A DNA stretch of 32,546 bases from Caldimicrobium sp. Lineage in GTDB: Bacteria; Desulfobacterota; Thermodesulfobacteria; Thermodesulfobacteriales; Thermodesulfobacteriaceae. Below the pieces are notes generated by a model, which did no database searches, was not told the origin of the DNA, and was given only the letters and a program-made list of their open reading frames with translations. Position 1 is the first letter of the stretch. Each line of letters starts with the position of its first letter. A program made the position numbers and the translations under genes. Of the stretch, positions 1 to 32,546 are shown one piece after another. The stretch covers positions 1-32,546 of the forward strand of contig JANXDB010000011.1 of NCBI GenBank assembly GCA_025060015.1, read 5' to 3'.

Positions 1-797
1 CTGTTGAAAATTATTGGATGCGCCTCCGCGGTATTTGATCCAATCAAAAAGAAGGTATCCGCATGTTTTTTGAAATCGGGATCAGGCACATCGATGTCAT
101 CAAGGGATCCCCAGGGCTCATCCTTACCTACCGCATAGAGAAAACCTACTACTGCAGAGGCCATACAGGTTCTCGGCTGACCCTCAATGGCATTATTTTG
201 GAGCCCTCCTTTAAAAAGAATATTCATTAAATGGGACTCCTCAGTCCCTGCTTGCCCGCTACCATAATAGGCAATACTGTGTTTGCCAAATTCCTTGTAA
301 GCTTTTACACAGGCCTTAACAATAAACTCAATGGCATCCTCCCAGGGCACTACCACAAAGTTCTCTTTAAGGTCCACTTCCGAGGGCTTTAAACCTCTGG
401 GGTCTTTAGTGGTTTTACCTTCTTTTACTCGTGGAGAATTCTCTAAATCAGGCTTGCCTGTGGCAGGATTAATCCACTCTTTTCTTATCAAAGCCCCGCT
501 TGGTCTGTCTTTATACTCAATAGCATTGTGTAAATAAAAGCCCTTGGTACAGAGAACACCTCTATTGACGGGGCTTTTGGGATCACCCTTTATAGCTACT
601 ATCTTAGTGGGGCTTCCTTTATCATCAACCTGACAATCAACCAGCATTGTGCATCCTATGGCACAATAACGGCACGGTCCAGCCGGGAAAGTTTTAACTC
701 CAGAAGCGATTATCTCCTCAGGCTTGGCAAGTCCTGCTGCAACGGTGGCAGCAGTAATGGCACTAAATCTTAAAAAATCCCTTCTGCTTAGTTCCAT
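1..797 (-). CDS. napA: Periplasmic nitrate reductase NapA-like molybdoprotein, N-terminal part (runs off left edge)
   Basis: About 265 codons of a molybdopterin oxidoreductase are visible and the C-terminus is outside the window. The start ATG follows a GGGAGGTG ribosome site. Residues 4-10 (SRRDFLR) plus a hydrophobic stretch form a twin-arginine export signal. Cys42, Cys45, Cys49 and Cys83 form the N-terminal 4Fe-4S site, and Cys83 is followed by the TKG typical of NapA. Cys211 in RTCMASAVVG matches the cysteine that binds molybdenum in NapA. The family reduces nitrate to nitrite in the periplasm with bis-MGD molybdenum. Compared with proteobacterial NapA, residues about 100-150 carry a longer loop. 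It is the last visible gene of a run behind a one-heme protein and a foldase, and downstream of a nitrite reductase, which fits nitrate respiration. Another periplasmic DMSO-reductase family enzyme is possible but less likely given the CMASAVVG motif. Confidence 0.85.
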   Translation of the reverse strand, partial: MELSRRDFLRFSAITAATVAAGLAKPEEIIASGVKTFPAGPCRYCAIGCTMLVDCQVDDKGSPTKIVAIKGDPKSPVNRGVLCTKGFYLHNAIEYKDRPSGALIRKEWINPATGKPDLENSPRVKEGKTTKDPRGLKPSEVDLKENFVVVPWEDAIEFIVKACVKAYKEFGKHSIAYYGSGQAGTEESHLMNILFKGGLQNNAIEGQPRTCMASAVVGFLYAVGKDEPWGSLDDIDVPDPDFKKHADTFFLIGSNTAEAHPIIFN

Positions 798-818
798 TTT
801 AAACACCTCCCATTAATT

Positions 819-1325
819 TTATTTTTTACTCTTATCCATGGCTTTTTTTGATACCACTGCATCAGCAGCTACGGCATCACCACAGGGAGCATAATCACCG
901 TTAGCTGCAACTCCCATTACTGTAATTATTGCCTCCTCTTCAACGGTGGGAGCAATCCATAGAAAAGTCCACTTTCTCACCTTATTGCCCTCTGGAGTAT
1001 GAGTCAAATAGTCTCCTAGTATTTGAGTTCTCTTTTCATCTTTAACCTTCAAAGTTCCAGCACTAGCTTGAACTGCAAAGCCACCTTTCGATTCACTAAG
1101 ACTTTTTAATTTTGCCACAACCTCCACTGTTACTTGATAAGCCTTGCCAGGTTGAAATTTGGCGGGAATACCCTTTATTATGATTTTTGCCGGAGGACCT
1201 TCTAAATGGCAGCTAGCGCACTCTAAGTTCATAGCACTATTTCTGTGTCCTTGCGCATCATCATTTGAAACTAACAAAAACAGCATCACCAATAGTAAGG
1301 TAAGGCAAAGCAACATATTCTTCAT
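819..1325 (-). CDS. Secreted one-heme protein with Reeler / choice-of-anchor-V-like domain
   Basis: The 168-residue protein starts at the ATG preceded by AGGGGGTGTAGGA. An earlier in-frame start would overlap the foldase gene and lacks a ribosome site. Residues 1-25 are a signal peptide. A single c-type heme motif, CASCH (residues 36-40), sits just after it. The rest is beta-rich, with GIPAKFQPGKAYQVTV, GGFAVQASAGTL and a late WTFLWIAP followed by MGVAANGD. This order resembles the extracellular Reelin-like domain that often follows a CxxCH motif in bacterial 'choice-of-anchor V' proteins. That match comes from memory of the family pattern. It lies 13 bases after the foldase gene and 21 bases before napA, so it is probably co-transcribed and may pass electrons to, or help mature, the nitrate reductase. 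The function is not established. Confidence 0.75.
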   Translation of the reverse strand: MKNMLLCLTLLLVMLFLLVSNDDAQGHRNSAMNLECASCHLEGPPAKIIIKGIPAKFQPGKAYQVTVEVVAKLKSLSESKGGFAVQASAGTLKVKDEKRTQILGDYLTHTPEGNKVRKWTFLWIAPTVEEEAIITVMGVAANGDYAPCGDAVAADAVVSKKAMDKSKK

Positions 1326-1338
1326 TCCTACACCCCCT

Positions 1339-2220
1339 CTATATTTGTCCTTTAACAAATAGTTCATCCAGTAATGCCTTATTTATCTCCACTTTGTGCT
1401 TTTTTCGAAGCTCGGCCATAAACTCCTCCATCAGCTTTTCACGCTTCTCCTCTACCAAAATGTTTTTGATACTCTCCTTAAGGGTTTTAAACTCGATGTA
1501 GCTTGGTTCCTTTATCTCCTCTAACTTTAGGATGTGCCAACCAAAGGGAGTCTTTACTGGCCCACTGATTTGACCTGGCTTCATCCCCTTCAAGACTTTT
1601 TCAAACTCTGGAGGCATTTTGCCCTCTTCTAAGTATCCAAGACTTCCTCCCTCTTTAGCTCTCTCCTTATCAATGGATACTTCTTTGGCTAATTTTTCAA
1701 AGGGTTCTCCCTTCTTCAATCTCTCCTGCACTGCCTTTATATCCTTTTCTTCCTTTACCTGAATATGACTAACTCTGTAGCGTTTAGGCAGTTTATAATG
1801 CTCCTTGTTTTTTTCGTAATATTCCTTTGCCTCTTTGTCACTAATCTTAAGCTTAGGCACAAAATCTCTTTTGATTAGCTCCTGAGCTAAGAGTATCTTT
1901 TTTTGCTGTTCCAACTTAGCTTTGAAGTCTGGATCATTCTCTAAGTTTCTCTTTTTTGCCTCCTGAGATAAAAGCTCCATATAAACCCAATCTTCTACAA
2001 ACTTGTCTAAAAGGGCCTTGTTAACCCGATAGAGTTCCCTCTCTTCAGGCGGGCGCAATTCTATAGCCTCCTTTATATCCTTTAAAGTAATTTGAACCTC
2101 CCCCACCTTGGCTACCACTTGATTTTTATCAATTTGCGAGACCCTATCTTTTTCCTTTCCCTTACAGCTAGCAAGTGCCAAAATGATAAAAATTGTTATA
2201 ACACTAAAAAACTTTTTCAT
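1339..2220 (-). CDS. Lipoprotein parvulin-type peptidylprolyl isomerase (PrsA/SurA-like foldase)
   Basis: The start is the ATG after GGGGGA (spacing five bases), giving 293 residues. An ORF start 18 bases earlier has no ribosome site. The N-terminus is a lipoprotein signal with lipobox LASC (Cys19). A SurA-N-like helical region (about 35-130) precedes a parvulin domain (about 130-230) containing YRVSHIQV, EGGSLGYL, MPPEFEK and PFGWHILKLEE, all characteristic of PpiC/parvulin. The family catalyses cis-trans isomerisation of prolyl bonds and chaperones exported proteins. Placement between the octaheme reductase and the heme protein plus NapA suggests it folds or matures these exported redox proteins, by inference. 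The C-terminal helices after 235 are typical of this class. Confidence 0.88.
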   Translation of the reverse strand: MKKFFSVITIFIILALASCKGKEKDRVSQIDKNQVVAKVGEVQITLKDIKEAIELRPPEERELYRVNKALLDKFVEDWVYMELLSQEAKKRNLENDPDFKAKLEQQKKILLAQELIKRDFVPKLKISDKEAKEYYEKNKEHYKLPKRYRVSHIQVKEEKDIKAVQERLKKGEPFEKLAKEVSIDKERAKEGGSLGYLEEGKMPPEFEKVLKGMKPGQISGPVKTPFGWHILKLEEIKEPSYIEFKTLKESIKNILVEEKREKLMEEFMAELRKKHKVEINKALLDELFVKGQI

Positions 2221-2282
2221 TTTTCCCCCATTATCCATATAATAACTTAAAAATAATACAATAAATATTTATTTATCCCATT

Positions 2283-2305
2283 AAAAAGGGGGGTACCCCC
2301 CCCTT
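2283..2305 (-). terminator. Rho-independent terminator after the octaheme nitrite reductase
   Basis: On the minus strand an eight-pair stem (AAGGGGGG/CCCCCCTT, four-base loop) is followed by a short T run. It sits 24 bases after the nitrite reductase stop. The centre is a perfect 14-base palindrome, so it could stop transcription in either direction. It separates the reductase from the foldase-heme protein-napA run, which therefore probably has its own promoter in 2221-2282, an AT-rich stretch where no single promoter stands out. Confidence 0.7.
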
Positions 2306-2328
2306 CTTTTATGTGAGAAGGTTTTTTA

Positions 2329-4095
2329 CTACTTCTTTGCACCTTCAAGTTTAGCTCTCTTTTCCTCTATTGCTTTATTGAGAATGTCAATTGCTTCCCA
2401 GGAAGCTTGCACCGATCTCGCTAAGGTAGCAAGGGCATGTCTTGGGTTGTGGAAACCGTCGGAGTTTTCTGCCGTCCACCACTCCCAATACATATGAGCT
2501 TCCTCATGAAGTTTTCTGGCTTTATTCAATGTGGCCTCATCCACTCCCCAATCTTTGGCTCTCTGGAAGGCCTGCACAAGCTCTCTTAACCACACTTCTG
2601 CCTTTCTCATTTTACCTCTCACATGCGCCTTAACGGATTCCACTGCGTATTCAGCATCTTTAGCTGTCCAGTCGGTATGACATTTCAAGCATGGTCTAAA
2701 GCCAAAATCCCTTGGAGAAGCATGGAAGTGAGAGGTAAACTTCTTCTCGCTCTTGACAATCTTATCTCCAGAGCTTCTCTTGGCAAATCCAGCCTGACCC
2801 TTGTCAGTATGACAATCAATACAGGTTGCCCCAATCTTGGCATGCTCAGAGAAGTAGTAAACCTCAACTTCAGGATGCTGAATCTTCCAGAGTTTTGCAC
2901 CGGTCACATAATGCACAAAGTCAAAGAATTTGTATTTCTCAATGTGCTTCATACCAATAGGATCTACAATTTTATACTTGTCAGTCTTAGCAATAGCTAT
3001 GAAGGGGAAGTGGTTAGATCTTCTGTCTGTAGCAAAGTCAACCAAGACTGGTGGCTTTCCATATTCGCTCTTCTCATAATCATAGAGCACCCCGCAGTTA
3101 TACTCCACGTGGCACTGACCACAGAGAAGGTTGGTATCGTATCTGTCAAGGATGGCAATCTTTCTCTCATATCCTCTCAAGCCCAAACCTTCTTTATTTC
3201 CATAGACCTTAATATTTGCCCTACCCACATATCCTTCGTGCCAGAGGGTATCGTTTCTTGTGGTTAACGCCTCAATTAAAGCATCTCTGACAATCCTTGG
3301 CTTTGCTGCATGAGGATCATGACAGGTATAGCAGTTCATAGGATTGTTAAGATAGGTCTTAGCTATGTAAGCAGGGTTTGTGGTTCTATTGATATCACTC
3401 TTAGGAGTGGGATCTCCCATATAGGGCCACTCTAAGATGTGGTCCTGACTCTTACAGAGTAAGCACATGGCCACCGCTGCCGAAGCTGTTCTTGGATGAA
3501 ACACCTTTCTTGGACCCTTGGGATCTTCCTCTGGATAGGCATCAAAGAGGATCTCCCAGGCCTTAACAGGCCCCTTCTGAATTATGTCCTGATAACCCCT
3601 TCTATATTGAAATCTTCCACCATAGGCACGATCCGCTGCTAAGTGATCTAAAAGCATATACTTATGACTCCTTGGCTCCGCATGATAGATCTCAAATCCA
3701 TAGGGACGCATTAAAGTTTCCCAGAAGGGCGAACGAGATTTGGGCTCTCCCTTGTCATAAAAGATGTGCTTACGATAGTTATGACCCATAAAGCTCTCAT
3801 ATTGCTCCTTATGACACTTACCACAGGTCTCATGATCAGTTATAGTCTTTGGCCTTTTAGTTACATTCTTAAGGTGCTCATGAAGACCAGAGTGACAGTT
3901 AATACAGTTAACATCCTTGTGAGCTCCCGTTGAGTGGAATTCCTTGATCAGAGCATGACAGTTATAACATTGCTTAGGATCAACGGCAAACTCATCAGGA
4001 GCTTTAACCGCATCAACCCTTTGACTGAAAATCAAACTCCCTGCAACCAGAGAACCTAAAGCGGCACTTACATAAAATAACCTTTTTTTACCCAT
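2329..4095 (-). CDS. Octaheme c-type cytochrome nitrite reductase (ONR type)
   Basis: The 588-residue protein starts after a strong AAGGAGGT site. Residues 1-30 are a signal peptide/anchor. Eight heme sites are visible: CYNCH 43-47, CINCH 64-68, CGKCH 91-95, CLLCK 211-215, CYTCH 255-259, CGQCH 325-329, CIDCH 425-429 and CLKCH 469-473. Only the fourth is CxxCK. A catalytic lysine-ligated fourth heme among eight is the hallmark of the octaheme nitrite reductase from Thioalkalivibrio (TvNiR), whereas NrfA has five hemes with CxxCK first. Tyr332-x-Cys334 right after heme 6 matches the Tyr-Cys pair cross-linked in TvNiR, and His407 in QHPE matches the catalytic histidine. The family reduces nitrite (and in vitro sulfite) to ammonium (or sulfide) in the periplasm. 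A helical C-terminal tail (about 495-588) resembles the NrfA-like core helices. With NapA nearby it would complete nitrate ammonification. Confidence 0.92.
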   Translation of the reverse strand: MGKKRLFYVSAALGSLVAGSLIFSQRVDAVKAPDEFAVDPKQCYNCHALIKEFHSTGAHKDVNCINCHSGLHEHLKNVTKRPKTITDHETCGKCHKEQYESFMGHNYRKHIFYDKGEPKSRSPFWETLMRPYGFEIYHAEPRSHKYMLLDHLAADRAYGGRFQYRRGYQDIIQKGPVKAWEILFDAYPEEDPKGPRKVFHPRTASAAVAMCLLCKSQDHILEWPYMGDPTPKSDINRTTNPAYIAKTYLNNPMNCYTCHDPHAAKPRIVRDALIEALTTRNDTLWHEGYVGRANIKVYGNKEGLGLRGYERKIAILDRYDTNLLCGQCHVEYNCGVLYDYEKSEYGKPPVLVDFATDRRSNHFPFIAIAKTDKYKIVDPIGMKHIEKYKFFDFVHYVTGAKLWKIQHPEVEVYYFSEHAKIGATCIDCHTDKGQAGFAKRSSGDKIVKSEKKFTSHFHASPRDFGFRPCLKCHTDWTAKDAEYAVESVKAHVRGKMRKAEVWLRELVQAFQRAKDWGVDEATLNKARKLHEEAHMYWEWWTAENSDGFHNPRHALATLARSVQASWEAIDILNKAIEEKRAKLEGAKK

Positions 4096-4134
4096 AACCT
4101 ACCTCCTTACGGTTTTTCTTCAATTTTTAATTAT

Positions 4135-4147
4135 TACAATTATTGTA
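4135..4147. promoter_or_regulatory. Perfect 13-bp palindrome in the nitrite reductase leader
   Basis: TACAAT-T-ATTGTA is a perfect inverted repeat with one central base, in the predicted 5' leader between the -10 element and the ribosome site of the octaheme reductase gene. Its position just after the expected transcription start is typical for a repressor operator. The binding protein is unknown. In AT-rich DNA a chance palindrome is possible. Confidence 0.35.
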
Positions 4148-4160
4148 GAATCCCCTGAAA

Positions 4161-4193
4161 AGTATATACAATTTTTTGTAAATTTTTTGTAAA
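4161..4193 (-). promoter_or_regulatory. Promoter with tandem 11-bp operator repeats for the octaheme nitrite reductase
   Basis: On the minus strand two perfect copies of the 11-mer TTTACAAAAAA lie head to tail (4172-4193). Ten bases separate the second TTTACA from a -10-like TATACT (4161-4166). No good -35 at 16-18 bases is seen. This layout, two direct repeats at one helical-turn spacing replacing the -35, is what OmpR/PhoB-type activators use. The regulator itself is not in the window. Confidence 0.45.
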
Positions 4194-4311
4194 TTTTAAT
4201 TTTCAATAAGTTATATTATTAAATGGTTTTTTATAGGCGATTTTAAAATTCTCTTTGTTTTCAGAATCCCATTTGTTAAGTTAAGGCCTTTACTACCAGC
4301 AGAAAAATCAT

Positions 4312-4336
4312 CTTTCGCACCTGACAGGTGCGAAGG
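4312..4336. repeat. 23-nt hairpin repeat, copy 1
   Basis: TTCGCACCT and AGGTGCGAA are perfect 9-base arms around a three-base GAC loop. The same element with loop GAT occurs at 7660-7682 in another intergenic region, with unrelated flanks. No T run follows on either strand, so it is not a standard terminator. It could be a dispersed intergenic palindrome or a protein-binding site. Confidence 0.7.
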
Positions 4337-4343
4337 GGACTTT

Positions 4344-4448
4344 ATGGTACCACTTAGTAGATGTTGGAAGAAAATGCTATGGTCTAAACCACACATAGAC
4401 TTCACCATAGAAGGTCGTCTTCAAAAAATCCTCGCTACTGAGGGGTGA
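4344..4448 (+). CDS. Possible small protein of 34 residues
   Basis: An ATG with AGGGGA five bases upstream opens a 34-codon frame ending at TGA (followed by an out-of-frame TAA two bases later). The product is basic to neutral, without an obvious membrane segment or metal motif, ending in GRLQKILATEG. It directly follows the hairpin repeat. It is not recognised. Chance is a serious alternative because the frame is short and isolated. Confidence 0.2.
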   Translation: MVPLSRCWKKMLWSKPHIDFTIEGRLQKILATEG

Positions 4449-4536
4449 TAAATTACTGACGATCTTTGAGATGTGGCCCCTCGAGCCTACGATGATGTTA
4501 TTTATAGGTGTGAATCTTACATTTTCCTGAATAAAG

Positions 4537-4571
4537 AAAAAAGGCTAGCTTCAATTCAATTGATCTAAGCC
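4537..4571 (-). terminator. Possible terminator after the DsrE-like gene
   Basis: On the minus strand, GGCT and AGCC outer arms enclose a TCAA/TTGA inner stem, followed by six Ts. The structure overlaps the DsrE-like stop codon and has an unpaired internal part, so it is a moderate candidate for ending the YeiH-gpsA-dsrE region. Confidence 0.4.
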
Positions 4572-4906
4572 CTCACGTAACTAAAGCCCTCCTTTTGCCA
4601 TTCTGCTAAAGCTACAATGCCAGATGGCACTGTATTTGCCCCTTCAGGTAGTTTTTCTTTGGAAATCTCTGCGCTTCTTAGGGCAGTCTCACAGAAAAAG
4701 ATCTCTCCACCTAAATTTAATACCTCCTTATATAGATCCCAAAAGGGGGTAAAATCTTGCAACACCTTTACGCCCTCATAATTAACCAGAATTCTTAAAT
4801 CATACTTTTTGCCCATCATTTGCAGGGCAAAGTTTCTGGAAACCTTAAGACCAGCTTCAAATCTCTGTGGATCTGGTACATGCACTACTAGCTTTAATTC
4901 GCCCAT
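4565..4906 (-). CDS. DsrE/DsrF-like family small sulfur-relay-type protein
   Basis: The 113-residue cytoplasmic protein starts with GGAGG seven bases upstream. It fits the DsrE-like alpha/beta fold: a first strand KLVVHV, a helix RFEAGLKVSRNFALQM, a strand DLRILVNYEGV, and a strand GGEIFFCETALRS with one cysteine (Cys72) at the position where DsrE-like proteins keep their conserved cysteine. Family members carry sulfur on cysteine or act in sulfur relay, but many are uncharacterised. Its start overlaps the end of gpsA by 13 bases, so the two are translationally coupled. That neighbour says little about function. Annotation as DsrE family is fairly firm; the role is unknown. Confidence 0.72.
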   Translation of the reverse strand: MGELKLVVHVPDPQRFEAGLKVSRNFALQMMGKKYDLRILVNYEGVKVLQDFTPFWDLYKEVLNLGGEIFFCETALRSAEISKEKLPEGANTVPSGIVALAEWQKEGFSYVRA

Positions 4907-5913
4907 AGCTCATCCTCCTCAAATTCCTCTTTAAGTGATCTACTAAGTAATCTTTGAATAGAGTTTTCTGGTTTTTCACCTTCATAAATAATTTTATACA
5001 CCTCTTCACAGATAGGTAGACTAAGAGATTTTTCCTTGGCAAGCCTCTTTATGACATGAACTGTCTTTACACCCTCAGCAACTTGACCGATCTCTTTAAG
5101 CACTTCATCTAATGTCTTGCGCTGAGACAGGTAAAAGCCTACCCGGTAGTTTCTGGAAAGTGCGCCTGTGCATGTGAGCACCAGATCACCTAAACCAGCA
5201 AGGCCGTAGAAGGTTTCCTTTCTTCCTCCAAGGGCAATACCACATCTGACAAGCTCTATTAGTCCACGGGAAATCAATCCCGCTCTGGCATTAAAACCAA
5301 GCCCTAGGCCATCACAAATCCCTGCAGCTATGGCAATAACATTTTTTAGCGCACCAGCAAGCTCCACTCCTGTGGGATCAGAACTTCGGTAGACCCTAAA
5401 GTATCTCCAGGCCATAACCTCCTGTATATAGGTAGTGTCTCCTTTGTCAGATCCTGCCAAAACCACTGCCGTTGGCAGTCCAAGGGCAACTTCATAAGCA
5501 AAGGAAGGACCTCCTAAAACAAAGTATTTCTTATTATCACCGAGAATAGTCTGCAATATATGCAGAGGACTCCTTCCTGTCTCTATGTCCATGCCTTTGA
5601 TACCAGAGACGTGATAAACTGTGCTAACAAGATAGGGCTTTAGATTGAGAAGGTATTCCTCTAAAGCATAGGAAGGTATGGTCCAAATGACAAATTCAGC
5701 TCCGTTGAAGACTTCCTCAGGTGAGACAGAGGCTTTTAGATTTATAGGTAGATCTACATCAGGTAAATAGTGAGAGTTTCGATGCCAGTTATTTATCTGA
5801 TTAGCAATCTCTTCTCTTCTGGCAAGAATGGTCACATCATAGGACTTTTCAGCAAGAACTTTTCCAAGGGCTGTTCCCCAGGAACCAGCTCCAACAATAG
5901 CAATCTTTACCAT
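4894..5913 (-). CDS. gpsA: NAD(P)-dependent glycerol-3-phosphate dehydrogenase
   Basis: The 339-residue enzyme begins at the ATG of MVKIAIVGAGSWGTALG, the dinucleotide-binding GxGxxG motif. A TTG-initiated extension of 12 codons exists but would cover the promoter. The middle has FVLGGPSFAYEVALG and the C-terminal domain has the catalytic region GALKNVIAIAAGICDG (lysine of the active site) and GFNARAGLISRG, all typical of GpsA. It reduces dihydroxyacetone phosphate to sn-glycerol 3-phosphate for ester-lipid synthesis. There is no ribosome site. A perfect TATAAT seven bases before the ATG suggests a leaderless transcript. The dsrE-like gene overlaps its 3' end. Confidence 0.95.
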   Translation of the reverse strand: MVKIAIVGAGSWGTALGKVLAEKSYDVTILARREEIANQINNWHRNSHYLPDVDLPINLKASVSPEEVFNGAEFVIWTIPSYALEEYLLNLKPYLVSTVYHVSGIKGMDIETGRSPLHILQTILGDNKKYFVLGGPSFAYEVALGLPTAVVLAGSDKGDTTYIQEVMAWRYFRVYRSSDPTGVELAGALKNVIAIAAGICDGLGLGFNARAGLISRGLIELVRCGIALGGRKETFYGLAGLGDLVLTCTGALSRNYRVGFYLSQRKTLDEVLKEIGQVAEGVKTVHVIKRLAKEKSLSLPICEEVYKIIYEGEKPENSIQRLLSRSLKEEFEEDELWAN

Positions 5914-5919
5914 GATGAA

Positions 5920-5950
5920 TATTATAAAGGATAAAAAACCCTTAAACAAG
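5920..5950 (-). promoter_or_regulatory. Promoter of gpsA
   Basis: Minus strand TTGTTT, 17-base spacer and perfect TATAAT, which ends seven bases before the gpsA ATG. The -35 box lies inside the hairpin of the preceding terminator. The short distance implies transcription starts at or next to the start codon. Confidence 0.5.
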
Positions 5951-5952
5951 GG
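5933..5952 (-). terminator. Intrinsic terminator after the YeiH-family gene
   Basis: Minus strand CCCTT-GTTT-AAGGG stem-loop followed by six Ts, seven bases after the yeiH-like stop codon. The stem is short (five pairs) so termination may be partial. Confidence 0.55.
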
Positions 5953-5959
5953 CTATGGG

Positions 5960-7018
5960 CTACTTTAAAATGTAAATTAATAAAAGACTAACTCCTCCTA
6001 TGAAGACGGTGGAGATAAGGCCAACAAAAAATGGTCTAAAACCTATTTTAAGGAGCCTTCTAAAATCTGTTTCTAGTCCCATCCCTGCCATACCCATAAG
6101 TAGAAAAAAGAGGGCAGTAAACTCCATCCATTTAAGTGCCTTGGGAGTAAAAAACTCAAGGGAGTTTAGAATAACCATTCCAGCAAAGCCAAGTAAAAAG
6201 AGGGGAAATGTCAATACTCTCTGAGCAGGTTTTTCCGTTTTTTCAAGTATTCCCCAATTTATCAAGAGTGAGATAACAAAGGCAAGGGGTATAAGGAGAA
6301 TTACTCTCACTAATTTAACTAAAACAGCAACTTCCCCACTAGTTTTATCAACGCTAAATCCTGCCGTTACTACCTGGGCTACCTCGTGCACAGAGGCACC
6401 TACCCATACACCATAGGTTTCAGAGGTCATGGGAATGATGTTTAGCTTATATATAAAGGGATAAATAAGCATGGAGATGGTTCCAAATACTGTGATAGCA
6501 CTTATTGATACAATAACATCCTCTTCTTTTGATTTAGTTAGGGATCCTCCAATTAAAACCGCAGAGGCCCCACAAATGGATGTCCCCATCCCCAAAAGAA
6601 GGCTCATTCTCTGAGAGAGACCAAAGAGCTTACCAAGGAAGATAATAAAGATAAGAGAGGCCATCAGGGAAACAGTGGGAATAAGTATGGATTCCCAACC
6701 GAGTCCTAAAACCTTGTCTATGGTTATTTTTGAACCGAGGAGAACTATTCCTACTCTTAAAACCTGCCTCATGGAATAAAACACACCTGGGAAATAAAAG
6801 TTAGGAACAATGAAAAAGTTTCTGATTATCATCCCAATGCCCATAGCTGCTAAGAGAGGGCTAACATAGGATACCTGTGAACCTGTGTATAAGGCCAAGG
6901 CTGAAATAACAGCTGTTAGAATAAGTCCTGGAAGCTTCTCTTCTACCGCAGGCGGCAGATAACCTTTTAAGAAGGAAAAGGATATGGCCTGTTCTTCTCT
7001 TGAGATTTGTCCCTCCAT
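5960..7018 (-). CDS. YeiH/UPF0324 family integral membrane protein (putative sulfate exporter family)
   Basis: The 352-residue protein starts at the ATG right after GGAGGGGG; a start six codons upstream lacks a ribosome site. After a short cytoplasmic N-terminus come about ten hydrophobic helices. Signature stretches are LLLGMGTSICGASAVLIGG in the middle and VGASVHEVAQVVTAG, both hallmarks of the YeiH (Cons_hypoth698) family. The database label 'putative sulfate exporter' is weakly supported experimentally; a related protein is linked to sulfite or taurine metabolism. In an organism handling sulfur compounds, a sulfur oxyanion role is reasonable but inferred. It has its own strong promoter and a terminator, so it is probably transcribed mainly alone. 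Confidence 0.88.
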   Translation of the reverse strand: MEGQISREEQAISFSFLKGYLPPAVEEKLPGLILTAVISALALYTGSQVSYVSPLLAAMGIGMIIRNFFIVPNFYFPGVFYSMRQVLRVGIVLLGSKITIDKVLGLGWESILIPTVSLMASLIFIIFLGKLFGLSQRMSLLLGMGTSICGASAVLIGGSLTKSKEEDVIVSISAITVFGTISMLIYPFIYKLNIIPMTSETYGVWVGASVHEVAQVVTAGFSVDKTSGEVAVLVKLVRVILLIPLAFVISLLINWGILEKTEKPAQRVLTFPLFLLGFAGMVILNSLEFFTPKALKWMEFTALFFLLMGMAGMGLETDFRRLLKIGFRPFFVGLISTVFIGGVSLLLIYILK

Positions 7019-7059
7019 GGCCCCCTCCAAAATCATATTCAGAATTAAGTAATGTTTTT

Positions 7060-7088
7060 ATTACAACTTTGAAAAAATCGTTTGTCAA
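7060..7088 (-). promoter_or_regulatory. Promoter of the YeiH-family gene
   Basis: Minus strand perfect TTGACA, 17-base spacer and TGTAAT (five of six), 41 bases upstream of the start codon. This is the best sigma-70-type promoter in the window. Confidence 0.75.
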
Positions 7089-7425
7089 GACCTTGTATGT
7101 GTCTATACGATCTTAAACTGACGGGAATTCTCGTAAAATTTGTAACAAATCCACCCCAAAGGCAATCCATTCCCAAGCCCAAAACTTACTCCAAAAATCC
7201 CTCCCACTCCTACTCGATGAATGACTACTCTTCATGGGCAAATCCAAATTTACTAGCCACATCCTTCGCCTCCTCATCTTCCTCTCAATAAACCTTTCCC
7301 ACTTCCCGCGAAAACTAAAGCTTCTTCACTACCTCTCCTCAAACTCAACCCCCCCTTTCTTCAAATACTTTATAATCCTTTCTTTCTGTACTATCTTTGA
7401 TGATAGAAGGGGTTAGTGAGAAGCT
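7085..7425 (-). pseudogene. Possible decayed protein-coding remnant
   Basis: The minus strand is strongly purine-rich, as in this genome's real genes, and yields protein-like fragments in changing frames: one with QKERIIKYLKKGGVEFEER, then a shifted frame with EEAKDVASKFGFAHEE and GLGMDCLWGGFV, interrupted by several stop codons. No intact start or reading frame remains and the family is not recognised. Chance translation of biased sequence is a real alternative. Confidence 0.3.
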
Positions 7426-7659
7426 AAACAATTGATTTTCAATTTTAAACCCTTTGTTCCTTTAAAAAGACTTGAACTTATGCAGGGGGGCCTTGAACTT
7501 CTGCCCCCACAGATCCCCCATCCTCATTATCTCAAAGTAAGACAATCCTCATAAAATACTCTTGTTCTTAAGTTGCTGATCTTTTTATTCTCTCTCAGAA
7601 AACTCACAGAAATCTCAAGATTCACATATGAACACTTCATTCTATTAGCCTTAGCCATT

Positions 7660-7682
7660 TTTCGCACCTGATAGGTGCGAAA
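7660..7682. repeat. 23-nt hairpin repeat, copy 2
   Basis: Perfect 10-base arms TTTCGCACCT/AGGTGCGAAA around a GAT loop. It is identical to the copy at 4312-4336 except for one loop base and one outer base. It lies 25 bases upstream of the -35 of the FMN-dehydrogenase promoter. No T run follows. Confidence 0.7.
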
Positions 7683-7707
7683 GCATTTTCTAATTTTGAC
7701 TGATACA

Positions 7708-7735
7708 TTGATAAAACGAAGAAGTGTGGTATAAA
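7708..7735 (+). promoter_or_regulatory. Promoter of the FMN-dependent dehydrogenase gene
   Basis: TTGATA, 16-base spacer and TATAAA, followed 30 bases later by the start codon with an AGGGGG ribosome site in between. Confidence 0.6.
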
Positions 7736-7764
7736 CACTATTTAATCATAAAAAGGGGGCAGAC

Positions 7765-8793
7765 ATGACCTGGGAAGAGGTGAGACAAAAAGCCCGCGAA
7801 AAATTAAAAGGTTACTGCAGGGTTTGCTCAAGCTGTAACGGAGTTGCCTGTGCCGGGGAGGTGCCTGGTATGGGTGGAATTGGAACCGGTTCCTCCTTTA
7901 TTTCCAACATCAAGGCTTTAGAAGCATACAAATTTAATCTCACAGCTATACATAACTTCAAAAAACCCTCAACCGATTTCCAATTCCTGGGTCAGGAGTT
8001 AGCCTTACCTGTTATGGCTGCCCCTATCACTGGAGCAAGCTACAACATGGGCGGTGCTTTAACAGAGGATCAATATACTGAAGAGGTTATCGCAGGTTCA
8101 CTTCTTGCGAAGACCTTAGGCTGGACTGGCGATGGAGCTGATCCCCTTATGTATAACAGCGGTTTACAGGCCATAAAAAATCATCAAGGTAAAGGGATAC
8201 CCATAATAAAACCGAGATCTCAGGAGGAAATTGTTAAGAAAATCAGAATGGCTGAAGAGGCTGGTGCCCTCGCAGTGGGTATGGACATAGATGGAGCAGG
8301 GCTTATAATAATGGCTATGAAAGGACAACCTGTAGAACCAAAAACTCCAAAAGAGATAGAGGAACTTGTAAAAGCTACAGAATTACCCTTTATTCTAAAG
8401 GGTATCATGACGGTGAAGGACGCTGAGATAGCTTACAATTGTGGGGTTGCCTGCATTGTGGTCTCTAACCATGGTGGAAGAGTCTTGGATCACACACTTG
8501 GGGTAGCAGAGGTTTTGCCTGAAATAGCCTTCAGATTGAAGGGTAAGATAACCATACTCGCTGATGGAGGTGTGCGGAGCGGAGCTGATGTCCTTAAACT
8601 CCTAGCCTTGGGAGCTGACGGTGTGCTTATCGGCAGACCGGTTGTTACCGCTGTTTTTGGAGCTGGAAGAGATGGTTTAAGAATACTTTTCGAAAAGATT
8701 CAAAAAGAGTTGATTCAATGCATGTTATTAACTGGGGTGGGCTCCGTAAAGGATGTTCCTTCCCACATTTTGAGAAAAACTCATACTTCCTGA
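7765..8793 (+). CDS. FMN-dependent alpha-hydroxy-acid dehydrogenase/oxidase family protein (cysteine-rich N-terminus)
   Basis: The 342-residue TIM-barrel protein belongs to the lactate/glycolate oxidase family. The catalytic region has LKGIMTVKDAEIA followed by SNHGGR (His236, Arg239) and the phosphate-binding DGGVRSGADVLK and IGRP (289-292). The N-terminus carries Cys18, Cys21, Cys24 and Cys29 in a CxxCxxC-x4-C pattern then GEVPGMGG, a feature of the subgroup in anaerobes, perhaps a metal or redox site. It oxidises a 2-hydroxy acid to a 2-oxo acid; the substrate cannot be read from sequence. It is shorter than classical oxidases (about 360-400), and its electron acceptor in an anaerobe is unlikely to be oxygen. 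It stands alone, converging with the aminotransferase gene seven bases away. A glycolate or lactate pair with the glyoxylate-type aminotransferase is conceivable. Confidence 0.85.
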   Translation: MTWEEVRQKAREKLKGYCRVCSSCNGVACAGEVPGMGGIGTGSSFISNIKALEAYKFNLTAIHNFKKPSTDFQFLGQELALPVMAAPITGASYNMGGALTEDQYTEEVIAGSLLAKTLGWTGDGADPLMYNSGLQAIKNHQGKGIPIIKPRSQEEIVKKIRMAEEAGALAVGMDIDGAGLIIMAMKGQPVEPKTPKEIEELVKATELPFILKGIMTVKDAEIAYNCGVACIVVSNHGGRVLDHTLGVAEVLPEIAFRLKGKITILADGGVRSGADVLKLLALGADGVLIGRPVVTAVFGAGRDGLRILFEKIQKELIQCMLLTGVGSVKDVPSHILRKTHTS

Positions 8794-8800
8794 TTAAAGA

Positions 8801-9958
8801 TTATCTCTCTTTAAGGTAGTCAAATATAACTTCCTCTACCCTTTTTACTCCAGCACCCAGGGGGACATCAACTCCGAAGAGCTTAAGCCCCAGCTCCAAG
8901 GAAGAGATGGCTATCATGAGGTCAAAAGCTGTTTGATCTCCCATATGGGTAATCCTGATTATCCTTCCTTTAAGTTGATCCTGGCCACCTGCAAACACTA
9001 TCCCCCATCTATCTCTTAGGTGTCTTAAAAATTCTCCTGTATTTAAACCAGAGGGAGCCTTTATTACAGTTAAAGACTGAGAGGGAATTTCAGGAAAGAG
9101 CTCTAGACCCAGAGCGAGTACTGCCTCCCTACAGGCTAAAGATAGGGCCTCAGAATGTCTGTGGAGAAAGTCTAGACCAAGTTCTCTTATTCTTCTCAAC
9201 ATCTCCCTCAATCCTAAAAGAAGGCTTACTGCTGGTGTGTAGGCAGTGGTATCCTTTTGATAGGCCTTTGCCTCCTTTTGAAGATTGAAATAGTACCTCG
9301 GAAGAGTAGCACTTTGCGAAACCTTTTTTGCCTTCTGAGAAAAGGCTACAAAGGATAGTCCCGGAGGAAGACTTAGGCCCTTTTGAGAGCCTGCTATGAC
9401 CACATCAAGTCCCCACTCATCCATAGGCAAGGGATAAACTCCAAGAGCAGTTATGGCATCAACAACTAAGAGGGTTTCTTTATCCCTAAGAAGCTTAGCG
9501 ATTTCCTCCACAGGATGCTTGACACCGGTAGAGGTCTCACAGGCCTGTATAAGGATTGCCTTGGCATCAGGATTAAGACGAAGGACTTCTTCTACCATCT
9601 CTGGCTTGACTGCCCTTCCCCAGTCCAAACTTATGACAACAGGATGAAGCCTATAGGTTTCAGCAAGCTCCCTCCACCGCTCTCCGAACTTTCCTGCCTC
9701 AACGACAATAACCTTATCACCAGGAGAAAAGAGGTTAACAATAGCTGCTTCCATGGCGCCTGTTCCGGAGGATGCAAAGAAGTAAACTTCCTCCTTGGTT
9801 TGAAAGAGATATTTCAGACCTTCTCTTATTTCACGAAGAATTTCGGAAAACTCTGGCAAACGGTGATGGGTTATGGGCTGAGCTTGGGTAAGAAGAACCC
9901 TGGGAGACACTGGCACCGGACCAGGTGTAAAAAGATATCTCTTTCCCAAAAAATCCAT
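8801..9958 (-). CDS. Class V PLP aminotransferase, serine/alanine-glyoxylate (serine-pyruvate) type
   Basis: The 385-residue protein starts after GGAGG. TPGPVPVSPRVL at the N-terminus, ASSGTGAMEAA (cofactor phosphate region), VVDAITALG (pyridine-nitrogen Asp167) and GSQKGLSLPPG with Schiff-base Lys193 are the signature of the alanine-glyoxylate/serine-pyruvate aminotransferase branch of fold type I enzymes. Such enzymes transfer amino groups between serine or alanine and glyoxylate, pyruvate or hydroxypyruvate. In many anaerobes a copy is annotated as the small subunit of a soluble hydrogenase, a historical misnomer. Its own promoter is upstream. Substrate is unproven; phosphoserine aminotransferase is less likely because the sequence follows the AGXT pattern. 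Confidence 0.88.
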   Translation of the reverse strand: MDFLGKRYLFTPGPVPVSPRVLLTQAQPITHHRLPEFSEILREIREGLKYLFQTKEEVYFFASSGTGAMEAAIVNLFSPGDKVIVVEAGKFGERWRELAETYRLHPVVISLDWGRAVKPEMVEEVLRLNPDAKAILIQACETSTGVKHPVEEIAKLLRDKETLLVVDAITALGVYPLPMDEWGLDVVIAGSQKGLSLPPGLSFVAFSQKAKKVSQSATLPRYYFNLQKEAKAYQKDTTAYTPAVSLLLGLREMLRRIRELGLDFLHRHSEALSLACREAVLALGLELFPEIPSQSLTVIKAPSGLNTGEFLRHLRDRWGIVFAGGQDQLKGRIIRITHMGDQTAFDLMIAISSLELGLKLFGVDVPLGAGVKRVEEVIFDYLKER

Positions 9959-9988
9959 AGTCTAAGCCTCCATTTCTTTTAAACATCA

Positions 9989-10016
9989 ATATTACTCTAA
10001 AGGATGTTTTTATCAA
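9989..10016 (-). promoter_or_regulatory. Promoter of the class V aminotransferase gene
   Basis: Minus strand TTGATA, 16-base spacer and TAATAT, 31 bases before the start codon with GGAGG in between. Confidence 0.55.
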
Positions 10017-10100
10017 GGCAAAGGCAATCACTGTTTTTAGCCATAAATGGATCCCGAAACAATCCTTTGAAATTTGTCCTAATAGAGTTAAATTTTAATT

Positions 10101-10787
10101 ATGAGTAAAGAGGCCTTTAATCCCCTTGTGGAGATCAGAAAATACTTTCAATACTTACAAGATCTTGGCTATAGCCTGGTTCCGAACTGTAAAGAATTCT
10201 CCCTAAAAATGGCTAATGGTCTTACCTCCAAAGAAGCTGATCTATTAGACTTTTTTGAGACCCTATCCCTCTGCCAAGATTGTGGGCTTTATCGCACAAG
10301 AAAACAAACGGTCATTGATAAAAACTTTAATCAACAAGACATTATGCTAGTTGGAGAGTATCCTAGCAGAGAGGATGATTTTAACGGATACCCTCTTTCG
10401 GGTTCCATAAGAGAGCACTTACAGAAAATGCTTTTAAGCATAGGTTTGAGAGTAGAAGATTTTTACACATCTCTGGTGGTGAAATGTAAACCACCTTATG
10501 GAAGGTTGCCCGAGGAAGAAGAGATTAGCCTTTGCAAGAGGCATTTATTAAGGGAGATTACTTTACTTAGACCAAAATTGATACTTGCTTTTGGCAATTT
10601 ACCTCCCAGGGCCCTTTTGGGAGAGTCAGAGTCTATTATCACCGTTAGGGGTAAACCCTTTAAATTTAGGGAATCCGTGATAATTTTTACTTATCACCCC
10701 AATTATATGCAAAAAAATCCAGCAGTGAAAAGACTTATTTGGGAAGACCTAAAAACCTTCAAAAAATTATATGAAAGTCTTAAGTAA
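10101..10787 (+). CDS. Uracil-DNA glycosylase superfamily protein, Fe-S family 4/5-like
   Basis: The 228-residue protein has the four cysteines that bind 4Fe-4S in family 4 and 5 enzymes: Cys58-x2-Cys61, Cys129 and Cys145, with the expected 15-residue gap between the last two. Motif A is present as VGEYPSREDDFNG (84-96) and the C-terminal motif as YHPNYMQKNPAVKRLIWEDL (His199). In family 4 the first motif reads GEAPGxxED and a later FxG; here the glycine after Pro is serine and the phenylalanine is leucine, so uracil recognition may differ. The role is probably removal of uracil from DNA, important in thermophiles where cytosine deaminates fast. About 60 residues precede the Fe-S motif, as in family 4 proteins with N-terminal extensions. 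No ribosome site is seen. Its end overlaps the NfeD gene by 17 bases. Confidence 0.8.
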   Translation: MSKEAFNPLVEIRKYFQYLQDLGYSLVPNCKEFSLKMANGLTSKEADLLDFFETLSLCQDCGLYRTRKQTVIDKNFNQQDIMLVGEYPSREDDFNGYPLSGSIREHLQKMLLSIGLRVEDFYTSLVVKCKPPYGRLPEEEEISLCKRHLLREITLLRPKLILAFGNLPPRALLGESESIITVRGKPFKFRESVIIFTYHPNYMQKNPAVKRLIWEDLKTFKKLYESLK

Positions 10788-12069
10788 AATCTCATTCATT
10801 TTTTTTCTTTTAGGTCTATTATTCTTCATCATACTGGCCAAAGTGGGCCATACTCAAGGGTTAATATATCACATTAAGATAGATAGTGCTATAACCCCTG
10901 TAACAGCCAATTTCATAAGTTATGCCTTGAACTATGCCCAAGAAAAAAGGGGTAAAGCTCTTGTTGTAGAACTTGATACCCCTGGTGGCCTAGTAGACTC
11001 AACAAGAGAGATCGTCAAAGACTTTTTACAAAGTGAAATTCCTGTGATAGTGTATGTTTCACCTCAAGGGGCAAGAGCGGCTTCAGCTGGAGTCTTTATA
11101 CTGCTTGCCAGTCATGTGGCAGCCATGGCCCCCTCAACCCATGTCGGGGCAGCCCATCCTGTGGAACTATCAGGAAAGGCTGACCCCAAAATGATGGAAA
11201 AAATCGCAAACGATCTTGCTGCCTGGGCTAAGAATCTCGCTGAAACTAAGGGCCGAAATCCACAATTTGCCGAGTTTGCCGTAAAGGAGAGTAAAAGCAT
11301 CACAGAAAGGGAAGCCCTGCAACAGGGAGTTATCGAAATAGTAGCCTCCAATTTAGATGAACTTATAAAACAACTTGAGGGGAGGAAGGTAAAAATCAAA
11401 GATAAAGAAGTTATCCTCTCCCTCAAGGAGGGTAAGCTTGAAACCATAAAGGAGGACCTTAAGACAAGATTCTTAAAGGTCTTAGCCAATCCGAACCTGG
11501 TCTACTTCCTTTTGATGTTAGGATTGTTAGGCATCTACTTTGAATTGTCTCATCCAGGTGCCATCTTTCCTGGTGTCTTTGGGGCCATTTGTCTAATACT
11601 AGCCTTTCTTGGATTAAGCATCATACCAATGAACTACGCAGGGCTTGCCCTGATACTTCTATCAGGGCTTCTTTTCTTTCTTGAAACTCAAATAACCTCT
11701 CACGGTCTATTAACCCTTGCCGGCGTAATTTCCTTGCTTTTAGGTTCTTTAATACTTTTTGGCCATAATCCTCCAGCCCTGCGGGTCTATAAACCCTTTC
11801 TTTTAACCGTGGTAACGACCTTTGCGTTGCTATTCGGTGGTATAACCTATCTTGCCGTCAAAACTCTAAAAAAAAGACCAGTATCCGGTAGCGAAGGTTT
11901 AATAAGGAAGAAAGGAAAAGCCATCTCTCACATAAATACGTCTCATGGAAAAGTATTCGTTGAAGGGGAAATCTGGCAAGCTATCTCAGATGAAGAAATT
12001 CCTGAGGGGACTCCAGTTGAGATTGTGGAAAAAAAGGGATTTATCCTCAAGGTTAAACCTTTAAGATAA
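10771..12069 (+). CDS. nfeD: Long-form NfeD membrane protein with ClpP-class serine protease domain
   Basis: The 432-residue protein has an N-terminal signal/anchor (1-28), a periplasmic ClpP-like protease domain (about 30-190) with VVELDTPGGLVDST and ARAASAG carrying the likely nucleophile Ser105, and a helix WAKNLAETKGRN whose Lys154 may be the partner lysine. Four or five membrane helices follow (about 238-365), then a C-terminal OB-fold domain (about 375-432) with GLIRKKGKA and GEIWQAIS. This is the full NfeD1b architecture, in which the protease cleaves hydrophobic sequences such as the stomatin C-terminus. The usual stomatin/slipin partner is not next to it. It overlaps the glycosylase gene by 17 bases and converges with the thioesterase gene. 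Confidence 0.9.
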   Translation: MKVLSKISFIFFLLGLLFFIILAKVGHTQGLIYHIKIDSAITPVTANFISYALNYAQEKRGKALVVELDTPGGLVDSTREIVKDFLQSEIPVIVYVSPQGARAASAGVFILLASHVAAMAPSTHVGAAHPVELSGKADPKMMEKIANDLAAWAKNLAETKGRNPQFAEFAVKESKSITEREALQQGVIEIVASNLDELIKQLEGRKVKIKDKEVILSLKEGKLETIKEDLKTRFLKVLANPNLVYFLLMLGLLGIYFELSHPGAIFPGVFGAICLILAFLGLSIIPMNYAGLALILLSGLLFFLETQITSHGLLTLAGVISLLLGSLILFGHNPPALRVYKPFLLTVVTTFALLFGGITYLAVKTLKKRPVSGSEGLIRKKGKAISHINTSHGKVFVEGEIWQAISDEEIPEGTPVEIVEKKGFILKVKPLR

Positions 12070-12077
12070 CATTTCTC

Positions 12078-12461
12078 CTAATCTAAGACGTGTCTCTCTG
12101 GAACCACACATAGCAGATCACCTACACATACAACCTCTCCATCTCTTTTTACCTCTACCTTTACCTTTCGCTTTTTTCCCTCTGTTTCCACAACCTCAGC
12201 CTCAGCAACCAAAACATCGCCCACCACAACAGGTTTTAAGAACTTAACCTCCGCCTTAGCAAGGACAACCGTCTCTTCATTCACGGCAAGCATAGCAGCA
12301 TAATCAACCATGCTAAAGATAAAGCCTCCGTGAATTAATCCCTTTTCATCGGCAACCATGCGCTGATCAGTCTGTAGCTCAATTTTTGCCCTTGAAGGTG
12401 ACAACTCCAAGGGAGTACCACTTAAACTTTGATCTATAGCTCGATGCGTCTTTATCTCCAT
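12078..12461 (-). CDS. PaaI-type hotdog-fold thioesterase
   Basis: The 127-residue protein has the hotdog core: KIELQTDQRMVADEKGLIHGGFIF with the HGGxxF helix motif (HGGFIFSMVDYAAMLA) that binds the CoA thioester in PaaI/YbgC-like enzymes, followed by strands VLAKAEVKFLKPVVVGD and VAEAEVVE. Such proteins hydrolyse acyl- or aryl-CoA esters in the cytoplasm; a substrate cannot be assigned. It is the last gene of the long minus-strand run, 13 bases after the CheX-like gene, and shares no pathway with it that I can see. No clear terminator follows; the gene converges with nfeD eight bases away. Confidence 0.82.
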   Translation of the reverse strand: MEIKTHRAIDQSLSGTPLELSPSRAKIELQTDQRMVADEKGLIHGGFIFSMVDYAAMLAVNEETVVLAKAEVKFLKPVVVGDVLVAEAEVVETEGKKRKVKVEVKRDGEVVCVGDLLCVVPERHVLD

Positions 12462-12474
12462 CCTAGCCTCCTAC

Positions 12475-12942
12475 TTAACTTAATTTATCAAGACAAAATT
12501 CAATAAAAAGTGGATGATCACCAACCCTGAATTTAAAGGTCACCCTAGGTGTCTTGCACAGAGAGTGAACTTTGTAGTCTTTACCAGTGATCATACTGGG
12601 AACAGAGGCTTTCAGAGTGGCTCCGAAGTTTTCAAACCTCCTCCTAAAGGCTCCACATATCATGTTTGCCAGCTCACCAGCCATGTCCAGAGCCTCCTGG
12701 TTTAATTCCGATGGGCTATCTCCTAGTAAAACCTGCATTAGACTGAATAATAAATCCCTCTCCATGGAGACAACAAAGGCTCCTTGCAGTTTCTCACCTG
12801 TTAGACCTATAATTGAAGATATCTCAGCCTGGGCAAAATCTTCCTTACGGGCCTCTGTAGCTAAGAGTTCTGGTCTTTGTCCCGTATAGGTGGCAATCAC
12901 CTCAGAAACTGCCTCTTTGATAGCCTCTGCTATGCTACTCAT
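12475..12942 (-). CDS. cheX: CheX-like chemotaxis phosphatase
   Basis: The start is the ATG with GGAGG seven bases upstream, in ATGA overlap with the end of aroK; an earlier TTG would fall in the ribosome site. The 155-residue protein has the CheC/CheX/FliY fold pattern: a beta-rich N-terminal half with ISSIIGLTGEKLQGAFVVSM and one catalytic helix motif ExxN (Glu90-Leu-Ala-Asn93, in DMAGELANMICG). One motif rather than two points to CheX, which removes phosphate from CheY-type receivers. The remainder, with PSMITGKDY, fits the CheX C-terminal sheet. It sits among shikimate genes rather than chemotaxis genes; the target receiver is unknown and the nearby receiver (18131-18487) lacks a phosphorylatable aspartate. 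Confidence 0.78.
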   Translation of the reverse strand: MSSIAEAIKEAVSEVIATYTGQRPELLATEARKEDFAQAEISSIIGLTGEKLQGAFVVSMERDLLFSLMQVLLGDSPSELNQEALDMAGELANMICGAFRRRFENFGATLKASVPSMITGKDYKVHSLCKTPRVTFKFRVGDHPLFIEFCLDKLS

Positions 12943-13469
12943 GGACAATCCTCCTTTTTTAAAATATCAATAACTCTCAAAACTAGCTCTTCAGATGAAG
13001 CTTCAGAGGTGTTGAAAACAACGTGTGCAAATTCTTGGTATCGAGGAAGCCTCTCAACATAAAGAGTTTCCACTTCCCTCTCCCAATCTAAGGAGGTTAA
13101 TGAAGGCCGTTGAGAAAGGGTTTTGGGATCACTCATCAAACGTTCTTTAATATCAACGAGATCTGCCTTGAGAGCTATGACTAAGCTTTCCTTCTTAAGG
13201 TTTCCCATCTCTTCTTTGTGAAGAATAGCTCCACCTCCAAGAGCACAGACTACTTTACTTTTACCTAACAGGCTTTTCAAATGCTCTCTCTCAAGTTCCC
13301 TAAAATAGGTCCATCCTCTCTCTGAAACCATCTCTCTGATACTTTTTCCAGCACTTTTCTCCAACTCCTCATCGGCATCTATAAATTCCCATCCCAAGGC
13401 TTTTGCAATTTTCATTCCTAATGTGGTCTTACCCGTGCCTCTAAACCCTATCAACAATATTTTTTTCAT
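12939..13469 (-). CDS. aroK: Shikimate kinase
   Basis: The start chosen is MKKILLIGF; a start three codons upstream (MNS) has an equally weak ribosome site, and a longer one runs deeper into aroA. The 176-residue P-loop kinase has Walker A GFRGTGKTT (8-16), the shikimate-binding DADEELE (Asp32/Asp34 region), FRELE with the shikimate-binding arginine, GGGAIL (78-83), and a lid region with SQRPSL. It phosphorylates shikimate with ATP in the cytoplasm. Its 5' end overlaps aroA by about 29 bases, and its stop overlaps the cheX start as ATGA, so it is tightly coupled in the aro cluster. Confidence 0.93.
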   Translation of the reverse strand: MKKILLIGFRGTGKTTLGMKIAKALGWEFIDADEELEKSAGKSIREMVSERGWTYFRELEREHLKSLLGKSKVVCALGGGAILHKEEMGNLKKESLVIALKADLVDIKERLMSDPKTLSQRPSLTSLDWEREVETLYVERLPRYQEFAHVVFNTSEASSEELVLRVIDILKKEDCP

Positions 13470-14739
13470 AGAGTTCATCCAGAAAACTCCAGAAGGTAGG
13501 TAAAGATTTTTCCACACATTGGGGATTTTCTATAGCCAAGGGGCCTATCTTCAGAGCCAAAATGGCAAAGGCCATGGCAAGGCGGTGATCGTCGTAGGTG
13601 TGGATTCTTTTTGATCCAAGGCACTTTGAGCCGAAAATCTTGATACCATCAGAGAGCTCCTCTACCTTTACTCCCAACTTACTTAGCTCAGTAGCCATAG
13701 CTCTAACTCTGTCAGTCTCCTTAAATCTAAGATGTGGTGCTCCGTAGAGTACTGTTTCTCCCTCAGCAACGGCTCCAAGAACAGCCATAGTAGGGAAAAG
13801 ATCTGGGCAATCTCGAAGGTTAAATCTTCCACCCTTGGGCTTTCCTGTAAAGGAAACCTCGACTCCCAAGGGATCTAGAGTTTTAACCTCTGCTCCCATC
13901 TCTCGAATAAAGTCCAAAAACACACTATCTGCCTGTTTACTCTCATAGTCATAGTTTCTGATTATCACTTTTCCCTTGCCCAATACCAAGGGAAGAGACA
14001 AAAAATAAGAGGCACTTGAGGCATCCGCTGGGACCTCATAATTCACTGCCTTATATCTCTGACTTTTGACAAAATAACCTCTTTCCTTGCTTTCAACCTC
14101 AACACCAAATTTTCCCATGACCTCGATAGTCATATCGATGTATGATTTAGAAAAAAGCTCTCCCTCAATGGTAATATCAAGGCCCTCTGGCAGGTAGGGT
14201 CCTATGAGAAGTAAAGCGGAAATGAATTGACTACTTATGTGGCCAGGAATGTTAATACTTGCACTTTTCAACTGAGAGGCCTGCACCCGTACAGGAAAGT
14301 AACCTTCTCTCTGCAGACACTCAATTTTTGCTGATAACTGCCTTAGAGACAATATTAAGTCGGACATTGGTCTCTCATGTAACCTCTCCTTACCATAAAG
14401 ATCCACATAGCCTCCCTCACCAAGAGAGGCAAAGGCGAGAAAAAAACGAGCCCCGGTGCCATTATTTCCGAGATAGATAGCGTCACCCTTTAAAGTAGGC
14501 TTGCCTGCAACTCCCTCAACTTCAAGAGCCCTCTCCCCTGTTAGGAAGGTAACCCCCGTTTTTTCCAAAGCCCCTTTCAAAAGAAGGGGGTCTTCACTTT
14601 GAAGGGGGTTGAGGATTTGGGACTTTCCATTTGCAAGGGATGCACAAATGAAAGCTCGTTGAGTAAGACTCTTGGAAGAAGGTAAGGTGATTTCAAACTC
14701 TCTAAACTCCCTTAAAGGTTCAACTATCCTTGTGTCCAA
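13441..14739 (-). CDS. aroA: 3-phosphoshikimate 1-carboxyvinyltransferase (EPSP synthase)
   Basis: The 432-residue enzyme starts at TTG, supported by GGGAG seven bases upstream; the start lies inside the end of aroE (20-base overlap). LPSSKSLTQRA (Lys23, Ser24, Arg28) is the substrate-binding signature, GNNGTGARFFLA (91-102) replaces the usual NAGTAMRF-type loop, and LRFKETDRV plus HTYDDHRLAM are the second family signature and catalytic region. The Gly-rich loop carries GTGAR rather than GTAMR, a substitution in the phosphoenolpyruvate-binding loop seen in glyphosate-tolerant class II-like enzymes; tolerance is not established here. It condenses shikimate 3-phosphate with PEP on the way to chorismate. 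Confidence 0.94.
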   Translation of the reverse strand: MDTRIVEPLREFREFEITLPSSKSLTQRAFICASLANGKSQILNPLQSEDPLLLKGALEKTGVTFLTGERALEVEGVAGKPTLKGDAIYLGNNGTGARFFLAFASLGEGGYVDLYGKERLHERPMSDLILSLRQLSAKIECLQREGYFPVRVQASQLKSASINIPGHISSQFISALLLIGPYLPEGLDITIEGELFSKSYIDMTIEVMGKFGVEVESKERGYFVKSQRYKAVNYEVPADASSASYFLSLPLVLGKGKVIIRNYDYESKQADSVFLDFIREMGAEVKTLDPLGVEVSFTGKPKGGRFNLRDCPDLFPTMAVLGAVAEGETVLYGAPHLRFKETDRVRAMATELSKLGVKVEELSDGIKIFGSKCLGSKRIHTYDDHRLAMAFAILALKIGPLAIENPQCVEKSLPTFWSFLDELYEKNIVDRV

Positions 14740-15562
14740 GGTAAAACTCCCTCTCTAATTTTTTTGCCTCTTCGTAGATCACTTTCTCCATTATTTTAAA
14801 GGGTGCATCATAACCTGTAAAGAGTTTAAACTGTTCTACTCCCTGATGTAAGAGCATTCTCAGTCCATCTATTGTAGTTAAACCCATTCTTTCTGCAAGG
14901 TATATAAACATTGTCTTCAGAGGAAGATAGACGATATCCATGGCGATTTCAAAATTTCTTAAAACCTTTTCATCAACAGGAGTCTCCTTGCTCTTGAGGC
15001 CTACACTGGTTGTCTGTATGATAATATCACCGTAGGCCCTGTTCAATGATTCCCAAGGTTGGGCATCGATCTCGAATCTATCGGCAAGTTCCTTTGCTTT
15101 GTCCCAAGTTCTGTTGTAAAGAATTATGTCTGAAGCTCCCTCTCTCTTTAAGGCGTAAATTACCGCTCTGCTTGCTCCTCCTGCTCCGAGAATAGCAACT
15201 CTCTTTCCCTTAAGGGAGATGTTCCTCTCTTCAAAGGCTCTTTTAACACCAATCCAATCAGTATTCAAGCCAAGAAGGGTATTTTCTTTATTTAAGATAG
15301 TGTTCACCGCTCCGATAGCGCGGGACACCTCGTCAACCTCATGGAGGTATTTCATGATCTCCTCTTTGTGAGGAATGGTGACGGATAGTCCCTGAATCTT
15401 TAACACTTTAAGAGCCTCAACAGCTTGAGAAAGCTCTTCCCTTCTAACCCAAAAAGCCCCGTAAACTGCTTTGAATCCAAGCGATCTAAAAGCTTCATTA
15501 TGCATAACGGGAGATAGAGAATGCGACACAGGATCACCAATTATCCCAAAGACCCTATACAT
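14720..15562 (-). CDS. aroE: Shikimate dehydrogenase
   Basis: The 280-residue enzyme starts at ATG overlapping the end of aroD by eight bases. The N-terminal substrate domain has SHSLSP (13-18), VTIPHK with catalytic Lys66, and NTDW with catalytic Asp102. The NADP domain has GAGGASRA (126-133) and NRT for the cofactor phosphate. The C-terminal helix has GLRMLLHQGVEQF. It reduces 3-dehydroshikimate to shikimate with NADPH. Position between aroD and aroA follows pathway order exactly (aroD-aroE-aroA out of strict step order only in kinase placement). Confidence 0.95.
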   Translation of the reverse strand: MYRVFGIIGDPVSHSLSPVMHNEAFRSLGFKAVYGAFWVRREELSQAVEALKVLKIQGLSVTIPHKEEIMKYLHEVDEVSRAIGAVNTILNKENTLLGLNTDWIGVKRAFEERNISLKGKRVAILGAGGASRAVIYALKREGASDIILYNRTWDKAKELADRFEIDAQPWESLNRAYGDIIIQTTSVGLKSKETPVDEKVLRNFEIAMDIVYLPLKTMFIYLAERMGLTTIDGLRMLLHQGVEQFKLFTGYDAPFKIMEKVIYEEAKKLEREFYLGHKDS

Positions 15563-16238
15563 CTCGAAAAACCTCGTAAATCTTCATCGCAGTGAAAAGA
15601 TCCATTTGACCCGGAGCTATCTCCCTTCCCTCAGGAGGAAAAACATAGATAAAAGGAGCACCTATAAAAAGAGCAGCTATTCTACTCCACTTTCCCTTTT
15701 CTCCCATGCCAAAGGCGATAACCTCAAGGTTAAGTCTCTGCCCGAAGGGGATGATGTTCAACAACTCCAGCGCATCGTAGGGCTCCCTCACCACCGTCGT
15801 GATCTTAAACTTCATGAGACCCTCTCTGGATGCTCTCCTCAAGATGGATTTGAGCGCCCTATTTGAGGGTTTACTGGTAAAATTGTGGTAAGAAAAGAGT
15901 ATCCTTTTGGGAAAAGCCTTCCAGCTTCGAACTTCGGTTTTTGACCTCAAGTAGGTTTGCCACTCCACATCAACGAGATAACTTCCAAGCTCACTACAAA
16001 GCTTTAGTATTCTCAGCCTTTCCTTTAGTGGAACCTCTTTGGCTCCTCCCTCTTCCTTTGACCTGAAGGTGGATATGATTTTCAGAGAATGGTCAGATAG
16101 AATTTCTCTTAAAATACCCTCTGAAAAATCCTCCCAAAAATCAAGTCTCAGCTCAAAAAAAGAGGTATAACCACGGTACTTCTCGATAACATCAGGTATC
16201 GCTAAAGGATCCCTCTCAGCAAGAACAAGGCAAAACAT
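15555..16238 (-). CDS. aroD: Type I 3-dehydroquinate dehydratase
   Basis: The 227-residue TIM-barrel enzyme has FFELRLDF (substrate-binding, 27-34), SYHNF with catalytic His118, and FKITT in which Lys145 should form the Schiff base with dehydroquinate. GREIAPGQM near the C-terminus is the conserved substrate loop. It converts 3-dehydroquinate to 3-dehydroshikimate. Type I (Schiff-base) rather than type II (dodecameric) is clear from these residues. It follows the IMP cyclohydrolase gene after 17 bases and overlaps aroE. Confidence 0.92.
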   Translation of the reverse strand: MFCLVLAERDPLAIPDVIEKYRGYTSFFELRLDFWEDFSEGILREILSDHSLKIISTFRSKEEGGAKEVPLKERLRILKLCSELGSYLVDVEWQTYLRSKTEVRSWKAFPKRILFSYHNFTSKPSNRALKSILRRASREGLMKFKITTVVREPYDALELLNIIPFGQRLNLEVIAFGMGEKGKWSRIAALFIGAPFIYVFPPEGREIAPGQMDLFTAMKIYEVFRDV

Positions 16239-16255
16239 AAAAAGCTATTTTAATC

Positions 16256-16846
16256 CTAAAGTTCGAAGGTAGAAAGATAGCTATAGATCATCTCATCGTA
16301 TTTACTTGTCAATTCAAAGACCTTCTTTGCAAGTTCAAAACGAGTTTTAAGAGTGGTGTTACCTTGACTCTTTATCTCCTCAAGCACCTTGGGATAATCC
16401 TTGGGGTCAACAACTACGGTGACGTGTTTAAAATTTTTTGCACTAGCTCTTAAAAGAGTAGGGCCACCAATATCGATGTTTTCAATGGCAGTATCCAGAT
16501 CACCTTTTTGAGCAACCACCTTATCAAAGGCGTAGAGATTTACCACCACCATATCTATGGGTTTTATGTTCATATTTTTAATAGTTTCCACATGATCTAC
16601 TTCGTCGCGCTTAAAAAGGATACCTCCATGCACAAAGGGATGTAAGGTTTTAACCCTACCTCCTAATATTTCAGGAAAGCCTGTGAGCTCAGAGATATCA
16701 ACAACTACAATCCCACCCTCCCTGAGGGTCTTTGCTGTGCCTCCGGTGGAGATAATCTCTACTCCGAGACTTGATAGTTCTCTTGCCAAGTCCACAACTC
16801 CTGATTTGTCTGTAACACTGATAAGGGCTCTCTGAATCTTAGTCAT
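16256..16846 (-). CDS. purH: Stand-alone IMP cyclohydrolase (PurH N-terminal domain only)
   Basis: The 196-residue protein is a complete MGS-like domain: [50 protein letters not shown] and [17 protein letters not shown] are all classic PurH cyclohydrolase motifs. It ends at about residue 196, where bifunctional PurH (over 500 residues) would continue into the AICAR formyltransferase domain. The end is a clean stop and the aroD gene follows 17 bases later. It would close the ring of FAICAR to give IMP, with formylation done by a separate enzyme elsewhere, as known in some prokaryotes. The start has a GGGGG ribosome site. The 80-base gap before ahbC may hold its own promoter. Confidence 0.93.
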
Positions 16847-16926
16847 AAACTACCCCCTGATACTGAATTTTTAACCGTAACAACGAAGCCTTGAAAAGCT
16901 AAAACTTTAAAATCTTAATTTCAACT

Positions 16927-18114
16927 CTAGCAAAGGATTCCGATTTCTTCATCGGTAAGAAAACAGGCAGGATCCGGAGCCCAAACATCTCCAGTCACAG
17001 CTTCTGCCCGTACTCTAAAATTTCCCCCACAGATCTCTAAAAACCTACACTGGGCACATCTACCTTTAACATGCCTTTTTTTCTCCTTGAGCTTTGCCAT
17101 CAGGGGATCAGAGGTATCCATCCAGATCTCACTAAAGGGCCTTTTTCTTACATTTCCAAAGCTATAGTGCCGCCAGAATTGATCTGGATGCACCTCACCA
17201 TCCCAGGATACACACCCAATCCCAACTCCTGTGTTATTTCCACCGTTCATGAGAAGCAGCTGATAGACCTCTTCTGCTCGGGGATTGCCCTCTCTCTTCA
17301 TACGAAGATAAAGATAGGGACCGTCGGCATGGTTATCCACGGTTAAAACCTCCACCTTGTGACCTTTATCATGTAGTTCCTTAGTGCGATCTATAATATA
17401 ATCTACCCATTTTCTCGTTTCCTCATGAGATAGATCCTGCTCAACAAGGTTACTTCCTCTGCCTGCATAAACCAAGTGATAGAAACAGATACGCGGAATG
17501 GATATCTCCTCCACAAAATCAAAGACCTTCGGTATTTCCCCTGCATTGAATTTATTTATGGTAAATCTCAAACCCACTTTAATACCTTCTCTTTTGCAGT
17601 TTTCAATAGCTTTTACCACCTTATCAAAACACCCCTTTGATACTCTAAATCTATCATGAACTTCACCAATACCATCAAGACTTATTCCCACATAGGAAAG
17701 GCCAAATTTTTTCAACTCCCTGGCAACAACCTCATCAATCAGAGTTCCATTGGTAGAAAGTACCGCCCTTAATCCAAGGGTTACCGCCTTATTTATCAGA
17801 TCGAATAGATCTGCCCTGACCAAGGGCTCTCCTCCTGAGAATAGTACAACAGGACAACCAAAGTTAGCCAAATCCTCAAGTAGCCTAAAACCCTCTTCAG
17901 TGGTTAATTCATTGCTTGCAGGATTATTATCCGCAGAGGCATAGCAATGAATACATCTTAGGTTGCATGCTCGGGTAACATTCCAAACAACAACAGGTTT
18001 CTTATCAACAGAAAACTGAAGTAAATGGGAGGGAAGATCTTTAGCTCTCCTCCCATACCTTAAGGGATCTGAAGCCTCAACTGTTCCACAGTATAATTTA
18101 GAAATACCTATCAT
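16927..18114 (-). CDS. ahbC: 12,18-didecarboxysiroheme deacetylase AhbC (radical SAM, SPASM)
   Basis: The 395-residue protein opens with MIGISKLYCGTVEASDPLRYG and LPSHLLQFSVDKKPVVVWN, the characteristic AhbC N-terminus. The radical SAM cluster motif is Cys50-x3-Cys54-x2-Cys57, followed by FSGGEPL. The SPASM-type auxiliary region has Cys301, Cys353, Cys356, Cys362 and Cys384 and the family tail EICGGNFRVRAEAVTGD. AhbC removes two acetate side chains of 12,18-didecarboxysiroheme to make Fe-coproporphyrin III in the siroheme-dependent heme pathway of sulfate reducers and archaea. A heme d1 enzyme such as NirJ is the nearest alternative. The heme made this way would supply the multiheme cytochromes encoded here. 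The other ahb genes are not in the window. Confidence 0.9.
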   Translation of the reverse strand: MIGISKLYCGTVEASDPLRYGRRAKDLPSHLLQFSVDKKPVVVWNVTRACNLRCIHCYASADNNPASNELTTEEGFRLLEDLANFGCPVVLFSGGEPLVRADLFDLINKAVTLGLRAVLSTNGTLIDEVVARELKKFGLSYVGISLDGIGEVHDRFRVSKGCFDKVVKAIENCKREGIKVGLRFTINKFNAGEIPKVFDFVEEISIPRICFYHLVYAGRGSNLVEQDLSHEETRKWVDYIIDRTKELHDKGHKVEVLTVDNHADGPYLYLRMKREGNPRAEEVYQLLLMNGGNNTGVGIGCVSWDGEVHPDQFWRHYSFGNVRKRPFSEIWMDTSDPLMAKLKEKKRHVKGRCAQCRFLEICGGNFRVRAEAVTGDVWAPDPACFLTDEEIGILC

Positions 18115-18130
18115 ATAATTACTACCCCCC

Positions 18131-18487
18131 TTATTTCTTAATGTGTTCTTTCATGGCCTTCAGGATCTCCTCCTCTGTAAAAGGATAGTAAACTATGTAA
18201 TCTGCTCCACTATCTCTAGCCTTTATCTCCTCCTCAGGGTAATTACATTTGCAGATAGCTATAATGGGTATATGGGCAGTTTTGGGATTAGATTTAAGCA
18301 GAAGGGTAACGGCAAATCCATCCAGCAAGGGAAGATCCTTTTCTAAAATTATCAGGGAAACCTTTGATCTTTTGGCTCTGTCCAGGAGATCCTCGCCACT
18401 ATCAACTAACTGATACTTGATTTTATGAAAATCAAGTATTTTGCTGAGTTTCTGAAAGATACCCTCCGAAAGGGCAAGCAAGATCAT
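18131..18487 (-). CDS. Stand-alone degenerate receiver-domain protein
   Basis: The 118-residue protein has the CheY-like fold order: VSLIILEKDLPLLDGF (strand 3), IPIIAI (strand 4), GADYIVYYPFTEEEIL (strand 5 and helix 5). The key residues are changed. The phosphoacceptor Asp position (compare LDxxLPxxDG) is Glu49, the N-terminal acidic pair is replaced by Leu/Ser, the conserved Thr/Ser after strand 4 is Cys, and the lysine before PF is Tyr. It therefore should not be phosphorylated, and Glu49 could mimic the phosphorylated state. It follows the ClpX-like gene after one base, which argues for a working pair, and precedes ahbC by 16 bases. Confidence 0.85.
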   Translation of the reverse strand: MILLALSEGIFQKLSKILDFHKIKYQLVDSGEDLLDRAKRSKVSLIILEKDLPLLDGFAVTLLLKSNPKTAHIPIIAICKCNYPEEEIKARDSGADYIVYYPFTEEEILKAMKEHIKK

Positions 18488-18488
18488 T

Positions 18489-20108
18489 TTAGACTCTCAG
18501 GAGTTTTTCTAAAAATCTCTCTTGATCTATGAAAGCCTCTTTTGTTATGTAAAAAGACTTTATTCCTGTATCGCGAAGAAGAGCAAAGGTGTATTCAAAT
18601 CTTGACAATGATTTTTCACAAAAGGAAAAAACACCTTGATCCCTCTTAAGAACCTCTTCCATGATGTAGTCAATAGTCTCCTCGGCAAAAACTACCTGTA
18701 TTTGGTTTCTCCTAGAGAAGGTATTTTCATAGGCCTTTATTTGACGATATAAACCTATCAGTTCCTCTAGAGCGTGAGTTAGCTCTATGTCCTCCCCTTT
18801 GTGGATTTCAAAGAGAAGCTGTGCTCTTTTAGGAGTTATTTCAAGGGGCAATTCCCCTCTTGCCTTACCTCTATCTTCCAAGAAGTGCAGCATTCTCTCC
18901 TTCTCATCAGATAGGGCTTTTTCATAGGCTTTACGATAGGCTTGATCATTAGGTGAGGTAAGTAATCCATGGAGATATCCCTCAGGATCTAGGACTAATT
19001 CTCTGGTTACCCCTATGGTCTTTATAGGATAAGAGGGCAAAGTCCTCTCAAAGGGTGTAAGAACACTTTCTAAAACTCGCGCCAATGCTCTAGCCCCTGT
19101 GCTCTCAAGATAAGCCCTTTTTGCTATCTCTTCTAAGGCTTCGTTAGTAAAGGCTATATCAATATTGTAAACCTTGAAATCTCTTTTTTTGTTTAACATT
19201 ATGACATTATTAGGATTAGCAAGAATTTCAAAGAGTTCTTTTTCCGTAAGCAAATCAAAGACAGCTATAACAGGGAATCTTCCCACAAACTCTCTCTCAA
19301 AGCCATAGGCAACTAAGTCCTCTGGTGTTACGAATTTTAGATAATTTATTTTAAGCTCCTCTCTGCTTTCTATCTCCGATAAAAAGCCAAGTTTTTGCTT
19401 TTTAAGTCTTTTTTTGATGATCTCTTCAAGGCCATTAAAAGCTCCACTAACAACAAAGAGAATATACTTGGTGTTGAGGGTAAGTTTTTTCTTTTTTGGT
19501 CTGCCCTCTTCAGCAGAGTATTCAAGTATTTGAAAGCCATCTTGAGGTGCTTTTATCTCAACCTCTGTCTCTTCAAGAGGCTTTAACAGGGCTCTCTGCA
19601 CCCCAGTCCTTGAAACATCTGGCCCTATGATGTCTCCAGAGGAAGCTATTTTATCTATCTCATCAAGGTAAACTATACCAAAGCGGGCTTTCTCAATCTC
19701 ACCATCTGCCTCCCAGTAGAGATCTCTGATCAAATCCTCCACATCCCCACCTACATAGCCTGTTTCACTAAACTTAGTTGCGTCACCCTTTACAAAGGGA
19801 ACACCTAATTTTTTGGCAATTAATTTGATAGTATAGGTCTTGCCCACTCCAGTTGGTCCTATGATAATGATGTTATTCTTCACAAAGCCCACAGATTCAT
19901 GTCGTGGTTCCTTTGTTAGCAGGGCCTTTGCCTTATGAAAATGGGTACAGATTTTGGTGCTAATGATTCCTTTGGCCTCTCTTTGTCCAATGATATATTC
20001 ATCAAGATAAGATTCAAGATCCGCTGGACGTAGTGAAAAATCTAAAAGAAAGTTACCTTTTTGAGTTAGATTAATTCGCTCTATTTTAGGTTTGCCAGCT
20101 TTTAACAT
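18489..20108 (-). CDS. ClpX-like AAA+ unfoldase without zinc domain, with C-terminal extension
   Basis: The 539-residue AAA+ ATPase follows ClpX closely in its core: LDEYIIGQREAK at the start of the AAA module, Walker A GPTGVGKT (84-91), pore loop GYVG (117-120), Walker B IVYLDEID (145-152), arginine finger in EFVGRFP (Arg277) and sensor-2 TGARAL (Arg340). A tripeptide Leu-Gly-Phe (240-242) lies where ClpX has the IGF loop that docks on ClpP. The N-terminal four-cysteine zinc domain of ClpX is absent. Residues about 365-539 form an extra helical domain absent from ClpX. It is likely an unfoldase that may feed ClpP but takes substrates differently. The start ATG lacks a ribosome site and sits in a tandem repeat. 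The degenerate receiver gene follows after one base. Confidence 0.85.
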   Translation of the reverse strand: MLKAGKPKIERINLTQKGNFLLDFSLRPADLESYLDEYIIGQREAKGIISTKICTHFHKAKALLTKEPRHESVGFVKNNIIIIGPTGVGKTYTIKLIAKKLGVPFVKGDATKFSETGYVGGDVEDLIRDLYWEADGEIEKARFGIVYLDEIDKIASSGDIIGPDVSRTGVQRALLKPLEETEVEIKAPQDGFQILEYSAEEGRPKKKKLTLNTKYILFVVSGAFNGLEEIIKKRLKKQKLGFLSEIESREELKINYLKFVTPEDLVAYGFEREFVGRFPVIAVFDLLTEKELFEILANPNNVIMLNKKRDFKVYNIDIAFTNEALEEIAKRAYLESTGARALARVLESVLTPFERTLPSYPIKTIGVTRELVLDPEGYLHGLLTSPNDQAYRKAYEKALSDEKERMLHFLEDRGKARGELPLEITPKRAQLLFEIHKGEDIELTHALEELIGLYRQIKAYENTFSRRNQIQVVFAEETIDYIMEEVLKRDQGVFSFCEKSLSRFEYTFALLRDTGIKSFYITKEAFIDQERFLEKLLRV

Positions 20109-20138
20109 ATAACTAAAAATTTAACATATACTAAAAAT
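20102..20138 (-). repeat. Tandem 18/19-bp duplication across the ClpX-like start codon
   Basis: On the plus strand TTAACATATAACTAAAAAT (20102-20120) is followed at once by TTAACATATACTAAAAAT (20121-20138), differing by one base insertion. The start codon lies in the first copy; the ATG in the second copy opens only four codons. The repeat is immediately downstream of the predicted promoter, so it could be an operator or just a slippage product. Confidence 0.75.
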
Positions 20139-20140
20139 TC

Positions 20141-20168
20141 AATATAAGCCTATTATTAAAAATGTAAA
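20141..20168 (-). promoter_or_regulatory. Promoter of the ClpX-like / ahbC / aro operon
   Basis: Minus strand TTTACA, 16-base spacer and TATATT (each five of six). It lies between the priA stop and the ClpX-like start and would transcribe the ten-gene minus-strand run down to 12078. Confidence 0.5.
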
Positions 20169-20177
20169 GGGATTGCA

Positions 20178-22520
20178 TCATAGTAACTCCTCGGGATCTA
20201 TATCAAGGGTCATCCTTATTCCCCTCAAATCAATTCTTCTGTAAAGCTCCAAAAATTGATGTAGTGCCTTAATTGATATGCTTTTAACTATTATCTGCCA
20301 GCGATAAAGGCCTCTCAATTTTCTGATTGGCGCTGGAGAGGGACCTAAAATCTCCAAAGGAAGATCTTTAGCAGTCCTACATTCCTCCATATCATTTTTA
20401 AGCTCAATTAGCCTCTCTCTAAGACTCTCTTCATTTAAACCTTCAAAACGAAAAACCGCAAGCCTTACAAAGGGAGGAAAGCCATATCTTTTTCTCTTTA
20501 AGATCTCCTCTTGAAAAAAGCCCTCATAATCCTGCTTCAAGGCGTATTTAATAACATAGTGATCCTTCTGATTGGTTTGAATGAGGACCCTTCCCTTTTC
20601 ATCCTTTCTTCCAGCTCTTCCTTCAGCTTGTAACAGCAACTGAAAAGTTCTTTCTTCTGCCTTGTAATGAGGCAGGAAAAGTCCCTCCTCTGCCCTAAGG
20701 ACTACCACCAGATTGACCTGAGGAAAGTTATGTCCATGAACACCCATCTGGGTGCCTACTATTATCTTTGGATTAGGATCATAAAGCTTATCCAAAACCT
20801 CCTTCAATTTCCTTTCAGAGCTTACCACATCTCGATCAAATCTAAGGATCTCTATTTCTGGAAAAAGTTTTGCCAATTCCTCTTCTATACGCTCTGTTCC
20901 TGCACGATAGAATTTGTAATTATTCCCCTTGCAATGGGGACAGAGAAGATTTGTAGGTAAACCAAAGGAACAGTAATGGCAAAGCAACCTCTCCTCACTT
21001 TTGTGATAGGTAAGGGGGATACCGCAGTTTGGACAGCTCCAAACATAATCACAGTCTTCACATATTACCAAGGGTGCATATCCTCTTCTGTTTAGATAGA
21101 CAAAAACGGATCTACCCTTTACAAGGGTAGTTTCTATCTCTTTCAGAACCTCCTCACTGATCCATCTGAACCTCTTCAATGGAACAAGTTTGATATCAGG
21201 CATAGTAACAAAGGGTCTCTCCTTGAGGGTCAATAGTTCGTATTTATCTGTGCGAGCAAAAAAATAGGATTTAACACTGGGAGTAGCTGACCCAAGAAGC
21301 ACCAGTGCTCCCTCATGTCTTCCCCTTACGATGGCCACATCCCTGGCATGATATTTACAAGGAAGTTGTTCCTCTTTATAGGAAGAGTCATGCTCTTCAT
21401 CAACAATTATGAGACCTAAATTTTCCACAGGTGCAAAGACCGCAGACCTTGTCCCTATAACGATTTGTGCTCTTCCTTCAAGAATCTTTATCCACTCTGA
21501 AAGCTTCTGTGTTGGAGTTATAGCACTGTGAAGTACTGCAATCTTATCTTTAAAACACTCGTAAAGCATGCGCTCCACATAGTGGGTCAGTGCTATCTCC
21601 GGCAATAAAAACAGAACCCTTTTACCCTTCTTCAACACCTCCTTTATGAGCTCAAGATATATCAGTGATTTTCCGGAGCCTGTCACACCATGTAACAAAA
21701 AGGGTTTCTTTGAACCCTCTTCATAGGCTCTTACGAGACGATTCAATACCTCCCTTTGAAGTGAAGTCAAAACATAGTCGACTTGAAAATCAGTTGGAAA
21801 GGTGATTCTTCTTGTCTTTGGAAGCTCTACTCTTTCTAGGTAGCCTCCTTTGAGGAATCTCTCAATTTCACCTTTTTTCAGTTTCTCTCTAAGAACCACC
21901 TCGGGAACCTCGGTATTTTCTCCAAATATAGCTACAAGCCTGTCTATTGAACCCTCTAAAGGAGCTACTTTAAGTCTATAAAAAACTTCAACGGGTATCT
22001 TGGTCCTGGGAATTATGGTTTCAATCTTCACTAGACCGAGTCTTTCCCACTCTTTAACCTCTTTTATCTTAAATCTTCCTTTTTTTATGAGACCTTTTAA
22101 ACTTATCCCTCTTTGAAGGCTATCAAAAAGTGATCGTAGTCTTATATCACCTTTGAGAACCTTCTTTCCCTCAGTAGTCAGTCTCACCCTTCTCTCTGGA
22201 ATCTTAAATACTCCACTTGGCAGAGCCATCTTTAGCACAATGCCTAGCGGAGTATGGTAATAATTAGAAACCCACTCTAAAAGGGGAAAAAATCGAGGTG
22301 GATACAGGGGAAAGTGTTCTAATATCTCACTTATCTCTTTGTACTCAAGCAAGGGGTCTAATTTCTCTAGAGAAGTTTCAAAGCATTGCCAGATCAACCC
22401 AACTAGATGTTGTCTTCCAAAGGGAACTACTACCCTTGTCCCAGGAAGCAGATATTGATCACTCAGGTAGTCAAAACCCTTAGGGAGAGGGAGAGGAAGG
22501 AGAACCTGAGCAAGATACAT
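20178..22520 (-). CDS. priA: Primosomal protein N' (PriA helicase)
   Basis: The 780-residue protein has an N-terminal 3'-DNA-binding domain (PLPLPKGFDYL, about 1-100), a winged-helix region, and a superfamily 2 helicase core with Walker A GVTGSGKS (278-285), DEEH (374-377), LGSATPS and a C-terminal GTQMGVHGHNFPQV and QAEGRAGR. Four CxxC pairs (Cys487/490, 496/499, 514/517, 527/530) bind zinc for primosome assembly. It reloads the replicative helicase at stalled forks in the cytoplasm. The ATG has no clear ribosome site and follows galU by 14 bases, so it is probably the last gene of the pilT operon. Confidence 0.95.
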   Translation of the reverse strand: MYLAQVLLPLPLPKGFDYLSDQYLLPGTRVVVPFGRQHLVGLIWQCFETSLEKLDPLLEYKEISEILEHFPLYPPRFFPLLEWVSNYYHTPLGIVLKMALPSGVFKIPERRVRLTTEGKKVLKGDIRLRSLFDSLQRGISLKGLIKKGRFKIKEVKEWERLGLVKIETIIPRTKIPVEVFYRLKVAPLEGSIDRLVAIFGENTEVPEVVLREKLKKGEIERFLKGGYLERVELPKTRRITFPTDFQVDYVLTSLQREVLNRLVRAYEEGSKKPFLLHGVTGSGKSLIYLELIKEVLKKGKRVLFLLPEIALTHYVERMLYECFKDKIAVLHSAITPTQKLSEWIKILEGRAQIVIGTRSAVFAPVENLGLIIVDEEHDSSYKEEQLPCKYHARDVAIVRGRHEGALVLLGSATPSVKSYFFARTDKYELLTLKERPFVTMPDIKLVPLKRFRWISEEVLKEIETTLVKGRSVFVYLNRRGYAPLVICEDCDYVWSCPNCGIPLTYHKSEERLLCHYCSFGLPTNLLCPHCKGNNYKFYRAGTERIEEELAKLFPEIEILRFDRDVVSSERKLKEVLDKLYDPNPKIIVGTQMGVHGHNFPQVNLVVVLRAEEGLFLPHYKAEERTFQLLLQAEGRAGRKDEKGRVLIQTNQKDHYVIKYALKQDYEGFFQEEILKRKRYGFPPFVRLAVFRFEGLNEESLRERLIELKNDMEECRTAKDLPLEILGPSPAPIRKLRGLYRWQIIVKSISIKALHQFLELYRRIDLRGIRMTLDIDPEELL

Positions 22521-22534
22521 TAAGAGATTTTTTT

Positions 22535-23410
22535 CTAAAGTAGTTTAGAACAAAAGTTTCTCAAAACTTCCCTTAGGGAGCTATCCTTCATGGCATAATG
22601 CAGAGTTGCTTCAAAAAAGCCTTTTAGATTTCCGGTATCAAGCCTCTTCCCTTGGAAGATGTAGCCATATACAGGATATCCATCATCAATCATGGCCTGA
22701 ATAGCGTCGGTGAGTTGGTATTCTCCAGAGATCTTGGGAATTTTTTTAAGAAAATCGAATATCACTGGCTCAAAGAGGTATCTGCCGATGATGGAAAGGT
22801 TTGAAGGAGCCTCCTCTAAAGGAGGTTTTTCAACTACCCTCTTTATTAGAATTAAGTCATCTTCTATTTTTTCTCCCTCAATTATGCCGTACTTGGAAAC
22901 ATCTTCCCAGGCTACTTCCTCTAGGGCTATGACACTATGTCCTTGAGTTTTAGCACTGAGGACTGTATAAGTCTCTGTCATCTGCTTTAAACATGGCACG
23001 TCACTGTCAACAAGATCATCTCCTAATACAACTGCAAAGGGTTCATTTCCAACAAGTCTCTCAGCCATTAAAACCGCATGACCCAGCCCCTGAGGGATCT
23101 TCTGTCTAATAGAACTCAAGTATCTGATCTTATCTTCTACCTCCTCTATTAAACTTAATAGGACTTCTTTTTTGCGATCCCTGAGAAAACTCTTGAGTCC
23201 CAAATCTACGTCAAAGTAGTCAAGAATAGCCTCTTTTCCGTAGGAGATAACGAAAATTAGACTATCAAAACCTGAATCAATAATCTCATCCACCACATAT
23301 TCAATTACTGGCCGGTTAAGAAGTGGCAATAGTTCTTTGGGAATTACCTTGGTAACAGGAAGCATCCGGGTGCCCAAGCCTGCAACTGGTAAAACTGCCT
23401 TTCTTATCAT
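22535..23410 (-). CDS. galU: UTP-glucose-1-phosphate uridylyltransferase
   Basis: The 291-residue nucleotidyltransferase has the start signature KAVLPVAGLGTRMLPVTKVIPKELLPL (glycine-rich nucleotide site), PQGLGHAV, and AVVLGDD (metal-binding Asp pair), and a C-terminal GEYQLTDAI and Y-x-G-KRLDTGN, as in GalU. It makes UDP-glucose from UTP and glucose 1-phosphate for polysaccharide and glycolipid synthesis. Usual GalU has ARG-rich TRFLP; here TRMLP, as in thermophiles. The start overlaps the upstream 151-residue gene as ATGA. Confidence 0.92.
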   Translation of the reverse strand: MIRKAVLPVAGLGTRMLPVTKVIPKELLPLLNRPVIEYVVDEIIDSGFDSLIFVISYGKEAILDYFDVDLGLKSFLRDRKKEVLLSLIEEVEDKIRYLSSIRQKIPQGLGHAVLMAERLVGNEPFAVVLGDDLVDSDVPCLKQMTETYTVLSAKTQGHSVIALEEVAWEDVSKYGIIEGEKIEDDLILIKRVVEKPPLEEAPSNLSIIGRYLFEPVIFDFLKKIPKISGEYQLTDAIQAMIDDGYPVYGYIFQGKRLDTGNLKGFFEATLHYAMKDSSLREVLRNFCSKLL

Positions 23411-23862
23411 AAAATAACCTCCATAACTTTTTGATAAACACTATTAAAACCTCTATACAGCCTTTCCCAATAGCTCCTACACCTAAGATAAATTCGTTCA
23501 AGTTCCATCATATCTGCGGGATTAAGCACAAGATTTACCGAGTAAAGGAAGGCCTCTTTTGGATCAAGGGAGGTAACTCCAATGGATACTAACAAAAGGA
23601 GAATCTTTCTTCTCTTCTCAAGAGGTATGGCTTCTATGTGTGGGCTTATTTTCTTAATGGTTTTAGGATCCTCAAGACCTATGATTATATTATGAACATC
23701 AGTGGCAGTGATCCAGGATGATATTTCCTCCGGTGTAGAAATAAGCCTAAATTCCGTTTCTCTTTCAAAGTAATCCTTCAAAGCTTGCCAATTTTCCCCT
23801 AATTTCCAATAACAAAGGGTAACTGGCTTTTCAATGAGCAGATCCTTTAAGTCTATGGTCAT
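23407..23862 (-). CDS. Unknown 151-residue protein, receiver-like topology, coupled to pilT paralogue
   Basis: I do not recognise a named family. No signal peptide or membrane helix is seen. The predicted order of strands and helices is receiver-like: VTLCYW, a helix NWQALKDYFERET, strand FRLIST, strand HNIIIGLED, strand KILLLLVS, then DPKEAFLYSVNLVLNPADMMELERI, reminiscent of the strand 5-helix 5 end of a response regulator. The usual phosphorylation Asp, Thr and Lys are not obvious. It overlaps the upstream pilT paralogue and the downstream galU each by four bases, so all three are translationally coupled. It may be a regulator of the pilus retraction ATPases, by inference from context only. 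Confidence 0.7.
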   Translation of the reverse strand: MTIDLKDLLIEKPVTLCYWKLGENWQALKDYFERETEFRLISTPEEISSWITATDVHNIIIGLEDPKTIKKISPHIEAIPLEKRRKILLLLVSIGVTSLDPKEAFLYSVNLVLNPADMMELERIYLRCRSYWERLYRGFNSVYQKVMEVIL

Positions 23863-25022
23863 TTAACTCCCTTTCCCTCAATTTCTAGTTTATCAATGGA
23901 AATCTCTACTCCCTTTTGTTTCTTAATTAATTCAATTTGTCTTGCTACTATGTCTTTTCTTAAGGCGTGGTAATAGGCAGTTTCTTCATCTATAAGGCCC
24001 TTTTTAAACACCTCTATGAGATTTTGATCAAAGGTCTGCATTCCGAAGGGGGTCCCCTGAGTCATTACATCATAAAAGGTTTTACCTTCTGACTCCCCTG
24101 TGAGTATAATTTCTCTTGTGCGGATATTGTTGTAAAGAATATCAAATACTGCTATCCTGCCTCCATCAACTTTTGGTAGGAGCTTTTGTCCCACAATCCA
24201 CTTTAGGGCAGAGGCTAATCTTTGTCTAATTTGGCTTTCTTCTTCTTTACTATAAAAGCCAATAATTCTATTTATAGTTTGGCCAGCTCCGATGGTGTGC
24301 AGGGTTGAAAAGACGAGATGACCTGTTTCAGCAGCAGTCAAGGCTATATCCATGGTTTCTCTATCCCGAATCTCTCCTACCAAAATGACATGAGGTGCCT
24401 GCCTAAGGGCTGCTCTTAGTCCCTCCGCAAAGCCTGAAAAGTCTGTTCCCAGCTCCCTCTGATTTATTGTTGCCTCTATTGGAGTGTGTATGTATTCTAC
24501 AGGATCCTCTAAGGTAAGAATGTGCACTGGGTCACTCTTGTTAATCTCGTGGAGAAGTGCTGCTAAAGTGGTAGTCTTCCCTTGGCCTGTTGCTCCGGTA
24601 ACAAAAATGATACCAAATTTTTCCTTAGCTATTCTGTAAAAAACTTGAGGCAAACCAAGTTCTTCAATACTCTTGATCTTACCAGAGAGTTTCCTCATAA
24701 TTATGTTGTAAGCTCTTTGACGAGAAAAGATATTCACTCTAAAACGCGTTTGATCATCAAGATAGTAGGATAAATCTGCATAACCATCTTTAAAGAGTTT
24801 ATGATAAAGGTATGCTTTATCGCTCAGCAAGAGAAGGGCTATTTGCTCGACCTGAAAGGGTGTCAAGCGGTCAATGGGATAATCTGGAAGATATACTGAC
24901 TTGACTTTTCCATAAACAAGAAGTTGAAAGGGATAACCTGAAAGGATAAAGATGTCTGATATTCCGGGTTCGTAATTAGCAAGTTTACTTATCAGATCTC
25001 TTAACTCTAACTCCGTAAGCAC
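23859..25022 (-). CDS. PilT/PilU-like type IV pilus retraction ATPase, second copy
   Basis: The 387-residue secretion ATPase has an N-terminal PAS-like domain (about 1-120) and a RecA-like core with Walker A GATGQGKT (143-150), Asp box ILTLEDPVEYIH, Walker B HVILVGEIRD and His box TGHLVFSTLHT. The Walker A has Ala and Gln where PilT has Pro and Ser, and a C-terminal tail of about 40 residues extends past the usual end. Such second copies, named PilU, assist PilT in pilus retraction. It starts five bases after pilT. Function as PilU is inferred from position and divergence. No conserved AIRNLIRE-like tail is as clear as in PilT. Confidence 0.9.
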   Translation of the reverse strand: MLTELELRDLISKLANYEPGISDIFILSGYPFQLLVYGKVKSVYLPDYPIDRLTPFQVEQIALLLLSDKAYLYHKLFKDGYADLSYYLDDQTRFRVNIFSRQRAYNIIMRKLSGKIKSIEELGLPQVFYRIAKEKFGIIFVTGATGQGKTTTLAALLHEINKSDPVHILTLEDPVEYIHTPIEATINQRELGTDFSGFAEGLRAALRQAPHVILVGEIRDRETMDIALTAAETGHLVFSTLHTIGAGQTINRIIGFYSKEEESQIRQRLASALKWIVGQKLLPKVDGGRIAVFDILYNNIRTREIILTGESEGKTFYDVMTQGTPFGMQTFDQNLIEVFKKGLIDEETAYYHALRKDIVARQIELIKKQKGVEISIDKLEIEGKGVK

Positions 25023-25027
25023 ACCTT

Positions 25028-26119
25028 TTAGCCTGGCAACTCTGTAAAATCTATGACTTCCCTATTCTGAATAAAGGGTAAAAATCTGGTTTTATCTATT
25101 GCCTTTATGAAGGCTTCCTCTGGGCTTATTATACCCTTTCTCAAATAATCTATAATACAATCATCTAAACTCATCATGCCAAATTTTTTACCAGTCTGAA
25201 TCATTGAGGGAATTTGATGGATCTTGCCTTCACGGATGAGATTTCTGACTGCAGGCGTAGCAATTAAAATTTCTGTAGCTACAACTCTACCAGGCCTATC
25301 TATTCTTTTAAACATAGTTTGGGATATGACCCCTCTCAGAGCCTCAGACAAAGTAGTTCTTATTTGGGCCTGCTCATCAGCTGGAAAGACATCAATGATT
25401 CGATTAATCGTTTGGGCAGCCGAAATGGTATGAAGCGTAGATAGAACTAAATGACCAGTAAGGGTAGCTTCTATTGCCAAGGCTATAGTTTCTCTATCTC
25501 TCATTTCGCCTACTAAAATTATGTCAGGATCTTCTCGCAAAGCTGCTCGAAGGGCATTAGCAAAGGATTTAGTGTGGGTGCCAAGTTCTCTTTGATTAAC
25601 CAGGCAATTTCGCGGTTCATGGACAAACTCTATGGGATCCTCGATGGTTATAATATGGTCATAGCGCATTCTATTTGCATAATCTATAATTGCAGCCAGA
25701 GTTGTTGACTTCCCTGATCCCGTAGGACCAGTCACAAGCACTAATCCCTTTGGTAAAAGGGCCAGTTTATTTAAGATGGGTGGCAGACCAAGCTCTTCAA
25801 TCGTCTTGACTTTAGTAGGTATGACCCTAAAAGCTGCTGCTATTCCTTTTCTTTCTTTATAATAATTGACTCTGAAACGAGCTAAATCAGGGACTTCTAA
25901 TCCAAAATCAACCTCTCCTTCTTCTTCAAATCTTTTAATAATCTCCTCAGGTGCAACCTCATAAAGCATTTCTCTTAGCTCCTCTTCCTCCAAGATCTTA
26001 TACTTTACTCTCTGCAAATCACCATGGAGCCTAATCAGAGGAGGGTTACCAACCGACAAGTGAAGATCGGATGCACCTGTCTCCACGATTAGTTTGAAAA
26101 AGGGGTCTAACTTAGCCAT
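25028..26119 (-). CDS. pilT: Type IV pilus retraction ATPase PilT
   Basis: The 363-residue protein has ASDLHLSVG near the N-terminus, Walker A GPTGSGKST (131-139), Asp box ITIEDPIEFVH, Walker B PDIILVGEMRD, His box TGHLVLSTLHT, and the C-terminal PAVRNLIREGKIHQIPSMIQTG motif that is diagnostic for PilT. It powers pilus retraction (twitching, DNA uptake, adhesion) at the inner face of the membrane. It is the first gene of an operon running pilT-pilT paralogue-unknown-galU-priA. Pilus assembly genes (pilB, pilC, pilin) are not in the window. Confidence 0.94.
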   Translation of the reverse strand: MAKLDPFFKLIVETGASDLHLSVGNPPLIRLHGDLQRVKYKILEEEELREMLYEVAPEEIIKRFEEEGEVDFGLEVPDLARFRVNYYKERKGIAAAFRVIPTKVKTIEELGLPPILNKLALLPKGLVLVTGPTGSGKSTTLAAIIDYANRMRYDHIITIEDPIEFVHEPRNCLVNQRELGTHTKSFANALRAALREDPDIILVGEMRDRETIALAIEATLTGHLVLSTLHTISAAQTINRIIDVFPADEQAQIRTTLSEALRGVISQTMFKRIDRPGRVVATEILIATPAVRNLIREGKIHQIPSMIQTGKKFGMMSLDDCIIDYLRKGIISPEEAFIKAIDKTRFLPFIQNREVIDFTELPG

Positions 26120-26137
26120 AGTAAACTCTTATTTCGT

Positions 26138-26167
26138 TTATTATTACGAATAAAAAAATTTTGTCAA
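26138..26167 (-). promoter_or_regulatory. Promoter of the pilT operon
   Basis: Minus strand perfect TTGACA with TAATAA either 18 or 15 bases downstream. An imperfect inverted repeat (TTATT(T)CGT...ACGAATAA, 26130-26153) overlaps the -10 and the likely start site and could be an operator. The region is shared with the divergent prenyltransferase gene. Confidence 0.5.
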
Positions 26168-26181
26168 TGCTTTTGTGATTC

Positions 26182-26209
26182 TTGTAAAAAATAAAAGAAA
26201 AACTATATT
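26182..26209 (+). promoter_or_regulatory. Promoter of the polyprenyl synthase gene
   Basis: TTGTAA, 16-base spacer and TATATT, ending ten bases before the GTG start chosen for the gene. The short distance suggests a nearly leaderless transcript. Confidence 0.4.
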
Positions 26210-26219
26210 ATGGAAAATA

Positions 26220-27188
26220 GTGAAAGAGAAAATAACTGAGCTAATCAAAAGAGAAATCTCTCAAATAGAAGCTTCACTTCAAAGGCTTACCATCTCTCAA
26301 CATCCCTTCATAAACCAAGTTAGTGAGTATGTTCTTTTCTCTGGTGGCAAGAAAATAAGACCTCTGCTTTGTGTTCTTTCTGCCAAATCACTCAATGAAA
26401 ACATAAGGGATCATATCTACGAGACTTCTTTACTCTTCGAATATCTCCATGTAGCAACCCTTCTTCACGATGATGTTGTAGACTCTGCCGAATTTAGAAG
26501 AGGCAGAAAGGCTGCACGAAATCTATGGGGCAATCAGGCAACCATACTAGTTGGAGACTATCTTTACGCAAAGGCCCTTCGTTTAGCTAGCTCTCTTGAA
26601 AAGGCTGAAATTATGCATGCCATCACCGAAACCACGCTTCTAATGAGTGAAGGTGAAATCTTACAGCTCTTACACCTGGATGATACTTACATAAGTGAAG
26701 CCTCCTATGAAGAGATCATTTTTAGGAAAACTGCAGCTCTTTTGGCTTGCAGTTGTAAAGTAGGTGCCATTTTGGGTGGAGGCACTTCGTCACAAATCGA
26801 TGGTTTGGCTAACTATGGGCTTAAACTCGGCATGGCCTTCCAGATAATCGACGATCTTATTGACTATACAAGCACTGAAACTGGTAAAGACCTAGGAAAA
26901 GACTTTCGTGAAGGAAAAATAACCATTCCGGTCATTTTTACCCTTGACTCTGCCTCTGAAGAGGAAAAAAAGGAACTCATCTCCCTTCTCAAAAAAAGAG
27001 ATCCCTCCCAGCAGGACTTTCAAAGATCAGTAGAAATCATCGAGAGAAACGGTGGCTTTCAAAAAAGCTTTGAAAAGGCCAAAAACTTTGTTTCTCAGGC
27101 TGTGGAATCTCTTGAAACGGTCCCAGAATCAGCATACAAAGATGCCCTTCTCTACATAGCAAACTATCTCTTAGAGAGAAAAAAATGA
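26220..27188 (+). CDS. Polyprenyl diphosphate synthase (long-chain, trans type)
   Basis: The start chosen is a GTG 45 bases inside the longest open frame, because it matches the family's usual N-terminal length and follows a promoter; the longer start at 26175 (also GTG) has no ribosome site. The product has about 322 residues. SGGKKIRPLL is the GGKxxRP motif, LLHDDVVDSAEFRRG is the first Asp-rich motif (Asp84, Asp85, Asp88), and FQIIDDLIDY the second (DDxxD). It joins isopentenyl diphosphate units to an allylic starter. Length and motif spacing fit octaprenyl/heptaprenyl synthases for quinone side chains rather than short GGPP or FPP synthase; the exact chain length is not readable. The HAD gene overlaps its stop as ATGA. 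Confidence 0.88.
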   Translation: MKEKITELIKREISQIEASLQRLTISQHPFINQVSEYVLFSGGKKIRPLLCVLSAKSLNENIRDHIYETSLLFEYLHVATLLHDDVVDSAEFRRGRKAARNLWGNQATILVGDYLYAKALRLASSLEKAEIMHAITETTLLMSEGEILQLLHLDDTYISEASYEEIIFRKTAALLACSCKVGAILGGGTSSQIDGLANYGLKLGMAFQIIDDLIDYTSTETGKDLGKDFREGKITIPVIFTLDSASEEEKKELISLLKKRDPSQQDFQRSVEIIERNGGFQKSFEKAKNFVSQAVESLETVPESAYKDALLYIANYLLERKK

Positions 27189-27850
27189 AATACTCAACGA
27201 AACTTTTGATTTTTGACTGTGACGGCGTTCTCTTTGACTCAAGACTTGCCAATGAAAAATTCTATAACCACATCCTAAACCTTTCCTCCCGTGAACCTTT
27301 AACACCCGATGAATTAGAGTTCGTACATATCCACTCTCTGCCGGAGTGTTTAGAATATCTCTTTAGAGACCATCCTCATCTCAAAGGCAAAGCCATCCAA
27401 ATAGCCAAGGAAACACCTTACTCTCTCTTTTTTAATCATATGATAATGGAGGAGGGGTTAGAGGAGTTCTTGGAGTGGGCTCACGGTAAATATTACATAG
27501 CCCTTTGTACCAATCGGACAACTTCAACCATTCCTCTACTCGACCATTTCAATCTCAAACCTTACTTTAACTACATCGGCACAGCCCTGGAATTTCCAAA
27601 GAATGACCTAAGGGCTCTTTTAAGCATATTAAATCACTTTAGGGTCAAGCCTTATGAGGCTATTTATGTAGGAGATTCGAAGATCGATGAAAGGCTCTGT
27701 AAGGGGTGTGAAGTGCCTTTTATTTCTTATAAAAACCCAAAATTAGAGGCTCTGAAAGTAATCTATCACTACAGAGAACTTAAATCCTTTATCTTAGAAA
27801 ACACCACTTATTCTTCACCTCCTCGCCAATTTTCTCAAAAGTGCGTATAA
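27185..27850 (+). CDS. HAD-family hydrolase (phosphoglycolate phosphatase-like)
   Basis: The 221-residue protein has HAD motif I FDCDGVLFDS (Asp11 nucleophile, Asp13 acid/base), a helical cap (about 20-85), motif II CTNRTT, motif III lysine in FPKND and motif IV VGDSKID. These mark a subfamily I phosphatase with alpha-helical cap, similar to phosphoglycolate phosphatase, pyrophosphatase PpaX or beta-phosphoglucomutase; the substrate is unknown. It overlaps the prenyltransferase stop (ATGA) and so is co-translated. Its last 62 bases lie antisense to the end of the helicase gene, giving it a Ser/Pro-rich tail of about 20 residues beyond the usual fold. Confidence 0.85.
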   Translation: MKYSTKLLIFDCDGVLFDSRLANEKFYNHILNLSSREPLTPDELEFVHIHSLPECLEYLFRDHPHLKGKAIQIAKETPYSLFFNHMIMEEGLEEFLEWAHGKYYIALCTNRTTSTIPLLDHFNLKPYFNYIGTALEFPKNDLRALLSILNHFRVKPYEAIYVGDSKIDERLCKGCEVPFISYKNPKLEALKVIYHYRELKSFILENTTYSSPPRQFSQKCV

Positions 27851-30062
27851 ACAATTCAGCTGCTAAGAAGTTATCCTTTGGCTTAACGGGAACCAAGATA
27901 TAAAGATTCTTAATAGCCCTGGTAAAGGCAACATAAAAGAGGTTTAGCATTTCCAGGGAAGAGCTGATTCTCTCGGCATAGTAGAATTTCAAAAATTCCC
28001 TTGGAATGTCCTCCTTCTTTCCACGATGAATAGCATTCTCCGTGAAGACAAGGCCTAAAGTGGGCCTCATTGGTTGGTAATGCATGTCCAGAGGAAAGAT
28101 CACGTTTCTAAATTCAAGCCCCTTGGCCTTGTGAATAGTGAGAATTTTTATCATGGCCTCATCTTCAGGTAAATCCACCTCCTCTTCTAAATGACTCTCC
28201 CAATTTTTCAAAAACTCCTCTCCATCAAGTCCTTGAAAAGTCAAACTAAGAATTATACTTAAAAACTTATAGATGTAGATCCTTTCTTCAGGATGGGTCT
28301 CTTCCAGTTTGAAATGATCAATTAACATTCTCATAAATTGATAGAGATTCAGATATGAGGCTTTAAGGACCAATCTCTCTATATCCTGCCAGATCTCACC
28401 CTCATAATCTTTTAGGTATTTCTTCAGATCAAAGGCCCCCTTTTGAAGGTTCTTAAAATTCATATAATTAGACAGCACTTTATGTCCCTTGTTTCCGTAA
28501 AGTCCTTTAAGAACGGTAGCTAAAGCCATTTCATCATCTTCATCATAGAATAATTTCATGAAGGCAATCAGGGCTGTTATCAAAGGGGATCCCTTTATCT
28601 TAAGGAAAGAACTACCCAAGACTTTAAAATCATGATTCAGCAGGAAACCAGATAATTCGATTATATCCTCATTTCTACGTAGTAAAATGGCGGTATCGGC
28701 AAGTTCACCTTTATCTCTTAATTCACAGAGAATTTCCCTAATCCTATCCCACAGGAGTTTTCTGATAGAACTTGTCGTATCTTTCTCCTGGCAAGCTATC
28801 CAATCAATGTAAACTCTGCCATCGATATTTTTTTTAGGTTCTTGGGTAATCTGTGAAAAGAGGTTATCAAGCTCTGATTTGGCTTCATTAAGTAGATCCT
28901 CTTCCAGGCTCTTTGGGTCCTTTCCAAAGAGAGTTCTTTTCAGAAAGGAATCCTTTATGTCATCCCCTTTCAAGGCCTCAAAGAAGGCATTATTGAAATT
29001 TACAATACTTGCACAACTGCGGTAATTGATGTTAAGAGGCTTCTCTACAGGTCTATGAATGGCAAGTTTCTCCCTCAGGGTAGTCATAAGCGTGGGATCC
29101 CCTCCTTTCCAGCGATATATGGACTGTTTAGGATCCCCTGCTGCGACAAAGACCTTGCCCTGACTGATCATATCCTCCACGAGAGGATAAATGGTTAACC
29201 AATGAAGCCTATCTGTATCCTGAAATTCATCGATAATAAATCCTGAAAGCATTCCTAATTTAACATAAACCCAGGGAAGCTCTTCTTTTCTCAGAGTTTG
29301 GGCTAACTTTTCTTTCCATATTCCCATGTAAATTTGCCCCTCCTCCAGAAACACCCTCTCTAACTTTTCTTTGAGCAAAGACCAGAGTTTCAAAGAAAAA
29401 AAAGCTCTCCTATTAGTGGTAGATGAGTCCTTATTGTTTTCCACATCCTGTAGAGAAGTTGCACCCCTTAGAAACTCTTCCTTATAGGTGGAAACTTTGA
29501 TAAATTCCTTTAATTCCCTCAAGATTCTTTTCTTTAAGTTTAGTTGAACTCTCGATTCATGAGTAAGGATGAAATCCACAAAGCTTTCAAAAAAAGCTAA
29601 AAGATTCTCCTTCACCAGGGCTTCTTCATACAGATACATCAGAGCTTTCTCTAAATAGCTATCATCCACATACTTTACTACGGAAAATCTGGGATAGAGA
29701 TTCATCTCATAGGCAAGACCTCTAAAAAGCTTAAGTAAGAAGCTATCAATGGTTCTTACATCTAAGTAATCGTAGTTCAAAAAGAGATTATCAATTAAGT
29801 AACTGGCCTCTTCAGGGGCGAGTGTTGTCATCTCTGAGAGTGTTTTCCCCTCTTCGGTTTTTAGAACTATCTCTTTAAGAAACCTGATTATGCGTTCTTT
29901 CATCTCATAGGCAGCTTCATTGGTAAAGGTAATAGCAAGAAGATCTTTGAAGGGTATCTCCTTGTTAATATTTTTCTTGAGCAAAGTTAGATAGGTTAGG
30001 GCTATTTGGTAAGTTTTACCGCTTCCAGCACTTGCCTGATATATAATTACAGGGGCATCCAT
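27789..30062 (-). CDS. UvrD/RecB (AddA)-like superfamily 1 helicase lacking the nuclease domain
   Basis: The start chosen is MDAPVIIYQASAGSGKT; the longer frame begins at a TTG inside the flgE hairpin. The 757-residue protein has Walker A ASAGSGKT (10-17), FTNEAAYEMKER (motif Ia), IIDEFQDTD (motif II), AGDPKQSIYRWKGGD (III), NYRS (IV), ILTIHKAKGLEF (V) and LFYVAFTRA (VI). The sequence ends about 50 residues after motif VI; the PD-(D/E)xK nuclease domain of AddA/RecB (which would add about 300 residues) is missing. It probably unwinds DNA ends in double-strand break repair together with a separate nuclease. No clear ribosome site; -35-like TTGCAA and -10-like TATTCT place the start close to the ATG. 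Confidence 0.85.
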   Translation of the reverse strand: MDAPVIIYQASAGSGKTYQIALTYLTLLKKNINKEIPFKDLLAITFTNEAAYEMKERIIRFLKEIVLKTEEGKTLSEMTTLAPEEASYLIDNLFLNYDYLDVRTIDSFLLKLFRGLAYEMNLYPRFSVVKYVDDSYLEKALMYLYEEALVKENLLAFFESFVDFILTHESRVQLNLKKRILRELKEFIKVSTYKEEFLRGATSLQDVENNKDSSTTNRRAFFSLKLWSLLKEKLERVFLEEGQIYMGIWKEKLAQTLRKEELPWVYVKLGMLSGFIIDEFQDTDRLHWLTIYPLVEDMISQGKVFVAAGDPKQSIYRWKGGDPTLMTTLREKLAIHRPVEKPLNINYRSCASIVNFNNAFFEALKGDDIKDSFLKRTLFGKDPKSLEEDLLNEAKSELDNLFSQITQEPKKNIDGRVYIDWIACQEKDTTSSIRKLLWDRIREILCELRDKGELADTAILLRRNEDIIELSGFLLNHDFKVLGSSFLKIKGSPLITALIAFMKLFYDEDDEMALATVLKGLYGNKGHKVLSNYMNFKNLQKGAFDLKKYLKDYEGEIWQDIERLVLKASYLNLYQFMRMLIDHFKLEETHPEERIYIYKFLSIILSLTFQGLDGEEFLKNWESHLEEEVDLPEDEAMIKILTIHKAKGLEFRNVIFPLDMHYQPMRPTLGLVFTENAIHRGKKEDIPREFLKFYYAERISSSLEMLNLFYVAFTRAIKNLYILVPVKPKDNFLAAELFIRTFEKIGEEVKNKWCFLR

Positions 30063-30122
30063 TAGTTCATAGAATAAATCCAAAGTGATGAATTTGCAAG
30101 GGAGCCTTCTTGCAGAATGATG

Positions 30123-30150
30123 AGGCCCTCTCAAAGACAAGAGAGGGCCT
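30123..30150 (-). terminator. Strong hairpin after flgE, possible terminator
   Basis: Perfect ten-base arms AGGCCCTCTC/GAGAGGGCCT with an eight-base loop, 14 bases after the flgE stop. No T run follows on the minus strand, so termination would be weak or factor-dependent, or the hairpin protects the mRNA 3' end. Confidence 0.5.
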
Positions 30151-30164
30151 AAAGATTAGGTGGA

Positions 30165-32489
30165 CTATCTCTTAAGATTAATCAGCTCTTCTAACATGGT
30201 ATCAGAGACGGTAATAATACGGGAGTCTGCTTGAAAACCTCTCTGAAAGATTATCATTTTGACGAATTGTTCTCCCAAGTCCACATTGGATTGCTCAATG
30301 GAGTTAGGTGCAATAGTTCCAAGACCGTTTGTTCCAGGTTTTCCTGTGACCGGTGGACCTGAATGGGTGGTTTCTTTATAGAGATTACCTCCCACCTTTT
30401 GGAGCCTTTCTGGGGCATTAAAATTAGCTAAACCAACCATCCAAAGAGGGATAACACGGCCGTTGGAATAAATGCCAGTTATTCTACCCTCGTTATCAAC
30501 CGAGATGTTTTCTAATGCCCCTGGACCAAAGCCATTTTGGTCATAAAAAAGGGTAGCATTAGAGGTGGCATATTGAGTAGTGCGAACGGATTCCGAAGCC
30601 CAGGTGCTTCCTCCCTTTAAATAGTAACCAAAATTTAATTCAATAGTTTGAAGATCTAATCTCCTCGTCCCCTGAGTGTTAGGGTCGTTACTTGGGTATT
30701 TGTCTTCTAAATCAATTCCCAAAAAGTCCACAACCAACAGGGGATAACCATTGTCTCCCGTTGCTCCAAAAAGATCCGCAGGAGGAGTCATGGGAGAACC
30801 GTTAGTGTCTATGATTTTTACAAGCGCTCCTGTATTGGCATCAATTCTATAAGTTTCGTAAAATTGCTTTATGTTGCCTTGATTATCAAATTCCAGCCTT
30901 CCATACATAAGAATTCCCCTCTTAGCTTCCGTAAAGGTCTTTCCTGAGAGAATCTCTATAGTTGTATCTGTGTCAGCCTTATACCATTGCATAGGCTTTT
31001 CGTCTCGAACAAAATCCCTTAAATCCTCTGAAGGGTTACAACAGACCATAAACTCCCAAACATTATCCCTGGATGTAGGACTATAATAAATAGTCACTTC
31101 GTGGGGTGTTCCCAGGGAGTCATATACGAAAAGAGTTGAGCGATAGGTATAGGCAGTTGAAGGAATCGGATTTTCCTCTCTTGCATTCCAGTAATCTACG
31201 AGAGTGGTTACATCATTAACCTCATAGAGATTAAAAGTATTATCGTTATCAGTGGGGGTTCCCAGGCTGTATTGGTCGAAATCGTAACTTTGAAAGCCAG
31301 GAAAAACTCTGTTTGGATCCCAGTCCCAGTGAATTCTCTCAGTGGTGCCATTTAGGAAAAACCATACTGGTCCCTCCCTCTCTAAGTTGTAGTTCACAGC
31401 CTTTGCCAGTAAAGTGCCATTTGAAGGATCCTCTGGAGAGGTTCCTCCTGGAACATCTAGTGGCTCCTGAAAAACATAGTAATCCCAGGTGTTTCCAGTG
31501 CCTGGCTTTAAAAAAAGTCTTAAAGTTTTATTCACACCGTTACTATCTTTAATAGTAATATCCCGATAATTCCACGTATTACTGTATGCTGAACCCCATC
31601 CTCCCCCAGCAGGTAGTGTAGTTTCTATTCTTGCAGTTCTTCTACCGCCTATACTTAGATTAGTTGGGCCAGCAACGTTATGAGTAACGCCACTCCAGTT
31701 AATAACTATTAACTCCTTTGTGCCAGGTAAAGTAATAGTAGCCTGAGTTGCAGTTGTTCCTATAGTATTTTCCGCCAAAAGAGTAGCTTGAGCAGAAGTA
31801 ATATCCTGAATACGATAACTCCATAAACTCCTTGAAGTATCATAGGCTAGGGTTATTCTTATTCTCCTATCCTCTCCGTTGATGTCTCTAATTATGAAGT
31901 CATAGTGATCATCATTGAGGTTAGGGTCTGTTATTGTTCCCTTTAAATTTACGGTTCTTAATCTTGTCTCAGTGCGGGCATCGAGATTGGTAATCATATC
32001 TATCTTGGTAGTCTTAACAGGGGGAGAACTTCTGTCTATGCGAATATCAGTTAGAGCGCCGGTGATGTCGTTGGTTATTTCATCAATCCGCCAACCCTGA
32101 ACCCTTAATCCCTGGGGATTTACCAAATAACCCTCTTTATCTATCACAAACTGTCCATCTCTGGTATAAACTAAGCCACCTGTAGTTTGAGGATTCCTAA
32201 CAATAAAAAATCCTGCACCAGCAATGGCCATATCGGTGGGACTGGCTGTAGATTCAAAGGCACCTTGCGTAAAGAGCTGATAAAGAGACTGAATTCCCGC
32301 TCCTCTTCCCAGCTGTCCAGAACCTGCTGCAGTGTTGATACTTTGAGCCATGATGTCAGAAAAGGTAATTCGAGCACCCTTAAAGGCGGTGGTGTTTAAA
32401 TTAGATACATTATCACCTATGACACTCATTCCGTGACCAAGGGCCCTTAGACCACTTGTGCCAGTAAATAACGCATCGGTTAAACCCAT
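30165..32489 (-). CDS. flgE: Flagellar hook protein FlgE
   Basis: The 774-residue protein starts after AAGGGGGTGA. The N-terminus MGLTDALFTGTSGLRALG and GDNVSNLNTTAFKGARITF is the flagellar rod/hook motif and continues with FTQGAFESTASPTDMAIAGAGFFIV (D0/D1). The C-terminus NSIEQSNVDLGEQFVKMIIFQRGFQADSRII is the matching coiled-coil end. The 402-residue Salmonella protein is about half as long; the extra length is in the central exposed domains (about 150-600), rich in Asn, Thr and Asp. It forms the hook joining rod and filament. The next upstream gene should be flagellar (compare the partial CDS at the right edge). Confidence 0.95.
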   Translation of the reverse strand: MGLTDALFTGTSGLRALGHGMSVIGDNVSNLNTTAFKGARITFSDIMAQSINTAAGSGQLGRGAGIQSLYQLFTQGAFESTASPTDMAIAGAGFFIVRNPQTTGGLVYTRDGQFVIDKEGYLVNPQGLRVQGWRIDEITNDITGALTDIRIDRSSPPVKTTKIDMITNLDARTETRLRTVNLKGTITDPNLNDDHYDFIIRDINGEDRRIRITLAYDTSRSLWSYRIQDITSAQATLLAENTIGTTATQATITLPGTKELIVINWSGVTHNVAGPTNLSIGGRRTARIETTLPAGGGWGSAYSNTWNYRDITIKDSNGVNKTLRLFLKPGTGNTWDYYVFQEPLDVPGGTSPEDPSNGTLLAKAVNYNLEREGPVWFFLNGTTERIHWDWDPNRVFPGFQSYDFDQYSLGTPTDNDNTFNLYEVNDVTTLVDYWNAREENPIPSTAYTYRSTLFVYDSLGTPHEVTIYYSPTSRDNVWEFMVCCNPSEDLRDFVRDEKPMQWYKADTDTTIEILSGKTFTEAKRGILMYGRLEFDNQGNIKQFYETYRIDANTGALVKIIDTNGSPMTPPADLFGATGDNGYPLLVVDFLGIDLEDKYPSNDPNTQGTRRLDLQTIELNFGYYLKGGSTWASESVRTTQYATSNATLFYDQNGFGPGALENISVDNEGRITGIYSNGRVIPLWMVGLANFNAPERLQKVGGNLYKETTHSGPPVTGKPGTNGLGTIAPNSIEQSNVDLGEQFVKMIIFQRGFQADSRIITVSDTMLEELINLKR

Positions 32490-32514
32490 AAAATCACCCC
32501 CTTGTTTATTTCGG

Positions 32515-32546
32515 TCATTCTTCTATTCTCTTTAATTTAGCCATAT
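32515..32546 (-). CDS. Last codons of an upstream flagellar gene (possibly flgD), partial
   Basis: A minus-strand frame open from the right edge ends with MAKLKRIEE and TGA, 25 bases before the flgE start codon, as expected for a co-transcribed neighbour. FlgD or a small 'flagellar operon protein' usually precedes flgE. Too short to identify. Confidence 0.3.
   Translation of the reverse strand, partial: MAKLKRIEE

Follow-up and report, generated by a model that had tools for sequence, protein, structure and literature searches.

The ClpX-like protein and its motor domain

The window, by which we mean the whole stretch of DNA that was analysed, is Caldimicrobium sp. contig JANXDB010000011.1 (32,546 nucleotides; GenBank assembly GCA_025060015.1). 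The genes and features discussed here are the following, with residue numbers referring to the encoded proteins.

18489 to 20108, minus strand: ClpX-like AAA+ unfoldase paralog, without a zinc domain and extended at the C-terminus (open reading frame, 539 amino acids)
19836 to 19859, minus strand: Walker A, GPTGVGKT, residues 84-91, identical in 91/93 homologues
19749 to 19760, minus strand: pore-1 loop, GYVG, residues 117-120, in 93/93 homologues
19650 to 19673, minus strand: Walker B, VYLDEIDK, residues 146-153, every listed variant being DE[IV]DK
19383 to 19391, minus strand: ClpP-docking tripeptide, LGF, residues 240-242, [ILMV]GF in 93/93 homologues
19089 to 19100, minus strand: sensor 2, TGAR, residues 337-340, in 92/93 homologues
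18492 to 18983, minus strand: C-terminal extension, residues 376-539, a helical stalk and an extra domain absent from canonical ClpX (profile end, AlphaFold2)
18519 to 18716, minus strand: degenerate second copy of the AAA+ small domain, residues about 465-530 (hhalign, Foldseek)
18131 to 18487, minus strand: single-domain pseudo-receiver, 118 amino acids (Pfam Response_reg, 2.6e-11)
18341 to 18343, minus strand: codon of Glu49, at the phospho-Asp position, Glu in 30/38 pseudo-receivers
16927 to 18114, minus strand: AhbC, 12,18-didecarboxysiroheme deacetylase (TIGR04546, 705.1 bits against a cut-off of 650)

The AAA+ protein aligns with ClpX only over residues 26-374, the NCBIfam ClpX profiles ending at residue 374, and it scores below the cut-offs of both NCBIfam ClpX equivalogs (PRK05342/TIGR00382; 312.5 bits against a cut-off of 359 and 287.3 against 370.75), as does its homologue L092 (320.4/299.4 bits). 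Its closest PDB relatives are nevertheless ClpX (E 2.9e-69), and the top Foldseek matches of its AlphaFold2 model (mean pLDDT 81.5) are ClpX chains from ClpX-ClpP complexes (probability 1.00). The initial annotation had described an AAA+ core that keeps all ClpX motor motifs, including the GYVG pore loop and the LGF tripeptide, and this is borne out: all were found and are conserved over 93 homologues, together with the box VII GR and an SGAF motif that is invariant across the 93 sequences. The same genome carries, on another contig, a separate canonical ClpX adjoining ClpP, as well as HslU, and contains one full-length ClpP plus one weak match at 25.5 bits. The window protein therefore shares with housekeeping ClpX (ClpXP) the AAA+ core, the GYVG pore loop, the IGF/LGF loop, sensor 2 and the match to the ClpX fold of ClpX-ClpP complexes, but differs from it in that it lacks the zinc domain, has a basic KTKREK/RPKKKK stretch in place of the RKH motif, carries a C-terminal addition of 164 residues with a second small domain, belongs to a separate deep clade, scores below both equivalog cut-offs and does not adjoin clpP. 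Taken together, these sequence comparisons identify it as a deep ClpX paralog that is distinct from housekeeping ClpX.

A missing zinc domain and a duplicated small domain

Neither the window protein nor any homologue N-terminus inspected has the N-terminal C4 zinc-binding domain, whereas nearly all canonical ClpX proteins retrieved from the same phylum carry it. As had been noted initially, the domain is gone: the genome's canonical ClpX has its zinc-domain cysteines (CSFCGK...CNECVELC), and the paralog has no counterpart to them. In most homologues (for example L083, L092 and L119) a conserved N-terminal motif, PDQKELEKELSEYLSKKYG(D/N)(R/K)(V/I)K, stands in the place of the zinc domain; the motif is missing from the window's own family. 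The absence of the domain has a precedent in ClpX3 of Myxococcus xanthus (MXAN_2743), which is reported to be a ClpX paralog without the N-terminal domain, alongside a full ClpX1 (PMC11423568). The two are compared by description only and may or may not be related, and in contrast to the gene neighbourhoods described below, heme goes unmentioned in PMC11423568.

At the other end of the protein, a helical extension of about 175 residues had been proposed. The non-standard C-terminus stands, but the extension comprises 164 amino acids. It is predicted confidently by AlphaFold2, both within the full model and alone, as a long helical stalk followed by a helix-strand-helix-helix-strand-helix arrangement. 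When the last 100 residues were aligned by hhalign with the family's own AAA+ small domain, the two matched over 63 columns (probability 96.3, E 1.7e-9). When the extension alone was used as a Foldseek query, ClpX small domains ranked first, at E values of only 0.01-0.2 and, in many matches, with an rmsd of 2.5-2.8 over about 75 columns. These matches lead us to conclude that the extension ends in a second, degenerate ClpX small domain in tandem with the first, in which the sensor-2 arginine has been lost. The possibility that the extension is simply a normal ClpX end, against which the initial annotation had wished its reading to be checked, is ruled out by this second small domain and by the point at which the ClpX profiles stop.

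A clade of ClpX-like proteins across Thermodesulfobacteriota

A scan of the genome collection with exact peptide patterns returned close relatives only. A sensitive profile search, with the phylum Thermodesulfobacteriota (296 genomes) as its scope, detected full-length ClpX-like relatives in 141/296 genomes. All of them scored E 1e-177 or better and no further match appeared under the limit of 1e-110; with a single-sequence query, canonical ClpX scores about 1e-60 to 1e-73. In a phylogenetic tree the ClpX-like family formed one clade apart from canonical ClpX, on a long stem and with support of 100/100. One further divergent ClpX-like protein, encoded by a 562-amino-acid open frame (L162; G045:C444:46504-48555), falls outside the canonical and the paralog clades alike, on a very long branch.

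The paralog is encoded beside heme biosynthesis genes

AhbC is a radical SAM enzyme of the siroheme-dependent heme pathway, and its gene lies 16 bases downstream of the receiver gene in the window. To place this arrangement in context we counted neighbours in 45 families, one locus per family, further to the two families f1 and f3 of the window's order. With the receiver skipped, the next gene downstream of the ClpX paralog was ahbC in 21 families, hemB in 11 and dnaJ in 10, leaving 3 families with none of the three; heme genes were thus the downstream neighbours in 32/45 families, while upstream, as a control, the most frequent neighbour recurred in only 4/42. The gene order in many loci is clpX-like, ahbC, hemB, ahbD, ahbA, and for one such operon (L092) each product scored over its NCBIfam cut-off. 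In families that lack AhbC and carry HemE, of the uroporphyrinogen-decarboxylase route, the ClpX-like gene is still found beside hemB, and the association therefore survives a change of pathway. The initial annotation had read the function of the protein without this heme link, which we regard as the strongest functional clue.

Several observations bear on how far the neighbourhoods can be pressed. The ClpX-like gene and AhbC co-occur above chance (both in 97 genomes, ClpX-like alone in 44, AhbC alone in 61, neither in 94; p 4.6e-7, a value without phylogenetic correction), but given the genomes with only one of the two, the paralog is not obligatory for either pathway. About six context changes were found on the ClpX-like tree; the neighbourhoods are largely vertically inherited, and the families are therefore not independent events. 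In the window's own family the ClpX-like gene lies within a long mixed gene string (pilT, galU, priA, purH and aro genes), which makes the operon argument weaker there. The dnaJ context is restricted to one well-supported clade of 10 families, without heme genes adjoining. In three of these families a LonB-like protease gene comes next. Loci such as L120:3818-10045, L086 and L129 thus encode, after the ClpX paralog, first a DnaJ-family protein (with a J domain and DnaJ_C) and then a LonB/LonC-like protease, making up a proteostasis cluster of another kind.

Our preferred reading, to which we assign a probability of roughly 0.5, is that the paralog is a second ClpX-type unfoldase, probably a partner of ClpP, that would be dedicated to tetrapyrrole/heme synthesis, and that the pseudo-receiver is a lineage-specific accessory to it. 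The best-surviving alternative, which we nonetheless hold to be unlikely, is a paralog for general quality control, that is, a stress or heat-shock variant of ClpX with broad clients, for which the proximity of heme genes and dnaJ would reflect shared ancestry or co-regulation and the receiver would be a lineage-specific regulator. Such a role would be in keeping with the DnaJ-family neighbour of the 10-family clade, with the LonB-like protease gene that follows it in three families and with the loose co-occurrence of AhbC and the paralog. It fits poorly with heme genes being kept downstream in most families, also after the heme-pathway switch, while upstream neighbours were not kept.

The pseudo-receiver as a probable lineage-specific accessory

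The ClpX-like and receiver open reading frames, both on the minus strand, are separated by one base (18488). The initial annotation had described the downstream product as a CheY-fold protein with Glu at the phospho-Asp position and with the acidic pair, the Thr and the Lys lost. The Pfam match (Response_reg, PF00072; 44.1 bits against a gathering cut-off of 30.2) and the active-site residues agree with this description: the acidic pair is replaced by Leu-Ser, Thr/Ser by Cys79 and Lys by Tyr101. Among 38 homologues the phospho-site is Glu in 30, Arg in 5 and Ser, Tyr or Lys in 1 each, with Asp in 0, and position 79 is Cys in 35/38. In families f1 and f3 the receiver lies directly downstream of the ClpX-like gene in 30/30 loci, the two genes being either narrowly spaced or overlapping by 4 bases, and the dN/dS of the receiver is about 0.02-0.12 in six unsaturated pairs, indicating purifying selection. 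This constant gene order and the low dN/dS argue that the pair does not consist of chance open reading frames, and the adjacency, on which the proposed pairing had been made to depend, is conserved.

Adjacency within these two families does not, however, make the receiver a core partner. It was found in 8/45 other families (one locus per family sampled), or 10/47 overall, and is therefore accessory; of the unfoldase-receiver pair proposed initially, the adjacency holds and the core-partner role does not. On the tree, the receiver-bearing ClpX-like genes form two groups. A single clade of such genes is weakly rejected (p-AU 0.027), and consequently one gain with losses and two gains are both possible. 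We saw no fusion of the ClpX-like and receiver genes among the loci read. Nor did we find a receiver-specific signature in the ATPase that would point to a docking site: the only residues that separate proteins with a receiver from those without are 178, 341 and 460, and this difference is confounded by phylogeny.

The initial annotation had taken the receiver for a 'constitutively on' adaptor, with RssB as the model. The loss of phosphorylation on which this idea drew is upheld by the 38 homologues. Glu at the phospho-site, however, is confined to the order, the other families with a receiver having Arg, Ser, Tyr or Lys instead, so that a phosphomimic state of Glu is not the conserved property and is ruled out as such for the wider family. 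From its residues and its conservation, we judge the protein to be a pseudo-receiver under selection whose conserved property is the loss of phosphorylation, the Glu being a feature of the order only. CpdR is a single-domain receiver that binds the N-domain of ClpX. Like CpdR and RssB, the pseudo-receiver is a receiver-fold protein associated with a ClpX-type motor, here by gene order; CpdR is active when unphosphorylated, and the D58E variant of RssB mimics phosphorylation. In contrast to both, it lacks a phosphorylatable Asp and is encoded directly beside its motor. For docking on the ClpX zinc domain RssB uses its C-terminal effector domain rather than its receiver, and deletion of the zinc domain abolishes RssB delivery (PMC7226468). 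The pseudo-receiver has no effector domain and its presumed partner motor no zinc domain, so the RssB route cannot apply here as such, and the analogy is not borne out mechanistically. By analogy, CpdR, which primes ClpXP when unphosphorylated (PMC8865702), is nearer than RssB.

These results also bear on the view that what defines the unfoldase is an always-active receiver adaptor of the RssB or CpdR kind, in which Glu would permanently mimic phosphorylation. We consider it improbable: most families lack a receiver altogether, Glu gives way to other residues in several of those that have one, and the domain on which RssB docks is missing. It gains some credit from the conserved adjacency and purifying selection within the order, from RssB D58E, which mimics the phosphorylated state and binds at about 75% of the level of RssB~P (PMC7226468), and from the priming of ClpXP by unphosphorylated CpdR.

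A possible mechanism and its candidate targets

If the paralog is indeed dedicated to heme synthesis, we envisage that it would form a hexameric ring and draw one heme-pathway enzyme or several through its pore, and that the threaded enzymes would either be remodelled or be fed to the shared ClpP, thereby setting the flux of the pathway. The extra C-terminal domain, with the N-terminal motif in most lineages, could replace the zinc domain as a platform for substrates and partners. In Thermodesulfobacteriales and several further families, the pseudo-receiver, whose gene follows almost without a gap, could act as a phosphorylation-independent docking or specificity subunit. A related proposal, that the ring is a ClpP-independent remodeller which inserts or removes cofactors (iron-sulfur clusters or tetrapyrrole) in heme-pathway enzymes, with the duplicate small domain blocking or replacing ClpP docking, is the least probable of those considered, since the [ILMV]GF loop kept in every sequence is hard to explain without ClpP, even though mitochondrial ClpX works on ALA synthase (ALAS) by limited unfolding (PMC7077987) and the extra domain, lying directly after the small domain, might affect access of ClpP.

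A heme-linked role of a ClpX-type unfoldase gains plausibility from mitochondria, where ClpX activates ALAS by partial unfolding (PMC7077987) and CLPX controls ALAS turnover, with PPOX activity and FECH levels depending on CLPX (PMC8361296). What is shared with the paralog is a ClpX-type unfoldase tied to heme biosynthesis; in the paralog, by contrast, the tie is one of gene neighbourhood only. ALAS, the target that the mitochondrial analogy would suggest, is ruled out, as 0/24 genomes tested had an ALA synthase over the curated cut-off, and the target must therefore be another enzyme. Candidates are HemB, AhbC and glutamyl-tRNA reductase, the last of which was found in 23/24 genomes tested. 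In plants, heme is reported to exert feedback on the first committed enzyme through a GluTR-binding protein, with involvement of the Clp protease (PMC6597238); that control of glutamyl-tRNA reductase was shown in plants and employs a different Clp ATPase and a different adaptor.

More tentatively, and with somewhat less confidence than in the preferred reading itself, we suggest that the protein is a ClpX paralog devoted to heme throughout the phylum, whose small domain is duplicated, whose heme-pathway target is an enzyme other than ALAS and which in some lineages receives substrate through a co-encoded pseudo-receiver, and that it would be an independently arisen bacterial counterpart of heme control by mitochondrial ClpX. 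It is already known that ClpX controls heme synthesis in mitochondria and that, in plants, glutamyl-tRNA reductase is under Clp control. In the open-licence literature we found no paper linking ClpX with AhbC, or ClpX with siroheme in Desulfovibrio, although a prior description in subscription papers is possible. If true, a phylum-wide ClpX paralog of heme operons makes testable the repeated evolution of dedicated AAA+ control of tetrapyrrole synthesis, and also which enzyme of the siroheme-dependent pathway is the target. The paralog further represents a natural experiment in how a ClpX motor recruits substrates without its zinc domain, through its duplicated small domain and a receiver no longer signalling by phosphorylation. 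Relative to the initial annotation, the second small domain, the phylum-level clade, the distribution of the receiver and the heme-gene neighbours are new.

Other genes in the window

Some further genes of the window were characterized. A 196-amino-acid protein (16256 to 16846, minus strand) corresponds to the IMP cyclohydrolase part of PurH only (about residues 3-195 of 510) and scores below the PurH cut-off; since this short form of about 196 amino acids recurs in related loci, PurH appears to be split in the lineage. At 23407 to 26119, on the minus strand, two tandem PilT-family ATPases of 387 and 363 amino acids, both over the TIGR01420 cut-off, are followed by a 151-amino-acid protein without a Pfam or NCBIfam match, and the trio recurs in related loci. 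A family-4 uracil-DNA glycosylase is encoded at 10101 to 10787 on the plus strand (TIGR00758, 134.5 bits, over the cut-off).
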